From Prolixibacteraceae bacterium (GTDB lineage Bacteria; Bacteroidota; Bacteroidia; Bacteroidales; Prolixibacteraceae): 64,000 bases of DNA. Both the position numbers and the translations under genes were made by a program. The notes under the pieces are model-generated. The model saw nothing but the letters and a program-made list of their open reading frames with translations. It made no database searches and was not told the DNA's origin. Of this stretch, positions 1 to 64,000 are shown one piece after another (the stretch's first letter is position 1; each line of letters starts with the position of its first letter). The stretch spans positions 1-64,000 of the forward strand of contig JAFLKN010000012.1 in NCBI GenBank assembly GCA_019163175.1, read 5' to 3'.

Positions 1-314
1 TCATCGGAAGCGGAAACCTTGTACACAACCTCCGGATGGTGGCCTGGGACAAAATGAAGGAACCGGAATATGGTTTTGATTGGGCGATTCAGGCCAACAA
101 TAAGTTTAAACATTTGATACAGTCCGGAAACCATAAGGAATTGATAAACTACACTGCCTTAGGTCGCGAGGTTCAATTGGCAGTGCCAACTCCCGATCAT
201 TATTTGCCGTTGCTTTACGCATTGGCTTTGAAAGAAGAGAACGAAGCGGTTTCATTCTTTAACGACAAAGCGGTGATGGGCTCTTTGACCATGACTTCGG
301 TAAGGATTGGATAA
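1..314 (+). CDS. Extradiol dioxygenase, YgiD/DODA type (3' part only)
   Basis: The reading frame is already open at the first full codon (position 3), so the N-terminal part lies before the window. About 103 C-terminal residues remain. The stretch GSGNLVHNLR followed by a W-rich segment, then PTPDHYLPLLYALA and a GSLTMTSVRIG ending, is typical of the 4,5-DOPA extradiol ring-cleaving dioxygenase family (YgiD, LigB-like). Family members are non-haem metal enzymes of about 260-280 residues; the histidine in PTPDHYLP belongs to the conserved C-terminal part. The natural substrate in bacteria is usually unknown. An in-frame ATG at 36 is internal and should not be taken as the start. Confidence 0.8.
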   Translation, partial: IGSGNLVHNLRMVAWDKMKEPEYGFDWAIQANNKFKHLIQSGNHKELINYTALGREVQLAVPTPDHYLPLLYALALKEENEAVSFFNDKAVMGSLTMTSVRIG

Positions 315-401
315 GTTTAGCTTAGGAAAACTTTCTATGACGGATCACTGGTTAAAAGAAACCGAAGCACCTTCATCCAATTAAATCAATACCTTTAGCT
401 G

Positions 402-1820
402 ATGAAGATTTTACTCACCGGCACAACCGGCTATATTGGTCAACGCTTAATTCCGACTTTGCTCGAAGACGGACATGAAATAATCTGCTGTGTCAGGGAT
501 AAAAACCGATTTGATTTTCAGAAATACAAGTCTGACCGGATAAAAGTGATTGAAGTAAATTTTCTGGACAAAAAAACACTGGATAAAATTCCTGAAGACA
601 TTGATGCCGCGTATTATCTGATTCATTCCATGTCGGTGGCCAACGAAGATTTCGAGGAGCTTGAAAAGATTTCGGCTACGAATTTCAAGGAACGCGTTCA
701 GCAAACCAGTGCCCGGCAGGTCATCTACCTGAGTGGAATTGTCAACGAAGAAAAATTATCGAAACACCTGAATTCGCGGAAGCTGGTCGAAGAAATTCTG
801 GCATCTGGCAGCTATCATTTGACCACACTTCGGGCCGGAATAATTTTAGGTTCGGGAAGCGCTTCGTTCGAGATTATCCGCGATCTGGTTGAGAAATTAC
901 CATTCATGATTGCCCCAAAATGGTTGAATACCAAATCGCAACCAATAGCTATCCGGAATGTGATTGAGTATCTCAAAGGGGTATTGCTATTTGAATATTC
1001 ATTTGATCGGAGTTTTGATATTGGAGGCTCTGAAATCCTGACCTACAAAGAAATCCTGTTACGATTTGCCAAAGTCCGCAAACTGAAACGAACTATTGTT
1101 ACGGTTCCGGTAATGACGCCAAAATTATCGTCGTACTGGTTGTACTTTGTTACTTCAACTTCGTTTCACCTGGCCTCGAATCTGGCAAAAAGTATGTGTG
1201 TTGAGGTTGTATGCCGCGAAAATGAACTGAAAGATCGGCTCGGAATAAACCTCTTATCCTTCGAAGAAGCCATTGAACTGGCCTTCGGAAAAATTCAGAA
1301 TGAAGCCGTAGTTTCGAGTTGGAAAGATGCGCTTTCGAGTCACATTTTAGATCGTGGAATTTCGCATTTACTCGAAGTTCCCACTTTTGGTTGTTTCGTT
1401 GACAAAAGAAGTTCTCAGGTAAAAGATGTGAACGAATCGTTGACTAAAATCTGGTCGATTGGTGGAGAAACCGGATGGTATTATGCCAATTGGCTTTGGG
1501 GCGTTCGTGGTTTTATCGACAAACTTTTCGGTGGTGTAGGATTACGCAGGGGGCGAAAAAATAACAGCCTGATTTTTGCCGGTGACTCGCTCGACTTTTG
1601 GCGCGTCATTTATGCCAACCCGGAAGAAAAGAGGCTGTTACTTTATGCTGAAATGAAGCTTCCCGGAGAAGCCTGGCTCGAATTCAAAATCGAAAATCAT
1701 ACCCTGATTCAAACCGCAACCTTCCGTCCGCTCGGATTGTGGGGTCGTTTGTACTGGTATTCTGTATTGCCATTCCATGGCTTTATTTTCAACGGAATGC
1801 TGAAAGAGCTTTCATCCTGA
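402..1820 (+). CDS. NAD(P)-binding SDR-type protein with C-terminal DUF2867
   Basis: This 472-residue cytoplasmic protein opens with a Rossmann nucleotide-binding motif, GTTGYIGQRL, as in atypical short-chain dehydrogenases of the YbjT/NmrA kind. Roughly residues 1-300 form the SDR part. Residues from about 320 to the end are rich in Trp and Gly and match the DUF2867 arrangement (GETGWYYANWLWGVRG, and later a LPGEAWLEFKIE-like strand). YbjT homologues with this domain order are found throughout Bacteroidota, but their substrate is not established. It ends with a TGA stop, direct evidence that the host reads TGA as termination. The next gene is convergent, with only 3 nt between the stops. Confidence 0.75.
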   Translation: MKILLTGTTGYIGQRLIPTLLEDGHEIICCVRDKNRFDFQKYKSDRIKVIEVNFLDKKTLDKIPEDIDAAYYLIHSMSVANEDFEELEKISATNFKERVQQTSARQVIYLSGIVNEEKLSKHLNSRKLVEEILASGSYHLTTLRAGIILGSGSASFEIIRDLVEKLPFMIAPKWLNTKSQPIAIRNVIEYLKGVLLFEYSFDRSFDIGGSEILTYKEILLRFAKVRKLKRTIVTVPVMTPKLSSYWLYFVTSTSFHLASNLAKSMCVEVVCRENELKDRLGINLLSFEEAIELAFGKIQNEAVVSSWKDALSSHILDRGISHLLEVPTFGCFVDKRSSQVKDVNESLTKIWSIGGETGWYYANWLWGVRGFIDKLFGGVGLRRGRKNNSLIFAGDSLDFWRVIYANPEEKRLLLYAEMKLPGEAWLEFKIENHTLIQTATFRPLGLWGRLYWYSVLPFHGFIFNGMLKELSS

Positions 1821-1823
1821 AAG

Positions 1824-3050
1824 CTATGGAATAAACTTCGGAGTTACCGAAATCATTACATAAGCCCAATTGTTGAAAGCGCTTTTCGAACCACCTTTCA
1901 GGATTTGCAGGCTTTCGGTTCCAAACATCTGCGAATATCCAAATGCAATTTTTGTTACCGGATTGATCGTTTGCGTCAAGGTTAAATCCAGTTCGGTTCC
2001 CAGGTAATTGTCGGCAGTTTCCGAAATTTTGGCAGCGCTGGCAAAGAAATGCAAATCGGCATTGAAAGCTGTTTTGTTTTTGCTGGTTGCGAATTTCACA
2101 TAGCCATCCGACAATCCAACATTATTCAGGTGGTTGCCCACATAAAAATAATCCATGAACCCGTTAAATTTGTGGTTGGTGCCATACAAAGGATTAAACG
2201 AATTGTTTTTCTCTGTTTGATTGTAATCCGAACCGGATAGAATTTCGTAACCAAGCAAAAGTTGACTCTCTTCTGAAACCTGATAAGTGGCTTCGGCCAT
2301 CAAATTATACGCATTTAGCGATTGATTTGCACCATCTTCGCCAGTCTGAAAATACAGGTTTCCGGAGAATGCTACCTTATCAACCGGCACTTCAACATGC
2401 GTTCCGAAAGTCTGGCTGTACTTTGATTTCTGTTCTGTTCCCTCCATCACTGGTTTTCCATTATTCAGGAACAATAAACTCAGGTTAAAATTGTCGGTTT
2501 TGCGGTTGATCCACAAGAACTGCAAATCTTTATAGGCATCCGGCCCGTCGTAAAGATTGTTTTTGCGATTGCCTGTTTCATGGTGTGCAATACCAAAATG
2601 AACATTTACCTTTTTGGCATATTTAAACAGTGCCACATCGTGCGAACGACCTTGTTGATTCCATCCTCCATGTCCAAATATCCGGGCATCATCGTACGCG
2701 AGTTCTTGGCGACCAACTTTCAATGCCAGGGTCTTGGATAGGTTCATTTCGGCCCACGCCTGATGAATCGAAGTGGCTTTTTCTTCATTTGCAACCTGCT
2801 GCGCCTGATTTCCCCAAATGCGGACATCCTGCAAAACCAGACCAACTTTCAGCAAATCCATTTTGTAATCGAAGTTTAGGCGGGTACGCTGCGAGGTAAA
2901 CAGCGACGGATCCTGGTCTTCAGCGGCAAGGGCTCCATAGCCATGACTATATTCGGTTCGTGGACGTAATTCTCCTGAAAGGCTGAACTGCGCTTTCACC
3001 TGACTGCCTATGAAAAGGCTGCAAATCCCTATGAGTAGTAATTTTTTCAT
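1824..3050 (-). CDS. Outer-membrane porin, alginate export family
   Basis: This 408-residue protein starts with a signal peptide (MKKLLLIGICSLFIGSQVKA) and has alternating aromatic beta-strands through to the C-terminus, as expected of an outer-membrane beta-barrel. The start FSLSGELRPRTEYSHG, the QRTRLNFDYK strand and VGRQELAYDD are characteristic of the alginate_exp (AlgE-like) porin family. In Bacteroidota these porins are not tied to alginate export and often lie near respiratory genes. Here it sits 44 nt downstream of nrfA on the same strand and may be cotranscribed, so it could admit nitrite or other small anions. That role is inference. Confidence 0.7.
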   Translation of the reverse strand: MKKLLLIGICSLFIGSQVKAQFSLSGELRPRTEYSHGYGALAAEDQDPSLFTSQRTRLNFDYKMDLLKVGLVLQDVRIWGNQAQQVANEEKATSIHQAWAEMNLSKTLALKVGRQELAYDDARIFGHGGWNQQGRSHDVALFKYAKKVNVHFGIAHHETGNRKNNLYDGPDAYKDLQFLWINRKTDNFNLSLLFLNNGKPVMEGTEQKSKYSQTFGTHVEVPVDKVAFSGNLYFQTGEDGANQSLNAYNLMAEATYQVSEESQLLLGYEILSGSDYNQTEKNNSFNPLYGTNHKFNGFMDYFYVGNHLNNVGLSDGYVKFATSKNKTAFNADLHFFASAAKISETADNYLGTELDLTLTQTINPVTKIAFGYSQMFGTESLQILKGGSKSAFNNWAYVMISVTPKFIP

Positions 3051-3094
3051 TTGTCTTTCTTTTGCCTTTGTACTTTTAACTTTTGCCTTGATTT

Positions 3095-4612
3095 TTACAT
3101 TTCCACCTTTTTGCCGTATCCAGCTTCGCGTTTTTGGGCGGCTTCAATCCACTTGGGCAACAGGTTTTGCTTAAAGATATGCTTTTCTTCGCGTAATTTT
3201 TTCATGTCCAACCCAATAAATTCCTGTGCTTTTTCTTTAGTGGCGATATCCGGATAAGGCACTTCCTGATTAAATCCTTTGCTGGCCAGTAAGCGAGCAA
3301 GTTTAACACGGGTTTCACCGGCAATTGCAATTCCTGTTGAAATGACGCGGCCAATTTCAACAGGAGCATGGAACGAAGCGCCGTGGCTGGCTGCAGCAAA
3401 ATCCCAACGCCACTGTGCATGACGGATTCCCATCAGAATGTCTTTCATCTCAGCTTCGGTAGCGCCCAAATCCCATGCTTTTTTAGCTTCCACATGAGCA
3501 TGAACCAGCAATTCTTCCAACTTGTCGCGGTTCTCAATAATTTTATCCTGACGATCATAAACATTCTGAACCAGCTTGGCCGTTTCTTCGCGGTGACAAA
3601 CCTGGCACGAATTGGCCACATTATTTAATGGAGACTGAATGTGATGATCGGTGAATTTCTGTCCACCCTCGCTTTTATATGGCATGTGGCAATCGGCACA
3701 CGAAACGCCGCGTTCGGCATGAATTCCCATCGAATGAGTTTCGTACTCCGGGTGTTGGGCTTTCAGCATGGGCGCTTTGCTCAATCCGTGTGTCCAGTCG
3801 GAGAACTCGATTTCGTCGTAATATTTTTCAATGTTTTCGGCGCTCATTCCTTTATCCCATGGGAAAGTGAGGTAAGCTGCACCTTCCACTTTGTGCTTGT
3901 CGAAATAATATTCCACGTGGCACTGGGCACAAACCAGTGTGCGCATTTCCTGATGTGTAGCTTTGGTAATGTCTTTTCCCTGACGTTCGAAAGCTTCAAT
4001 CAATCCCGGGCGCGAAATGTGCAAGTTCATTGTTTTTGAATCGTGGCAATCGGCACAACCAATCGGGTTCACTACTTCGGAACCTAAAGCCGACCATTTG
4101 CCTTTGTAAAATTCAGTGACACCCTTTTCCTGCATCAGGCGCGGAACATCCGGGCTTTTACATGTCCAGCAAGTCGAAGGCTGAGGGCCATCGGTATCAT
4201 TGGTTGGAGCACCGGTACGCAAAGTATTCCGAATATCTTCGATGGCATAAAAATGTCCGCGTCCCTGGCTGTAATCTTTCGAAAAGGCATATCCGGCCCA
4301 TAAAACGACCATCCTCGGATCAACTTTCAGCATGTCGATGGGGCGACTTCCATCGTATTTACTGGCAAATGAGGTATCGGCAGTCTGGTAATACGACTGA
4401 AATTCGCGCGGGTAGTTTTCTCCCCAAACTTCGTTCCGGGGTTCAAATTGCGAAACTACAGTCTTCGGAACATTCACGAAAACGGCTTCGGCACGACGCT
4501 CGATAACCGAAGAGGCCAGCAACCCGACCAGAAAAACAACGACGATGGTAACGAAGAAAATAAGCCAAGCCATCCATGGGCGTTTTTCAATAATTTGTGT
4601 AATAGGTTTCAT
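3095..4612 (-). CDS. nrfA: Ammonia-forming cytochrome c nitrite reductase, catalytic subunit
   Basis: Pentahaem cytochrome c552 that reduces nitrite to ammonium with six electrons outside the inner membrane. The 505-residue protein has an N-terminal membrane anchor/signal (residues about 12-35). It carries the diagnostic lysine-ligated haem site CWTCK, followed by four CXXCH sites: CADCH, CAQCH, CADCH and CQVCH. Active-site residues are visible as Arg in HISRPG, Tyr in VEYYFD and His in TDHHIQSP. Length and motif order match NrfA exactly. It lies 24 nt after nrfH, forming an nrfHA operon, and is probably controlled by the palindrome at 5299-5322. It allows nitrite respiration or detoxification under oxygen limitation. 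Confidence 0.97.
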   Translation of the reverse strand: MKPITQIIEKRPWMAWLIFFVTIVVVFLVGLLASSVIERRAEAVFVNVPKTVVSQFEPRNEVWGENYPREFQSYYQTADTSFASKYDGSRPIDMLKVDPRMVVLWAGYAFSKDYSQGRGHFYAIEDIRNTLRTGAPTNDTDGPQPSTCWTCKSPDVPRLMQEKGVTEFYKGKWSALGSEVVNPIGCADCHDSKTMNLHISRPGLIEAFERQGKDITKATHQEMRTLVCAQCHVEYYFDKHKVEGAAYLTFPWDKGMSAENIEKYYDEIEFSDWTHGLSKAPMLKAQHPEYETHSMGIHAERGVSCADCHMPYKSEGGQKFTDHHIQSPLNNVANSCQVCHREETAKLVQNVYDRQDKIIENRDKLEELLVHAHVEAKKAWDLGATEAEMKDILMGIRHAQWRWDFAAASHGASFHAPVEIGRVISTGIAIAGETRVKLARLLASKGFNQEVPYPDIATKEKAQEFIGLDMKKLREEKHIFKQNLLPKWIEAAQKREAGYGKKVEM

Positions 4613-4636
4613 GAGTTGTGTATTTATTTTTTGTTA

Positions 4637-5218
4637 TTATTTATCTGACATTGCTTCTTTTAACCAGGTCGGAACCGGACTTTCGGGCAGCGGAACCCGG
4701 GCATTGGGCGTGCTGCTTAAACTATTCACCCGTCCGTGAGGAACTTCGCGGTGGCACTCCCAGCATACGCGATCGGTCCGTTGAGCGTGCAAATCTTTTA
4801 CTGAAGCGCTTAACTTCGGATCTTCTAGCAGTTTCGAATGGCAACGAATGCAATTCTGGTGAACGACATCCCTTCCGGCCTCATGAATGAAAATCACCTG
4901 CGGTTCCAACCGAAGTGCAAACATCGAAGCATGGCGCATTCCGTCTTTGGCCTTGAAGAAATATTTGTTGAAGACATTATTGTGAGGTACATGGCACTCG
5001 TTACAAGTGGTATATCGCCGGTGCGAACTGTGATTCCAGGTAGCATATTGCGGCGCCATAATATGGCAATTCACGCAGGTTTCAGGATTGTCGGACAAAT
5101 ACGAATAGGCTTTGCTCACATAAAACAGGAAGCAAAATAGTCCGATTAAGATTCCCATAATGAGCATTACGGGAAATCTCCATTGTTTCGGAGGAAGAAA
5201 ATGCAATATAAATTTCAT
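4637..5218 (-). CDS. nrfH: Cytochrome c nitrite reductase small subunit (quinol dehydrogenase)
   Basis: Membrane-anchored tetrahaem cytochrome of the NapC/NirT family that takes electrons from menaquinol and passes them to NrfA. The 193-residue sequence has one N-terminal transmembrane helix (about residues 15-35) followed by four haem sites: CVNCH, CNECH, CIRCH and CWECH. It is the first gene of the nrfHA operon. The start is the ATG after a gene-free stretch carrying a probable operator (5299-5322) and a TAnnTTTA-like -7 element on the minus strand near 5276-5283. Confidence 0.96.
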   Translation of the reverse strand: MKFILHFLPPKQWRFPVMLIMGILIGLFCFLFYVSKAYSYLSDNPETCVNCHIMAPQYATWNHSSHRRYTTCNECHVPHNNVFNKYFFKAKDGMRHASMFALRLEPQVIFIHEAGRDVVHQNCIRCHSKLLEDPKLSASVKDLHAQRTDRVCWECHREVPHGRVNSLSSTPNARVPLPESPVPTWLKEAMSDK

Positions 5219-5298
5219 AGCTTGTAACTTCTTAAGTACAGATAAATGAATTTGTGAATTTCATTCTGCAACATAAAAGTATGGCTATCATACGAGTC

Positions 5299-5322
5299 AG
5301 TTTGTAACATTAGTTACAAACT
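5299..5322. promoter_or_regulatory. Perfect inverted repeat upstream of nrfHA, probable Crp/Fnr-type operator
   Basis: Half-sites AGTTTGTAAC and GTTACAAACT are exact reverse complements separated by ATTA. The core TGTAAC-N4-GTTACA resembles sites of Crp/Fnr-superfamily regulators that control nitrosative or anaerobic respiration genes. Its centre lies about 31 nt upstream of a TACTTTTA -7-like element on the minus strand, close to the position expected for class II activation. The regulator cannot be named from the site alone. Confidence 0.6.
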
Positions 5323-5417
5323 AATGGAAAAGCTTATTACAAAACCGATAATTAAATTACTAGCGGGTTATTTAGAAAATTATCAGGCAAAAGCGCTGGC
5401 CTGTGCATAAAAGAAAA

Positions 5418-6794
5418 TTACTTCAGTTTTTCTGGTTTGGCAAACTCGCTGGTCATTTCATAAGGTAAAACCCATACCTGATTTCCCTTCCGGTTGGTGA
5501 AATAGAGCTGCGATTCGGAGAATTTATCGGCATTTCCATCGGCCCAGAATGCATAAAAGTTTTTGTTTGCATGCAATGGTCGTCGGGCGTACGAATGATT
5601 TCGTGGGCTGTTTGTGGTGATGCTCCTTTTTTTTGTCCAGTTTTTACCTTCGTTGGTACTTTCCCATAAAGCCATTTCGCCACCAGTGCCGTATTTTTGA
5701 GGGCCGGTTTCAGTTGGTCCTATAATCTGCCAAACTTTGCCGTTGGTGTACAAAGAACCCATGTCGTAATTGTGCGTCGATTCGCAAACTTTACTGAAAT
5801 TCCATTGCCCGTTTCCCCAGTGAATGACGGTCCATTCGCGTGGATTTCCCTGTGGACCAGGTTTAAAATCGTTGCTGATTACGGCCAGAATAACCGGATT
5901 TCCTTCGCTGTCGAAACTCAGATCGTTCAGGTAGACAAGCTTTTTTTCAGCTTCGTAATCTTTTACAAGGGCAGCGCAATGAGGATCGGTTGCCGGAGTG
6001 GTGACCGTTTTTCCATCAATGGTTTTCCAGGTATGTCCAAAATCTTCGGTCTGAAGTAAATAGATATTGGTGCGTTTATCCACATTTCCACCGGGGTGGT
6101 AATTGAATACCGAAACCATTTTATTTCCTCTGAAATTGCTGATCTGGTAATGGCCGCCCATGCCAGCGAGCTTTTGGTCTGTCGCCCACGATTTCCCATT
6201 CGGGCTTGACGACCAATACAATTCGCGACCCTTGGTGTATTTAGTAAACAGATAGAAAAATCCATGACCTTCCATCCACCAAGGTTGTGGGTAAGTCATT
6301 TCGCCTTCCTTTATTTTCTCAAATTCGTCAATTTGCCAGGGCTTTTTACTTCTGAAAATTAGTCCGGGCCGTGATGTGTTTCTTCCGCTGACGAAAACCC
6401 ACAGAAAACCTTTGTCGTCGATGGAAAGTGAGGCATTGTCGTGCGGATCGTCAACGCCCATTTTGTCATAAACAATCACGGGCTTTGGTACCATTTCCGT
6501 TTGGTGGTCGAAATACGAAATCATGATGAGCAGATGTTTTTCATCTTTCTGAGTTGTGCCACCATATAAAAAGTAGCTTTTTTTGACTTCAGGGGCATAA
6601 ATGGCCACAGGAATGTGATTGGCGGTGTAGGTTCCCAGTCCACCCGAATATTTATCACCGAATTCTGATGGTTGTCCGAGGGCAAACCAAATGCCTTTGT
6701 ATCCGTTGGCTTTCGGATTTTGAGCCAGAGTTGCTTCAGTTATAAAAATCAGGGAAAAGAGAACAATTATGCGGATAGCATTTCTTAGGTTCAT
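5418..6794 (-). CDS. Secreted BNR_4-type beta-propeller protein
   Basis: This 458-residue protein has a signal peptide (cleavage near ATLAQ). Its body matches the BNR repeat-containing family (BNR_4): GYKGIWFALGQ at the start, DDPHDNASLSIDDKG, an RPGLIFRSKKPW blade and FGHTWKTIDG Asp-box-like turns. Relatives include sialidase-like propellers and the PL24/PL25 ulvan lyases, so a carbohydrate-active role outside the cytoplasm is likely. The particular activity cannot be read from the sequence. It follows rmuC on the same strand after 24 nt and may share its transcript. Confidence 0.6.
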   Translation of the reverse strand: MNLRNAIRIIVLFSLIFITEATLAQNPKANGYKGIWFALGQPSEFGDKYSGGLGTYTANHIPVAIYAPEVKKSYFLYGGTTQKDEKHLLIMISYFDHQTEMVPKPVIVYDKMGVDDPHDNASLSIDDKGFLWVFVSGRNTSRPGLIFRSKKPWQIDEFEKIKEGEMTYPQPWWMEGHGFFYLFTKYTKGRELYWSSSPNGKSWATDQKLAGMGGHYQISNFRGNKMVSVFNYHPGGNVDKRTNIYLLQTEDFGHTWKTIDGKTVTTPATDPHCAALVKDYEAEKKLVYLNDLSFDSEGNPVILAVISNDFKPGPQGNPREWTVIHWGNGQWNFSKVCESTHNYDMGSLYTNGKVWQIIGPTETGPQKYGTGGEMALWESTNEGKNWTKKRSITTNSPRNHSYARRPLHANKNFYAFWADGNADKFSESQLYFTNRKGNQVWVLPYEMTSEFAKPEKLK

Positions 6795-6818
6795 GGCTTA
6801 GGCTTAGGTTATAAGTTT

Positions 6819-8168
6819 TTATTCTTCTGCAAGTTTTTCAGGAGGCAGCTCCTTGCTTGTTTTGGCTCCCAATTTACGGATATTTTCTGCACGTCTCACC
6901 AGATTTCCGCTGCCGGAATATAATTTACTGGCTGCCTGATCATAGGTTTTACGTGTACTTTCCAGACTTTTGCCAATTGATTCCATATCGGCAATGAATG
7001 CCACAAATTTATCATACAAGGCGCCGCTTTGCCGGGCAATTTCGAGCGCGTTGCGGGTTTGGTTTTCTTGTTGCCAGATGGATGCAATGGTGCGCAAGGT
7101 TGCCAGCAAAGTGGATGGGCTGACAATGACTACTTTGTTGTCCCAGGCATATGAAAATAAATCCTGATCTTCTTGAACCGCAATGCTGAACGACGATTCG
7201 ATGGGAATAAAAAGGAGTACAAAATCGGGACTGTTGAAACTGGGCGAATGCTGATAATGTTTTTCGCTCAGTATTTTAATGTGGCTCCGTACGCTTAGTA
7301 AATGCTCTTTCACATGGGTTATCCGGTCTTTTTCGTTGTCGGCATTCACGAGCCGTTCGTAGGCAACCAGCGAAACTTTGGAGTCAACCACAATGTGTTT
7401 CTGGTCGGGTAAATGAATGACCACATCGGGTTGAAACCGTTGTCCGGCCTCGGAGAGCACGCTTTCCTGCTTGTGGTACTCGCGGCCTGCAGTCAGTCCG
7501 GAACGTTCAAGTATTCGTTCCAGAATCATTTCTCCCCAATTCCCTTGTTTCTTAACATCACCTTTCAACGCACGGGTCAGGTTATTGGCTTCATCGCTGA
7601 TTTTTAGGTTCAGGTCGTGCAGTTTTTTGAGTTCGGCCTTCAGATCGGTTTGGTCTTTCAATCCTTTTTCGTAGGTGTCTTCCACTTTTTTCTCGAAAAC
7701 CTGAATCTTTTCTTTCAGTGGCGAAAGTAATTCGGTAATGCTTTTTTGATGAACTGCTGAAAATTCGGTCGTATTCTGTTTCAGAATTTTGGATGCAATA
7801 TTTTCGAAGTCGGTGGTAAATTTCTGCTGAAGGTTTTCCATGTCTTTCTTCTGGCTTGCAAGTTTTTCCTGAAGGTTCAGAAAATCACCTTCGGCCCTTG
7901 CCAGTTGCTGACTTTGTATTGAGTTGTCGGTGCGAAGTAGCTGAACTTGCTGAATCAATTCTTCTTTTTCTTTCTGTAAAGTCCGGGTTCGTTCCTCGAA
8001 CAACGACTTTTCTTTTTCAAGTTCAAATTTTTGCTGAACCAGAATTTGCTCATCTGCTCGTTTTTCCTGCTCAAAATCTGAGTGTTGCTTTTGAAGTTTG
8101 CCTTTCAGGAAAAGAAAGCCAAGAAGAAAACCGAGGCAAAGACCTGCCAAAAGAAAAAGGATTTCCAT
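6819..8168 (-). CDS. rmuC: DNA recombination protein RmuC family
   Basis: About 449 residues. An N-terminal membrane helix (MEILFLLAGLCLGFLLGFLF) is followed by a long coiled coil (residues about 25-190). Then comes the RmuC nuclease-like domain with KKQGNWGEMILERILERSGL, HIVVDSKVSL and the QQENQTRNALEIA segment. RmuC limits inversions at short repeats in E. coli, and the domain has a restriction-endonuclease-like fold. The upstream ATG at 8195 falls inside a -7 element (TAAATTTG on the minus strand at 8193-8200), so translation should begin at 8168. Confidence 0.88.
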   Translation of the reverse strand: MEILFLLAGLCLGFLLGFLFLKGKLQKQHSDFEQEKRADEQILVQQKFELEKEKSLFEERTRTLQKEKEELIQQVQLLRTDNSIQSQQLARAEGDFLNLQEKLASQKKDMENLQQKFTTDFENIASKILKQNTTEFSAVHQKSITELLSPLKEKIQVFEKKVEDTYEKGLKDQTDLKAELKKLHDLNLKISDEANNLTRALKGDVKKQGNWGEMILERILERSGLTAGREYHKQESVLSEAGQRFQPDVVIHLPDQKHIVVDSKVSLVAYERLVNADNEKDRITHVKEHLLSVRSHIKILSEKHYQHSPSFNSPDFVLLFIPIESSFSIAVQEDQDLFSYAWDNKVVIVSPSTLLATLRTIASIWQQENQTRNALEIARQSGALYDKFVAFIADMESIGKSLESTRKTYDQAASKLYSGSGNLVRRAENIRKLGAKTSKELPPEKLAEE

Positions 8169-8192
8169 GTTTTTAAATTTGATTAAAAATAT

Positions 8193-8200
8193 CAAATTTA
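8193..8200 (-). promoter_or_regulatory. -7 promoter element for rmuC
   Basis: The minus strand reads TAAATTTG, an exact match to the Bacteroidota -7 consensus TAnnTTTG, 25 nt before the rmuC start at 8168. It rules out the longer rmuC start at 8195. Confidence 0.55.
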
Positions 8201-8314
8201 TTTACCACAGGTTACACAGATAGGCACAGATTTATAATCTTTGTGACTTCGTGCTTTTGTGGCCATGAAAATTAAAAGAATGGCTACTTAGCTTTATCAA
8301 AATCAGGGATATTT

Positions 8315-8977
8315 ATGGACGTAAAAATTGAAGAGAGCTGGAAAACGCAGCTTCAGGCCGAATTTGAAAAACCCTATTTTCAGCAGCTGACTGAATTTGT
8401 TCGGACGGAATACCAGACGCAGAAAATTTATCCGCCTGCCAAACTGATTTTTAATGCCTTCGACCAATGTCCGTTTGATCAGGTAAAAGTGGTGATTCTG
8501 GGGCAAGACCCGTATCACGGACCAGGGCAGGCGCATGGTTTGTGTTTCTCGGTAAACGATGGGGTAGAGTTTCCACCCAGCCTGAAAAATATTTTTAAAG
8601 AAATTCAATCAGATACCGGGGCGCCGATTCCGGGCAGCGGAAATTTGGAGCGTTGGGCAAAACAAGGTGTATTGCTACTTAATGCAACGCTCACCGTTCG
8701 TGCCCATTTAGCCGGATCTCACCAGAAAAAAGGCTGGGAGCAATTTACCGATGCGGTTATTCATTTGGTGGCTGACCGACTGGAACATGTGGTTTTTATC
8801 CTTTGGGGAAATTATGCCATCAGCAAAGGCGAGTTTATTGACCCCAAAAAGCATCTGATATTAAAATCTGTTCACCCGTCGCCGCTTTCAGCCAGCCGGG
8901 GATTCTTTGGAAATAAACAGTTTTCAACTACGAACAAATATTTAATGGAGTGGGGGAAAGAGCCAGTGAGGTGGTAG
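8315..8977 (+). CDS. ung: Uracil-DNA glycosylase
   Basis: Family 1 uracil-DNA glycosylase that removes uracil from DNA to start base-excision repair. The 220-residue length is typical. The water-activating loop [18 protein letters not shown] lies at about residues 64-81, and the minor-groove loop [13 protein letters not shown] is near residue 190. The aromatic-clamp and Asn positions are in place (LLLNATLTV). It is convergent with the KAS III-like gene, with a strong hairpin between them. Confidence 0.97.
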
Positions 8978-9034
8978 CCTGAAATAATCAATTGCTACCA
9001 AGGATTGCAGAATGCGAAAAGATATTGTAACAAA

Positions 9035-9072
9035 CGACAAAGGTGTAACGAATTATCGCTACACCTTTGTCG
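9035..9072. terminator. Bidirectional terminator-like hairpin
   Basis: A 13-bp perfect stem (CGACAAAGGTGTA with its complement at 9060-9072) sits between the convergent ung and KAS III-like genes. A second outer pairing (GAATGCGA near 9011 with TCGCATTC near 9070) gives an alternative structure. T-tracts are weak, so it may be a terminator or simply a convergent-gene hairpin. Confidence 0.5.
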
Positions 9073-9096
9073 CATTCGTCAGTGACGAAATTGCTT

Positions 9097-10179
9097 TTAT
9101 ACTTTATAGATTATCGAATTGATGTTCATTCCGGCGCCGACCGAGCAAAGGATAATGTAATCGCCAGAGTTGATCTCATGCCCTTCCATTTTGCCTTTCA
9201 AGATTAAATCAAGCAAGGTTGGCACAGTCGCGGTTGATGAGTTCCCCAGTTTTTCGATGCTCATGGGCATAATTCCCGCTGGTATCTGTTTTTCGTGATA
9301 CAGCTTGAATACATTTTTCAGGATAGCTTCGTCCATTTTTTCGTTCGCCTGATGGATAAGCACTTTTTTGATGTCGCTCAGTTGCAGTCCGGCTTTTTCA
9401 ATACTTTCCTTTACAACTCCTGGAACGAAAGAAAGCGCATAAACATACAATTTATGGCCGTGCATCTTAATGAATTGGTCGTTTCCTTCAAATTCCGGAT
9501 TAAACGATTTACCGTTAGTCAGTAAATTCCAATAATTCACAGAATCAGATCGGCTTGCGTGGGAAAGTATTCCGGTTGGTTCATCGCTTTCAACCGCTTC
9601 AACGATAGTAGCTCCGGCACCATCGGCATAAATCATGGTATCGCGGTCGTGTGGATCCGATATGCGTGACAATACATCAGAGCCAACTACAACACCCCTT
9701 TGGGCAATACCGCTGCGAATGTAAGCATCGGCAGTAATCATGCCCTGGGTCCAGCCCGGGCAGCCCGAAATGATGTCGTGGCAGAAACAGGCCGGATTCT
9801 TAATGTTCAGTTTCGCTTTTACGCGGTTAGCAAGGCTGGGCAAAATATCAACACGTGTTGAAACAAGGTCGACATCACCGAAATTGTGTGCGATGATAAT
9901 AAAATCGAGCGTTTCCGGATCAATATCCGCCGATTCCAGTGCTTCTTTTACGGCCAAACCTGCCATATCCGAATTGTGCAGTTCATCGCTTATCCAGCGG
10001 CGTTCGCTAATGTTGGTAATTTCTTTAAACTTCTGAATAATTTCGTCGTTGCTCTTATCAAAAGGTTCTTTCGTACTGTTGTCAAAAAAATTATAAGTAC
10101 CGAAATAATCATTCCCAATTGTACGCGTAGGAAGATAACTTCCCGTTCCTACAATTTTCGTATAAACCCGTTTTGTCAT
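9097..10179 (-). CDS. 3-oxoacyl-ACP synthase III family protein (FabH-like)
   Basis: Thiolase-fold condensing enzyme of about 360 residues. The Cys-His-Asn triad is visible: Cys in ISGCPGWTQGM, His in LIHQANEKMD and Asn in KLGNSSTATVP. It is longer than classical FabH (about 320 residues) and the catalytic surroundings differ, so it may be a branched or secondary KAS III paralogue rather than the housekeeping initiator. I chose the ATG at 10179. The GTG at 10200 would extend it seven residues and overlap lpxH. It follows lpxH on the same strand, suggesting an envelope-lipid operon. Confidence 0.85.
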   Translation of the reverse strand: MTKRVYTKIVGTGSYLPTRTIGNDYFGTYNFFDNSTKEPFDKSNDEIIQKFKEITNISERRWISDELHNSDMAGLAVKEALESADIDPETLDFIIIAHNFGDVDLVSTRVDILPSLANRVKAKLNIKNPACFCHDIISGCPGWTQGMITADAYIRSGIAQRGVVVGSDVLSRISDPHDRDTMIYADGAGATIVEAVESDEPTGILSHASRSDSVNYWNLLTNGKSFNPEFEGNDQFIKMHGHKLYVYALSFVPGVVKESIEKAGLQLSDIKKVLIHQANEKMDEAILKNVFKLYHEKQIPAGIMPMSIEKLGNSSTATVPTLLDLILKGKMEGHEINSGDYIILCSVGAGMNINSIIYKV

Positions 10180-10189
10180 AATTCTATTT

Positions 10190-10963
10190 TCAGTGACCAC
10201 GTGGGCCTTGATAATTATATTGTTTCAATTTAAATTCGTTTCCATCAAAAACTCCGAACGAGAAATACTGAATCCAATCGCCCAGATTGATGTACCGGCT
10301 GTTTTCTCCGATAGGGCTGTCAATCATCACATGCCGGTGGCCGAAGATGAAATAATCAATCTTTTCCTGGCGGAGAATTGACTCTGCAAAAATAAACATT
10401 CCTTCGTTTGTTGTGCCTTTAAATTCTTCGCCGGTCACACCTTTTGATATTCGTGAGTGTTTCGACCAGCGATGCCCAAGCGAAAGTGAAAAGTTTGGAT
10501 GAATGCGGGCAAACATCCATTGGAGTGTTTTACTTGTAAATACCTTTTTCAGGAATAAATAACCTTTGTCGGTTGAATCGAGTCCATCGCCATGGGCCAG
10601 GAAGAATTTTTTGCCCAGAATTTCAGTTTTGAATTCGTCGCGGTGCAAAATCATTCCCAATTCGTTGGGCAGATAGTCAAAAACCCATACATCGTGGTTT
10701 CCGGTGAAGAAATGCACTTCAACGCCTGAATCGGCAATCTCGGCAATTTTACCTAAAGTACGGGTGAATCCGCGAGGAACGACGGTTTTGTATTCGAACC
10801 AAAAATCGAATATATCGCCCATCAGAAAAAGATGAGAGGCATCTTCCTTAATTTCATTTAGCCAGCTGACAAATGCCAGTTCCCGCTCTTTGTTGTTCTT
10901 TAAAGCCGGAGCCCCCAGGTGAATGTCGGATACAAAATATGCTTTTTTGCCTTGATTTTTCAA
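10190..10963 (-). CDS. lpxH: UDP-2,3-diacylglucosamine hydrolase
   Basis: Metallophosphoesterase that makes lipid X in lipid A synthesis at the inner-membrane surface. The 257-residue protein shows the calcineurin-like motif set in order: SDIHLGAP, GDIFDFWFEY, GNHDVWVF, LAHGDGLDS and FGHRHV. This pattern with DFWFEY and the trailing NLGDW is typical of LpxH of Bacteroidota. It ends with TGA, followed almost at once by an in-frame TAG. The -7 element TATATTTG at 10996-11003 probably drives this gene and the KAS III-like gene behind it. Confidence 0.9.
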   Translation of the reverse strand: MKNQGKKAYFVSDIHLGAPALKNNKERELAFVSWLNEIKEDASHLFLMGDIFDFWFEYKTVVPRGFTRTLGKIAEIADSGVEVHFFTGNHDVWVFDYLPNELGMILHRDEFKTEILGKKFFLAHGDGLDSTDKGYLFLKKVFTSKTLQWMFARIHPNFSLSLGHRWSKHSRISKGVTGEEFKGTTNEGMFIFAESILRQEKIDYFIFGHRHVMIDSPIGENSRYINLGDWIQYFSFGVFDGNEFKLKQYNYQGPRGH

Positions 10964-10995
10964 AACATTGGAAGATTGATTCGAAAATTAGAGCG

Positions 10996-11003
10996 CAAAT
11001 ATA
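10996..11003 (-). promoter_or_regulatory. -7 promoter element for lpxH
   Basis: The minus strand reads TATATTTG, matching TAnnTTTG, 33 nt upstream of the lpxH start codon. Confidence 0.5.
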
Positions 11004-11074
11004 AGGGTTAAAATGATAGCGCCAACAGTCAAAACAAGCATTTAAAAATCCCGATTGAAGCTGCTTTGACTTGT

Positions 11075-12229
11075 TTACCGGGTAAGCTTTCCGATGGTTT
11101 GATCCAATTCAGGTCCGATCACATTTCGGGCCACAATTCGTCTTTCCCCGTCAAGAATATAATTGGATGGTATGGTCTGAATGTTGTACATATGCAAAGC
11201 TGATACGCTTCCTTTCATGTCGCCAACGTTGATCCAGCTAAGGCCATCCTTTTCAATGGCAGAGAGCCATTCATTCCGGTCGGTATCGATGCTAACCTGA
11301 TAAATTTCAAGCCCCTTGGATTTATACTTGGCATAGAGTTCAACCAATGCTTCGTTTTGATACCTGGAATCAGTGCTGCGGGCCGACCAGAATTGAATCA
11401 GCACAACTTTTGCAGTAAGCGACGATAACGAAATATCGCGCCCATTGGCGTTGGGTAAAGTGATGTTAGGTGAATTTGTACCATTCTCGGCGATAAACTG
11501 CTGCAATTTGGTATTCTTTTCCTGAGCCATTAGCCGTTGGGTATTGTTATACAAGGCTTTCACATGTTCCGATTTTGGAAATATTGAATTTAGCGCCGAT
11601 GCGCCAACTTTAAGCGATTGGAGGTCCTGAATCACGTAATTGGCATCGTCGAATTTCTGGTACAACGCCAATACGGACGACAGTGAGAATGGATGTTTTT
11701 GTACAAAATTAATGGAGTATTTAATCTGGCTTTGTTTGATTTCGGCCAGTTCTGCATTCCACTTGCTCTTTTGAGTCTGGTCATCAAGCGACCGAAAAGC
11801 ATCAATCCGACTGCGGATGGAATCAATTTTGTGTTTGGTTACCCCTAGTCTGTTGTTAAGTTCCTGAACGAGCGTTGAACCCGGTGAACCTTCTACAATG
11901 TAATCGTGTGCAAAATTTGCGGCATCACCATATACAGTGATTTTTTCGGTAGTATCAACCAAAAGTGTGATGAAATTCTTTTTGTCCCTTTCGTTCAGTC
12001 GGAGCAGGTAAAAATTCGGATACCCAATCTTACCTTTAAATTCGAATGAACCATCTTTTTCCAGTTTAATCGAATCAACCGGAACGCTGGATGATACTTT
12101 TAATTCATCAAGATAAAGATATTTTTCTCCGGCGTTGGTAATTTTTCCGCTGATTACAAATCCATTAGGTTTGTTGCAGGCAACAAGAAAAGCTGCAAGC
12201 AGAATCACTATCGAAAGTATTTTTTTCAC
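11075..12229 (-). CDS. TlpA-like lipoprotein with DUF4369, lacking the redox CXXC
   Basis: This 384-residue protein has a lipoprotein signal (LAAFLVACNK, lipobox Cys about residue 18) and an N-terminal DUF4369 region (residues about 25-130). A helical middle and a C-terminal thioredoxin-like domain from about residue 245 follow. Members of this very common Bacteroidota family normally carry FWASWCGPC at the start of the redox domain. Here the matching place reads FWSARSTDSRYQNE, so both active-site cysteines are absent. The fold otherwise appears intact (LEIYQVSID, the cis-Pro region near IQTIPSNYIL). A thiol-disulfide reductase activity is therefore unlikely; a binding or structural role fits better. 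Confidence 0.8.
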   Translation of the reverse strand: MKKILSIVILLAAFLVACNKPNGFVISGKITNAGEKYLYLDELKVSSSVPVDSIKLEKDGSFEFKGKIGYPNFYLLRLNERDKKNFITLLVDTTEKITVYGDAANFAHDYIVEGSPGSTLVQELNNRLGVTKHKIDSIRSRIDAFRSLDDQTQKSKWNAELAEIKQSQIKYSINFVQKHPFSLSSVLALYQKFDDANYVIQDLQSLKVGASALNSIFPKSEHVKALYNNTQRLMAQEKNTKLQQFIAENGTNSPNITLPNANGRDISLSSLTAKVVLIQFWSARSTDSRYQNEALVELYAKYKSKGLEIYQVSIDTDRNEWLSAIEKDGLSWINVGDMKGSVSALHMYNIQTIPSNYILDGERRIVARNVIGPELDQTIGKLTR

Positions 12230-12364
12230 GTATCTGTTTTTTATTGGTCAATAACGGGCATAAAAATAATAATTTCGCCTTCATTACTAGCGTAGCCGGT
12301 CAGGTTTTGAAACATACCCCGTCGATTTGTTATTTTTTTATTGACTGCTGCACGGCTAAAAGAT

Positions 12365-12372
12365 TAATTTTG
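12365..12372 (+). promoter_or_regulatory. -7 promoter element for ribF
   Basis: TAATTTTG matches TAnnTTTG and lies 25 nt upstream of the ribF GTG start. Confidence 0.5.
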
Positions 12373-12397
12373 CATCCGGAATTAAAACCCAATTCGA

Positions 12398-13348
12398 GTG
12401 AAGATACACAGAGATCTGAATAGTTTTCATGCAAAAAACCCGGTTCTGACCATCGGCACCTTTGACGGAGTCCATTTGGGACACCGAAAAATAATTGCCA
12501 GGCTGCACGATCTGGCCAAAGAGATGGATGGGGAATCGGTAATCTTTACATTCGATCCGCATCCGCGCAAAGTGGTAGCTCCGGGTGAATCAAGCCTGCG
12601 AATTTTAACTACCCTCGACGAAAAGATTGAACTCTTTGAACAGTCGGGTATCGATCATCTGATTATTTATCCGTTTACTGATAAGTTTGCCCAACTGAGC
12701 TACGAGCAATTTGTAGAGCAGATTCTTGTTGACCAGATTCATACCAAATACCTGGTTGTAGGTTACGACCATAAATTCGGGAAAAACCGGCAGGGCGACT
12801 TTGAATTCCTGAAAAATTGTGCTGATCGGCTGGGCTTTCGGATTGAAAAACTGGATGTTTTGCTGATGAATGAGTCCAATATCAGTTCTACCCGGATTCG
12901 GGAAGCTATTCAGCTTGGAGATTTTGAAACAGCCAATGCTTTTTTGGGATACCAGTTCGCACTTCATGGAACTGTTGTGGAGGGACAAAAACTTGGGCGA
13001 AAAATCCAGTTTCCGACAGCGAATGTGGAAGCATCTGATCCGGAAAAAATCATTCCGGGCTATGGAGTTTATGCAGTAAAAGTTAACGTTCAGAATCGAA
13101 CTTACCAAGGAATGCTAAATATTGGAAGCCGTCCAACAATCAATCACAATGCCGATCATCGCAGCATCGAAGTTCACATTTTCGATTTTGAATCAGATAT
13201 TTATGGTGCTTCTATCGAGCTACTGTTTTATGCCAAACTCAGGGAAGAGCAAAAATTTCCCTCTATCGATGCTTTGAAAGAACAGCTTAATCAGGATAAA
13301 ACTGATACACTTGTTTATTTTCAGTCACTTCAGGATGAGATAAATTAA
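12398..13348 (+). CDS. ribF: Bifunctional riboflavin kinase / FAD synthetase
   Basis: The enzyme phosphorylates riboflavin to FMN and adenylates FMN to FAD. In the 316-residue protein the N-terminal nucleotidyltransferase half has GTFDGVHLGHRKII (residues about 20-33) and SSTRIREAI. The C-terminal flavokinase half has GRKIQFPTANVE and the MLNIGSRPT loop. The start is a GTG, placed 25 nt after a -7 element and giving the normal N-terminus. Confidence 0.95.
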   Translation: MKIHRDLNSFHAKNPVLTIGTFDGVHLGHRKIIARLHDLAKEMDGESVIFTFDPHPRKVVAPGESSLRILTTLDEKIELFEQSGIDHLIIYPFTDKFAQLSYEQFVEQILVDQIHTKYLVVGYDHKFGKNRQGDFEFLKNCADRLGFRIEKLDVLLMNESNISSTRIREAIQLGDFETANAFLGYQFALHGTVVEGQKLGRKIQFPTANVEASDPEKIIPGYGVYAVKVNVQNRTYQGMLNIGSRPTINHNADHRSIEVHIFDFESDIYGASIELLFYAKLREEQKFPSIDALKEQLNQDKTDTLVYFQSLQDEIN

Positions 13349-13584
13349 AATGGATATCCGATAGTGTACCCAATTTTAAATCCGGTTGGCGATTGCCCGA
13401 TTGGCCTTGTTTGGTGAGCCGAAAAACAAGTGAAGACGACGTTAAAAAAATCTTTTCTGTTTGAGCCGAAGGCGAGTTTAAAAGATTTTAGTCGTCAAAC
13501 GGTAGTTTTTCGAGCGAAGCGAACGCAGCCTTGACTTTTTTTGATTCCTTTTTTGTGTCAAGACAAAAAAGGAATTGGGGTCAC

Positions 13585-13603
13585 AGGGGCAATGCCCCTT
13601 TTT
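13585..13603 (+). terminator. Rho-independent terminator after ribF
   Basis: Stem AGGGGC / GCCCCT with a 3-nt loop (AAT), followed by TTTT on the plus strand. Confidence 0.65.
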
Positions 13604-13716
13604 GATTTATTTTGGCATAAATCCAGATATTCGTATAAATTAATTTTTTCGTCTTAACAATCAAGTTTTCTTTGGTTCGTTAATCAACATTAACAAGTAA
13701 AATGTGTTCATTTCAT

Positions 13717-13724
13717 TATCTTTG
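13717..13724 (+). promoter_or_regulatory. -7 promoter element for ahcY
   Basis: TATCTTTG matches TAnnTTTG and sits 23 nt upstream of the ahcY ATG. Confidence 0.6.
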
Positions 13725-13747
13725 CACCCAATTATTAAAATATAAAA

Positions 13748-15166
13748 ATGACTACAAAAACATTGGAACAATTGGCATATAAAGTTGCCGATATATCTTT
13801 AGCCGACTTCGGGCGAAAAGAAATTGAAATTGCAGAAAAAGAAATGCCCGGATTAATGGCTGTCAGGAAAAAATATGCTGCCGCCAAACCACTCAAGGGA
13901 GCCCGTGTTATGGGGTCGTTGCATATGACTATTCAAACAGCAGTTTTAATCGAAACTTTGGTTGAACTTGGTGCTGAAGTTCGTTGGGCAAGCTGTAATA
14001 TTTTCAGTACTCAGGATCATGCTGCTGCTGCTATTGCTGCTGCCGGAATCCCGGTTTTTGCATGGAAAGGCGAAACGCTGGCCGAATACTGGTGGTGTAC
14101 TGAACGTGCGCTCGATTTTGGCAATGGCCTTGGTCCAACCTTGCTGGTTGACGATGGTGGCGATGCCACTGTGATGATTCACCGGGGTTACGAAGCCGAA
14201 ACAAATCCATCGATTCTGGACATTCCGGTTGATGCTGAAGATGAACGCGAACTAAATAATGCATTGAAAGAAGTACTGGCTTTTGATCCGCAACGCTGGA
14301 GCCGCCAGGTACCATACATTAAAGGTGTTTCTGAAGAAACTACTACCGGAGTGCATCGTTTGTACCAGATGATGAACGAAGGAAAACTACTTTTCCCGGC
14401 TTTTAACGTGAACGATTCGGTTACCAAATCGAAGTTCGATAACCTTTACGGTTGTCGCGAATCTTTGGCCGATGGAATCAAACGCGCTACTGATGTAATG
14501 ATTGCAGGTAAAGTCGTTGTTGTTGCTGGTTACGGAGATGTTGGTAAAGGCTGTTCACATTCTATGCGCAGTTACGGAGCCCGCGTTATTGTAACCGAAA
14601 TCGATCCGATTTGTGCCTTGCAGGCTGCTATGGAAGGTTTTGAAGTGAAAACCATGGAAGATGTAATTTCGGAAGGAAATATTTTTGTGACTACTACCGG
14701 AAATAAGGACATTATTACCGCCGAACATCTGGCCGCTATGAAAGATCAGGCGATTGTATGCAACATCGGGCATTTCGATAACGAAATTCAGGTGGTTCGC
14801 CTCGAAAACTGGCCCGGAATTCGCAAAACAAACATTAAACCTCAGGTTGATAAATATACTTATCCCGATGGTCATTCTATATTCCTGCTGGCTGAAGGCC
14901 GTTTGGTGAATTTAGGTTGTGCCACAGGTCATCCGTCGTTTGTAATGTCGAATTCATTTACCAATCAAACTCTGGCTCAGTTAGAACTTTGGAAAAACGA
15001 TTATGCAGTTGATGTATATCGTTTACCCAAATATCTGGATGAAGAAGTTGCCCGTTTGCATCTGGAACAAATCGGTGTTAAACTTACCGTTCTATCGAAA
15101 GATCAGGCTGATTACATTGGAGTTCCGGTGGAAGGGCCATATAAACCAGAACATTACAGATACTAG
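13748..15166 (+). CDS. ahcY: Adenosylhomocysteinase
   Basis: S-adenosyl-L-homocysteine hydrolase, which clears the by-product of methylation reactions into adenosine and homocysteine, with tightly bound NAD. The 472-residue protein has the substrate-site segments [16 protein letters not shown] and [17 protein letters not shown]. The NAD Rossmann motif is [15 protein letters not shown], and the C-terminal KPEHYRY lysine/tyrosine tail completes the neighbouring subunit's NAD site. Length and all core motifs are intact. It has its own -7 element and a downstream terminator, so it is probably monocistronic. Confidence 0.98.
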
Positions 15167-15187
15167 TTGTATCGACTGACTTTATAC

Positions 15188-15219
15188 AAAAAGGAGCTTT
15201 AATCGGCTCCTTTTTTTTT
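15188..15219 (+). terminator. Rho-independent terminator after ahcY
   Basis: Stem AAAAAGGAGC / GCTCCTTTTT with an 8-nt loop and a run of nine T on the plus strand. Confidence 0.85.
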
Positions 15220-15256
15220 CAAAATAGTTTTAATTTTCGGGTACTAAAACCAGGCA

Positions 15257-15730
15257 ATGAGTTTCAATCAATTTTCTCAAACGCTCGAAGAGGTTTCGAT
15301 CATGGCGCAATTCAGAGCTGAATATGCTGAATTTCCATGGGGAAAATTGCAGAAGTCGGAATCGCCAGATTTTATTCTGAATATAAATACAAAAACGGCT
15401 ATTGGTATTGAGTTGACCAAGCTACATGGTTCAACGGTTAGGAAAGAAAAGACGCACTTTCCGCGTCAGATCAAAGGTTATCAGGCTCCTGAATTTAACC
15501 GCGAAAATCTGGATTTTACCATTCAGGCCAAGAACGAGAAGCTGCCCATTTACCGGCAGAAAAAGCTGAAAGAACTCTGGTTACTGATAACTGCAGATCT
15601 GGATGAAAGTCCGGTATCGTTTAACCTGAACAACAAACTCGAAAATTGGCGCTTTTATTCAGAATTTCAACGTATTTTCCTGTTCGAACTAAAGAACAGG
15701 AGAGTTTATGAGTTGCAGCTTGCTGATTAA
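15257..15730 (+). CDS. Small protein with PD-(D/E)XK-like motif, function unknown
   Basis: This 157-residue cytoplasmic protein contains SPDFILNINTKTAIGIELTKL at about residues 36-56. The PDF...GIELTK spacing is the pattern of the PD-(D/E)XK nuclease core (Asp, then Glu-x-Lys-like). The rest is rich in Lys and aromatic residues with no membrane segment. I do not recognise a named family. It overlaps the next, convergent gene by 4 nt at the stops. No methyltransferase or helicase lies nearby, so a restriction system is not supported by context. Confidence 0.55.
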   Translation: MSFNQFSQTLEEVSIMAQFRAEYAEFPWGKLQKSESPDFILNINTKTAIGIELTKLHGSTVRKEKTHFPRQIKGYQAPEFNRENLDFTIQAKNEKLPIYRQKKLKELWLLITADLDESPVSFNLNNKLENWRFYSEFQRIFLFELKNRRVYELQLAD

Positions 15731-16173
15731 TTTCTGACGGTAATCCGCCCGGTTGAATAATTCGTCCGGTATTGCTTCAAGGGTTCAATTGCGGGTCCTT
15801 TGGTCGGACTTCCATTTCCTCCGAACAAGATATATTGAGAGCCACAGCAAGGGCATTTGGCCAATCCGGTTCCATCGGCTACTACCCGGCAGGTGGTCGA
15901 AACTTCGTATGTGCAGGTTGCATCGAAAGCCAGGAAAGGATTGGAACTGTCGGCCAGATCGCGGAAAATAATGATTCCACCGTAGCCGTGATTCCCAAAA
16001 TAATACGATCCTCCGGGTATGTTGAATTCGATGAAATTGGTCGGATTAATACTCATGTCAACGTACACGTACGGAACAACCGACACATAATCGTCTTTGC
16101 AGCCATTGACGCCCAGGAGTAGAAAGAAAAGGAGTGCTATCGATTTGTACACTTTCGATGAAAGCTGATTCAT
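15727..16173 (-). CDS. Lipoprotein resembling a degenerate Rieske domain
   Basis: This 148-residue protein has a lipoprotein signal ending in LLLGVNGC. The C-terminal half reads DATCTYEV, then CRVVADGTGLAKCPCCGSQY and GPAIEPLKQY, in the order and spacing of a Rieske domain. The two histidine ligands are replaced: the C-x-H site is CTYE, and C-P-C-H-G becomes CPCCGSQY. A [2Fe-2S] Rieske cluster is therefore unlikely, although the cysteines could bind another metal. Similar surface lipoproteins occur in Bacteroidota as hypothetical proteins. This assignment rests on motif reading only. Confidence 0.6.
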   Translation of the reverse strand: MNQLSSKVYKSIALLFFLLLGVNGCKDDYVSVVPYVYVDMSINPTNFIEFNIPGGSYYFGNHGYGGIIIFRDLADSSNPFLAFDATCTYEVSTTCRVVADGTGLAKCPCCGSQYILFGGNGSPTKGPAIEPLKQYRTNYSTGRITVRN

Positions 16174-16247
16174 TTTTTATATCTTTAATCCTTTATAAAA
16201 CAAAGTAAGGAACAAATTATTTCATTCAGCTTAAAAAATCATTCAAA

Positions 16248-16691
16248 ATGGAAGATTATATATTTCTGATCATAGCGATTGTGCTTTCCATTTTTGGTGC
16301 AATAAATAAGAAAAAGAAAAATGTTGAAGGAGCGAATCCTGCTCCTGAACGAGCACAGCGGCCAAAGAATTTCTTCATGGATCAAATTTTAGGTGAAGAT
16401 TTTCCTGACGATTCGGAAGAGGAAATAAAACCTCCGGTTCGTGTAAAACCAGTTATTCGGAAAGAACCTGTTGTTAGTCCACGGCCAGCTGCATCCTCCG
16501 GACTTTTCCACATGGGTTTTAAGAGTACTTTGCCCGAACAAAAGAAAAATCCGTATCAGACCTTGAGCAAAAAGGTTGAGCCGGATGAAAAACAGGAGGA
16601 TTTTGACTCTGCCGAATCTGAAGGTATCATGGACGACTTTTCGCTGCGCAAAGCATTTGTTTATTCTGAAATTCTGCAACGGAAATATTAG
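16248..16691 (+). CDS. Hypothetical single-pass membrane protein
   Basis: This 147-residue protein begins with a membrane helix (DYIFLIIAIVLSIFGAI, residues about 3-19), then a KKKKN stop-transfer. A low-complexity, Pro/Lys/Glu-rich cytoplasmic part follows, and a short folded-looking end (DFSLRKAFVYSEILQRKY). I do not recognise a family. It resembles the small N-anchored proteins often annotated only as hypothetical in Bacteroidota. Coding status is supported by codon bias and an uninterrupted frame. Confidence 0.6.
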   Translation: MEDYIFLIIAIVLSIFGAINKKKKNVEGANPAPERAQRPKNFFMDQILGEDFPDDSEEEIKPPVRVKPVIRKEPVVSPRPAASSGLFHMGFKSTLPEQKKNPYQTLSKKVEPDEKQEDFDSAESEGIMDDFSLRKAFVYSEILQRKY

Positions 16692-16840
16692 TTGGCTTGT
16701 TTGCAAAGCAATCTGGAATTAGCATAGAAATGCTTGGTAAAGCGTCTGGAATTCTGGGAAATAGGGCTGAAATTATTTAGGAAACAGCAGCTTAATTGTT
16801 TTATAAAACATACAGATTCGTAAAGATTAAAAATTTTATA

Positions 16841-16848
16841 TAAGTTTG
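16841..16848 (+). promoter_or_regulatory. -7 promoter element for greA
   Basis: TAAGTTTG matches TAnnTTTG. It lies 72 nt upstream of the greA ATG and just before the leader hairpin at 16859-16880. Confidence 0.55.
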
Positions 16849-16858
16849 TGTCACAAAA

Positions 16859-16890
16859 GAGTTCCGCAATGCCGGAATTCTTTTTTGTTT
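16859..16890 (+). terminator. Leader hairpin with T-tract between promoter and greA
   Basis: The 8-bp stem GAGTTCCG / CGGAATTC (one G-T pair) has a 6-nt loop and is followed by TTTTTTGTTTT. It has the form of an intrinsic terminator but lies inside the greA leader, only about 10-15 nt after the predicted transcription start. It may attenuate greA or release a very short RNA. Confidence 0.55.
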
Positions 16891-16920
16891 TAATATAGTT
16901 TTTATAAAAAGGGGAAAATC

Positions 16921-17394
16921 ATGGGAAAGGTTACTTACGTTACAGAAGAAGGCCTTCGGAAGATGAAAGAAGAGTATGACCGGATGACTAAAATTGAACG
17001 TCCGGCTATTTCAAAAGCAATTGGTGAAGCCATTGAGAAGGGTGATATTTCTGAGAATGCAGAATACGATGCAGCCAAAGATGCACAAGGTATGCTCGAA
17101 GCAAAGATTTCTGTTTTAGGTTCAAAGATTGCTTCAGCCCGGATTATTGATGAATCGAAGATTGATACCTCATGTGTTCAGATTCTGAACAAGGTTACAA
17201 TCCGGAATAAAACAAACAATGCAACAATGCAATACACCATTGTATCCGAACACGAAGCCGATCTGAAGTTGGGAAAAATCTCTGCCCAGACTCCTATTGC
17301 CAAAGGTTTAATGGGTAAAAAGCTTGGCGATGTGGTCGAAATTCAGGTTCCGTCCGGAACAATGCAGTTTGAAATCATTGATATTGCAATTTAA
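16921..17394 (+). CDS. greA: Transcription elongation factor GreA
   Basis: GreA rescues backtracked RNA polymerase by stimulating transcript cleavage through its secondary channel. The 157-residue protein has the N-terminal coiled coil with the acidic tip (EKGDISENAEYDAAKDAQ, about residues 40-57) and a C-terminal FKBP-like domain (ISAQTPIAKGLMGKKLGD). Both are complete. It is followed after 13 nt by a HIT protein, probably in the same transcript. A hairpin in the leader suggests control of elongation into the gene. Confidence 0.96.
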   Translation: MGKVTYVTEEGLRKMKEEYDRMTKIERPAISKAIGEAIEKGDISENAEYDAAKDAQGMLEAKISVLGSKIASARIIDESKIDTSCVQILNKVTIRNKTNNATMQYTIVSEHEADLKLGKISAQTPIAKGLMGKKLGDVVEIQVPSGTMQFEIIDIAI

Positions 17395-17407
17395 AAAGCG
17401 GTAAAAA

Positions 17408-17809
17408 ATGGCCAGCATCTTTACCAAAATAGTAAACGGTGAAATACCCGCCTGGAAAGTGGCCGAGGATGAAAATTTCTTTGCCTTCCTGGATATTTTT
17501 CCGGTAGCGAAAGGTCATACTTTGGTCATACCCAAAAGGGAGGTTGATTACCTGTTCGATCTGGACGATGAAACCTATGCCGGATTACAGTTGTTTGCCA
17601 AAAAAGTAGCTTTGGGCATCCAAAAAGCTATACCCTGCAAAAAAGTTGGGGTCATGGTTTTAGGGCTTGAGGTTCCGCATGCACACATTCATTTGGTGCC
17701 CATGCAATCGGAGGCCGATTTGCTACATTTCTCGAAAAAGTTGTCGTTTACAAAAGAAGAAATGGCCGAAATTACTGCAGCCATTGCCAAAGAAATAGAG
17801 CTGGGTTAA
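17408..17809 (+). CDS. HIT family nucleotide hydrolase
   Basis: A 133-residue protein of the histidine-triad family. The N-terminal SIFTKIVNGEIPAWKV and the active-site triad HAHIHLVPM (about residues 97-105) are diagnostic. HIT proteins of this HinT-like branch hydrolyse adenosine phosphoramidates or related nucleotides. It sits directly behind greA, an arrangement that is common in Bacteroidota. Confidence 0.92.
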   Translation: MASIFTKIVNGEIPAWKVAEDENFFAFLDIFPVAKGHTLVIPKREVDYLFDLDDETYAGLQLFAKKVALGIQKAIPCKKVGVMVLGLEVPHAHIHLVPMQSEADLLHFSKKLSFTKEEMAEITAAIAKEIELG

Positions 17810-17834
17810 TGCCAAAATCCATTCGAAAATACAG

Positions 17835-17859
17835 ATCCCGGGAAACCGGGATTTTTTTT
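17835..17859. terminator. Terminator between the convergent HIT gene and ruvC
   Basis: Stem ATCCCGG / CCGGGAT with a GAAA loop, followed by eight T on the plus strand. It serves the greA-HIT unit. Confidence 0.8.
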
Positions 17860-17905
17860 GCTTTATTGTAATCTCCTGACTCCCGACTCCTTTCTTCCAA
17901 CTTCT

Positions 17906-18463
17906 CTATTTCTTCACCTTATCCGGATTCTTTTTCACAAAATCGCTCCAGCTTTTTATTCCTGATTTGCCAACCGGATTCCGCATTTGGAGGTAGTGGC
18001 AAACAGCTACAGCTACTGCATCGGTAGCGTCAAGTTCCTTGGGTAGTTCATTCATGCTGAACATGTTTTTTAGGAAAAAAGCAACCTGTTCTTTGGCTGC
18101 ACGACCCATTCCGGTTATCGATTGTTTCACTTTCAGCGGGGCATATTCAAAAACAGGAATATTCTTGCTCAGCGCCAATCCCATTACCACGCCCTGTGCG
18201 CGTCCTAACTTCAACATAGCCTGAATGTCTTTGCCATAAAATTGTGATTCTATGGCTAATTCATCGGGTTGCAACTCATTCAGCAACGAATTGGAGCGCT
18301 CAAAAATATGTCTGAGTTTTTGGTAATGATCAGCGAATCCGGTGGTTTTAATTACCCCAACCTGAAGAATGCGCGGTTTGTTGTCTAAAACTTCAATCAT
18401 CCCGTAACCCATTATGTTGGTTCCCGGGTCAATGCCAAGTATTTTAACTGGTTTCTTGTCCAT
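17906..18463 (-). CDS. ruvC: Crossover junction endodeoxyribonuclease RuvC
   Basis: Holliday-junction resolvase working with RuvAB. The 185-residue protein carries all acidic catalytic residues of the RNase H-like fold: Asp in LGIDPGT near the start, Glu in LAIESQFYG and the Asp pair in LDATDAVAVAVCHY. A -7 element (TACCTTTG on the minus strand at 18483-18490) lies 20 nt upstream. The last residues are Lys-rich, as in relatives. Confidence 0.96.
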   Translation of the reverse strand: MDKKPVKILGIDPGTNIMGYGMIEVLDNKPRILQVGVIKTTGFADHYQKLRHIFERSNSLLNELQPDELAIESQFYGKDIQAMLKLGRAQGVVMGLALSKNIPVFEYAPLKVKQSITGMGRAAKEQVAFFLKNMFSMNELPKELDATDAVAVAVCHYLQMRNPVGKSGIKSWSDFVKKNPDKVKK

Positions 18464-18482
18464 GAATAGTTTCCTGAAAATT

Positions 18483-18490
18483 CAAAGGTA
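18483..18490 (-). promoter_or_regulatory. -7 promoter element for ruvC
   Basis: The minus strand reads TACCTTTG, an exact TAnnTTTG match 20 nt upstream of the ruvC ATG. Confidence 0.55.
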
Positions 18491-18561
18491 ATGCTTTTTG
18501 CAAGTCGAAAGCTGCATAGGAAAAAAGAGACATCCCACCAAAGTGAAACATTTCAGGAGAT

Positions 18562-19434
18562 CTATTTTTTTTGCTGAACCCAGATACCTGAAATGATAAA
18601 GGCAAGTCCGATAAAGGTGGTAATGAAAATCTTTTCGCCCAGAATGAAATGAATAAATACCAGCGACAAAAAGGGTGAAAGAAAGATGAGGTTTCCGGTT
18701 TTGGCATTGTTCTCGCTCAATTGCATGGCTTTCATCCAGAGGATATAAGTAATTCCCAATTCAAACAGACCAATATAAATAGCCGCAGGAAGTCCTTTGA
18801 GTCCGGGCAATTCAAAATCGGTAAATAAGAAAGCAGCAATCAGCAAATAGATGAGTCCGAATGCAAAGTTCCAGAACAGCTTGAAAATCTCGTCGCGCTT
18901 ATCGAGAACACTCAATATCCAGAAAAGCGCCCAGATGATGCTGCTTCCAACGGCCAGAAGTGCACCTGTCGGGTTTGTGTTTGCTATTCCGGAGAGACTT
19001 CCCTGCGACGAAATAAATATAACCCCGATGAAACTGATCAGAATGGCGATGATGTTCCGGAAAGTAATCTTTTGTTTCAGCAATGGTGCTGAAAGCAAAG
19101 CCAGTGTAATGGGCCAGACCATATTGAGTGGTTGGGCGACCTGTGCCGGTAAAAGACTATAGGCTTCAAAAAGGATGAGGTAGTAGCCAAACGGATTTAA
19201 TGCGCCGAGCAAGGCCGATTTCCCCAGGCCCGACCAGCTGACTGCAAACAATTCTTTGGTTTTGCCCTGAACGAGTATGACAATAAAAAAGGTGAGTAAA
19301 GAAACTGTCGATGCCATTAAAATCAGGTAGAGCGGCGATAGTTCTTTCAGCCCAAGCTTAAATGCAGTAGCAACAGTCGACCATAGCACGACGGAGCAAA
19401 GTGCATAGATATAAGCTTTCGATGCCTGTTTCAT
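18562..19434 (-). CDS. EamA/DMT family transporter
   Basis: A 290-residue inner-membrane protein with about ten hydrophobic segments in two EamA repeats (residues about 8-140 and 155-288). Markers are VLWSTVATAFKLGLKELSPL near the start and QVAQPLNMVWPITLALLSAP at the end of repeat one. The family exports metabolites or amino acids; the substrate is not predictable here. I start it at the ATG at 19434; the upstream ATG at 19500 lies inside the first tRNA. It is 16 nt downstream of that tRNA on the same strand and could be read from the tRNA promoter. Confidence 0.85.
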   Translation of the reverse strand: MKQASKAYIYALCSVVLWSTVATAFKLGLKELSPLYLILMASTVSLLTFFIVILVQGKTKELFAVSWSGLGKSALLGALNPFGYYLILFEAYSLLPAQVAQPLNMVWPITLALLSAPLLKQKITFRNIIAILISFIGVIFISSQGSLSGIANTNPTGALLAVGSSIIWALFWILSVLDKRDEIFKLFWNFAFGLIYLLIAAFLFTDFELPGLKGLPAAIYIGLFELGITYILWMKAMQLSENNAKTGNLIFLSPFLSLVFIHFILGEKIFITTFIGLAFIISGIWVQQKK

Positions 19435-19450
19435 GATATTATCTGCATAG

Positions 19451-19539
19451 AGCGGATGACCGGAATCGAACCGGCGCCGAAGATTGGATTCTTCAATCAA
19501 GATCTGAAGTCTTGCGTGCTACCTTTACACTACACCCGC
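19451..19539 (-). tRNA. tRNA with anticodon UCA and long variable arm, glycine-type acceptor (reads UGA)
   Basis: An 89-nt cloverleaf folds by eye. The acceptor stem GCGGGTG/CATCCGC has U73. The D-stem is GTGT/GCAC. The anticodon stem CAAGA/TCTTG carries loop CTTCAGA (anticodon at 19505-19507). A variable-arm hairpin (GAAGA/TCTTC or GATTG/CAATC) precedes a T-arm with TTCGATT. The acceptor is 7 bp and the T-stem 5 bp, so this is not tRNA-Sec (8 bp). Known bacterial GlyRS identity elements G1-C72, C2-G71, G3-C70, U73 and C35 are all present. The UCA anticodon would read UGA. A class II arm on a glycine-type tRNA is highly unusual. It fits glycine insertion at the 39 in-frame TGA codons of the nearby subtilases. 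Confidence 0.85.
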
Positions 19540-19551
19540 TAATATTTTTTG

Positions 19552-19643
19552 CACGGGCAGCCGGAATCGAACCGGCTCTGAGGGGTTGGAGACCCCAGCC
19601 CGGCCCCGAAAGCCGGTGTGCATAGCCATTACACTATACCCGT
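19552..19643 (-). tRNA. tRNA with anticodon UCG and long variable arm, Trp-like acceptor ends (reads CGA)
   Basis: A 92-nt cloverleaf. The acceptor stem ACGGGTA/TGCCCGT has G73. The D-stem is GTGT/GCAC and the anticodon stem CCGGC/GCCGG has loop TTTCGGG (anticodon at 19607-19609). The variable-arm hairpin is GGGGT/ACCCC and the T-stem GCCGG/CCGGC. The anticodon would normally mean arginine, but bacterial tRNA-Arg has a short variable loop. A1-U72, G3-C70 and G73 are shared with tRNA-Trp identity elements. Because CGA aligns with TGG between the two recoded genes, tryptophan is the best guess. SerRS charging through the long arm is the alternative. It shares the GGGTRTAGTGTAA 5' segment with its neighbours. 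Confidence 0.82.
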
Positions 19644-19669
19644 ATTTATTCTTCTTTTCATTAAATGTG

Positions 19670-19760
19670 CAAGGGTAACGGGAATCGAACCCATTACTGG
19701 AGATTGGAGGCTCCAAATCCAGCCTCGGAGACTGGCTTGCTGCCGTTACACTATACCCTT
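19670..19760 (-). tRNA. tRNA with anticodon CCG and long variable arm, Trp-like acceptor ends (reads CGG)
   Basis: A 91-nt cloverleaf. The acceptor stem AAGGGTA/TACCCTT has G73. The short D-stem has a 10-25 mismatch. The anticodon stem CCAGT/GCTGG (one G-U) has loop CTCCGAG (anticodon at 19726-19728). The variable-arm hairpin is TTGGA/TCCAA and the T-stem ATGGG/CCCGT. It is first in the transcript, 15 nt behind a -7 element. No CGG codon was seen in the two recoded genes, so its use there is unproven. The common 5' segment and arm type indicate that the three tRNAs derive from one ancestor and diverged at acceptor and anticodon. Confidence 0.8.
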
Positions 19761-19775
19761 TTCTCATTTAAGTAG

Positions 19776-19783
19776 CAAAAATA
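19776..19783 (-). promoter_or_regulatory. -7 promoter element for the tRNA trio
   Basis: The minus strand reads TATTTTTG, an exact TAnnTTTG match 15 nt before the first tRNA. A host-type promoter here implies the tRNAs are transcribed by the Bacteroidota polymerase. Confidence 0.55.
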
Positions 19784-19850
19784 GAAAAGTTTTTTTTCCG
19801 GATAGGTTTTTGGTTATCTTTATGATATATTTCTAAAAATTCCCTGAATC

Positions 19851-20834
19851 ATGCCTAACGGAATTAGTTGCCGCTGGCTGGCCGACCGACTAGGATGTGC
19901 CGACAAACATAATGAACTAAAAAAAGCGCTTACTCACAAGAGTTTTTTCAAGGAAGAGGATTCGGAACAATCGAATAGTCGGTATGTTTTTATTGGGATG
20001 TTCGGGTTTAAAGGAAAGGTCGCCGAAACTCTTTTCAATTATCTGCCAGGTTCGGGGACTCAACTACAACATTATCTGGGTAATCTTTTTAAAGACGAAA
20101 CACTTTTAAAAATATACAAGACCCATCATTTGGATGAACTTTGTCGATATGGTTACACTTTCGACATCGAAAAGCAAAAACATATTTTGGTTTATGGCTT
20201 TCTGGGTTTTGTTTGCCAATGGTTGAGTCCTGAAAAGTTGAGCCAGTTCATCATACGAAATTTCCTTTCCGAAACCAGTCACCTGATGCCCACACAATTT
20301 AAAAACCGTGACCTGCAAAGTCAATGCAACTATTTTTGCCGTTTGGCCTGTCGCGGAAATGCGATAGTTACTACTAAAATCATCAATGAATTTTTATTCA
20401 GGAGTTCGGTATCAGCAGGGAATGTGCTTATTTGCGAAGCCGAAAGCAAAAGTTACCGCTATTCGCGCAAAAAAGCATTGAAGCATGCGCTTTTAATTTT
20501 GAGCGCCCCTGAAAGGGTTAAATTGGATTATGATATAGATTACCAGCAACGTGAAGAACAACGTCAACTTAAAGAAATCAATGAAGCCCAGCGACTGAAA
20601 AATGAAAAATTGGCTGCCTATCTTGAAAAAAAGGAAAGGGTACAGAAGTTAAGGCGGGATGAACGGGAAAAAGCCAAAGTGTTGGCTTCCGAACGCGAAG
20701 TTGAACGAAAAAAGGCAAAAGCCCGTGCCAAAGCCCGGATTGAAGCCCGAAAGAAGGTCGCTGAAAACAGGAAATCTTCTATTTTAACCCTGAGTACCGC
20801 CAAGCGAAGGCATTTGGAAGACAAGAAGAAATGA
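19851..20834 (+). CDS. Divergent RNase III-like protein with basic coiled-coil tail
   Basis: A 327-residue cytoplasmic protein. Residues about 20-60 (ELKKALTHKSFFKEED, then SRYVFIGMFGFKGKVAETL) follow the layout of an RNase III nuclease domain (LxxALTHxSF, NERLEFLGD). The acidic signature ERLEFLGD is lost, so catalysis is doubtful. Residues about 225-327 are a long Lys/Arg/Glu-rich coiled coil suited to RNA or ribosome binding. It uses the host code: it ends with TGA, and CGA/CGG sit in clearly basic repeats (EVERKKAKARAK). It lies between the odd tRNAs and the recoded genes, divergent from the tRNAs. A link to that system is speculative. Confidence 0.6.
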   Translation: MPNGISCRWLADRLGCADKHNELKKALTHKSFFKEEDSEQSNSRYVFIGMFGFKGKVAETLFNYLPGSGTQLQHYLGNLFKDETLLKIYKTHHLDELCRYGYTFDIEKQKHILVYGFLGFVCQWLSPEKLSQFIIRNFLSETSHLMPTQFKNRDLQSQCNYFCRLACRGNAIVTTKIINEFLFRSSVSAGNVLICEAESKSYRYSRKKALKHALLILSAPERVKLDYDIDYQQREEQRQLKEINEAQRLKNEKLAAYLEKKERVQKLRRDEREKAKVLASEREVERKKAKARAKARIEARKKVAENRKSSILTLSTAKRRHLEDKKK

Positions 20835-20848
20835 AACATTCAATTATT

Positions 20849-20941
20849 GAACCCCGTTCCGGGGTTCGTTTCGCATTTCATTGGTTTCCGTTTCCATAGG
20901 TTTCATCTACGGCTATTGTTGTTGAAATCCCTTCGGGATTT
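20849..20941. repeat. Palindrome cluster on the left flank of the recoded genes
   Basis: Two short inverted repeats, GAACCCC/GGGGTTC (20849-20867) and AAATCCC/GGGATTT (20925-20941), of the style of REP-like elements. A comparable cluster lies on the other flank near 25356-25383. Confidence 0.45.
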
Positions 20942-21003
20942 GGGTGTGCAATATGGTTTTGTATACAACCCGATAGGATTGAATAATACGATACCCCATA
21001 AAA

Positions 21004-21050
21004 CAACAAATCCTGTCAGGAACGCTCCTAACAGGATTTGTTGCTTTTTT
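21004..21050. terminator. Strong hairpin terminator between RNase III-like gene and subtilase 1
   Basis: A 13-bp perfect stem (CAACAAATCCTGT with its complement at 21031-21043) contains an inner AGGA/TCCT stem and is followed by six T on the plus strand. It ends the plus-strand RNase III-like transcript. It also sits 15 nt after the stop of the minus-strand subtilase operon. Confidence 0.8.
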
Positions 21051-21064
21051 GTAACCAGAAACCA

Positions 21065-22915
21065 TTATGGTGAACCGGTTTTAACAATTTTGTACAGGCT
21101 TGTTTTGCCATTCTGGTAACCAATACGCAGCAAATACACACCATTATTCAAACCGGCAAGCGATACGCTGATGCTGGTTTGCTGGTTGCTGGTTTGCTGG
21201 CTGACGACCTGCCCCGAAAGGGTGCGGAGTTCGATGGTTTTTAATGGCTCGCTGGCCTCGATAAACAGTTGGATGCCGGCAGGGTTGGGGTAAACAAGCG
21301 TTTGGGCTTTTGCAATTTCTTTGCTTCCGGTTGGGTAGGTGATATTAACGAGCCTGTCGATTGGGAACTGGTAGGTTTTGCCCTGATACTGGCAGTCGCC
21401 TTCGAAAACTACTTTATACTTGCCGGGTTTTTGTTTTGAAACATCAACAAAATACCCTTTTTCATCTTTTTCAACAATTGATCAACTGATGCGGTAGGTA
21501 GATGGCCAGTTGTTTACAGCCAGATAGTACTTCCCATCATTTTTAGTTAATGATTGTTTTATTTCAGGGAAAATATTTTCTTTCATAGTCTTTCATGGCT
21601 GTACTACACCATAACCAAATCGTTCATTCCAACCATTGGCGTCATACTTCACCTCACTATCATAATAAGTCTGAGTAGCTCGATCCAATGCTTTCATTTT
21701 GCCAGGGTTAGGCTTGTATACATCTCTTTTTAGCATAGATATGAGTTCGTCCTTGGTCCAATTGGGATTTTGTGCTCGCAGGTTGGCAGCTATACCACTC
21801 ATGAGCGCTGTAGCCTCGGACACAGTCCACTCTCATAGAGTACAAAAACCATCTCAATGCATCTTACCTGTTTGTCCACCCAATGATGGATTTCCACCAG
21901 GCTCTGTCACTACCCAATCCTTTTGTTCATCAGAGAAACTAAGTTTACCAGTCTGCGTATCTACCACATTGAAGCCTGGCGACTGTACATATCATACTTC
22001 TACAGTGGCTGGATGCACGGCATAAGTGTCAGTTATATCGACAGATTGAGGATTACTTCTTCAAGTAAAAATTATAACATTAGACATATCTCAAAGTTTA
22101 TCGTATAATTCTTTTAATTTATTAACACCTCCTGTTCGAGAACAAGATAATATATATTTCTTATCAGGATTTTTTAATGCTTCATCATAAATAGAAAAAA
22201 ACGCCTCTTCATTTAGTCATCATCATCAAGTTGGTGATCGAGCATAAAGCCTAGTTTTGCCAGGCCATACTCATACGCTAGATAATGCACCAGGAGTAAA
22301 TCATTCTTCATCCTTATCTTTTTCGGTATAGTTATCTTTTTGCGCTGCCATGACATTTGCCATATGATTCATATGACTTATTCAAGGAGTCACCAAAGGT
22401 AAATTATCGAAATTGAAACTTTTGCTATTTGCCCAATCTACATTTTTCCTATACTCATCACCAATTGTCCTTCATCATGAAGCGACTTTGGTAGTATCTA
22501 TCTGAGAATCTATAATGATGGGTATTATCTTTTCCATATTTGCCTTGTATACGGTCTCATTGAGAAAATTACATGAATCTAAGTCATTATCTATTTCTAT
22601 ATTTTTACCATCTATATCACTCAGATTATTGGCTTCATATCTCTGTCGAGCGTCACCAATAGGATATCTATTACGATAGTAAGTCTTGGTATTGGCATAA
22701 TAGCTTCCATAATGTCTATAGTCAGTAGCTACATTTGGAAGTAGTTTTCATTGTGACTTGAGCATATCTATTGCTTGTTTCTGAGAAGATACACCAGTCA
22801 ATGCTTGTGATTGTACGTTTTCTGCACCAAACAATATCATAGCGGCTATTAGAGATTTTCAGGTTAACGTTTTTAGCTTGAAAGCGAATTGATGACTGAT
22901 ATGAAAAGTTTTCAT
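21065..22915 (-). CDS. Recoded secreted subtilase 1 (UGA=Gly, CGA=Trp) with T9SS sorting tail
   Basis: With the standard code this is a string of fragments. With TGA as glycine it is one 616-residue frame from ATG (22915) to TAA (21065), holding 18 in-frame TGA codons, four of them consecutive (22217-22228). Six CGA codons are best read as Trp. Order: signal peptide (SLIAAMILFGAENVQSQA), S8-type Asp in IIPIIIDSQID, His in GISHMNHMANVMAAQ, SCSWTGG, Ser in EWTVSEATALMSGIAANL, a beta domain (STYRISGSIVEKDEKGYF), then a T9SS type A tail (LVYPNPAGIQLF ... LNNGVYLLRI). The tail means export in Bacteroidota. The body is AT-rich and uses AGA/AGG for Arg, while the tail looks host-like. It lies 13 nt behind its paralogue. 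In the standard code only 18 residues would be made. Confidence 0.9.
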
Positions 22916-22928
22916 CGTGTTTTTATAA

Positions 22929-24938
22929 TTATTGTTTCACTACTTTAAAGGTTTGAAACCCGTTTTTTGTTTCAATACGAAGCAAATACACACCATTATT
23001 TAAACCTGCAAGCGATAAGTTGATGTTGGTTTGCTGGTTGCAGGGCTGGTGGCTAATTACCTGCCCCGAAAGAGTGTGGAGTTCGATGGTTTTTACAGGC
23101 TCGCCGGCCTGGATAAACAACTGGTTGCCGGCAGGGTTGGGGTAAACAAGCGTTTGGGCCTGTGCCATCTCTGTGCTTCCGGTTGGGTTGGTGATGGTAA
23201 CAAGCCTGTCGATTGGGAATGGATAGGTTTTGCCCTCATAATCGCAGTCGCCTTCGAATACAATGCGGTAAGTTCCAGGTGCTTGTTTTGGTACATCAAT
23301 AAAATAACCTTGTTCGTCTTTTTCAACAATGCCTCAGGTAATGCGGTAGGTGGATGGCCAGTTGTTCACGGTCAGGTAGTATTTCCCATCATTTTTAGTT
23401 AATGATTCTTTTATTTCGGGGAAAATATTTTCTTTCATAGTCTTTCATGGTTGTACTACACCGTACCCAAACCATTCATTCCAGTCGTGGGAATCATATT
23501 GTACTTCAACAAAAGTTGGATTATCTCAATAAATAGGGTAAGAATATTCATTATAACCGATAACCGGATATACCGGAATTTTGCCGGGAAGTGGTTTGTA
23601 AGTATCCCTTTTTAATATTGCTAAAATCTCATTTCTGTTCCATGAGGGATTTTGTGCTCGTATGTTGGCCGTCATGGCAGATAAAAAGGCTGTAGATTGA
23701 GATGTAGCGTTTTGTCCTAATATACAAAACCCATCTCACTTCATCTTGCCTGTTTGAGGGCTATCCATAGGCACAACCCAATCCTGATGGTCTCCTGTAA
23801 AACTAACATCCGCATTTAACGTACCGATTCCATTATTTATAAATAAATGACTATTTACACTCATGTCGGGTTCATTCACGAGTCATACTTCGATGGTGTT
23901 TGGATGATGGGCGTATGTATCATCCTCCTGCATTCCTCAAAATTGTCTGCCTACAAAAATTATTACATTGGGCAAATCTCAAAGTTTAGTAAATCCATTA
24001 AGTGTAGCCTCCGACACTCATACCCATGAACAAGAAATAATATATTTTTTATCTGGGTTGATTTTAGCTTCATTGTATATATTATCAAGTGCTACATGAT
24101 TGTAAGCTGTTCAACCTCACGCTAGGGAAATAACATACAATCTTGCTTTGCCCGGCCATACTCCTACAGCAAGTCTTCCAAATTGTTGTTCTCCTCAAGA
24201 AGATCAAGGGATGCCTGAACTATAAAGATAATTCTCTTCAGTATAATTATCTTTTTTTGCAATCATTACATCAGCCATTGCATTCATGTGTGTACCAAAC
24301 TTAAATCAAGTTCAGGTTTTCGTGGTAAGTGTCTCTTTGTTTGGAGATCAATCAATAAAACTTCGACTGTTTGCTCGATCAACTCTTTCGTATTCACCAG
24401 GAGCAGCTCATAGTGTATCTATCTGAGTATCTATAATTATAGGTATTATTTTATCCAGATTTGCCTTGTAAACTGTTTCATTGAGAAAATTACAAGAATC
24501 CACATCATTGTCTATTTCTATATTTTTTATTCCATTCAGGGTTTTTACATTTTTAAGATTATTTGCTTCATATTTTCACCAATCTCCAGAAGGATAGAAG
24601 TTGTATATATACTCTTTAAATTCTCCTGTATGTCTTCTTGTTCCGTAATGTTGAAAGTCGGTAGGAACGTTGGGCAACAACTTACCCTGTGATTTGAGAA
24701 GTTCAATAGCTTGTTTCTGAGAAGTAGTTCAAATTAATACTTGAGCTTCTATCTTACTAGCACCAAATAAAATCAAGGCAGAAACAAGGGCCTTTCAGGT
24801 TAAATTCTTGAGGAGGTTTTGGTTAAACCCGGAGTGTTGGGCCAAACAAATTCCTGCTCAGGACAATTGTGTTCTGAGTAATGATTTTACAATGCCGGTA
24901 ATGTTAAAAAGCGTTCAGTTCAGTTCCTTTTTCTTCAT
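22929..24938 (-). CDS. Recoded secreted subtilase 2 (UGA=Gly, CGA=Trp) with T9SS sorting tail
   Basis: A 669-residue frame from ATG (24938) to TAA (22929) with 21 in-frame TGA and no internal TAA/TAG. It is a paralogue of the next gene, with the same layout: hydrophobic signal (LVSALILFGASKIEAQ) after a long N-terminal stretch, Asp in IIPIIIDTQID, His in FGTHMNAMADVM, SCSWVGV, Ser in QNATSQSTAFLSAMTANI, then FGYGVVQPGKTMKENIF and a T9SS tail ending FQTFKVVKQ. TGA here faces GGN in the paralogue at QVLI-G-TTSQ and SCSWV-G; CGA in VD-W-ANS faces TGG. The oxyanion Asn is not evident, so activity is uncertain. A downstream TTG could be the real start, since the first 45 residues have no counterpart. 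It is first gene of the pair; the standard code would give 7 residues. Confidence 0.9.
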
Positions 24939-25513
24939 AGTTATGCAAATGGCTCAAAGAGCCTTTAAAACTGGTCAACATCGGTCTGTTCCTCAACAGA
25001 AACAAAAACAAGGGAAAACACAGCTTTGAGTAATTGTCTGTCCAAACAGGATTTCGTCCGGAGTCTTTACCTTGCATCCCTGCAAACGCTCTTACAACAA
25101 ACTACGTCAAACTGTTTACTGCTGCTTTTCCTTCTGTTTTTCTTCACTTGGCTCCAGCGCATGAACAGGGACAACTGCTATGCCCGGCAACCCATTCCGT
25201 TTTTCATTGGTTCAGAAGAAGTTAACAAGTACGTTAATGAACATGATTATTAAAAACGAATATAAGGTTTTTGGTTAACAAAAAGCGAGTAAAGGAAAAA
25301 ATATGCACAATGCGATTAGGCATCGAATGTGTGTAGAAAGGGGAAAAGGGGATGGTTATTCCGTCCCGGATGGGATGGAATAATTAACCGATGAACGTTT
25401 TTTCTATCCACATTTTGTCCTTGGAGGGACACCGATATGTCACGCGAATCGTTGTTGCTACCTACATCATTTCCCTCACGGGACTTTTAAATGGATCAGG
25501 ACTAAGAATCTCT
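24939..25513. other. Gene-free stretch upstream of the recoded operon
   Basis: I see no convincing gene in these 575 nt. Short frames on the plus strand (25026-25253) have no recognisable domain. A 13-nt palindrome (GGCTC-TTT-GAGCC sense, 24951-24963) lies just upstream of the first subtilase. An imperfect hairpin (TTATTCC/GGAATAA with an inner TCCC/GGGA, 25356-25383) and further short inverted repeats lie toward 25500. The promoter of the subtilase operon is expected here, but I find no clear TAnnTTTG match. Confidence 0.5.
25356..25383. repeat. REP-like imperfect palindrome on the right flank
   Basis: The outer stem TTATTCC/GGAATAA and inner stem TCCC/GGGA resemble in style the palindromes at 20849-20941 on the other side of the recoded genes. 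Confidence 0.4.
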
Positions 25514-27364
25514 TTATTTTTTCTCCGGAATAACCGCATTCTCTATCTTGACCTCCGAATCCTGCATTTCCCGGTATTTACTCCTCGAATCAACCACATA
25601 AACACTTCTGGGGTAATCGGTCAACATTTTTTTGTAAAGGGCCATTGCCTCCTCTTTTCGGTTTAATTTGTTTTGATAAAGTGCGGCCAATTGAAAAAGG
25701 GCATCGTCGGCGAGCATTTCCCAACTATTATCTTTCACAATCGATTCGAGCAAAACAGCCGCTTCGGCATATTTCCCTTGTTTTTGCAGAATGCCGGCTT
25801 TGCGAAAATCAACATCATCGATTAGCGAATTGAATGCGTACAATTTACTTATAGAATCGAGTGCTATCAGGGCTTCCGGGTAATTATTCCGGAAAAGGTG
25901 CAGATCGGCACGGGCGAATATTTGCAATGGAACAGCTGTGCTGTCTGTTTCAAGATTTTCGCTGATGAAAAGAGCGAGGTCCATCGCATCGTTAGCAATC
26001 AGTTTTGAGGTACTGGCTCTCAGTGCATCGAGTTGCGCCTTGGCCCACTGAAAGTTACCCATGTAATAGCCCAGTTTGGCTTTCTTAAACTTCACATCGT
26101 CTCCCAATAAAGTACTTTTGTTGCTTTCAATCACCTGCGAATAAGTAATCACCGCTTCCCACAAATCGCCCGAAAAGACATAGATATCCGAGAGTTCGGC
26201 CTTCATCGTTGACATTTGCTTCAGGTTGATTTTGGGCAAGGCCAGTCCTTCTGTTAGTAATTTTATAGCTTCGGTTGGCTGATTGAGGTAAAAAGCCAGC
26301 AGATGGGCGTATTCAGTCAGGAGTTCTGATGTTTCAGCAGTCATGCCCAGATTGGTAAATGTTTGCGCAAATTGGTTTTTGAGCTCGCTGGCACGAACCT
26401 GGTCCATCGAAAATTCATCGACAAAACGGTCGTAGTGCATTTGTGTCCGCTGAAGCAAAGCCAGGTTGTAATATTCAGCTTTTTTGCCTTTGCCAATCAG
26501 GTAATCATAGGCTTTAACCGCTTCGTTGTAGTTTTTGTTGCTTGCCGAAACATTGGCCAGACCAAAAATATTTCCATCTTCAGTTCCGGTACGTTTATCG
26601 AGTGCTATTGCCTGACGTGTTGCTGCCGTAAAATTTTTATCCTGTATAAAGAGCCAGATTAAAAGGCGTGTGTATAAAATTTGTTCGGGTTCGGCCTGAA
26701 TGCGTTTCAGTAAATAGGATTTCAACTGTTTGCTGATTTCCTGATCGTTATCCATTACTAAAACCGAGTTGAGGTTGCTTTTTACAATTTCGAGGTTGCT
26801 TTCTTTCTGATCCATCCACTCCAGATACTCTTTCAGCATCAGTTCGTAGTTGCGCATGTAATAATAAACGCGCGCCAACTCGTAATTATACTGGCTTGGT
26901 GTTGACACTGATTTCGCTTTCACATAAACTTTCTCAGCAAATTCGAATTCGCGCCGGTTGATAAACTGGTTGGCCAGATTGGCATAATCTGCCGGATTAC
27001 TCGAGAGTGATGAAATAGCTTTTTCGTAAGTTTTTATAGCCTCTGATGCTTGTCCCTGCGCTTTTTTCAGAAAGCCCAACTGCACATACCAATAGGCATC
27101 GGCCGAGTTACCGCGCAAACCTTTCCTGATTTCCTTTTCAGCTTTGTCGTAATCCGGAATTCCCATTAAGCAATCGAGGTAAATACTGAAATAGCCTTCA
27201 GCTTTGGTGCTCGAATATATCTTTTCGTACAATTCAGCAGCTTTACCAAATTCTTTATTTTGGTAATACTGACTGGCCAGAACAGACATGTTTTGAAGAT
27301 CTTGTGCCTGTCCGAAAACGAAAACAGGAGCCAGCAAAAATATGATTCGGATCAAAGACTTCAT
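25514..27364 (-). CDS. Secreted tetratricopeptide-repeat protein
   Basis: A 616-residue protein with a signal peptide (MKSLIRIIFLLAPVFVFGQ), then TPR units through most of the length. Examples are GKAAELYEKIYSSTKAEGYF, QGQASEAIKTYEKAISSLSS and GKYAEAAVLLESIVKDNSWE near the end. It has no catalytic domain and probably acts as a periplasmic scaffold. The start at 27364 is chosen because a -7 element (TATTTTTG on the minus strand, 27387-27394) lies between it and the upstream ATG at 27403. Confidence 0.85.
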   Translation of the reverse strand: MKSLIRIIFLLAPVFVFGQAQDLQNMSVLASQYYQNKEFGKAAELYEKIYSSTKAEGYFSIYLDCLMGIPDYDKAEKEIRKGLRGNSADAYWYVQLGFLKKAQGQASEAIKTYEKAISSLSSNPADYANLANQFINRREFEFAEKVYVKAKSVSTPSQYNYELARVYYYMRNYELMLKEYLEWMDQKESNLEIVKSNLNSVLVMDNDQEISKQLKSYLLKRIQAEPEQILYTRLLIWLFIQDKNFTAATRQAIALDKRTGTEDGNIFGLANVSASNKNYNEAVKAYDYLIGKGKKAEYYNLALLQRTQMHYDRFVDEFSMDQVRASELKNQFAQTFTNLGMTAETSELLTEYAHLLAFYLNQPTEAIKLLTEGLALPKINLKQMSTMKAELSDIYVFSGDLWEAVITYSQVIESNKSTLLGDDVKFKKAKLGYYMGNFQWAKAQLDALRASTSKLIANDAMDLALFISENLETDSTAVPLQIFARADLHLFRNNYPEALIALDSISKLYAFNSLIDDVDFRKAGILQKQGKYAEAAVLLESIVKDNSWEMLADDALFQLAALYQNKLNRKEEAMALYKKMLTDYPRSVYVVDSRSKYREMQDSEVKIENAVIPEKK

Positions 27365-27386
27365 CAACTGTTTTTTTATTGAACCA

Positions 27387-27394
27387 CAAAAATA
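27387..27394 (-). promoter_or_regulatory. -7 promoter element for the TPR gene
   Basis: The minus strand reads TATTTTTG, matching TAnnTTTG, 23 nt before the start codon at 27364. Confidence 0.5.
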
Positions 27395-27469
27395 ACAATC
27401 CAAAACGTTTCCGGTAGCTTAAACAGAGAATTGTGCCCGAATTGAATCGGCAACTTCAGATATAAAATC

Positions 27470-27477
27470 TAATTTTG
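27470..27477 (+). promoter_or_regulatory. -7 promoter element for lipA
   Basis: TAATTTTG matches TAnnTTTG and lies 16 nt upstream of the lipA ATG. Confidence 0.5.
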
Positions 27478-27493
27478 CAGAAATTTTGACCGA

Positions 27494-28360
27494 ATGAGCA
27501 CAGAAATGAAAGGAAGGGAAAGGCTTCCGCGATGGATGAAAATGCAAATGCCCAAAGGCGAAAGCTATTCGAGGGTTAAGAATCTTGTGAATCAGCACCA
27601 GCTGCATACCATTTGTACGAGCGGTAACTGCCCTAACATTGGCGAATGTTGGAATCGCGGAACGGCAACTTTTATGATTTTGGGTGATATTTGTACCCGG
27701 AATTGTAAATTCTGCGGAGTGACGACCGGTAAACCACTTGCCCCCGATCCGGAAGAGCCCCGGCGGATTGCCGAGTCGGTGCAAATTATGCAGCTGAAAC
27801 ACGCGGTAATCACCTCAGTTGATCGCGATGATTTACCCGATCTCGGAGCTGGCTTTTGGGCCGAAACCATCCGGGAGGTGAAAACGCTCAACCCGGAAAC
27901 CAAAATCGAGGTACTTATTCCCGATTTTCAGGGAAAAACGGACTTGATTCAGAAAGTAATTGATGCAGCTCCTGAAGTCATCTCACACAACATGGAAACT
28001 GTGGAGCGACTGACTCCCCAAATTCGCTCTGCAGCCAAATACCGGACAAGCCTTGAGGTAATTCGTTGTATTGCCTCATCAGGAATTGTAGCTAAATCGG
28101 GTATCATGCTCGGGTTGGGCGAAACCGAAACCGAAGTTTTACAGGTGATGGACGATTTGCTCGAAGCTGGCTGCAAAGTGATGACCATCGGGCAGTACTT
28201 GGCGCCTACGCTTCATCACATTCAGGTGGTTGAGTACGTTTCTCCTGAACAGTTTGAGCGGTATCGAACAATCGGGCTTGAAAAGGGTTTTTCTTTTGTT
28301 GAAAGCAGTCCCTTGGTTCGGTCATCGTATCGGGCTGAATTGCATGCAGGAGCGATGTAA
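27494..28360 (+). CDS. lipA: Lipoyl synthase
   Basis: Radical SAM enzyme that inserts two sulfurs into octanoyl groups on lipoate-dependent proteins. The 288-residue protein has the auxiliary cluster cysteines in CTSGNCPNIGEC, the radical SAM triad in CTRNCKFCGV and the C-terminal serine region SPLVRSSYRAE. CGA and CGG are used for conserved arginines (LPRWMK, EEPRRIAES), showing standard host decoding. lipB follows 80 nt downstream, completing the endogenous lipoate pathway. Confidence 0.97.
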   Translation: MSTEMKGRERLPRWMKMQMPKGESYSRVKNLVNQHQLHTICTSGNCPNIGECWNRGTATFMILGDICTRNCKFCGVTTGKPLAPDPEEPRRIAESVQIMQLKHAVITSVDRDDLPDLGAGFWAETIREVKTLNPETKIEVLIPDFQGKTDLIQKVIDAAPEVISHNMETVERLTPQIRSAAKYRTSLEVIRCIASSGIVAKSGIMLGLGETETEVLQVMDDLLEAGCKVMTIGQYLAPTLHHIQVVEYVSPEQFERYRTIGLEKGFSFVESSPLVRSSYRAELHAGAM

Positions 28361-28440
28361 CTGATAGCGTAATTGTCTGAATAATTACCGAATAAGTTGC
28401 GAATACCTTTACACTGAATGACTATTAAAATTGACTATCA

Positions 28441-29109
28441 ATGGCTGAATTTACTTACGAAGACCTTGGACTAAAAGACTATAAAGAATGTTGGGATTAC
28501 CAGGAAACCATTCATGCGGAAATTATAGCCGACAAATTAGCTCAGAAAAGAAGCAGTGATATTAATCGTTTTCTGTTGGTTGAGCATCCGCATGTTTATA
28601 CGCTGGGCAAAAGTGGCGATGAACACAACTTGTTAATTAATGGTGATTTCCTGAAAAAGATTGATGCCGTTTATTACAAAATCAATCGGGGAGGGGACAT
28701 TACATATCATGGCCCGGGCCAATTGGTTGGTTATCCGATTATTGATCTGGAAAACTACAAAATCGGAGTTAAGGACTTCATTTATAAAATGGAGCAGGCC
28801 ATAATACAGACCATTGGAGAATACAGATTAGAAGGAGCACTGAAAGAAGGAGCTACCGGCGTATGGCTCGATTCTGCTATTCCGGCGAAGGCAAGGAAAA
28901 TCAGTGCCATTGGTGTTCGGGTTAGTCGTTATGTTTCTATGCATGGCTTTGCATTGAATGTGAATACCGACATGCGCTATTTCAATTACATCAATCCGTG
29001 CGGATTTATTAGTTACGGTGTAACATCAATTGAACGTGAACTTGGTCGTAAAGTTGATATGCTGGAAGTGAAGGAGATTGTGAAGAACAAGTTTAATGCG
29101 ATTTATTAA
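28441..29109 (+). CDS. lipB: Octanoyl-[ACP]:protein N-octanoyltransferase
   Basis: Transfers octanoate from acyl carrier protein to lipoyl domains, the step before LipA. The 222-residue protein shows RGGDITYHGPGQLVGYPI, the catalytic lysine region ARKISAIGVRVSRYVSMHG and the catalytic cysteine in YINPCGF. Pairing with lipA supports the assignment. Confidence 0.96.
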   Translation: MAEFTYEDLGLKDYKECWDYQETIHAEIIADKLAQKRSSDINRFLLVEHPHVYTLGKSGDEHNLLINGDFLKKIDAVYYKINRGGDITYHGPGQLVGYPIIDLENYKIGVKDFIYKMEQAIIQTIGEYRLEGALKEGATGVWLDSAIPAKARKISAIGVRVSRYVSMHGFALNVNTDMRYFNYINPCGFISYGVTSIERELGRKVDMLEVKEIVKNKFNAIY

Positions 29110-29230
29110 AATTACATTCAAGATTAATACTTCAACATTAAATTGAATTAAGCACAAACAATTGTCTTAACTGGCATTCCAATTGCAAAATCGTATTAAT
29201 TTTACAACATTGTAAGGTTTAGAAACAGAA

Positions 29231-29785
29231 ATGAAAGTTGAGGACAAGATATTATTGGGTGAAATCCGGAATCGGAACCGAAAGGTTTTCGAAGCATTGT
29301 TCTATGAATATTATCCACATCTGACTCGCTATGCTGAAGGATTCTTGTTTGATAAACAAGCCTGTGAAGATATCGTTCAAAATCTCTTTATCTACTTTTG
29401 GGAAAATACGCATCGTATCGACATTCAGTTATCACTTAAATCTTATTTCTACCAGTCAGTAAAAAACAGATGTCTGAATTACCTTCGTGATGTTCATGTT
29501 CAGGACAAACATAAAATCTTGTATCTGGAGGCCTTGCTTAACGAAGACGATTCCCCGGGATGGGTCGACTTGGAAATTACGAAAAAAGTACAGGAAGCCA
29601 TTGCCCAACTTCCTCCGCAAATGGGAGAACTGTTTAAGCAGAAATACCTTTTTGGCCGTAAATTGCATGATATTGCCGAAATCAATAATATCTCAGAAAA
29701 CACAGTAAAAACCCAGCTAAAACGCGCCAAGGAAAAAATGCGAAAGCTACTGTTGGATAGCACCACCTTGAAATTCTTTCTTTAA
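29231..29785 (+). CDS. ECF sigma factor, FecI-like (PUL regulator)
   Basis: A 184-residue sigma-70 family protein with region 2 (FYEYYPHLTRYAEGFL, then EDIVQNLFIYFWEN) and region 4 (LPPQMGELFKQKYLFGRKL with the helix-turn-helix ISENTVKTQLKRAKEKM). It is followed by a FecR-type anti-sigma and an STN-domain SusC. This is the standard trans-envelope induction module of Bacteroidota PULs, so it likely activates the first SusC/SusD operon when the substrate binds. Confidence 0.93.
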   Translation: MKVEDKILLGEIRNRNRKVFEALFYEYYPHLTRYAEGFLFDKQACEDIVQNLFIYFWENTHRIDIQLSLKSYFYQSVKNRCLNYLRDVHVQDKHKILYLEALLNEDDSPGWVDLEITKKVQEAIAQLPPQMGELFKQKYLFGRKLHDIAEINNISENTVKTQLKRAKEKMRKLLLDSTTLKFFL

Positions 29786-29862
29786 CCTCTTTATTTTTTT
29801 TCGAATCGTTGTCACCCTTTTTCAGGTGTCGCGTGTCTTGCTCATGACTTGACTAAACTAGC

Positions 29863-31032
29863 ATGGAAGAAATGTATCAGGATATCGATTTTGAGATTAT
29901 CTGGAAAAAGATTCATGGACAAATTACCGACGACGAAGAAATACTTCTGAGTCAATGGTTAAACAAAAGTACATCCCATCGTAAATATTACGAGAATGCC
30001 ATCCGCTACTATAGTAGTGGTACTCAATTCACCAATTCCGCCGCTGAATTAAAAAAGGCTTTAAAAAAAATAAACCATAAGGCGGGTATTCACAATCCAT
30101 ACCGAAATACTCAAATAATTGCTATCGTCAGCGTTGCAGCCAGCATACTTTTCTTTATTTATTTTCAATTTTTTAAGCCAGAAATTAACCCCAATCCCAT
30201 TTTAACAGAGCAAAAAGCGCAATCGATTGTGCCAGGTAGTAATAAAGCTGTACTTATTCTTGCTGACGGGTCGGAGCACGATCTTTCTTCAGGAGATAAC
30301 TCTATTATTGCCGCTGACGGAACCGAAATAAAAAATACAGGTAATAAGCTGGAATACATCAGTACAAATAGTCAGCCTACAGAAATGAAATACAACACGC
30401 TGAAAATACCGCGGGGAGGTGAGTATTTTCTGATTTTGGCCGATAGCACCAAAGTCTGGTTGAATTCTGAAACGACACTTCGTTTTCCGGTTCAGTTTGC
30501 TGCCGATGTTCGTAATGTGGAATTAAACGGGGAAGCTTATTTTGAGGTATCCAAAAATGAAAAGGTTCCGTTTATTGTAACTTCAGGAAATCAGCAGGTA
30601 AAAGTTCTGGGTACGCAATTTAATCTCTCTTCGTATGCTGACAACCAATCGGTTTACACTACCCTGGTTGAAGGGAAAGTTGAGGTTTCGCTCAATACAA
30701 ATCCTGAATCGAAACTTGTTCTGAAGCCCAATGAACAAAGCTGTTTTTCTAAAGAAGAGGCCAACATATTAAAAAGAACTGTAGATGTAGCTCAATACAT
30801 TGCCTGGAAAGACGGACGTTTTGTTTTTCAGGATCAGATGCTTGAGGATATCATGAAAACACTTTCCAAGTGGTACGATGTACAGGTAGTTTTTGCCAAT
30901 GAAGATGATAAGAAATTACGGTTTACAGGCAACCTCGAACGGTATGCCGATTTCAGTAATATTTTAGGAAAAATTGAACGAACGAACGAAGTTGAATTTG
31001 AAATAACAAACAAATTAATAACGATAAAATAG
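29863..31032 (+). CDS. FecR family anti-sigma factor
   Basis: A 389-residue single-pass inner-membrane protein. A cytoplasmic N-terminal domain binds the sigma factor, a transmembrane helix lies at about residues 84-105 (IAIVSVAASILFFIYFQFF), and a periplasmic FecR domain carries the LKIPRGGEYFLILADSTKVW and LNGEAYFEVSKN motifs. The C-terminal DUF4974-type part (ILGKIERTNEVEFEITNK) would contact the STN domain of the following SusC. Confidence 0.93.
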   Translation: MEEMYQDIDFEIIWKKIHGQITDDEEILLSQWLNKSTSHRKYYENAIRYYSSGTQFTNSAAELKKALKKINHKAGIHNPYRNTQIIAIVSVAASILFFIYFQFFKPEINPNPILTEQKAQSIVPGSNKAVLILADGSEHDLSSGDNSIIAADGTEIKNTGNKLEYISTNSQPTEMKYNTLKIPRGGEYFLILADSTKVWLNSETTLRFPVQFAADVRNVELNGEAYFEVSKNEKVPFIVTSGNQQVKVLGTQFNLSSYADNQSVYTTLVEGKVEVSLNTNPESKLVLKPNEQSCFSKEEANILKRTVDVAQYIAWKDGRFVFQDQMLEDIMKTLSKWYDVQVVFANEDDKKLRFTGNLERYADFSNILGKIERTNEVEFEITNKLITIK

Positions 31033-31121
31033 AATAAAAATTGGGCGGAAAATGTTTGCACCATTTCCCGCCCGAAACAAAGTGAAGTAAATTACAACGT
31101 ATTAACTCACAGCACAAATCT

Positions 31122-34100
31122 ATGAAAAAAAATCGATGTACCTCTATCCGTTGGCACGGGTGGAAAAAACTTTTCCTTATGATAAGGATGACCACATTTT
31201 TTGTATTGCTTGGGCTTTTGCAAGTCTCGGCAAGTGTGTACTCGCAGCAAACGAATCTGGTACTCAAATTGGAAAACACCAATGTTGAGCAGGTTCTGAA
31301 GAAAATTGAACAGCAAAGTAAATTCTACTTTCTCTACCGTTCCGACCTTTTGAAAGAGGTTCCTCCGGTATCGATTCAGGTGAACGATGCTAAGCTGGAA
31401 GATATTCTTGACAAAATTCTGGTTCCGAACGGATTCTCGTATGAAATTGAGGACAGGGTCGTAGTTATTAAAAAGGCTGCAGAACAAGGCTCTCCTGTTC
31501 CTGTGGAACAAAAAGGAGTTTCGGGAACGGTAAAAGATAAGGATGGCAACGCTATCCCGGGAGTTTCTATTGTTGCAAAAGGAACAACCGTAGGAACCAT
31601 TACCGATTCGGATGGTGGTTTTCGACTGAATATTCCGGCTGAAACCAAGACTTTGACTTTTTCATTTGTTGGGATGACATCTCAAGACGTAGATGTTGCC
31701 GGAAAGACAACTTTCGATGTTGTGCTCCAGGATGAAACAGTCGGAGTGGAAGAAGTAGTTGTAGTAGGTTATGGTACCCAAAAGAAAGTTAACCTTACTG
31801 GTGCTGTTTCTTCGGTTAAAATCGATGATAAAATTACAAGCCGTACTTTATCTAATGTATCTTCAGGTTTATCAGGTCTTGTTCCCGGACTGGCAGTAAG
31901 TCAGAACACAGGGATGGCTGGTAAAAACGACGTTTCTATGCTTATCCGTGGTTTAGGTACCGTAAACAATGCAAACCCATTGGTTGTAGTTGACGGTATG
32001 CCCGATGTTGATATCAACCGTTTGAACATGAACGATATTGAAAGCATTTCTATTCTTAAAGATGCTACTTCATCTGCTGTTTATGGTTCGCGTGCTGCAA
32101 ACGGTGTAATCCTGATTACAACCAAGTCAGGAAAAGGAATGAGTAAAACAAATATTACCTATTCAAGCACATTCGCATTAGAAGTACCAACCAAGTCGTA
32201 TGAGTTTATGGCCGATTATCCCCGTGCATTAACTCTGCATCAAAGACTGGCTGCTGTAAATACACTGCGTTCCAATTACACCTTTAAAGATGGAACCATA
32301 GACCAGTGGATGGCTCTTGGAATGATAGATCCTTTGCGTTATCCAAATACTGATTGGTGGGATGTACTGATGCGCGACGGACAGGTACAAAACCATAATC
32401 TATCTGCTTCAGGAGGAAACGAAAAGTCGAACTTCTTTATTTCTGTTGGTATGATGGACGAAAAAGGACTTCAAATCAACAACGACTATTCGCGTTACAA
32501 TGCACGTTTTAATTACGACTATAAAGTTCGCGAGAATATGAATGTTGGAGCTAAATTCGCTGGCAACTGGTCAAAATACACTTATGCACTCGAAGATGGT
32601 TTTACTGACGATGCTTCAACAAATACTGCCGGCTTCGACCTTCAATATGCAATTTCGGGTATGACTCCTTATGATCCGGTTTCCGGAAACTATGGTGGAG
32701 TAATGGCCTACAACGAAGACCCTCAGGCATACAATCCTTACACTCAATATGTCAACAGTCTTAACTATCAAAATCGCCAGGAAGCAAATACAAGCATGTA
32801 CTGGGACTGGACTCCGATTAAAGGATTAACAGCACGTATCGATTATGCCCTGAATTATTACAATCAGTTCCGCTATACTGCAGCTATTCCGAACCGTTCG
32901 TTCAACTTCCAGACCAATGCTTTTGGCTCGCGTACTTATGTGGGTACCAATGCAGGTGTGGCCAACTATACCAATACAGGGTATAAAACACAATTAAATG
33001 GTAGATTAACTTACAATACTACCATTGCAAAAAATCATGACATCAGTGCATTGTTTGTTTATGGTGAAGAATACTGGTATGGACGCTCTCAAACAAGTTC
33101 ACGTACTGACAGGTATCATCCTTCGCTTCACGAAATTGATGCTGCTTTATCCGGGATAACGCAAGGAGCTGGTGGAAACTCAAGTGCTGAAGGACTTCGC
33201 TCATACATCGGCCGATTGAATTACGCTGCATTCGATAAATATTTACTTGAAGTTAACTTCCGGTACGACGGTTCGTCTAAATTTCTTCCTGGCAGCCAAT
33301 ATGGGTTCTTCCCATCAGCAGCTTTGGGCTGGCGCTTTACTGAAGAAAAATTCCTCCGCCCTTACCTGGATGGCTGGCTTTCTAATGGAAAGCTTCGTTT
33401 ATCATACGGAGGTTTGGGTAACAACAGCGGTGTTGATCGTTACGAACAACAGGAAACTTTGGCAGCTAACCATTATATGATCAACGGAACCATCGCTTTA
33501 GGTTTGGTAAACAGCAAAATGGTTAATCCCGAACTCTCATGGGAAACAACAAGTGTATTGAACATTGGTATGGATTTGGCATTTCTCAATAACCGTTTAA
33601 CTACAGAAATTGATTATTACGACCGCTTAACTTCAGGCATGAACCGGCCATCAGAAATGTCTATTCTTCTGACAGGTGCTTATGATGCTCCACGAAAAAA
33701 TATAGGTGACCTGCGTAACCGGGGTATTGAAGGCAACTTTACATGGAAAGATAAAATCCGTGATTTCAATTATAGTTTCAACCTGAATGCATCATACAAT
33801 GCCACAGTTCTTGAAAAATGGAATGAATTCTTGGGTAGGGGTTACACTTTTCTGGATATGCCATACCATTTCCTGTATACATATGAAGATATAGGTATAG
33901 CTCAAACCTGGGATGATGTTTATAATGCAACACCTCAAGGAGCATCACCTGGCGATATTCTCCGGAAAGACCTAAATGGCGACGGAAGAATTGATGGTAA
34001 CGACAAGAAAGCTTATACCAACATTCAACGTGACCGTCCAACCACCAACTTTGCTTTCAACGCAAATGTTGCATGGAAAGGATTTGATCTAAATGTTCTT

Positions 34101-34508
34101 TTTCAGGGTGCTGCCGGACGTAAAGATTACTGGATTAATATTTACAACAATGTCAACTTTGGAGCACAGCGTTATGCTTCAACATACGACCACTGGAATA
34201 ATCCTTGGAGTGTTGAAAACCGTGATGGCGAATGGCCTCGTTTGGGTGGAAGCGCCAACCGTGAAGAAACCACATTCTGGCTCGACGACCTAAGCTACCT
34301 TCGTTTGAAAAACGTGCAGCTAGGTTATACTCTGCCTAAAACATGGTTAGCCCGCATAGGTATCGAAAGTGTCCGCATTTACGGATCAGGCGAGAACCTG
34401 TCAACCTTTACCAAATTCCGTGGATTGGATCCTGAAAAGATTGCAAACGCCAGTGATGCTTATCCGTTGAATAAATCCTTCTCACTTGGTATTAATATTG
34501 GAATCTAA
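31122..34508 (+). CDS. SusC/RagA TonB-linked outer-membrane protein 1, with STN domain
   Basis: A 1128-residue TonB-dependent glycan importer. After the signal sequence come an STN (secretin/TonB short N-terminal) domain at about residues 48-110, a carboxypeptidase-like beta-sandwich (VSGTVKDKDGNAIPGVSI), the TonB-box/plug start VVVVGYGTQKKVNLTGAVSS and a large beta-barrel ending FSLGINIGI. The STN domain is the receiver for FecR signalling, matching the sigma/FecR pair upstream. SusD follows after 2 nt. It imports oligosaccharides released at the cell surface. Confidence 0.96.
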   Translation: MKKNRCTSIRWHGWKKLFLMIRMTTFFVLLGLLQVSASVYSQQTNLVLKLENTNVEQVLKKIEQQSKFYFLYRSDLLKEVPPVSIQVNDAKLEDILDKILVPNGFSYEIEDRVVVIKKAAEQGSPVPVEQKGVSGTVKDKDGNAIPGVSIVAKGTTVGTITDSDGGFRLNIPAETKTLTFSFVGMTSQDVDVAGKTTFDVVLQDETVGVEEVVVVGYGTQKKVNLTGAVSSVKIDDKITSRTLSNVSSGLSGLVPGLAVSQNTGMAGKNDVSMLIRGLGTVNNANPLVVVDGMPDVDINRLNMNDIESISILKDATSSAVYGSRAANGVILITTKSGKGMSKTNITYSSTFALEVPTKSYEFMADYPRALTLHQRLAAVNTLRSNYTFKDGTIDQWMALGMIDPLRYPNTDWWDVLMRDGQVQNHNLSASGGNEKSNFFISVGMMDEKGLQINNDYSRYNARFNYDYKVRENMNVGAKFAGNWSKYTYALEDGFTDDASTNTAGFDLQYAISGMTPYDPVSGNYGGVMAYNEDPQAYNPYTQYVNSLNYQNRQEANTSMYWDWTPIKGLTARIDYALNYYNQFRYTAAIPNRSFNFQTNAFGSRTYVGTNAGVANYTNTGYKTQLNGRLTYNTTIAKNHDISALFVYGEEYWYGRSQTSSRTDRYHPSLHEIDAALSGITQGAGGNSSAEGLRSYIGRLNYAAFDKYLLEVNFRYDGSSKFLPGSQYGFFPSAALGWRFTEEKFLRPYLDGWLSNGKLRLSYGGLGNNSGVDRYEQQETLAANHYMINGTIALGLVNSKMVNPELSWETTSVLNIGMDLAFLNNRLTTEIDYYDRLTSGMNRPSEMSILLTGAYDAPRKNIGDLRNRGIEGNFTWKDKIRDFNYSFNLNASYNATVLEKWNEFLGRGYTFLDMPYHFLYTYEDIGIAQTWDDVYNATPQGASPGDILRKDLNGDGRIDGNDKKAYTNIQRDRPTTNFAFNANVAWKGFDLNVLFQGAAGRKDYWINIYNNVNFGAQRYASTYDHWNNPWSVENRDGEWPRLGGSANREETTFWLDDLSYLRLKNVQLGYTLPKTWLARIGIESVRIYGSGENLSTFTKFRGLDPEKIANASDAYPLNKSFSLGINIGI

Positions 34509-34510
34509 AA

Positions 34511-36361
34511 ATGACCACTATGAAAAATATATCTTCAAAAATACTGGTCTTCTCGCTAATTGCAGGATTGACCCTTTTCAACAGCGCGTGTACCAAAGAC
34601 CTGCTCGATCAGATACCAACAACTGATTTGGGTGCAGCTCAATTCTGGCAAACCGAAGCAGATGCAACAACTGCATTAATGGGTGCCTATTCAGCCGTGA
34701 GGCCATTATTCGATCGCGATTATTATTTCGACGGGCAAGGCGAGTATGTTCGCACCCGTGGAACAAGCACTACCAGCGGTAACCTTCGTTTAGGCGATGC
34801 ATACAACGGTGGAAACTATAATCCAACAGGTTATGGTGCCAGTTTTGACAAATACTACCGTTATTTATACGGAGGAGTAAACCGCACCAACTATGTAATT
34901 GAAAATGTAAAGAAAATGCTCCCAACAGCAAGTGCCGCTTCAAAACCCGGACTCGAAGCTGTAATTGGAGAAGCCCGTTTACTTCGTGGGATGGTTTATT
35001 TTCGTTTGATTTCGATGTGGGGAGATGTTCCGTATATGGGAAACATTATTTATTCAAATGATGAAGTAGCCAATTTGGCCCGTACTCCTATTGCTCAGGT
35101 AAAAGACTCCATCATGGCCGATTTTACTTATGCTTTTGATAAACTTCCGCTTAAACCCTCAGCACTAGGCCGCGCAGCCAAGCCTGCAGCACTTGCCTTC
35201 CGTGGTAAAATGCACCTTTTCTGGGCTTCATGGAATAAATTCGGATGGCCCGAATTAGATAATTTTGCCCCGAATGTTACGGAAGCAACAGCATCATATA
35301 CCGCCGCTGCAGCCGACTTTAAAGCAGTAATTGACAATTATGGCTTAAAATTATTCCGCAATGGAGAACCTGGTGAATGGGGAACCATGGGCAATGCTGA
35401 CATACTTCCCAACTATTTTTATCTTTTCATGCCAGTTGCCAATGGCGATGGAGAACAAATTATGGCTTTCACACACGGTGGAACCGGTACAGGACAAGGT
35501 GAAGAGTTGATGCGCGATGTTGCCGGCCGTACACATGAAGGTTCACAATGTTGGGTTTTCCCGTACTATGAAATTGCTGACCGTTATCAGTTGACTACAA
35601 CAGGTGACTTTGCAGAAAAGCTTATCCCAACAAATCCAAGTACTGCAGGTGCCAGAACCAAACCAAATTCAGCTATTAATCCAGCAAGCTATGCCGACCG
35701 TGACTATCGGATGAAGTCATCCATCATGTGGGATAACGAAATGAGTATTGGATTAACTTCGCTTAAATCAACTGGCTATACTCCATTTATTTATAAAACA
35801 TGGAATTCAGTGGTTACGATTAATGGAGTTAAATATACATCATACAACACCGATGCCGCAGTTTACGGGTATGTATTCCGTAAATTCCTCCGTAACTACG
35901 GTGGTCTTGGTCGTAGTGAAGGTGATTATGCTTATCCGGTAATGCGTTTAGCAGATGTTTTCCTGATGTATGCTGAAGCAACTAATGAGCTGACCGGACC
36001 TCAGGCTGATGCCATTTCCTTGGTTAACCAAATCCGCAGAAGAGGAAACCTTCCGGCTTTAAAACCTGAAAAAACTGCCAGCAAAGAAGAATTCTTTAAA
36101 GCCATTGAGCAGGAACGTATTATTGAACTACTCGGTGAAGGACAACGCAGCTTTGATATCCGTCGGTGGAGAGCCATCGAACGTGTTTGGAATCCTCCTT
36201 ATGGATTAGGCGTATGGAAACTGGATACGCACGGTGCTCAGCGCGACCGTTATTTCCAGAATACTTCGGAGCTGACTTATCAGCAAAATTACATTTTCCG
36301 TATTCCTCCGGGAGAACGCGACCGTAATCCGAACCTAACCCAGAACAAACCCTGGTTATAA
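34511..36361 (+). CDS. SusD/RagB family glycan-binding lipoprotein 1
   Basis: A 616-residue surface lipoprotein. The lipobox lies in GLTLFNSACTKD and the SusD start DLLDQIPTTDLGAAQFWQTE is typical. The four TPR-like helices and the conserved C-terminal block (ERIIELLGEGQRSFDIRRWR) are present. It caps the SusC barrel and captures glycans. A second ATG at 34520 may be the actual start and gives a better signal peptide. Confidence 0.95.
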   Translation: MTTMKNISSKILVFSLIAGLTLFNSACTKDLLDQIPTTDLGAAQFWQTEADATTALMGAYSAVRPLFDRDYYFDGQGEYVRTRGTSTTSGNLRLGDAYNGGNYNPTGYGASFDKYYRYLYGGVNRTNYVIENVKKMLPTASAASKPGLEAVIGEARLLRGMVYFRLISMWGDVPYMGNIIYSNDEVANLARTPIAQVKDSIMADFTYAFDKLPLKPSALGRAAKPAALAFRGKMHLFWASWNKFGWPELDNFAPNVTEATASYTAAAADFKAVIDNYGLKLFRNGEPGEWGTMGNADILPNYFYLFMPVANGDGEQIMAFTHGGTGTGQGEELMRDVAGRTHEGSQCWVFPYYEIADRYQLTTTGDFAEKLIPTNPSTAGARTKPNSAINPASYADRDYRMKSSIMWDNEMSIGLTSLKSTGYTPFIYKTWNSVVTINGVKYTSYNTDAAVYGYVFRKFLRNYGGLGRSEGDYAYPVMRLADVFLMYAEATNELTGPQADAISLVNQIRRRGNLPALKPEKTASKEEFFKAIEQERIIELLGEGQRSFDIRRWRAIERVWNPPYGLGVWKLDTHGAQRDRYFQNTSELTYQQNYIFRIPPGERDRNPNLTQNKPWL

Positions 36362-36401
36362 TAATCAGACATCAAATTGTGAAACTTAAATACATTACAC
36401 A

Positions 36402-36809
36402 ATGAAAAAATATTTTATCACATTCATAGTTATCACATTGGCAGCTTTTGCCTGGGTAAGTTGCACCGATTTTCCTGTTGATGAAGACGGTTTGCTGATT
36501 ACCGAGAGGGGTCAATGCTATGTAGGCAATTTTGAATTGCTTGGCTCTGATTTTCAAACCGTCAGAACAAAAGCTCCGGTTATTGACACTACCGCACAAA
36601 CCATTAATGTGGAAGTGTTTTACGGAACCGATCTCAAGAACGTCTATCCTCAGTTTAGTTTGGTAACTGATGCCAAACTTGATCCGAAGATTACAGGTAA
36701 GGTAGATTTCTCTGATCTGGCAAACCCGAAAGTATATACGGTTATTTCGGGAAACCGACTGGTTAAGAAACCATACACCGTTTACATTACCGTTCAACCC
36801 AAACCTTAA
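36402..36809 (+). CDS. PUL-associated small surface lipoprotein (DUF5018-like)
   Basis: A 135-residue lipoprotein (lipobox AAFAWVSCTDF) made of one Ig-like beta-sandwich with a C-terminal VYTVISGNRLVKKPYTVYIT segment, as in the DUF5018-type domains encoded behind SusD genes. It probably helps bind or present glycan at the cell surface. It belongs to the first SusC/SusD operon. Confidence 0.6.
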   Translation: MKKYFITFIVITLAAFAWVSCTDFPVDEDGLLITERGQCYVGNFELLGSDFQTVRTKAPVIDTTAQTINVEVFYGTDLKNVYPQFSLVTDAKLDPKITGKVDFSDLANPKVYTVISGNRLVKKPYTVYITVQPKP

Positions 36810-36820
36810 AAGAACAGATT

Positions 36821-37807
36821 ATGCAACTGAAATATTATAGTTTATTACTCCTGACGTTTGCGGTTATCTTTTTCACTGCCTGCCAGGACGAAGAATATAG
36901 CCTGCCAACTTTAGAAGGAGGGCTCCACAACGATTGCATCAAACGCACCCTGGGACCCAATGTGGTAGGTTTAAATCTTGAATTTGCCTATGCGATGGCA
37001 CTTCCAAAAGCTGAAGGCAAAATCGTTTCAGCACAGGTTGAGGCTTCCATTGCCGGAGGAGCTGCCACTTACATGGAATACCGTTCTTTCTCAACGAATT
37101 CGAGTGGTGTTGATGTTCCCGTTACTATTGGTTCCCCTTCAGTAACTTCGGCAACTAAAACAGAAGTCATTTTTACAAAAGATACCTGTGCTGCAACTTT
37201 GCGCTACTTCTACATTATTCCGGAAGAAGCCCGTGGCAAAACGGTTAAGTTTACCTTTTCGGCAAAAGCCAGCAACGGACAAACGGTAACCTACGAAATG
37301 GGTCCATACACTGTTGCAAAAATGGACATGAAGTTAGATCTGGTTGTGAGCGACAACAACAACAGCTACATTTCGATTGCTGATATGGCGGTTTATAATG
37401 CAGCAACAGCAGCAACCAAGGCGGCCAACATCGATCTGGTTTATCTTTACCGGACATATACTACAGCAACATTCAACCATGCATTGGTTGCTCCGGCAGC
37501 TAATCCCGATTACAAACCGGGCATTACATTGCCAGCAGGAGTTGGTAATAGTGCAAAAATCTGGAAAGTTTGGGCTTTGCGCGACCAACATTTGGCAAGG
37601 TTACAATATGGCATTTATATCGACGATATCGATTTTCAAGAACTCGATTTTTCGGGAGCCCCTGATTATGCCATTAATCTAAGAGCTGAAGCCGGAACAT
37701 GGGTTGAAACAGCTGACGGTAAATACCGTGCTTACATTTATATCAACAAAATTGACAATACAAAAAAAGAAATGACGATCAGCATTAAACGTTATCAGAT
37801 GAAATAG
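36821..37807 (+). CDS. PUL-associated lipoprotein, DUF4466-like
   Basis: A 328-residue lipoprotein (lipobox VIFFTACQDE) beginning with the conserved-looking block NDCIKRTLGPNVVGLNLEF, which I associate with DUF4466 proteins of Bacteroidota PULs. The remainder is predicted all-beta. It is the last gene before the terminator at 37816-37860. Likely a surface glycan-binding protein; no catalytic motif is seen. Confidence 0.6.
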   Translation: MQLKYYSLLLLTFAVIFFTACQDEEYSLPTLEGGLHNDCIKRTLGPNVVGLNLEFAYAMALPKAEGKIVSAQVEASIAGGAATYMEYRSFSTNSSGVDVPVTIGSPSVTSATKTEVIFTKDTCAATLRYFYIIPEEARGKTVKFTFSAKASNGQTVTYEMGPYTVAKMDMKLDLVVSDNNNSYISIADMAVYNAATAATKAANIDLVYLYRTYTTATFNHALVAPAANPDYKPGITLPAGVGNSAKIWKVWALRDQHLARLQYGIYIDDIDFQELDFSGAPDYAINLRAEAGTWVETADGKYRAYIYINKIDNTKKEMTISIKRYQMK

Positions 37808-37815
37808 CCATTTAC

Positions 37816-37860
37816 AAAGAGTTATTGTGTTTCCCAAAGGGGACACGATAACTCTTTTTC
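37816..37860 (+). terminator. Terminator of the first SusC/SusD operon
   Basis: A 14-bp stem with one G-T pair (AAAGAGTTATTGTG with CACGATAACTCTTT), then TTTTTC. Inner CCC/GGG pairs extend it further. Confidence 0.8.
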
Positions 37861-37893
37861 TTTAAAAACCTAAACCAACTAAACTGATAAACT

Positions 37894-39960
37894 ATGGATG
37901 GAAAAGTCTTTTCAATCATTTTATTGGTGTTTGCCTTTCATTTTTCATTTCTGAATAACGCAAACGCTCAAAAATTTATCCATCCCGGAATTGACCAGAC
38001 TTCAGCCGATCTGGAATACATGAAAAGTCAGGTACTCGCCAGAGAGCAACCCTGGGAAACTGCCTTCGACAATCTGAAATCGGCAACTAATCTTCAGTTT
38101 GAAGTAAAACCTTTTGCACATGTTCTCCGTGGCCCTTACGGAAAACCGAATATTGGCGGTGACGACCTTTCCAAAGGCTCCGACATGGCCTACAACTGTG
38201 CACTGATGTGGTACATTACCAACGAAAAGGCTTATGCCCTCAAGTCCATTGAAATACTTAACGCTTGGGCACCTGTTTTGTGGGATTTCGATTACAACGA
38301 TGCCAAACTTCTGGCAGGTTGGACTGGCTATAAACTTTGCAACGCCGCTGAAATTTTGAGATATACCAATTCAGGCTGGCAGCAGAAAGACATTGCCCGT
38401 TTTACTGAAATGCTGATGACGGTTTATTACCCACTGATGCGCTTTTATTATCCGCAAGCTAACGGAAACTGGGATGGGTCTATAATCCATTCTATACTGG
38501 CAATTGCCATTTTTACCGACAACCGCGAAATGTGGGATAATGCGATCAATCATTTTTTACATGCTCCGGTTAATGGCAGCATATTCAAATACATTTATCC
38601 AAGCGGACAATGTCAGGAATCAATGCGCGATCAGGCACATGTTCAACTCGGACTAGGCGAATTTGCTGGTGCTGCCCAGATTGCATTTACGCAGGGAGTC
38701 GATCTGTTCTCGATCGCCAACAACCGTTTGGCATTGGGCTATGAATACACCGCTCAATTCCTGTTGGGAAAGACCCCGCATTGCTATGGTACAATCTCTG
38801 AGAGGGCCAAAAATTTACGTGATGATTACGAATACGTTTACCGTCACTATACCGCAATGGGTATTGATATGCCATTCACGAAACAGGCTGCAGACTCAAT
38901 CCGTCCGAAAGCTCACAGAAGCGTCCTCACTGCATTCAGGTCACCTTCCGGAAAACCGGTAGTTAAACAAGGGAACCCAACTATTTCATTAATTGCCTAT
39001 CCTGCCGGTGCATTGGAACAAGCTGTTGCAAAAGCTGAAAGCAAGGCAATTCGGGTAAGTCCCGGACAGTCAATTCAGGAAGCTTTGGACAAAGCTGCTC
39101 AGGAAAATGCCTGGGTTGTGGCTACTGCCGGTCTGCATAAATTACCTACTACTTTAAAAATTCCTTCAGGAGTTACGCTTGCCGGTGAAGGATTGGCAAC
39201 CGTCTTATTTCTTGATCCGACTGCGGGTGTCCGCGATGCAATTGTGAATGCGACCGATGATATGCATGATATTACAATCTGCGATTTGGTGGTTGAAGGC
39301 GCAAATGATCCTGATCCGGGAAGTGATCCGAACAGCCGACGATCTTACCGAAGCACGGCCAACCGGGGAGGGATTATCTTTTTGGGGCAGCATGAAGGGC
39401 AGCTAAAAAATATTACGCTCCGGAATGTGACTGTCAGAAATTGCACTTACAATGGAGTTTTTATTAGTGGTGCTGAAAACCTGAATGTGATTTGTTGTGA
39501 TTTTAACGAGAATGGCGCCAGTGTGGTTCCGGGACCAAAGTTGCAGCACAATTTATTGCTTACTCATTGCTCAAACATAAGTATAAAAGATAGCCGGCTG
39601 GATACCTCACCACATGGCTGCGGAATTTCACTAACGAATTGTTTGGATGCCTCTGTCACGAATTGCGAACTTGCCCGAAATGGATGGTTTGGAATTCTGA
39701 TAACCGAAAGCAAAAATATTTCCATCACAGGCAACTTGATTGAAGCCAATGACCGAAGTGGTATCATGATTCAATTCCTATATGGTGGTTCGGAAAATGT
39801 GACCGTCAGCAACAACATGATTCACTACAACAACGGGTTTGGCGTTGAAGCTTATGCCGGAAAAAATATCAGGTCGGCTAATAATGCCTTTGCCGGAAAT
39901 GGCACCGACCAGAAATCGAATGAGAAAATTAGTGCCGAAAAATATATAATAATGAACTAA
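37894..39960 (+). CDS. Alginate-lyase-like domain fused to a right-handed beta-helix (putative polysaccharide lyase)
   Basis: A 688-residue secreted protein. After a signal peptide (ending NANAQ), residues about 25-310 match the alpha/alpha-toroid alginate-lyase domain (MKSQVLAREQPWETAFDNL, QANGNWDGSIIHSILAIA, GQCQESMRDQAHVQLGLGEF), as in PL5/PL38-type enzymes. From about residue 385 a parallel beta-helix follows with pectin-lyase-like repeats (SPGQSIQEALDKAAQENAW, then NITLRNVTVRNCTYNGVFI and NISITGNLIEANDRSGIMI). It probably cleaves uronic-acid polymers by beta-elimination. Whether both halves are catalytic cannot be told. Confidence 0.75.
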   Translation: MDGKVFSIILLVFAFHFSFLNNANAQKFIHPGIDQTSADLEYMKSQVLAREQPWETAFDNLKSATNLQFEVKPFAHVLRGPYGKPNIGGDDLSKGSDMAYNCALMWYITNEKAYALKSIEILNAWAPVLWDFDYNDAKLLAGWTGYKLCNAAEILRYTNSGWQQKDIARFTEMLMTVYYPLMRFYYPQANGNWDGSIIHSILAIAIFTDNREMWDNAINHFLHAPVNGSIFKYIYPSGQCQESMRDQAHVQLGLGEFAGAAQIAFTQGVDLFSIANNRLALGYEYTAQFLLGKTPHCYGTISERAKNLRDDYEYVYRHYTAMGIDMPFTKQAADSIRPKAHRSVLTAFRSPSGKPVVKQGNPTISLIAYPAGALEQAVAKAESKAIRVSPGQSIQEALDKAAQENAWVVATAGLHKLPTTLKIPSGVTLAGEGLATVLFLDPTAGVRDAIVNATDDMHDITICDLVVEGANDPDPGSDPNSRRSYRSTANRGGIIFLGQHEGQLKNITLRNVTVRNCTYNGVFISGAENLNVICCDFNENGASVVPGPKLQHNLLLTHCSNISIKDSRLDTSPHGCGISLTNCLDASVTNCELARNGWFGILITESKNISITGNLIEANDRSGIMIQFLYGGSENVTVSNNMIHYNNGFGVEAYAGKNIRSANNAFAGNGTDQKSNEKISAEKYIIMN

Positions 39961-40016
39961 AGAATATATCAGAACTGCCGGGTTTTAGTGCCTGCGGGGT
40001 CATGTACAAGAAAACT

Positions 40017-40982
40017 ATGAAAATTTTAAACCTAATTATTACACTCCTCATTCTGGGTTTTTCTGCCTGTTCTCAGGAAAAGACCCCTGAAGTTTCTACC
40101 GGAACTTTAATTTTTCAATCTGGATTTGAGCCAGATTCGAAAGTTGTTGCCAAAGGATCGGATGCCGATATTATTGGTGTTGACCGTTCTTTTGCCGATC
40201 ACAACGATTGGGTAAATGGATTGGACAATCATCCGGATATTGGCAATTTTAATTTGCAATATCAGGGAGGAGATTCGACTATGCGCTTTGCCAAAATCAT
40301 TTCGGAACCTGGAAATCCCTCGAATCATGTGCTCCATTTCTGGTTGAACGAACCGAATGTGGAAGGTTCAAAAGGTCGTATTCAGGGCAATCTGTATGGG
40401 AATAAAGGCATGAAAGAGTTCTACCAGTCGGAGCGGATTTTTCTGCCCAACGATTTCAATACAGTTCGCACTTTTCCTGATAAAATTAGTTGGCTTACCA
40501 TTGCCGAATTTTGGAATAACATTACCTGGAGTCAGACCGTGCCGTATGGTTTTCGGATCACTCTTGGAATCGGGAAACCAGTTACCACCGAAAGCGATTT
40601 GTATTTTATATTAGATGGACAGGATTGCCAGCTGTTTGCCGATGGCAGTCAGAAATATACCACCCTTTGGTCAGAGACCAATCAGAAAGTAAAAGTTCCC
40701 ATCGGGAAATGGTTTACGCTTGAATATTACTACAAAGAAGGCGATGCCAACAATGGTAAATTTTATATGACAATTCAGCAAGACGGAGGGAGTAAGGAAG
40801 TAATTTATAACCTGACCAAAATTACGCACAACACAAAAGATCCAAATCCTGATGGAGTAACTGATTTTAACCCGATCAAGTTGTACACCTCCAAGCAGTT
40901 GATCAATTATATGAAAAGTCAGGGAAAAACCCTGCAAATATATTGGGACGATTTTAAACTTTGGAAAGACAAACGACCCTGA
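40017..40982 (+). CDS. Jelly-roll lipoprotein, possible polysaccharide lyase
   Basis: A 321-residue lipoprotein (lipobox ILGFSACSQ). The body is beta-rich with many aromatic strands: SNHVLHFWLNEPNV, the ERIFLPNDF strand, FWNNITWSQTVPYGFRITL and QIYWDDFKLWKD at the end. This resembles concanavalin-like jelly-rolls of PL7/PL13/PL20-type lyases and LamG binding proteins. No catalytic set can be assigned with confidence. The first ATG at 40002 would add five residues. It sits between the lyase fusion and the second SusC. Confidence 0.5.
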   Translation: MKILNLIITLLILGFSACSQEKTPEVSTGTLIFQSGFEPDSKVVAKGSDADIIGVDRSFADHNDWVNGLDNHPDIGNFNLQYQGGDSTMRFAKIISEPGNPSNHVLHFWLNEPNVEGSKGRIQGNLYGNKGMKEFYQSERIFLPNDFNTVRTFPDKISWLTIAEFWNNITWSQTVPYGFRITLGIGKPVTTESDLYFILDGQDCQLFADGSQKYTTLWSETNQKVKVPIGKWFTLEYYYKEGDANNGKFYMTIQQDGGSKEVIYNLTKITHNTKDPNPDGVTDFNPIKLYTSKQLINYMKSQGKTLQIYWDDFKLWKDKRP

Positions 40983-41057
40983 GATAAATCACAAACGACA
41001 TTGTTTTATAACATTTTTTAACTTTTCGAATTAATGCAATCGATTGTAATTAAATCC

Positions 41058-41065
41058 TAATTTTG
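41058..41065 (+). promoter_or_regulatory. -7 promoter element for the second SusC/SusD operon
   Basis: TAATTTTG matches TAnnTTTG. Transcription would begin after the ATG at 41067, so that codon cannot be the start and translation should begin at 41118. Confidence 0.5.
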
Positions 41066-41117
41066 AATGACGAAGATTTTTTCAAAAAAAATCATATCTA
41101 ATCTAAACCAAAAACTT

Positions 41118-44100
41118 ATGAAAGAGAAACATGGATTAAAGAAAGCCATGGGGCTTTTAGTACTTTATCTCTTTACCTTTTCTGTTTTGCTTCCTACTGT
41201 ATCTGCTGCAGATGCAACAGCAGTGGTGCAACAACAAAAATCCATTAAAGGTAAAGTTTTAGATGAAACCGGCACCCCAATTCCCGGGGTTTCAGTGTCT
41301 GTAAAAGGAACATCAACCGGAACAATTACCAACAACGACGGTGTTTTCAACTTAAACCTTCCGGCAGAAGCCAAGGTGGTTGTTTTTTCATTTGTGGGAA
41401 TGAAATCACAGGAAGTTGCGGTTGGTAATAAAACTACGTTTGACATTGTTCTCAAGGATGAAACCATAGGTCTGGAAGAAGTTGTTGCGGTAGGTTACGG
41501 AACCCAAAAGAAAGAAACCGTGGTGGGTTCAATAGCACAAGTATCTAACGAAGAACTCAAACGTACAGGCAGTGTATCCGACCTCCGGCAGGCTTTGACC
41601 GGCCAATTGCCCGGAGTTGTGGCACTTACCACGTCTGGCGAGCCCGGAGGTGTTTTGACCGGAGAAAGTGCTACCAATATTTTTATTCGTGGCCAAAATA
41701 CATGGAACGGTGGGCAACCACTAATCTTGGTTGATGGTGTTGAACGTAGTATGAACAATATCGATGTAAACGAAGTTGCCAGCATTTCAGTACTGAAAGA
41801 TGCTTCGGCTACTGCCGTTTTTGGGGTTAAAGGAGCAAATGGTGTTATCCTTATTACTACCAAACGAGGTTCGGAAGGTAAAACAACCCTGAATTTTAAT
41901 TACACTACAACCGGATCAATGTTATCAAAACAGCCGGATAAACTGGACTCTTATGCAGCAATGATGGCGAAAAATGAAATCATTGAACGGGAAGGTGTAC
42001 TAAACCAGCCATCATGGGGCGCTTACGTTCCTTATGATATTGTAACCCGATACCGGTTGCCTCAAACTGCAGAGTATGCCTACATTTACCCCAATGTCGA
42101 CTGGGAAGATGAAATGTTTAAAACCATGGCATTATCGCACCGAATGACACTTAGTGCTCAGGGAGGAAGTAAAGCTGTTCAGTATTTTGGATCATTGGCC
42201 TATTTGCACGAAGGTGATATGTTTACCGACTACAATAATGGTAAAGGTTACGATCCGAATTACAACTACGACCGTTTTAACTTCAGGAGTAACATTGATA
42301 TAAAACTGACCAATACCACCAAATTTAAACTGAATTTATCAGGCTATTACAGTCTGAAAAATACCAATTATAACAATCAGGGTAGTACAAGTAGAGCAGA
42401 CTCGTGGATGTGGTCAGCAACATATAGGCTGGCACCAAACCTGTTTTTGCCCATGTATGAAGATGGGCGCTGGGGTGCTTATCAGGAAGGCGGAAATAAT
42501 ACCGTTAACCCCTTGGCCATTGTTTACAACATTGGGATCAGGCAAACGCGTACCACACAGTTAAATTCCGATTTTAACCTGGAACAAGATCTTAGCTTTA
42601 TTACCAAGGGTTTAAATGCCAAAGCTTCATTGTATTTTGATAATAGTATTCGTTCGGAAGGTGGTATTTACGATGTGAATAACCATGGACGTGCCAATGA
42701 AGCAGCAACTAACATTAAGTTTACCCAGATTTACCCTATGCTGTATAAAGGTCCTGATCAGGATCCTAGCGAATACACGGCTTATCTGCCTGTAAGTAAC
42801 GAAGAGTATAGCTGGATTATTCGCCCTTGGACTATCAATGAAGAAACCGTAGGTGATGGCGCAAACTTTACCAGCGGCATTCCGGTTGACCGCAGATTAA
42901 TGTACCAGATGCAATTAAATTATGCCCGTAATTTTGGTTCACACAATGTTTCTGCAATGGGTGTATTTAAACGTGAAGAATCGGCCTTTGGAAGCGCTTT
43001 CAAGAGCTACCGTGAAGATTGGGTTTTCCGGGCAACGTATGACTACAACTCAAAATATTTATTAGAAGTGAATGGGGCATATAACGGATCAGAGCAATTT
43101 GGACCTGGATATCGCTTCGACTTCTTCCCATCAGTGGCATTAGGCTGGCTCATTTCCAACGAAGAATTCTTTAAAGTAAAATGGGTTGATAAATTGAAAC
43201 TGAGATACAGTATGGGTAAAGTGGGTGATGATAAAGTAAGCGGTAGTCGTTGGCTGTATGATTCGCAGTTTGCTTATGGCGGCAGTGCCAATTTAAATGA
43301 ATTAACCACTAGTTCCGCTACTGGATTGAGTCCTTATAATTTCTATCGCGAATCGGTGGTAGGCAACCCGAGCATCCATTGGGAAAATGCCTTGAAAACC
43401 AATGCCGGATTTGAGATGAGCATATTGAGAAACTTAGTCACTTTAAATGCTGATTATTTTACTGAAGACCGTACCGATATTTTTCTGACGGGAAGCCAGA
43501 GAAATATACCTGCATTTTTTGGGGCAACACCACCAAGTGCCAACTTAGGGCGAGTTAAATCAAAAGGTTTTGAAATACAACTTGGGTACAATAAAGAGAT
43601 CAACAAAAATGTTAAGGTTTGGGCCGACTTATCTGTCTCGCATAACGAAAACAAGATTATAGAGCGTGATGATGCACCTCTTCAGCCTGACTATTTGAAG
43701 GCAAAAGGCTTCCCGATTGGACAGCAAAGAAGTGTTTTGAAGACAGAATTTTACGACAATTGGGATGAAGTCTATGCAAGTATTCCGACCGAAAACAACG
43801 ACCTTCAAAAACTTCCCGGTTATTACGATTTAATCGACTTTAATGCGGATGGAATTATTAAAACCAGCGAAGACACTCCGCCAGTTGGTTATTCTGAAAT
43901 TCCGCAAAATACGGCAAGCCTCTCTTTAGGCGCAAACTATAAAGGACTAAGTCTGATGGTGCAGTTTTACGGTGTAAATAATGCAAATCGCTTTGTTACA
44001 TTCGATAACTATAATAGCGATATGGACATTTTATATGGACATGTAAGTGACTATTGGTCAAAAGATAATCCAAATGCAACTTCATTCTTGCCAAGATGGA

Positions 44101-44372
44101 AAACACAGGCAGAAAACATAGGCGACTACTTCCAGTACGATGCCTCCTATCTTCGTTTAAGAACTATTGAGATGGCCTATTCATTCAATCAGCTTTATTG
44201 GGTGAAACAAGCAGGATTTTCGAATCTAAGGCTTTTCCTGAATGGAAACAACATCTTTTTCTGGTCTAAATTGCCCGATGACAGGGAACAGACCTACACG
44301 GGTGGAAGTGCAACAGAAGGAGCTTATCCAACTGTAAAGAGGATTAACCTGGGAATTGAATTAACTTTTTAA
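41118..44372 (+). CDS. SusC/RagA TonB-linked outer-membrane protein 2
   Basis: A 1084-residue importer without an STN domain. Signal peptide (LLVLYLFTFSVLLPTVSA), carboxypeptidase-like domain (SIKGKVLDETGTPIPGVSVS), plug start EVVAVGYGTQKKETVVGS, and barrel ending RINLGIELTF. The start at 41118 gives a normal signal peptide and agrees with the promoter position. Without STN it cannot signal to FecR itself. SusD follows after 11 nt. Confidence 0.94.
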   Translation: MKEKHGLKKAMGLLVLYLFTFSVLLPTVSAADATAVVQQQKSIKGKVLDETGTPIPGVSVSVKGTSTGTITNNDGVFNLNLPAEAKVVVFSFVGMKSQEVAVGNKTTFDIVLKDETIGLEEVVAVGYGTQKKETVVGSIAQVSNEELKRTGSVSDLRQALTGQLPGVVALTTSGEPGGVLTGESATNIFIRGQNTWNGGQPLILVDGVERSMNNIDVNEVASISVLKDASATAVFGVKGANGVILITTKRGSEGKTTLNFNYTTTGSMLSKQPDKLDSYAAMMAKNEIIEREGVLNQPSWGAYVPYDIVTRYRLPQTAEYAYIYPNVDWEDEMFKTMALSHRMTLSAQGGSKAVQYFGSLAYLHEGDMFTDYNNGKGYDPNYNYDRFNFRSNIDIKLTNTTKFKLNLSGYYSLKNTNYNNQGSTSRADSWMWSATYRLAPNLFLPMYEDGRWGAYQEGGNNTVNPLAIVYNIGIRQTRTTQLNSDFNLEQDLSFITKGLNAKASLYFDNSIRSEGGIYDVNNHGRANEAATNIKFTQIYPMLYKGPDQDPSEYTAYLPVSNEEYSWIIRPWTINEETVGDGANFTSGIPVDRRLMYQMQLNYARNFGSHNVSAMGVFKREESAFGSAFKSYREDWVFRATYDYNSKYLLEVNGAYNGSEQFGPGYRFDFFPSVALGWLISNEEFFKVKWVDKLKLRYSMGKVGDDKVSGSRWLYDSQFAYGGSANLNELTTSSATGLSPYNFYRESVVGNPSIHWENALKTNAGFEMSILRNLVTLNADYFTEDRTDIFLTGSQRNIPAFFGATPPSANLGRVKSKGFEIQLGYNKEINKNVKVWADLSVSHNENKIIERDDAPLQPDYLKAKGFPIGQQRSVLKTEFYDNWDEVYASIPTENNDLQKLPGYYDLIDFNADGIIKTSEDTPPVGYSEIPQNTASLSLGANYKGLSLMVQFYGVNNANRFVTFDNYNSDMDILYGHVSDYWSKDNPNATSFLPRWKTQAENIGDYFQYDASYLRLRTIEMAYSFNQLYWVKQAGFSNLRLFLNGNNIFFWSKLPDDREQTYTGGSATEGAYPTVKRINLGIELTF

Positions 44373-44383
44373 GATTTACAGAA

Positions 44384-46195
44384 ATGAAAAAGATAAATCA
44401 GTATATAAAATCTGGTCTCCTGTTTCTGATGTTGGTTTTGGGTTCAACATCGTGTGAAGACTATTTGGATAAAGCGCCCGGAGCCGATATTACCGAGAAA
44501 GATGTTTATGGAAACTTTCAAAGTTTTCAGGGCTTTGTAGAAGAAATGTATAACTGCATTATGGACCCTGATAAAGGGGGAGCCTGGAACAAATATTTAT
44601 TTGCCGACGAGACTCTGAATAATTATCAGTACAACTTTGACTTAGGTAATTATTGGGGAAATGAAGCCTACTTTTTTGGTAGCGATGTTACACCGGCAAA
44701 ATTGGCCAGCAACACAACCCGCGACAGAAGAGTTTGGGAATGGGCCTGGTATGGTATCCGAAAAGCCAATATGGCTTTGGCAAAGATCGACGAAGAGGGC
44801 TTATTTGAAGGAACACCGGAAGAGAAAGACCATATCAAAGGACAAGCCTTGTTCTTCCGCGGATGGTTTTATTTCGAAATATGCCGGTATTGGGGCGGTA
44901 TGCCATATATAACTAAAGTATTAGATCCTAATGAGGATATGGTTTCTGCAGAATTTAAACGGCTTACGTTTCAGGAAACAGCTAAAAAAATGGCTGAAGA
45001 CTTTCGTGCAGCAGCCAATCTTTTGCCAAATCATTGGGATAAATCTGTTCCCGGACAAAAAACATTAGGCCATAACCGTGACCGAATCAACAAATTTCAT
45101 GCATTGGGTTATTTAGGAAAAGTATTGCTTTACGCTGCCAGCCCAATGATGAATGAAGAAGCAAAAGGCACCAACACATACGATCAGGCACTTGCGAAAC
45201 AAGCGGCCGAAGCTTTTGGCGAATTGTTGAAACTAGCTGACGAAACCAGTATTTATAAGTTGCAAACATGGGCAACATGGACCGATAATTTTATCAAATT
45301 AAACAACCTTCGCCCAGGTGGAACAGAATGTATTATGATGCCAACAGTCTATGACCGCAGCAGGGTAAGAAACTCAACACTTGGAGCAATCAGTCCTTCT
45401 TCATTCGGTTTGAATAGCGGAAATAATGCAGACGTTCCTGCTCACAACTTTACTAAAAACTATGCGATGGCCAATGGGTTACCTATTGATGATCCTGCAT
45501 CAGGCTACAATGCCAACGATCCATGGACTGGCCGCGAACCTCGTTTTTATAAAGATATTGCTATTGATGGAGAGAAATGGTGGTCAACTGCCGGTGCCGA
45601 TCAGTTTGCACAATTATACACAGGTGGACGTCACCGGTCACAAATTAACCCGCCCAGCGTCACCGGATATTATCAAAAGAGGTTTAGTGGGCTAAGTCCC
45701 ACCTATTCGTTATCAGTGGCTGGTTCGCTTATGGCTTATATTCCTTACTTGCGCATGGCTGATATCTACCTGATGTATGCCGAAGCTGTAAATTTCAGTA
45801 CAGGAGGAAATCCTCAGGCAACGTCGGGCAACTATACTTTAACTGCCGAACAAGCAGTAAATGTGGTTAGAACCCGCGCTCAACTGCCAAATCTTCTTCC
45901 AAAATATACTGCAAGTAAAGACGTATTTTTTGAGGAAATCGTCAGAGAAAGGGCTGTTGAACTTGCTTTTGAAGGTGCCCGCTTTTGCGATTTGCGCAGA
46001 TGGAATAGAAATTGGGATCCTCGATATTTAGATAAAACCGCAATTGATTTCGACAGAGGAACTAACGGGAAACCTATTAACATTAAAGAAAGGCTTATTG
46101 TAAAGCGAATAGCCGAAAAGAAGCACAACTGGCTGCCTATTCAGGTTAAATTTACGAAACAATACGAGGGTTTTCCACAAAATCCAGGATGGTAG
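44384..46195 (+). CDS. SusD/RagB family glycan-binding lipoprotein 2
   Basis: A 603-residue lipoprotein (lipobox LVLGSTSCED) with the SusD N-terminal segment YLDKAPGADITEKDVYGNF. The C-terminal conserved block RERAVELAFEGARFCDLRRW is present. It partners the SusC just upstream. Confidence 0.94.
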   Translation: MKKINQYIKSGLLFLMLVLGSTSCEDYLDKAPGADITEKDVYGNFQSFQGFVEEMYNCIMDPDKGGAWNKYLFADETLNNYQYNFDLGNYWGNEAYFFGSDVTPAKLASNTTRDRRVWEWAWYGIRKANMALAKIDEEGLFEGTPEEKDHIKGQALFFRGWFYFEICRYWGGMPYITKVLDPNEDMVSAEFKRLTFQETAKKMAEDFRAAANLLPNHWDKSVPGQKTLGHNRDRINKFHALGYLGKVLLYAASPMMNEEAKGTNTYDQALAKQAAEAFGELLKLADETSIYKLQTWATWTDNFIKLNNLRPGGTECIMMPTVYDRSRVRNSTLGAISPSSFGLNSGNNADVPAHNFTKNYAMANGLPIDDPASGYNANDPWTGREPRFYKDIAIDGEKWWSTAGADQFAQLYTGGRHRSQINPPSVTGYYQKRFSGLSPTYSLSVAGSLMAYIPYLRMADIYLMYAEAVNFSTGGNPQATSGNYTLTAEQAVNVVRTRAQLPNLLPKYTASKDVFFEEIVRERAVELAFEGARFCDLRRWNRNWDPRYLDKTAIDFDRGTNGKPINIKERLIVKRIAEKKHNWLPIQVKFTKQYEGFPQNPGW

Positions 46196-46227
46196 TCTTC
46201 GAATTTAAAAATTTAAAACTCTAAGAA

Positions 46228-49200
46228 ATGAAGATAAAATATTATATCGTATTAGCCTTTCTGAGTATAGCAATATTATTTGGAACAAATAATGTTTGGG
46301 CTCAAAAGGAAAAGCTGATAACCGTCGAGTCTGTGGTAAATGACGAAGAAGGGAACCCCGTTGTAAATGCTGAAGTATTTGGTGGAAGCGGTTTTGCTAA
46401 AACCGATGCTCAAGGGCGGTTTTCTATTTTGATGGAAGCTGATTCAAAAGTTATATTTGAAGCAATAGGATTTCAAAGTATTACCCTTACCATTGACGAA
46501 GTGAACAACCTGACCAAGGTTGTACTGAAAAAAAGCATATTCATGTATGGAAGTGAGCCAAAAGTTGATTTGGCCTTTCGCAAAGCATATGCAGGCGATG
46601 TTGTTAGTTTCACAAGTACAGTTAAAACGAATGATATTATTGGCTACGACAATTCGAATTGGGCCAATGATGTTTTAACTGGTCGTACCTTGGGGATGTT
46701 AGGCAGCAACAATATACGCGGACTTGGCATTGGAATTAATGTTGCCGATATTACAGGCAGCGGGTTAAATGCCGGGAATGCTTTATTTATTGTTGATGGT
46801 TTGCCTCGTGATATTGAATCGCTGCGACTGACTGAGATTGAAAGTATAACCGTACTTAAAGATGTAAATGCTGCGGTGCTATATGGCAGTGCTGCTGTAA
46901 ACGGGGTTATTTTGATTACCACTAAACGCGGAGAAGCATTTAAAAAGAAAACTGACTTCACATTTAATTATGGTATATCCACTCCGAGATCTCTGCCAAA
47001 CTACCTGAATTCGGCTGATTACATGACCTATTATAACCAGGCTCGTGCAAACGATGGTTTATCTGCTCAGTTTGCAGATGCTACCATCGAAAACTTCCGT
47101 TCAGGAAATAAATATCGTTATCCAAACAATGATTACTACTCACGCGAGTACATGAAATCATTTAAAAGTTATTTCGATTTGACAGGCCAATTCTCTGGAG
47201 GTAACGAAATTGCCAAATATTACTCCAATGTTGGCTGGTATTCTGCAGGAGGTATTCTCGATTTTGGCGAGGCTGCCAATGCACGAAACAACGTTTTTAA
47301 TGTTCGTGGTAATGTTGACTTAAAGATTAACAACTGGATTAAAACATCGATTGATGGCTCATCCATTTTTGCCAACAACAGAAGTCAGCGTGGTTCATTT
47401 TGGAATGCCGCAACAACAACCCGGCCTTACGAATTGACACCCCTTCTTCCTTTTGACCTGATCGATCCAACCAACTCATTACTGGTTGGCCGGAAGAATG
47501 ATGTTGACGGTCGTTATCTGCTGGGTGGAAACGCCAGTTTCCTTACTAATCCAATAGCTGACAGTTATGCTGCCGGTAAAGTTGAAACCATTGGGCGTAA
47601 ATTTTCATTTAATAACCGGGTCGATTTTGACCTGAATAAGGTGACCGAGGGATTATCCTTCCACACAAACATTAGTTTCGATTATTATACCAGGTACACC
47701 CAAACCATCGCAAATGAATATTCAGTATACGAACCAGTTTGGAGTGCCACTGAAGATAAAATCACCAGCCTTGTTCAGCGTGGTAAAGATGCTCGTCCCG
47801 GTACGCAGATTGTTGGAGGAACAACTTTCAACAGAAGATTTGGTTTTTATGGACTGTTTAGTTACGATCGCACCTTCAAAGAAGTTCACCACGTAACCGG
47901 CTCTTTACTTGGTTATGGCAGTAGTTTCAAAGAACAGGGCGATTTTCAGGGCGGACGCCATGCTCATGTCGGACTTCAACTGGCCTATACTTTCGACAAA
48001 AAATACATGGTCGATTTTAGTGGTGCCTATATTAATTCAGTGAAATTACCAGAAGGAAATAAAGGTGGATTCTCTCCAACAGTAGGTCTGGCCTGGATTA
48101 TTAATTCTGAAGATTTTATGTCCTCAGTCAGCAATGTTGATTTATTAAAAATCAGATTCTCAGCTGGTATGTTAAATTCAGATTTGCCTATTGGTGGTTT
48201 TTACTACTATGACAACCGCTACACTACTTCAGGAAGTTATGCCTGGAACGAGAGTTTAAGAAGCCGTAGTGGAGTTGCTTCAAGCTGGAGCGACAATCCC
48301 AATTTAGGTTTTGCTAAACGTAATGAGCTAAATTTGGGCATCGAAGGTTTGTTTTTCAAGAAGACTCTGGGTGCTGAAGTAAACTTGTTTTACGATGTTT
48401 ACAACGATTTAATTGTTCGTCCGAGCACTACATATCCTAGTTTTTATACCGATTTTATTCCATACCAGAATTTCGGTTCCGAAAAATATCAGGGAGTAGA
48501 GTTTGGTCTGAATTTTAATAAGTCTTTTGGAGACTGGACCGTTTTCATTGGAGCCAATGCACTTTATGTCACTTCTGAACGGACAAAAGTTGATGAAGTT
48601 TACAACAATGCATATCAATACAGGCAGGGACTTCCGGCAGATGCTACTTTCGGTCTGGAAGCTTTGGGTCTTTTCCAGGATCAAACAGAAATTAATAACA
48701 GTCCTGTTCAATTATTTGGAACGGTAAAACCCGGTGATATAAAATACAAAGACCAAAATGGCGATGGATATGTTGATGCCAATGATGAGGTTTATATTCG
48801 TCGGTATCAGAATCCATTTTCTGGCGGTTTGCAAGTAAAGGTAACTTATAAAAACCTCACTTTGTTTGTATTGGGTGAAGGTCGTACAGGGGCAGATACG
48901 TTTAAGGAAAGTGCCTACTATTGGATTGACGGAAATAAAAAATATTCGGAATTGGTGCTTGGTGCATGGACTCCTGAAACAAAAACCACAGCAACTTATC
49001 CGAGGTTAAGTTCACAAACAAACAATAATAACAATCGCCGATCGACTTATTGGTTGTATAACAACGACTACTTCCAAATCCAGAAAATTCAATTGACCTG
49101 GAACACTCCGGAATCTATTGCCAAATCAGTTTTAATGAAAAATTTAGACTTATTTGTGGATGCTTCAGATGTTTTTCAATTCGCAAAGAATCGGAAAATC

Positions 49201-49269
49201 AGAGATCTTAATACTGGAGGCGAGCCTTATTACCGTACCTTTTCAATAGGTATTAAAGCTAATTTTTAA
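46228..49269 (+). CDS. SusC/RagA TonB-linked outer-membrane protein 3, divergent N-terminus
   Basis: A 1013-residue importer with a signal peptide (ending NNVWAQ), a carboxypeptidase-like domain (VESVVNDEEGNPVVNAEVFG), plug motifs (LFIVDGLPRDIESL, ITVLKDVNAAVLYGSAA) and a barrel. The usual VGYGTQKK block between the beta-sandwich and the plug is missing; the region reads MYGSEPKVDLAFRKAYAGDV instead. The TonB box is therefore not obvious. SusD follows after 21 nt. Confidence 0.92.
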   Translation: MKIKYYIVLAFLSIAILFGTNNVWAQKEKLITVESVVNDEEGNPVVNAEVFGGSGFAKTDAQGRFSILMEADSKVIFEAIGFQSITLTIDEVNNLTKVVLKKSIFMYGSEPKVDLAFRKAYAGDVVSFTSTVKTNDIIGYDNSNWANDVLTGRTLGMLGSNNIRGLGIGINVADITGSGLNAGNALFIVDGLPRDIESLRLTEIESITVLKDVNAAVLYGSAAVNGVILITTKRGEAFKKKTDFTFNYGISTPRSLPNYLNSADYMTYYNQARANDGLSAQFADATIENFRSGNKYRYPNNDYYSREYMKSFKSYFDLTGQFSGGNEIAKYYSNVGWYSAGGILDFGEAANARNNVFNVRGNVDLKINNWIKTSIDGSSIFANNRSQRGSFWNAATTTRPYELTPLLPFDLIDPTNSLLVGRKNDVDGRYLLGGNASFLTNPIADSYAAGKVETIGRKFSFNNRVDFDLNKVTEGLSFHTNISFDYYTRYTQTIANEYSVYEPVWSATEDKITSLVQRGKDARPGTQIVGGTTFNRRFGFYGLFSYDRTFKEVHHVTGSLLGYGSSFKEQGDFQGGRHAHVGLQLAYTFDKKYMVDFSGAYINSVKLPEGNKGGFSPTVGLAWIINSEDFMSSVSNVDLLKIRFSAGMLNSDLPIGGFYYYDNRYTTSGSYAWNESLRSRSGVASSWSDNPNLGFAKRNELNLGIEGLFFKKTLGAEVNLFYDVYNDLIVRPSTTYPSFYTDFIPYQNFGSEKYQGVEFGLNFNKSFGDWTVFIGANALYVTSERTKVDEVYNNAYQYRQGLPADATFGLEALGLFQDQTEINNSPVQLFGTVKPGDIKYKDQNGDGYVDANDEVYIRRYQNPFSGGLQVKVTYKNLTLFVLGEGRTGADTFKESAYYWIDGNKKYSELVLGAWTPETKTTATYPRLSSQTNNNNNRRSTYWLYNNDYFQIQKIQLTWNTPESIAKSVLMKNLDLFVDASDVFQFAKNRKIRDLNTGGEPYYRTFSIGIKANF

Positions 49270-49290
49270 TTAACTTTAAAAAATAAAATT

Positions 49291-51054
49291 ATGAGATTAT
49301 ATAAAATATTTTCATTTCTGTTGGTTTCAATCTTTCTCTTCACTGCATGTGAACTGTTAGATCCCAAAGACGATAACCACAGTACCATCGATAGGGTTTA
49401 CAATGATCCAGCTTATGCAGAAGGCTTATTGATCAGGGCATTTACCTATATTCCTACTAATGATTACCGTTGGGATGAAGTGGCAACCGACGATGCAGTA
49501 TCTAACGACAAGCTAAACACCTTTACAAGAATGGCTAAAGGTGAATGGTCTGCATTGAACGACCCTCAAAATGTATGGGATAACAGTAACAGGGCAATTT
49601 TGTACATCAATGAATTCTTGTCTGTTGTTAACGATGTCACCTGGAAGTCGACTAGTAAAGAACAAAATGACTTGTTTATCAGACGTTTGAAAGGCGAATC
49701 TTATGCGCTAAGAGGTCTGTTTAAATATTTTCTTTTGCGTAATCATGGAGGATTTGGTCCAAGTGGAGAGTTGTTGGGTACACCCATATACAACGAATTC
49801 TTGAAAACGGCATCAGATTTTTCGAAACCCAGAGCAACTTTTACAGAATGTGTGAACAGCACTTATGCCGATTTTACCGAAGCACTTAAATATCTTCCGA
49901 TGGACTATGGGAATGTGGCTAATTTAGCTGCTTTACCCGCCGGATTTGGAGAAGTAACTGATGTCAATAATTACAATACCGTGTATGGCGATTTTTCTCG
50001 GCAAAGAGTAAGTGCCCGCATTACCAAGGCTCTCAGGTCGCGTTTGGCATTGTTGGCCGCCAGTCCTGCTTTTAATGCAAGCGATGATCAAAATTTATGG
50101 CAGAGTGCTGCTAACTTTTCAGCAGAGTTACTAAACGATTTAGGTGGTGTTAGTGGTTTGGATGCCAAAGGACACATCTTCTATCTTGCTGCGCAGGTCA
50201 CAGAGGCAAACCTTACAAGTGGCGATTTAAAAGATCTGAAAGAAATTCTTTGGAGAAGACCGGTTTATTCTGACAACGTTCGCGAAGTCGCTAATTTTCC
50301 ACCATCACTTTTTGGTAATGGAAGAGTTAACCCGACCCAGAATTTGGTTGATGCATTCCCGATGGCTAATGGTTATCCGATTACAGATGCAAACTCGAAA
50401 TATGATCCTACCAAGCCCTATACAGGCAGAGACCCTCGTTTGGCACTCTACATTGTATTTAATGGCAGCAGTATGAAGAGTACAACTATTCAAACCGGAG
50501 TCGGTGGTGGTAATAATGCAGTAGATGCTATACCAACTTCTACTCGTACAGGATATTATTTGCGAAAATTATTGCGTGAAGAAGTAAATGCCAATCCAGC
50601 ATCTCTGTCAACTCAGCAGCATTTTCAAACGCACATCCGGAATACAGAGCTCTATTTGAATTATGCCGAAGCCGCAAATGAAGCTTGGGGCCCTGACGGA
50701 AAAGGAACAAATGCATATTCGGCAAAAGATGTCATTGCAGCTATTCGCAAACGTGCTGGTATTACTCAACCTGACGCTTATCTTGCAACAGTTACAACTA
50801 AAGAACAAATGCGCACCTTGATACGCAATGAGAGAAGACTTGAGTTGTGCTTTGAAGGATTCCGTTTCTGGGATCTGCGTCGTTGGAAGGAAAATTTAAC
50901 TATTCCGGCCAAAGGTGTAAAGATCGATGGCTCTACTTATACCTATTTTACTGTTGAAGAGCGTGCATATAACAATGAGTTTATGCATTATGGCCCAATT
51001 CCTGACAGAGAAGTTATTAAGTTCAGTTTCATCCAGAATAAAGGTTGGAATTAA
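49291..51054 (+). CDS. SusD/RagB family glycan-binding lipoprotein 3
   Basis: A 587-residue lipoprotein (lipobox SIFLFTACELL). SusD-like helices and the C-terminal block NERRLELCFEGFRFWDLRRW are present. It pairs with the third SusC. Confidence 0.94.
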   Translation: MRLYKIFSFLLVSIFLFTACELLDPKDDNHSTIDRVYNDPAYAEGLLIRAFTYIPTNDYRWDEVATDDAVSNDKLNTFTRMAKGEWSALNDPQNVWDNSNRAILYINEFLSVVNDVTWKSTSKEQNDLFIRRLKGESYALRGLFKYFLLRNHGGFGPSGELLGTPIYNEFLKTASDFSKPRATFTECVNSTYADFTEALKYLPMDYGNVANLAALPAGFGEVTDVNNYNTVYGDFSRQRVSARITKALRSRLALLAASPAFNASDDQNLWQSAANFSAELLNDLGGVSGLDAKGHIFYLAAQVTEANLTSGDLKDLKEILWRRPVYSDNVREVANFPPSLFGNGRVNPTQNLVDAFPMANGYPITDANSKYDPTKPYTGRDPRLALYIVFNGSSMKSTTIQTGVGGGNNAVDAIPTSTRTGYYLRKLLREEVNANPASLSTQQHFQTHIRNTELYLNYAEAANEAWGPDGKGTNAYSAKDVIAAIRKRAGITQPDAYLATVTTKEQMRTLIRNERRLELCFEGFRFWDLRRWKENLTIPAKGVKIDGSTYTYFTVEERAYNNEFMHYGPIPDREVIKFSFIQNKGWN

Positions 51055-51080
51055 TTAAATTTAAGCTTAAAAGTTATACT

Positions 51081-52094
51081 ATGAAAAAACTATTATTAAT
51101 ACTATCACTGATAATCGGGTTGATTTCATGCGAAAATTTCGACGTAGAACATCCTGATTTCGTTTATACTTCAGGGTTCTTCCCTTACCAGTTTCCAGTC
51201 AGGACCCTGGTGCTAGGTGACTATATTTATGACAATACCAACGACAATGCGCATAAATTTGTTGTTTCAGTGGCCATGGGTGGAGTTTATGAAAACACAA
51301 AAGACCGGGAATTTGTATTTGAAGTGGACAATAATTTGTGTAATAATATTTTATTTAAAAGTGGCGGTGACCAGATAAAAGCTCTTCCGAGTAATTATTA
51401 CACTTTAAGCTCATCAAATAAAATTGTTATTCCTAAAGGGAAAATGAATGGTGGCGTTGAAGTTCAGTTAACCGATGCTTTTTTTGCTGACCCTTTGGCA
51501 ATCAAAAATACCTATGTTGTTCCCCTCAAACTGAAAGAATCTGCTGATGTCGATACCATTTTGGTAGGTAAATCTTCAAATTCTTCTGCCGATCCACGAA
51601 TTGCTTCACAATGGAATATCGCTCCTAAAAACTTTACCATGTTTGTAGTTAAATATATCAACGAATATCATGGCAACTATTTCCATTACGGATCATGCAA
51701 GGTGAAAAATGCTGCGAACGAAGAAGTTGGATCGACAACTTATAGCACTCCTTATGTTGAAAATAATGCTGTTGCAAAACTGACAACATCAGGTCGGAAT
51801 CAGGTTTCTCTCTCGACCAATTTCCGTTCGACTATTATGACTGGTAATTATAATTTGTTATTGACCTTTAACGGCAATAGCTGTACGGTTTCTGCGGATG
51901 CAGGATCGGCCTATACCATTACCGGAACTGGCGAGTTTAAAAAACAAGCTTATGAGTGGGGAAATAAGAAAAGAGATGGTATTGTGCTGAAATACACCGT
52001 TTCGAATGCAACGAACAAATACGAAGCTGATGAAGTATTGGTAATAAGAGATCGGGCGGTTATTATGGAAACATACCTTCCCGTTCTTAAGTAA
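51081..52094 (+). CDS. PUL surface lipoprotein (DUF1735/DUF5627-like)
   Basis: A 337-residue lipoprotein (lipobox LIIGLISCENF). The N-terminal beta-sandwich (REFVFEVDNNLCNNILF, KIVIPKGKMNGGVEVQLTDA) matches the BT_3987/DUF1735 pattern often found after SusD genes. The C-terminal half is another beta domain. Likely a surface glycan-binding protein. I chose the ATG at 51081, since the longer frame from 51045 overlaps SusD and lacks a signal at its N-terminus. Confidence 0.65.
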   Translation: MKKLLLILSLIIGLISCENFDVEHPDFVYTSGFFPYQFPVRTLVLGDYIYDNTNDNAHKFVVSVAMGGVYENTKDREFVFEVDNNLCNNILFKSGGDQIKALPSNYYTLSSSNKIVIPKGKMNGGVEVQLTDAFFADPLAIKNTYVVPLKLKESADVDTILVGKSSNSSADPRIASQWNIAPKNFTMFVVKYINEYHGNYFHYGSCKVKNAANEEVGSTTYSTPYVENNAVAKLTTSGRNQVSLSTNFRSTIMTGNYNLLLTFNGNSCTVSADAGSAYTITGTGEFKKQAYEWGNKKRDGIVLKYTVSNATNKYEADEVLVIRDRAVIMETYLPVLK

Positions 52095-52110
52095 TCCGAT
52101 AAATAATATG

Positions 52111-52143
52111 AACTATAGCTAAGCTATTGGCTTAGCTATAGTT
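52111..52143 (+). terminator. Terminator after the third SusC/SusD operon
   Basis: A 14-bp perfect stem (AACTATAGCTAAGC with its complement at 52130-52143) and a 5-nt loop. The T-tract after it is short. Confidence 0.6.
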
Positions 52144-52292
52144 TCTTCATTAATTTCCATTTAGTAGCAAATTCACTTTTCAGAAATTGCTTTTTTATAC
52201 CCGAAACAACAGAGGGAAGTTTGTTGGGTAAGAAAAATTCTTGAATTCCCTTCTCTTCAATGACCTCCGGAAACCAACCTAAACCAATTGAA

Positions 52293-54281
52293 ATGAAATG
52301 CAACGCAGGTTTGAGACGCACATGTTCAATCGGAAAACCATATACTCTGATTGCCATACTGATATGCTTTTCCTTTCATTTCACATTCGCGCAACTAAAC
52401 GCTTCTCAGTTGGAAGCCAAAAAATTGTTATCACGGCTTAATTTAAATTCTAATGGTCTTGAACAGGTCAATCTGTCGCAGAAGAACCCGGAACAAGCTA
52501 CCCTAAATCTGCTTAAATACTATCAAAACCACACTTCGGTAAAACATCCGATTGACCGAAAGTTGAAAACTGACGGTTTGGGAAAATCAGCTTCTGCCGG
52601 AGAAATGCAGGCTGCAGACAAAGCACTGAAGCACATATTCGTCGGACAATCGGCCTACCCACCTTACTTTTGCGGCGATGATATTGACTGGGGAACACGC
52701 CCCGTGCCTGATAACGAATGGGTATGGCAACTCAACCGCATGTCGTTCTGGGGTTCGATGGCCCGGGCCTACTGGCACACCGGCGATGAAAAATACGCCA
52801 AAGAATGGGCTTATCAACTGGTTGACTGGACGCGCAAAAACCCGAACGACGAGCAGCACAAACACGCCTGGCGATCCATCGAAGCCGGAATCCGTGGACA
52901 TTCGTGGACTTCGCATTTTCAGTATTTCATCGATTCACCAAATTTTACGCCTGAAGTGCTGACTGCGTTCCTGAACAGTTGTTTTGATCATGCCGATTAT
53001 TTAATGACCGTTTATCGCAGCAAAAGTAATTGGGGATTAATGGAAGCCGAAGGTTTGGCTTTTATTGCCATGACTTTTCCCGAATTTAAAGATTCTGAAA
53101 AATGGCTCACTGAAGCCATCCGAAGACTAAACAACGAAATTGATTTACAGGTATATCCCGATGGGCACCAACGCGAACTGGCCATGGGTTATCACCTGGG
53201 TTGCATCGAATGGTTTATTCGTACTTACGACCTTGCCCGGATGAATGGTCGAACGAATGCTTTCCCCGCTTCGTACGAGCAAAAAGTTCAGAAGATGTGC
53301 GAAGTACCCATGAAACTTTGCCATCCGGATGGAACTAATCAACAGTTTGGTGATGCCTGGGCCGGAAAGCCGGATCAACATCAAAAAAAATTTCAGGAAT
53401 GGGCTGAACGTTTTAACCGGCAAGATTTTCTGTACCTCGCAACCGATGGCAAAGAAGGTAAAAAGCCTGATTCAACAGCTTATGCACTGCCATACAGTGG
53501 ACTTTATTCCATGCGCAGTTCTTGGAACAAAGTTGCCATTTGCCTCATTTTGAAATGTGGTCCCGATGGCGGAGGACACAGCCAGCCTGACAACGGAACC
53601 TTTGAACTTTCGGCTGGTGGACGGAATCTGATGCCCGATGCCGGTAGCTACATTTATAGCGGCGATCCCGAAAACCGGGCATGGTTCAGGCAAACCAAAG
53701 TACACCAAACGCTTACCCTGAACGGCGAAAATTCGAAATACGCCCCCAAATTAGTACTCTGGAAGCCGGGCAAAACAAACGACATTTTGGTAGTTGAAAA
53801 CCAAAGTTACGAGAACCTAAAGCACCGCCGTTCTATTTTCTTTATCGATAAAAAATACTTCATTGTTGTTGATGAAGCCATCGGAAAGGCCACCGGTGAA
53901 GTCGATATTCATTTTCAGCTTGCTCCGGGTGCCGGAGTCGCTGTTTCCAACTACGATAATTTTTCGGTTCACTCCAATTTTTCGGAAGGCTGGAATGTTC
54001 TCGTGCAAACCTTTCCCCAAGCCGGCCTTGAGCTCTCCGAAGAAGAAGGACAGGTTTCATTCCTCTATACGAAAAAAGAACCACGTCCGGCATTTCGTTA
54101 CCGGATTGCCAAAACACAGGAGGATATAAATGTCCGGTTTGTGACCTTAGTTGCTCCCTACGATAAACAACTTCCCGATATCAAATTCAGGATTGTTGAC
54201 CATCCGGAAATTGGTTCATCCACACTGAAACTTGAAATTCAGGAGAACGGTAAAAAGAAACAAATCGGCTACTCACTTTAA
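52293..54281 (+). CDS. Heparinase II/III family protein, PL12-like
   Basis: A 662-residue secreted enzyme (signal ending FHFTFAQ). The alpha/alpha-toroid N-terminal domain has WQLNRMSFWGSMARAYWHTG and EAGIRGHSWTSHFQYF. The beta-sandwich C-terminal domain has GGGHSQPDNGTFELSAGG. Putative catalytic residues by comparison with PL12: Asn in SNWGLMEAEG, Tyr in RELAMGYH and His in GGGHSQPDNG. It cleaves uronic-acid-containing glycosaminoglycan-like polymers by beta-elimination. The ATG at 52260 would add eleven residues ahead of the signal peptide. Confidence 0.85.
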   Translation: MKCNAGLRRTCSIGKPYTLIAILICFSFHFTFAQLNASQLEAKKLLSRLNLNSNGLEQVNLSQKNPEQATLNLLKYYQNHTSVKHPIDRKLKTDGLGKSASAGEMQAADKALKHIFVGQSAYPPYFCGDDIDWGTRPVPDNEWVWQLNRMSFWGSMARAYWHTGDEKYAKEWAYQLVDWTRKNPNDEQHKHAWRSIEAGIRGHSWTSHFQYFIDSPNFTPEVLTAFLNSCFDHADYLMTVYRSKSNWGLMEAEGLAFIAMTFPEFKDSEKWLTEAIRRLNNEIDLQVYPDGHQRELAMGYHLGCIEWFIRTYDLARMNGRTNAFPASYEQKVQKMCEVPMKLCHPDGTNQQFGDAWAGKPDQHQKKFQEWAERFNRQDFLYLATDGKEGKKPDSTAYALPYSGLYSMRSSWNKVAICLILKCGPDGGGHSQPDNGTFELSAGGRNLMPDAGSYIYSGDPENRAWFRQTKVHQTLTLNGENSKYAPKLVLWKPGKTNDILVVENQSYENLKHRRSIFFIDKKYFIVVDEAIGKATGEVDIHFQLAPGAGVAVSNYDNFSVHSNFSEGWNVLVQTFPQAGLELSEEEGQVSFLYTKKEPRPAFRYRIAKTQEDINVRFVTLVAPYDKQLPDIKFRIVDHPEIGSSTLKLEIQENGKKKQIGYSL

Positions 54282-54358
54282 TAACCAGATAATAAAATTT
54301 TGGAACCCCGAATTGGGTTCAATCTTATAAAAGACTAAAACCAACTAAATCGATAAAC

Positions 54359-56254
54359 ATGAAACCTAAATTCCATTTACTAATTTGCATGTTGTGCCTG
54401 ACTATTTTATTATCAGCAGCAACGCAAGCCTGTGGTAATAATTTATTGCCCGACGAAAAACAAATTCCAAAGCTTGAAAATCCAATATCGGTAACATACC
54501 TTAAAAGTAACCTGCGAAAATCGCAACCCCGTTTGGTGATTAATTCCGACCTCGAAAAACTGGTAAAAAGCAAACTGAAAACCGACGCGGTTATCCAGAA
54601 CATGTACAAAGCTGTGCAGGCAAATGCCGACGAAATTCAAAAACTGCCTTTGCTGGAACGTAAACTCGAAGGCCGTCGGTTGCTGGGTGTGAGCCGCGAA
54701 ATGCTTCGCCGAATCAATATGCTTGGTATGGTTTACCGAATCGAAAAAGACCCGAAAGTGCTGGCACGCATCAACGAGGAAGTAATTGCTGTTTGCAACT
54801 TCAAAGACTGGAATCCTTCCCATTACCTCGATGTGGGCGAAATGAGCATGGCGGTTGCAATTGCATTAGATTGGACAGCCGGAAAGTTGCCAAAAGCAAC
54901 CATCGAAATGGCAAAAAATGCACTGATAGAAAAGGGCATCAAACCCAGTTGGCCTGCCAGCGGTAACCAACCCGGCTGGGCATTCGGTCACAACAACTGG
55001 AACCAGGTTTGCAATGGCGGGATGATTGCTGCTGCAATCGCCATTGCCGAAAAAGACCCCGAACTGGCTGCCAAAACCATTGCACGGGCACTCGACGGGA
55101 TGGTAAATGCGCTGGTTCAGTACCAACCCGATGGCGTTTATCCTGAAGGCTCAACCTACTGGGCTTACGGAACAAGTTTCACGATTATGACTGCTGCCAT
55201 GCTCGAAAGTGCGTTTGGCACCGACTTCGGAATTGCCGATTATCCCGGGCTGAAAGAAAGTGCTGTTTACCGCGTGTTGATGAATACACCTTCGGGCTGG
55301 TACTACAATTTTGCCGATTGCGGCGACAAACGTGGCGATGGAGGTGATGTGGCACTTGCCTGGTTTGCCTATAAAACCGGAAACAAAGCGTTTTTCGAAA
55401 AAGAACGATTTCTGAAACCTACTGAAGAATTGGGCGAACTTTCGCGCATATCAGGCGCTGCATTGGTTTGGATGTCGCAATACGTTGAAAAGGAAGGGGT
55501 AAAAGTTCCGCAAAACTGGAAAGGCGACGGAAGCAACCCGATTGTGATTTTTACCGGTGCCGAAAACGACCCGCACAATTACTATTTTGGCGGAAAAGGA
55601 GGACGTGGAACCACAAGTCATGGAAACATGGATGCCGGTTCATTTATTTTCGAGTTGAACGGCGTGCGATGGAGCATCGACCCGGGTAACCAGAATTACA
55701 ATACGCTTGAGCAAGCAGGTTTCGATTTGTGGAACAGCACCCAAACTGGCCAGCGTTGGACTTTACTCACCAAAAACAATTACGGGCACAGCACTGTAAC
55801 CGTAAACGATTCGTTGTTCGTCAACAACGGCCAGGCAACTTTGGTTAACTTTCAGGATGGAAAAACGCCTTCAGCAACATTCGATTTAACAGCAGTGTTC
55901 GGCGATAAATTAAAAAGTGCAAAACGCACTTTCCTGAAAGACAGTCCACTTTCTGTTATCATCGAAGACAATATCGAAACCAACGAAAAAACACAATCAA
56001 TTACCTGGCAAATGCTTACGCAGGCCGATGTTGAATTTGTGAAAGGCGGTGCAATCCTGAAACAGGACGGCAAAACATTGAAATTGAAAAACCTTTCTCA
56101 TCCAGAATTACAGTTGTCGGTAGTTTCTCTTTACCCGGCGCCACTTAAACTCGACAGACAAATAGAAGGCTTGAAACGCATCGAAATCCGCATTCCGGCC
56201 TGGACGATTCAGGGTGGGAAAACAAATATTAAATTCAGGTTGTCAGGAAATTGA
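54359..56254 (+). CDS. Heparinase II/III family lyase, paralogue A
   Basis: A 631-residue secreted protein (signal about residues 1-22). Toroid-domain motifs: VSREMLRRINMLGMVYRIEK, DVGEMSMAVAIALDWTAG, NNWNQVCNGGMIAAAIA and YPEGSTYWAYGTSF. C-terminal heparinase II/III beta-domain: GGRGTTSHGNMDAGSFIFEL, with the conserved His and Asp. It is highly similar throughout to the next gene, so the two are a tandem duplication. Ends with TGA. Likely a polysaccharide lyase acting on oligosaccharides in the periplasm or at the surface. Confidence 0.88.
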   Translation: MKPKFHLLICMLCLTILLSAATQACGNNLLPDEKQIPKLENPISVTYLKSNLRKSQPRLVINSDLEKLVKSKLKTDAVIQNMYKAVQANADEIQKLPLLERKLEGRRLLGVSREMLRRINMLGMVYRIEKDPKVLARINEEVIAVCNFKDWNPSHYLDVGEMSMAVAIALDWTAGKLPKATIEMAKNALIEKGIKPSWPASGNQPGWAFGHNNWNQVCNGGMIAAAIAIAEKDPELAAKTIARALDGMVNALVQYQPDGVYPEGSTYWAYGTSFTIMTAAMLESAFGTDFGIADYPGLKESAVYRVLMNTPSGWYYNFADCGDKRGDGGDVALAWFAYKTGNKAFFEKERFLKPTEELGELSRISGAALVWMSQYVEKEGVKVPQNWKGDGSNPIVIFTGAENDPHNYYFGGKGGRGTTSHGNMDAGSFIFELNGVRWSIDPGNQNYNTLEQAGFDLWNSTQTGQRWTLLTKNNYGHSTVTVNDSLFVNNGQATLVNFQDGKTPSATFDLTAVFGDKLKSAKRTFLKDSPLSVIIEDNIETNEKTQSITWQMLTQADVEFVKGGAILKQDGKTLKLKNLSHPELQLSVVSLYPAPLKLDRQIEGLKRIEIRIPAWTIQGGKTNIKFRLSGN

Positions 56255-56362
56255 ATTGTGATTTAACTAATCAAGGGTTGAAGCCCTTATTTCGTTACAC
56301 TGTTGATAATCATTAAGGTAAAGATGATTCAACGATTAACTCCGAAGGAGTTTAATTTGAAT

Positions 56363-56386
56363 AACCCCGGGATTAATCCCGGGGTT
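56363..56386. repeat. Perfect 24-bp palindrome between the tandem lyase genes
   Basis: The half-site AACCCCGGGATT is followed directly by its exact reverse complement, with no spacer. Two smaller inverted repeats (AAGGG/CCCTT near 56273 and CTCC/GGAG near 56342) precede it, giving a REP-like cluster. Confidence 0.6.
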
Positions 56387-56474
56387 CAGAATGGGAAGAA
56401 ACGAAAAGGCTCATCCACGCCTTCTCGAAAAAGAGAGAAACTTGTCTGAGCCGCAAATTGAAAAGATGATTAAA

Positions 56475-58376
56475 ATGAATTTACTAAATAGGAATTTTAT
56501 CAGAACAACGATTTTAACAACGATTTTCGCTTTATTTCTTACTTGCTCTTTACAAAGTCAGGATAAAACCGAATACGAGTTGCAAAATCCCATTACGGTT
56601 TCTTACCTTAAAAAGAACCTGAAAAAACAGTCGCCCCGCCTGGTTTTGAATAAAGAGATTGAAAAAAATCTCAAGGCGAATTTAAAGACCGAGCCGTTGT
56701 TGCAAAACATCTACAAAACCATAAAATACAATGCTGAAGAAGTTTTGACAAGGGAATTAATCACGCTCGATATTCCTGAAAACCCTGAATCTCAAAAAAA
56801 TCAGTTGGGTATTTCGCGCGATTTTTTATTTCGGGTAAACATGATTGCCATGGTTTATCGTATCGAAAAAGACCATCGGATGTTGAACCGGCTGAACGAC
56901 GAAGTGATTGCTGCCTGCAATTTCCCTTCGTGGAATCCAAAGCATTTTCTCGATGTGGGCGAAATGTCACTTGCAATTGCACTCGCGCTTGACTGGACTG
57001 CAGGAGACCTTCCAAAATCAACAATCACTTTGGCTAAAAAATCATTAATCGAAAAAGGAATAAAAACAAGTTGGCCCGAAAACGGCAGCACGCCTTCGTG
57101 GGTAAACAATACCAACAACTGGAACCAGGTGTGCAATGCCGGAATGATTGCCGCCTCAATTGCTGTTGCTGAACTGGAGCCTGAACTGGCTGCCAAAACC
57201 ATTTCGCGGTCAATCAATGGAATGAATAACGCACTTCGCGAATATACACCTGACGGCGCTTACCCCGAAGGACCAATTTACTGGGGTTATGGAACCCAGT
57301 TTTCGGTGGTTACTGCTGCTATGTTTGAAAGTGCTTTTGGTACCGATTTTGGCCTTTCTAAATTTCCGGGATTTCTGGAAAGTGCAGTTTATGCCATGCT
57401 CACCATTTCGCCTTCAAATAAATTGTACAGCTATGCCGACTGCAACGAAGAGGCTGAAGCTTACGGAACTTTTACATTAAGCTGGTTTGCAGCCAAAACA
57501 GGGAACAAAACTTTTCTGGATGAAAAATACTTTTTGACTTCGCCTGAAGAAATAAAAAACTTTTCGAGGCTGGCAGGCGCCGGTTTGGTTTGGACAGCTC
57601 AGTTTTCAGAAAAGGTGACAACTCCGCTTCCCACGGCATGGAAGGGCGGAGGAGCAAATCCTGTGGTGATTTTTACCGGTGGAGGAAATAATTTAAATGG
57701 TTTTTATTTTGGTGGTAAAGGGGGTCGCGGAACCGTTAACCACGGCAACATGGATGGCGGTTCGTTTATTTTTGAATTGAATGGCGTGCGCTGGTCAATC
57801 GACCCCGGTAACCAAAGTTACGGGTTGCTGGAACGTGCCGGCTTTAATTTGTGGGCAAGTTGTCAGGATTGCGACCGCTGGAAACTACTCACCAAAAACA
57901 ATTTCGGGCATAGCACTCTTTCGATTAATAACCAGTTGCATGTGGTTGATGGGAAAGCCGAAATCATTGATTTCAAAGATGGTGCGCAACCCACGGCAAC
58001 CATCGATTTAACACCGGCATTTAGAGGTCAGTTAAAAAGTGCCCAACGCACATTTATAAAAGAGGATGCGGCATCGCTGATTGTCGAAGATAAAATTGAG
58101 ATTTCAGCTGAAACAAAATGGATTACGTGGCAAATGCTGACACAGGCCGATGTTCAGCCCACAAAAGGTGGCGCAGTATTACGACAGGACGGGCAAACCC
58201 TGAAACTTGAAAACCTTTCGCACCCCGAAATCATGGTTTCGGTTATTTCGCTCGACCCGCCTCCGCTGTATTTCGACAAAACCATAGAAAATCTGAAACG
58301 CATCGAAATCCGCATTCCGACATGGACGGTGGAAAATGGCAAAATGAATTTGAAAGTCAGGTTGTCAGGAGAATAG
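56475..58376 (+). CDS. Heparinase II/III family lyase, paralogue B
   Basis: A 633-residue secreted protein, tandem paralogue of the gene before it, sharing ISRDFLFRVNMIAMVYRIEK, DVGEMSLAIALALDWTAGDL, NNWNQVCNAGMIAASIA and GGRGTVNHGNMDGGSFIFEL. The frame can be extended upstream to 56391, but that part runs close behind a REP-like palindrome and has no signal peptide. The ATG at 56475 puts the hydrophobic segment (TTILTTIFALFLTCSLQSQ) at the N-terminus. Confidence 0.87.
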   Translation: MNLLNRNFIRTTILTTIFALFLTCSLQSQDKTEYELQNPITVSYLKKNLKKQSPRLVLNKEIEKNLKANLKTEPLLQNIYKTIKYNAEEVLTRELITLDIPENPESQKNQLGISRDFLFRVNMIAMVYRIEKDHRMLNRLNDEVIAACNFPSWNPKHFLDVGEMSLAIALALDWTAGDLPKSTITLAKKSLIEKGIKTSWPENGSTPSWVNNTNNWNQVCNAGMIAASIAVAELEPELAAKTISRSINGMNNALREYTPDGAYPEGPIYWGYGTQFSVVTAAMFESAFGTDFGLSKFPGFLESAVYAMLTISPSNKLYSYADCNEEAEAYGTFTLSWFAAKTGNKTFLDEKYFLTSPEEIKNFSRLAGAGLVWTAQFSEKVTTPLPTAWKGGGANPVVIFTGGGNNLNGFYFGGKGGRGTVNHGNMDGGSFIFELNGVRWSIDPGNQSYGLLERAGFNLWASCQDCDRWKLLTKNNFGHSTLSINNQLHVVDGKAEIIDFKDGAQPTATIDLTPAFRGQLKSAQRTFIKEDAASLIVEDKIEISAETKWITWQMLTQADVQPTKGGAVLRQDGQTLKLENLSHPEIMVSVISLDPPPLYFDKTIENLKRIEIRIPTWTVENGKMNLKVRLSGE

Positions 58377-58474
58377 AATTTTTGCACCTTGGCTTTAGCC
58401 AGGTGATACAGGAATATTGAAGAATAAGGCTTCAGGCTTTAAAATTTTAAATAAAAGAAAATTAAAAGAATGCT

Positions 58475-60622
58475 ATGAAAAAACCAATAATGCTGACAGC
58501 AGCTATTTTACTGCTATGCCTTTTGCAGACCGCATTTGCCGCACCTTCCGGTTTCGACACAATTAAAAAACGGGTGATTGAAGCCATAATGAATCACGAT
58601 GTGGATGACAATCGTGTGGCTTATCTTGTCAATACCTTAAGCAAAGATGGTACCTGGCCCGATATCAATTATCAGGATGTGTCGCGCGAAGGTTTTGAAA
58701 ACCGGCGTCACCACGAAAACCTAGTTCAGATGGCACGGGCCTATAAAACAAAAACATCGAAGTTTTATAAAGACAAAAAAGTGAAAAGTGCAATCGAACT
58801 TGCGTTGAAGCATTGGGTGGAAAAAGATTATTTCTGCGAAAACTGGCACCCGAACCAAATTGGTACCCCAACCAACCTTGTTTATCTGATGCTGCTTATG
58901 GGCGACGGACTGCCCAAAGAACTTGTTGACAAGGCACAACCAATAATTGGAAGGGCGAACCTCAACGCTTCCGGTGCTCGTCCAAGCGGCGATCGCATTA
59001 AAATTGCAGGAATCCTTGCAAAAAATATTTTGTTTCTGAACGATAAAAAGCAGTTCGATGAGGTAATAAAAGTAATTGAAGGTGAAATAAAATTCAATAC
59101 AGGTAAGCGTGGAATACAGCACGATTACGGCTTTCATCACCGCGAAGACCGGGTAAATAATACGCTTTCGTACGGTACAGGTTACGCCGATGCTTTTGCC
59201 GAATGGGCTGCTTACGTTGCCGGAACCGAATACGCTTTTTCTGAAGAAAAAATTGACCAGCTTATTGATTATTACCTCGATGGAATTTGTAAACAGATGG
59301 TTTATGGAAAATTTGAAGACACCGGCACCAAAAACCGCGACATTTCAAGGGCTGATGACAAAAATGCCATGGGAACAGGAACTCCTGAAAAACTACAGAC
59401 AGCTTCTGATTACCGTAAGCAAGAGCTGGATGAAATTATTAAAATTAGAAAAGGGGAGGTTAAACCAAAATTTTCATTCGACAAATTTTTCTGGCAAACC
59501 GAATACTATGTACACCAGCGCCCTAAATATTTTACATCGGTTCGGATGCACTCTACCCGTAACCACAACATGGAAGTACCCTACAACAGCGAAGGCCTGA
59601 AAAACCATCACCGTGGCGACGGAACCAATTATATCACGGTCAGGGGCGATGAATATCTGAATACAGCACCGGTTTACGACTGGCAGAAAATTCCGGGGTC
59701 CACAATTCTGCAAAAACCGGCAATGCCTTCGCCCGATGAAATTCAGAAACCTGGTTTAACAGATTTCGTGGGCGCTGTTACCGATGGAATGTATGGTGCT
59801 GTTAGTTACGATTTTAAAAGTCCACATGACCCTGTTTCAGCAAAGAAAGCCTGGTTCTTTTTCGATAAGGAATTTGTTTGCCTGGGTGCCGGAATAAAAT
59901 CGCGAGCTGAATTACCAGTTGCCACAACGCTCAACCAGTGTTTGTTGAAGGGTGATGTTTTGGTAGGTGCCAACAATCAGCAATCGACATTAAAAAAGGG
60001 CGAAACCCAACTCGAAAATGTAAACTGGGTTTTTCACGATGGTGTGGGTTATCTGTTTCCAAAGCCAGCAAAAATAAATATATCGAACCAAACACAAACC
60101 GGAAGCTGGTGGGATATCAACAAACAAACAGATACACCGAAAGAAATGGTAAATCTCGATATGTTCAAATTGTGGATTGACCATGGGAAACAGCCATCGG
60201 ACGCAAGCTACCAATACATCGTTGTTCCGGCAACCGCCGAGCAGGAAATGGACAAAGCCGGACAGCAAATCGCGATCCTTTCAAACACTTCTGAAATTCA
60301 GGCAGTCAATCATTCAGGATTAGGCATCTGCCAAATTGTATTCTATACTTCAGGCGAAATAAAAGTTTCGGAAAATCAGACGATCGGAATGGATGGTCCG
60401 GGAACAGTAATGTTGAAAACAGTTGGTGCTGCGGTAAAACAAATTTCGGTTGCCGATCCTTCCCGTAAACTGGGTAAAATCCATATCACTGTTAGCCAAA
60501 AAATGGAGAAAAGCGGGGATAATTTCCGCTCATTTTGGAACGAAAAGAAAAGAGTTTCGGAAATATCCATCGATTTGCCACAAACTGTTTATGCCGGACA
60601 GAGTGTGACCATCGAATTGTAG
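58475..60622 (+). CDS. Polysaccharide lyase family 8-type enzyme (chondroitin/hyaluronan-lyase-like)
   Basis: A 715-residue secreted protein (signal LLLCLLQTAFA). The alpha-toroid part has a conserved WHPNQIGTPTNLVYLMLLMG block with the Asn-x-x-Gly-x-Pro pattern. The catalytic stretch FHHREDRVNNTLSYGTGYAD supplies His/Tyr/Arg, and MHSTRNHNMEVPYNSEG-like and HRGDGTNYITVRGDEYLN regions belong to the beta-sandwich domains. This order is typical of PL8 (chondroitin AC, hyaluronate and xanthan lyases). Exact substrate is not determined. Confidence 0.88.
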   Translation: MKKPIMLTAAILLLCLLQTAFAAPSGFDTIKKRVIEAIMNHDVDDNRVAYLVNTLSKDGTWPDINYQDVSREGFENRRHHENLVQMARAYKTKTSKFYKDKKVKSAIELALKHWVEKDYFCENWHPNQIGTPTNLVYLMLLMGDGLPKELVDKAQPIIGRANLNASGARPSGDRIKIAGILAKNILFLNDKKQFDEVIKVIEGEIKFNTGKRGIQHDYGFHHREDRVNNTLSYGTGYADAFAEWAAYVAGTEYAFSEEKIDQLIDYYLDGICKQMVYGKFEDTGTKNRDISRADDKNAMGTGTPEKLQTASDYRKQELDEIIKIRKGEVKPKFSFDKFFWQTEYYVHQRPKYFTSVRMHSTRNHNMEVPYNSEGLKNHHRGDGTNYITVRGDEYLNTAPVYDWQKIPGSTILQKPAMPSPDEIQKPGLTDFVGAVTDGMYGAVSYDFKSPHDPVSAKKAWFFFDKEFVCLGAGIKSRAELPVATTLNQCLLKGDVLVGANNQQSTLKKGETQLENVNWVFHDGVGYLFPKPAKINISNQTQTGSWWDINKQTDTPKEMVNLDMFKLWIDHGKQPSDASYQYIVVPATAEQEMDKAGQQIAILSNTSEIQAVNHSGLGICQIVFYTSGEIKVSENQTIGMDGPGTVMLKTVGAAVKQISVADPSRKLGKIHITVSQKMEKSGDNFRSFWNEKKRVSEISIDLPQTVYAGQSVTIEL

Positions 60623-60644
60623 ATTGCATTTATAAACGAGTAGT

Positions 60645-62255
60645 ATGCTTAAAAATTTAATTTCATCGGTTTGTCTTTTTGTAATAATCCTTTCAGCTTT
60701 CGGACAGGTAGGGGAGCAAATTAAAACGATTTCAATCTTACCCGGTGAAAGAATTTGGTCAGGAATAATTAAAGACGGGCAGAAGATGCCTTATGCCAAC
60801 GGCTATAAATACGACTTCTGGGCCAACAATCAGGAAAACCAGATTCAGCCGCTGTTGCTTGGCAACAAAGGATTATGGGTTTGGAGCGAAGAGCCGTTTG
60901 CCTTTGAGATTCAGGAGAATTCGATTTTGATTACCAATGCTAAAGGGGTGGTAAAATCGGGTCATTCGGGAACCACTCTGGCTGAAGCACGAAACTTTGC
61001 TGCTGCTTCCTTTTTCCCGGCTTCAGGAAAAATGCCCGATGAGTTGCTATTCTCCAAACCACAGTACAACACCTGGATTGAGCTGACCTATAACCAAAAC
61101 CAGACAGATGTGCTGAAATATGCACAGGCCATTCTGGACAATGGTTTTGAACCGGGCGTGTTGATGATCGACGATACCTGGCAGGAAGATTACGGCAAGT
61201 GGAATTTCCACCCCGGACGCTTCCCAAATCCAAAAGTAATGATGGACAAACTGCACCAAATGGGCTTCAAAGTGATGCTTTGGGTTTGCCCCTTTGTAAG
61301 TGCCGACCAAACCATGATTTTTCAGAAACTGATGAAAAATAAGGCATTCCTGATGCAGCAGAAAAAGGATAAGCCAACCTGGGAAAAAGCAACCGATCCG
61401 GCCATGATTAAATGGTGGAATGGTTATTCGGCTTTACTCGATTTTACCAATCCGGAAGCAGTAAAATGGTTCAATGCTATGCTTGATGGACTGGTCAGTG
61501 AGTTTGGTGTGGATGGTTTTAAACTCGATGCCGGCGATATGAATTTTTATCCAGCCGATGCATTGCCGATGATTCCATCGTCGCCTAACCGTCAGTGCGA
61601 ATTGTATGCTCAGTTTGGTCTGCGTTTCCCTTTAAACGAGTACCGTGCCTGCTGGAAAATGGCCGGACAACCATTGGCCCAACGCCTTCACGATAAAAAC
61701 CATAACTGGGAAGATGTACAGAAACTCATTCCGCACATGCTTACCGAAGGATTGGCCGGATATACCTTTTCATGTCCCGACCTGATTGGTGGTGGAAATT
61801 ACATCAGTTTTCTCGACCTGAAAACTTTTGATCAGGACATGGTGGTTCGCTCTGCGCAGATTCATGCCCTGATGCCAATGATGCAGTTTTCGGTTGCCCC
61901 CTGGCGTATTCTGGATGCAGAACATCTGGATGCTGTAAAAGCGGCAACAAAAATCCGCGAGAAATATACTCCTCTTATTTTGGAACTTGCCAAAAAATCA
62001 GCAAAGACAGGCGATCCTATTGTGAGTTCGATGGAATATTCGTTTCCAAATCAGGGCTTCGAAAAAGTAACCGATCAGTTTATGCTGGGCCAAACTATTC
62101 TAGTAGCTCCGATCACAACAAAAGCAAATATCCGCGAGGTAATCCTTCCAAAAGGCAAATGGATGGCTGACGATGGAACGGTTTATAAAGGTGGAAAAAC
62201 ATATAGTATGGATGTTACAATCAACAGGATTCCCTATTTTCAGTTAATAAATTAA
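60645..62255 (+). CDS. Glycoside hydrolase family 31
   Basis: A 536-residue secreted enzyme (signal ending LSAFGQ). The (beta/alpha)8 catalytic domain contains PGVLMIDDTWQEDYGKWNF and the nucleophile motif DGFKLDAGD (Asp in KLDAGD). The sequence then runs through YTFSCPDLIGGG to a C-terminal beta domain. GH31 includes alpha-glucosidases, alpha-xylosidases and related enzymes acting on alpha-linked sugars. In this PUL it could trim alpha-linked residues from lyase products. It lies 22 nt behind the PL8-type gene. Confidence 0.9.
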   Translation: MLKNLISSVCLFVIILSAFGQVGEQIKTISILPGERIWSGIIKDGQKMPYANGYKYDFWANNQENQIQPLLLGNKGLWVWSEEPFAFEIQENSILITNAKGVVKSGHSGTTLAEARNFAAASFFPASGKMPDELLFSKPQYNTWIELTYNQNQTDVLKYAQAILDNGFEPGVLMIDDTWQEDYGKWNFHPGRFPNPKVMMDKLHQMGFKVMLWVCPFVSADQTMIFQKLMKNKAFLMQQKKDKPTWEKATDPAMIKWWNGYSALLDFTNPEAVKWFNAMLDGLVSEFGVDGFKLDAGDMNFYPADALPMIPSSPNRQCELYAQFGLRFPLNEYRACWKMAGQPLAQRLHDKNHNWEDVQKLIPHMLTEGLAGYTFSCPDLIGGGNYISFLDLKTFDQDMVVRSAQIHALMPMMQFSVAPWRILDAEHLDAVKAATKIREKYTPLILELAKKSAKTGDPIVSSMEYSFPNQGFEKVTDQFMLGQTILVAPITTKANIREVILPKGKWMADDGTVYKGGKTYSMDVTINRIPYFQLIN

Positions 62256-62352
62256 AGATGAAATGAGCATGATTAGAGAAAACACCAATCGGGATGAATA
62301 TCTTTCTATCATGCGAATTCCATTCGACAATTAAAAAACAAATTATATACGA

Positions 62353-64000
62353 ATGAAACGAATAATACCAATACTCTGTTTTGCTTGTGTTTTTCTGGTT
62401 TGTGCAACTTCCTTAAAGAGTCAAACCTATCCTTTAACCGGGCACCCACGTTTGTTTTTCCTTTCGGCTGATGAAGCCACATTGAAGGCCAAACTTAATT
62501 CAACGCCGGTTTTAAAACGTGTGCACGATCTGATGATCTCAGAAAGTGATAAGATGCTCACTTTAGCTGTTCAGCAAAGGGTTTTAACCGGGAAACGATT
62601 GCTTTCAGTATCGCGCGAAGCTATCCGCCGAATCAGTTTTTTGAGCTACGCCTACCGAATGACCGGCGATGCCCGTTATGCAGCCCGCGCCGAAACAGAG
62701 ATGCTTGGCATGGCTGCTTTTGTTGACTGGAATCCTACGCATTTTCTGGATGTGGGAGAAATGACCTTGGCTATGGCTATTGGCTACGACTGGCTTTACA
62801 GCTACCTAAGCGTGTCCTCACGAACAACGATTGCCTCTGCCATCAAATCAAAGGGTATCGAGAAATCAGCTAATCAGTCATGGCTTACCAGCGACAATAA
62901 CTGGAACCAGGTTTGCAACGCTGGAATTTCGGCCGGAGTCGCGGCTGTTTTCGATGAAAATCCGACTTATTACCAAACATTGATTGATCGTGCAGTTACT
63001 TCTATAAAAATTCCGATGGGCGTTTACAAGTATAATGGCGCTTATCCGGAAGGAATGGGATATTGGGATTACGGAACCACGTTCAACGTCCTATTTATCG
63101 ATCTGCTGCAACGTATGTGGAGCACCGACAGGCAGCTTCTGGAGGTGGAAGGTTTCTTGAGCACTGTAAATTTTGTCACGCACATGCAGGGAAATGCCAC
63201 GAAACAATTGAGTGGGGGAGCTTTAAAATCTATCAATCCACTTCCTTTCAATTTTGCCGACTGTGGCAATGGAATAGGTGTTTTGCCTGGAATGTTTTGG
63301 CTGGCTGCACGCTCCAGCGATCAAACCTGTATTTATAACGAATTGCAGAAACTGGTTTTTACTTTGGATAACAGTCCTACCGGTCTCACCGGAAACCGGC
63401 TTTTGCCCTTCCTGCTTATCTGGAGTATGAATTTATCTATCACCGATTTGCCTGCACCGGTTGAAACAACATATCTGGCTCAGGGCAAAAGTGCTGTCAC
63501 TGCCATGCGCTCGGGCTGGGGCACCAACGATATTTATCTGGCCATGAAAGGAGGAACACCTTCATCAAACCACGCACACATGGACATTGGTTCGTTTGTG
63601 ATGGAGGCCAACGATATTCGCTGGGCTGCCGATCTGGGTATGAGTGATTATAATGCGCTCGAAACCAATGGGGTAGATTTGTGGAATATGAGCCAGACAT
63701 CAGAACGCTGGGATGTATTTCGATACAACAATATGGCACATAACACACTAACAATTAATGGGAAAAAGCAATTGGTAACTGGCAATTCGCTTATGGAGAA
63801 TCTGGTCAATACTTCGGCATTAAAATCAGTAGAACTGAATCTGACTTCGCTTTACCAGAACGATGTAACGAACTGTCGCCGAACCGGAACTATTGTATCC
63901 AACCGATATGTCGAAATCAAAGATGAAATCAAGGCCAAAACGAATCCATTGACTGTACGTTGGAATTTGGGGACACAAGCGGTTCCGCAGAAAGTCAGTA
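62353..64000 (+). CDS. Heparinase II/III family lyase, paralogue C (3' end beyond window)
   Basis: Starts with ATG at 62353 and is still open at the window end after about 549 codons. Signal peptide (residues about 1-24, ending SLKSQ). It shares the layout of paralogues A and B: VSREAIRRISFLSYAYRMTG, DWNPTHFLDVGEMTLAMAIG, NNWNQVCNAGISAGVAA, YPEGMGYWDYGTTF, and the beta-domain SNHAHMDIGSFVMEANDIRW. It is more distant from A and B than they are from each other. Putative polysaccharide lyase. Confidence 0.87.
   Translation, partial: MKRIIPILCFACVFLVCATSLKSQTYPLTGHPRLFFLSADEATLKAKLNSTPVLKRVHDLMISESDKMLTLAVQQRVLTGKRLLSVSREAIRRISFLSYAYRMTGDARYAARAETEMLGMAAFVDWNPTHFLDVGEMTLAMAIGYDWLYSYLSVSSRTTIASAIKSKGIEKSANQSWLTSDNNWNQVCNAGISAGVAAVFDENPTYYQTLIDRAVTSIKIPMGVYKYNGAYPEGMGYWDYGTTFNVLFIDLLQRMWSTDRQLLEVEGFLSTVNFVTHMQGNATKQLSGGALKSINPLPFNFADCGNGIGVLPGMFWLAARSSDQTCIYNELQKLVFTLDNSPTGLTGNRLLPFLLIWSMNLSITDLPAPVETTYLAQGKSAVTAMRSGWGTNDIYLAMKGGTPSSNHAHMDIGSFVMEANDIRWAADLGMSDYNALETNGVDLWNMSQTSERWDVFRYNNMAHNTLTINGKKQLVTGNSLMENLVNTSALKSVELNLTSLYQNDVTNCRRTGTIVSNRYVEIKDEIKAKTNPLTVRWNLGTQAVPQKVS

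Follow-up and report, generated by a model that had tools for sequence, protein, structure and literature searches.

How can two genes that are readable only with TGA as a sense codon stand among genes some of which end in TGA? The question is raised by a locus in the 64,000-nucleotide stretch of a Prolixibacteraceae genome analyzed here (contig JAFLKN010000012.1; hereafter the window), which carries a pair of paralogous recoded genes:

22929..24938, minus strand: recoded gene A, an S8-type peptidase homologue with a T9SS type A tail; 669 aa, 21 in-frame TGA, 3 CGA
22941..23147, minus strand: T9SS C-terminal sorting domain of gene A, inside its TGA- and CGA-free end
21065..22915, minus strand: recoded gene B, a paralogue of gene A with a T9SS type A tail; 616 aa, 18 in-frame TGA, 6 CGA
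21083..21295, minus strand: T9SS C-terminal sorting domain of gene B, inside its TGA- and CGA-free end

As originally predicted, both frames are open with TGA as sense (gene A from an ATG), and there is no internal TAA or TAG across their 1,285 codons. Base composition leads one to expect 65 such codons in the two genes, and when the region was shuffled 300 times, no run free of TAA and TAG exceeded 256 codons. The prediction that TGA is a stop in the surrounding host genes also held, with 5 of 38 host-type ORFs, chosen under table 11 within the window, ending in TGA. Gene B lies 13 nt downstream of gene A, and the two are 61% identical (alignment A7); their substitutions fall most frequently at the third codon position (100, 51 and 167 at the first, second and third positions of 421 codons). 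Among the neighbors in the window are ruvC, an EamA gene and a lipoyl-synthase-like gene.

The S8 assignment proposed with the pair was borne out by profile searches with TGA translated as glycine (PF00082, 37.6 bits for gene B and 26.9 for gene A; cut-off 21.8). Plausible motifs for the Asp/His/Ser catalytic triad (IIID, GTH/SH, TSQSTA/TVSEATA) were identified by eye only, and an AlphaFold model of the peptidase pair (pLDDT 33) was not used. The sorting domains are of T9SS type A (TIGR04183, 48.2 and 53.4 bits; cut-off 23). They lie within C-terminal ends of approximately 130 codons that contain no TGA and no CGA and have a GC content of 0.46, versus 0.36; these ends had been overlooked in the original prediction. 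Homologues of the peptidases were found neither in 60 relatives (at most the 19 best candidates per genome scored) nor in a class sample of 294 genomes (at most the four best per genome), nor in phages, plasmids and IMG/VR, in nine genomes with tRNA(UCA), or in a pattern search of genome contigs in which the patterns took GGN for glycine.

What does TGA mean in these genes? Where the paralogues align well locally, TGA stands opposite GGN in four of five columns, the fifth being lysine, and opposite TGA in six further columns; over the whole alignment it never stands opposite TGG, as had been noted. At the SCSW-x-G site, cited in the original prediction, TGA does face GGA, but outside these strict columns. 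Glycine rather than tryptophan is thus supported by the strict paralogue columns, and more strongly by an adjacent tRNA(UCA) with glycine identity elements (below). The assignment to genetic code 25 is supported for UGA but incomplete, as CGA seems to be read as tryptophan in the same genes, which would correspond to the Absconditabacteria code and not to table 25 alone. This second reassignment is drawn from few sites: CGA stands opposite TGG in both strict columns that contain it and in three of nine occurrences overall, the remainder facing CGA (2), a gap (1), Ile (1), Tyr (1) and Lys (1). The CGA/TGG correspondence was absent from the original prediction.

Three tRNA genes are clustered 1.3 kb from genes A and B, beside a protein-coding gene; the tRNA genes had not been mentioned before.

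19451..19539, minus strand: tRNA with anticodon UCA (reads UGA); 7/5 fold, long variable arm, glycine identity elements G1:C72, C2:G71, G3:C70 and U73
19552..19643, minus strand: tRNA with anticodon UCG (reads CGA, perhaps CGG); long variable arm, A1:U72 and G73 (Trp-type)
19670..19760, minus strand: tRNA with anticodon CCG (reads CGG); long variable arm, A1:U72 and G73 (Trp-type)
19851..20834, plus strand: partner protein with a putative RNase III-like domain lacking the catalytic acidic residues, a dsRBD-like segment and a long basic stretch

The UCA tRNA has the features given as criteria for Gly-tRNA(UCA), and the UCG and CCG tRNAs fit the tryptophan rule of G73 supported by A/G1:U72, both as stated in the portion of PMC8629427 consulted. 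The first five acceptor pairs of the UCG tRNA are, moreover, identical to those of the host tRNA-Trp. CGG is absent from genes A and B; therefore, the CCG tRNA has no local use. In a set of 18 such tRNAs from 10 genomes, all 12 UCA tRNAs carry G1:C72, C2:G71, G3:C70 and U73, all five UCG/CCG tRNAs carry A/G1:U72 and G73, and the variable-arm helix shows compensatory changes at all five of its pairs. In the alignment, which was fitted to model R1, each of the 12 UCA tRNAs has seven pairs in the acceptor stem and five in the T stem as well as U73, and the 7/5 fold is the same in the Rfam alignment. The window tRNAs score 96-99 bits with the tRNA model, compared with 46 bits for the best other match in the genomes of 22 congeners, not all of which are complete.

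The partner has a homologue in three other Bacteroidota genomes. In all four sequences the RNase III signature NERLEFLGD has become N(S/G)R(Y/L/F)VFxGM, so that the catalytic acidic positions are replaced by S/G, V and M, and all four share the C-terminal end KRRxL(E/D)DKKK. Matches to RNase III profiles fall below their cut-offs (TIGR02191, 22 bits, E 1e-4; PF14622, 29.9 bits). PADLOC returned no match for four partner proteins, and an AlphaFold model of the partner alone (pLDDT 50) was not used.

Upstream of the pair we also identified a putative leader:

25005..25262, minus strand: candidate 5' leader for genes A and B, resembling the one that precedes an unrelated TGA-containing frame at locus L200

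This call rests on one pairwise similarity (local score 49, z 4.9; none of 594 random pieces reaches 49).

The module has a wider distribution. UCA and UCG tRNAs accompany an RNase III-like protein in three further Bacteroidota genomes (at least two of 392 other genomes of the order, plus genome G457), and the RNase III-like gene is next to the tRNAs at all four Bacteroidota loci. A UCA tRNA also occurs in six proteobacterial-type genomes, where a different partner protein lies by the tRNA at seven of eight loci, within 160 nt at six and at approximately 5 kb in L106; hhalign detected no similarity between the two partner families. Since only the best 11-20 candidates per genome were scored in the large tRNA searches, these carrier counts are lower bounds. 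At least five of 394 other genomes in the class sample also exceeded the tRNA-model threshold, and were rejected because ARAGORN identified ordinary tRNA-Gly or tRNA-Leu. Searches of phages, plasmids and IMG/VR yielded no relative.

Four clear frames rich in TGA lie no more than 2.6 kb from the UCA tRNA in three of the six proteobacterial-type genomes, with 20 TGA in L105 (a frame that includes TDADxDNL), 10 and 7 in L107, and 4 in L205. Three of the four TGA in L205 are at positions that are also TGA in L107, and one TGA of L107 stands opposite AGA in L205. This cargo is low in GC (0.33-0.34 in L107 and 0.36 in L205, in loci of 0.52 and 0.55, respectively). Six readings of the L105 cargo were compared with Pfam, and none gave a convincing domain. 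The surroundings of the module in L104, L201, L108, L109, L110 and L111, the last two lying near contig ends, yielded no clear TGA-rich gene, and the approximately 967 kb of G457 scanned, about half of that genome, no convincing further one; a search for TAG as sense in Marinospirillum gave nothing clear. A control scan of 1.37 Mb of DNA returned seven frames with TGA as sense, compared with none for TAG and three for TAA; three of the seven (a minus-strand frame in L107, and L207 and L208) were put down to fusion or chance, and the other four are the clear frames described above. In the proteobacterial-type genomes, cargo genes of differing kinds share a structured 5' leader of approximately 250 nt, with compensatory changes in 36-38 of 68 pairs. 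No similarity was detected between the proteobacterial and Bacteroidota leaders, and Rfam gave no match for two leaders.

The original account of genes A and B is accordingly right about the pair and incomplete about its setting: the genes belong with tRNAs and a partner protein in one module, which probably includes a leader RNA as well. The tRNA identity elements, the co-occurrence and the leader are features of the sequence itself, and on them we base the explanation that we consider likely, a module with a private code, in which dedicated tRNAs and a partner protein serve tagged mRNAs inside a standard-code bacterium; charging, decoding and the restriction to tagged mRNAs we infer. A family of tRNAs with long variable arms would read UGA by virtue of glycine elements and, in the Bacteroidota, also CGA/CGG with Trp-type elements, and the host glycyl- and tryptophanyl-tRNA synthetases would charge them. 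Recognition of the leader, the long variable arm or both by the partner protein would keep the decoding of UGA as glycine and CGA as tryptophan largely on tagged mRNAs, thereby sparing the UGA stops and the CGA/CGG arginines of the host. The cargo appears to consist mainly of secreted or surface proteins, in the window the T9SS-tailed pair of S8-type peptidase homologues. Low-GC bacteria similar to Absconditabacteria/Gracilibacteria are the probable source of the recoded parts, which would then have been fused to a host sorting signal.

The alternative that survives best, although we think it unlikely, is decoding without targeting, in which the tRNAs suppress UGA (and CGA/CGG) at low efficiency throughout the cell and the cargo tolerates it; the partner would mature or stabilize the tRNAs, and the leader would have another task, such as regulation. 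Suppressor tRNAs are indeed the code-shift component of recoded phages, according to the part of PMC10746230 consulted, and no cis element was noticed in passing within the frames themselves. However, the 38 host-type ORFs contain 74 CGA and 122 CGG in 17,217 codons in addition to their five TGA stops, so global misreading as tryptophan and readthrough would be costly, and a conserved structured leader before differing cargo genes would still need explaining.

Much less probable is that the TGA-rich genes are silent relics, imported from a code-25 bacterium of the Absconditabacteria or Gracilibacteria and not fully translated, with the tRNA genes a separate matter. The low GC of the recoded parts (0.36 versus approximately 0.42 for the window), which recurs in the L107 and L205 cargo, would suit such an origin, as would codon meanings that match those of the Absconditabacteria in the portion of PMC8629427 consulted. 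Against it, the T9SS tails are of Bacteroidota type and free of TGA, the diverged pair retains its third-position bias and its freedom from TAA and TAG, a matching tRNA set without comparable match in the 22 congeners lies adjacent, and L205 and L107 have TGA positions in common.

That UGA specifies some other small or polar residue (serine, asparagine or alanine), or is ambiguous, is also very improbable. When nine residues were tried at TGA, the Pfam S8 scores were, for gene B, Ser 42.3, Asn 38.1, Gly 37.6, Ala 37.5, Gln 36.0, X 30.8 and Trp 26.9, and for gene A, Asn 33.0, Ser 30.1, Gln 29.7, Asp 27.5, Gly 26.9, X 24.6 and Trp 22.9. This scoring disfavors tryptophan and cysteine and does not single out glycine, with serine and asparagine above it in both genes. 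When poorly aligned regions are counted too, the 39 TGA of the paralogues stand opposite GGN (9), TGA (14, in seven columns), gaps (4) and other residues (12). The uniform glycine elements of the UCA tRNAs and the predominance of GGN in the strict columns argue for glycine nonetheless. Finally, an assembly or binning artifact, conceivable in a genome of 74 contigs (95.8% complete, 2.25% contamination), is extremely improbable given the T9SS domains at the ends of both genes, the recurrence of tRNAs and partner in three other genomes of Bacteroidota, and the single 4.32 Mb contig that carries the proteobacterial-type version in L205.

If the private-code reading is true, a single bacterial cytoplasm runs two genetic codes at once, the second limited to a few genes, present in distant groups and changing both a sense codon (CGA) and a stop codon. 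It would allow a direct test of how an mRNA picks its code with canonical amino acids, supply a natural list of parts for orthogonal translation (tRNAs, partner and leader), and suggest how genes might pass from code-25 bacteria to ordinary ones; gene callers using table 11 would break such genes. For the broader proposition, a transferable second code in at least two major bacterial groups, built of long-variable-arm tRNAs, an RNA-binding partner and an mRNA-tagging structured leader, we hold the case to be evenly poised. Tagged secreted-protein genes would be read in the Absconditabacteria/Gracilibacteria code and the rest of the cell in the standard one, and hosts may use it to express genes from these episymbionts/predators or to keep a surface arsenal that is unreadable elsewhere.

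Several known systems resemble parts of the module. The partner is like RNase III in that it appears to combine an RNase III-like domain with a dsRBD-like segment, but differs in its replaced catalytic acidic positions (four of four) and its long basic end; the mitochondrial ribosomal protein mL44 also has an RNase III-like domain plus a dsRBD-like segment. The selenocysteine system, comprising tRNA-Sec, SelB and SECIS (PMC7609411, in the part consulted), likewise combines a UCA anticodon with a long variable arm in its tRNA; its structured mRNA element and dedicated protein have, in our reading, counterparts in the module. However, tRNA-Sec has an 8/5 acceptor branch and G73 (PMC5330540, likewise in part), whereas the module UCA tRNA has 7/5 and U73, and the module would insert a canonical amino acid at many UGA per gene, with no SelB-like protein noticed in passing at the locus. 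The allo-tRNAs (Mukai et al. 2017) are bacterial tRNAs that are unusual in a similar way, having long variable arms and anticodons at odds with identity, but have 8/4 or 9/3 acceptor branches and serine or alanine identity, in contrast to the 7/5 branch, glycine or Trp-type identity and cargo linkage seen here; the portion of PMC7609411 consulted describes no cargo for them. In phage suppressor-tRNA recoding, too, a stop is read as sense in a standard-code host via a nearby tRNA (PMC10746230, same part), but in the module CGA is seemingly changed as well, UGA would be glycine, and a partner protein and leader are added. A parallel in codon meaning is offered by genetic code 25 and the Absconditabacteria code, the latter with UGA as glycine, CGA/CGG as tryptophan and the same glycine rule for tRNA(UCA), as given in the portion of PMC8629427 consulted. 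There, it is the code of a whole organism in which UGA is not a stop, whereas here it would apply to a few genes amid standard-code genes, 5 of 38 window ORFs end in TGA, and the tRNAs have long variable arms and are joined by a partner protein.

Two adjoining genes on the minus strand of the window remain open only if TGA is read as sense, as the original prediction held. On translation they contain no internal TAA or TAG, compared with 65 expected from base composition in 1,285 codons, and in 300 shuffles of the region the longest run free of both codons never exceeded 256 codons. The genes are separated by 13 nt:

22929-24938, minus strand, gene A, 669 aa, 21 in-frame TGA codons
21065-22915, minus strand, gene B, 616 aa, 18 in-frame TGA codons

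The suggested relationship to S8 peptidases and the use of TGA as a stop by host genes are likewise borne out: both genes score over the Peptidase_S8 cut-off (37.6 and 26.9 bits; cut-off 21.8), and 5 of the 38 host-type ORFs picked from the window end in TGA. Both genes are mosaics, with a low-GC recoded body and a secretion tail in ordinary codons: GC is 0.36 in the recoded part and 0.46 in the last ~130 codons, which lack both TGA and CGA, and a T9SS type A sorting domain forms the C-terminus of each product. Differences between the paralogues at codon positions 1, 2 and 3 number 100, 51 and 167 (421 well-aligned codons), a third-position excess resembling that seen under protein-level selection.

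The paralogues also bear on the meaning of the codons. In well-aligned columns, which include 9 of 18 and 8 of 21 TGA codons and 3 of 6 and 1 of 3 CGA codons, TGA faces GGN in four of five cases and Lys in one (six columns are TGA-TGA), and CGA faces TGG in two of two (one column is CGA-CGA). Across the full alignment, the 39 TGA codons face GGN (9), TGA (14), gaps (4) and other residues (12), and the nine CGA codons face TGG (3), CGA (2), a gap, Ile, Tyr and Lys (one each); CGG is absent from both genes. When TGA was set to nine residues in turn and scored against the Pfam S8 profile, Trp ranked lowest or nearly so in the test, which disfavours it; Ser and Asn outscored Gly in both genes, so that Gly is not singled out and the test counts against it. 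The proposed reading of UGA as Gly, not Trp, is nevertheless supported by the well-aligned columns and, more strongly, by the glycine identity elements of a nearby tRNA(UCA). UGA as Gly and CGA as Trp together constitute the Absconditabacteria code, as described in PMC8629427.

Next to these genes lie candidate decoding components:

19451-19760, minus strand (that of genes A and B), three tRNA genes with anticodons UCA, UCG and CCG
19851-20834, plus strand, RNase III-like partner gene, between the tRNAs and genes A and B

ARAGORN labels the UCA tRNA as tRNA-Sec, but covariance alignment assigns it a 7/5 fold and the glycine identity set, GCGGGTG/CATCCGC and U73. The UCG and CCG tRNAs carry A1:U72 and G73 and are of the tryptophan type; the first five acceptor pairs of the UCG tRNA are identical to those of the host tRNA-Trp(CCA). 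Besides this tRNA-Trp(CCA), the host genome has its own tRNA-Gly and ordinary tRNA-Arg(ACG) and tRNA-Arg(CCG). All three window tRNAs have long variable arms and are alike at 80% mean column identity; a model built from them, searched against 22 congeners (some incomplete), gave a best match of 46 bits, compared with 96-99 in the window, and the two congener matches inspected are ordinary tRNA-Gly.

The partner matches PF14622 (29.9 bits) and TIGR02191 (22 bits), both below cut-offs. The acidic residues of the RNase III signature NERLEFLGD have catalytic roles. The partner lacks them: in a weak match to a solved RNase III (E 0.21) the signature is replaced by N-S-R-x-V-F-x-G-M. The altered signature and a basic end are common to all four RNase III-like members found, and one homologue has a sub-threshold dsRBD match.

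A tRNA(UCA) pattern scan of a genome contig collection returned 11 loci, including a Bacteroidaceae record in which an RNase III-like gene adjoins UCA and UCG tRNAs. When 393 genomes from the order were searched by covariance model, two carriers emerged besides the window's genome, both with UCA and UCG tRNAs and an adjacent RNase III-like gene; the partner is found at 4/4 Bacteroidota tRNA loci. Among 395 genomes of the class, a sample from which the other three Bacteroidota carriers are apparently absent, the partner occurs in the window's genome alone. At the Bacteroidota locus L200, the next frame encodes a putative secreted protein (signal peptide by eye), and an in-frame TGA precedes its hydrophobic segment; by eye, no in-frame ATG, GTG or TTG lies between the two. 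A further candidate secreted gene with TGA has its start in L200:2834-2960 (plus strand; MTMINKLxKTNKPLQNKIKTIITGxALLLAL...) and is, by eye, broken off ahead of a transposase-like ORF.

UCA tRNAs of the same kind occur in six further, proteobacterial-type genomes, with a different partner of ~250 aa at seven of eight loci (not seen at L109), within 160 nt of the tRNA at six and ~5 kb away in L106 (Marinospirillum perlucidum); hhalign detected no relation between this family and the RNase III-like one. Four frames within 2.6 kb of the tRNA are clear TGA-rich cases:

L105, 11322-13424, 20 TGA, by eye of outer-membrane and Ig-like type, without a Pfam domain
L107, 11462-12196, 10 TGA
L107, 7591-8199, 7 TGA, apparently truncated
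L205, 12615-13130 plus stop, 4 TGA

The common motif DADGD carries Gly; the L105 frame has TDADxDNL, with x at the Gly position. With poorly aligned parts left out, L205 and L107 have three internal TGA positions in common, one further L107 TGA faces AGA of L205, and one L107 leader-peptide TGA faces GGT. A binning error is disfavoured for L205, which lies on a single contig of 4,323,754 bases. Two Marinospirillum paralogues are weaker cases, with TGA in or near the putative signal peptide and one further TGA opposite Gly in the other copy. No TGA-rich frames were found near L108, L109, L110 or L111. In L107:7300-8199 (plus strand), the cargo fragment follows, by eye, a piece resembling a group II intron reverse transcriptase, which probably truncated it. 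Dispersed ~100-nt repeats (75-92% alike; L205:10087-10188, 10989-11213, 11904-12276 and 14100-14186) lie on both sides of the partner gene and ahead of the leader, and also occur near the tRNAs in L107, L108 and L109.

The tRNA family comprises 18 members from 10 genomes, a nineteenth (L200:416-506) being left out of counts for its broken T arm. All 12 UCA tRNAs have G1:C72, C2:G71, G3:C70 and U73; all five UCG/CCG tRNAs have A or G1:U72 plus G73; the eighteenth has anticodon CUA, G1:C72 and G73. In the variable-arm helix, 5/5 pairs show compensatory changes and 89.7% of cells pair, statistics that lean towards the model to which the alignment was fitted. The CUA relative (L106:10786-10877, plus strand), which reads UAG, lies 1.4 kb from the UCA tRNA and is called tRNA-Pyl by ARAGORN; a scan for frames with TAG as sense turned up no clear case. 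L200:416-506 (plus strand; 47.4 bits), the third family tRNA of its locus, retains its acceptor and variable arm, A1:U72 and G73, has an anticodon CAG by eye, and is probably a decayed copy. Short tRNA(UCA) genes whose 5' ends read GCGGG are possible single-gene Gly suppressors; they occur in a Streptococcus (within a tRNA cluster; L083:596-666, plus), an alphaproteobacterial (L085:156-226, minus) and an Elusimicrobia record (L080:276-346, minus).

A similar ~250-nt sequence, the leader, precedes the cargo starts of L205, L107, both Marinospirillum paralogues and L105, its 3' end 36 to 56 nt ahead of putative start codons; the mature cargo proteins of L105, L106 and L107/L205 have no evident similarity (by eye; L205 and L107 aligned). 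Similarity z-scores against 100 shuffles each are 18.2 (L205/L106), 12.5 (L106/L105) and 5.2 (L205/L105). The consensus fold has 68 pairs, 36-38 with both sides changed and pairing kept; 0/500 shuffles reach the observed covariation, and 92.6% pair versus 36-52% for slid partners, the fold being derived from the same five leaders, of which two close pairs (98%, 92%) leave ~3 independent. Rfam gave no match to two of these leaders. In the Bacteroidota, the gene A leader is similar to the L200 leader (score 49, z 4.9; 0/594 random pieces reach this score), with no resemblance of either to the proteobacterial-type leaders. Leader and cargo seem to have been exchanged: L107:11010-11493 and L205:12178-12646, from two genomes, share 92% identity over the leader and initial codons, the mature proteins encoded there are different, and the homologue of the L205 cargo body is another L107 frame.

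We propose that the tRNAs form the decoding part, in which UCA would read UGA as Gly, and UCG and CCG would read CGA and CGG as Trp. Unrestricted, this set would be harmful, since the host depends on UGA for termination and on CGA and CGG for Arg (74 and 122, respectively, in 17,217 codons of host-type ORFs in the window). The putative RNA-binding partner and the conserved leader on differing cargo mRNAs suggest that through them decoding is confined to tagged mRNAs, a restriction step that we infer. Cargo GC is low (0.33-0.36 in L107/L205 versus 0.52-0.55 in surrounding loci), which, together with the code itself, suggests an origin in bacteria that use code 25. We found no description of such a module in the open-access full text searched, and an earlier description elsewhere is possible. 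In its proposed working mode, decoding tied to tagged mRNAs, the module would resemble the selenocysteine system, although it is not itself that system.
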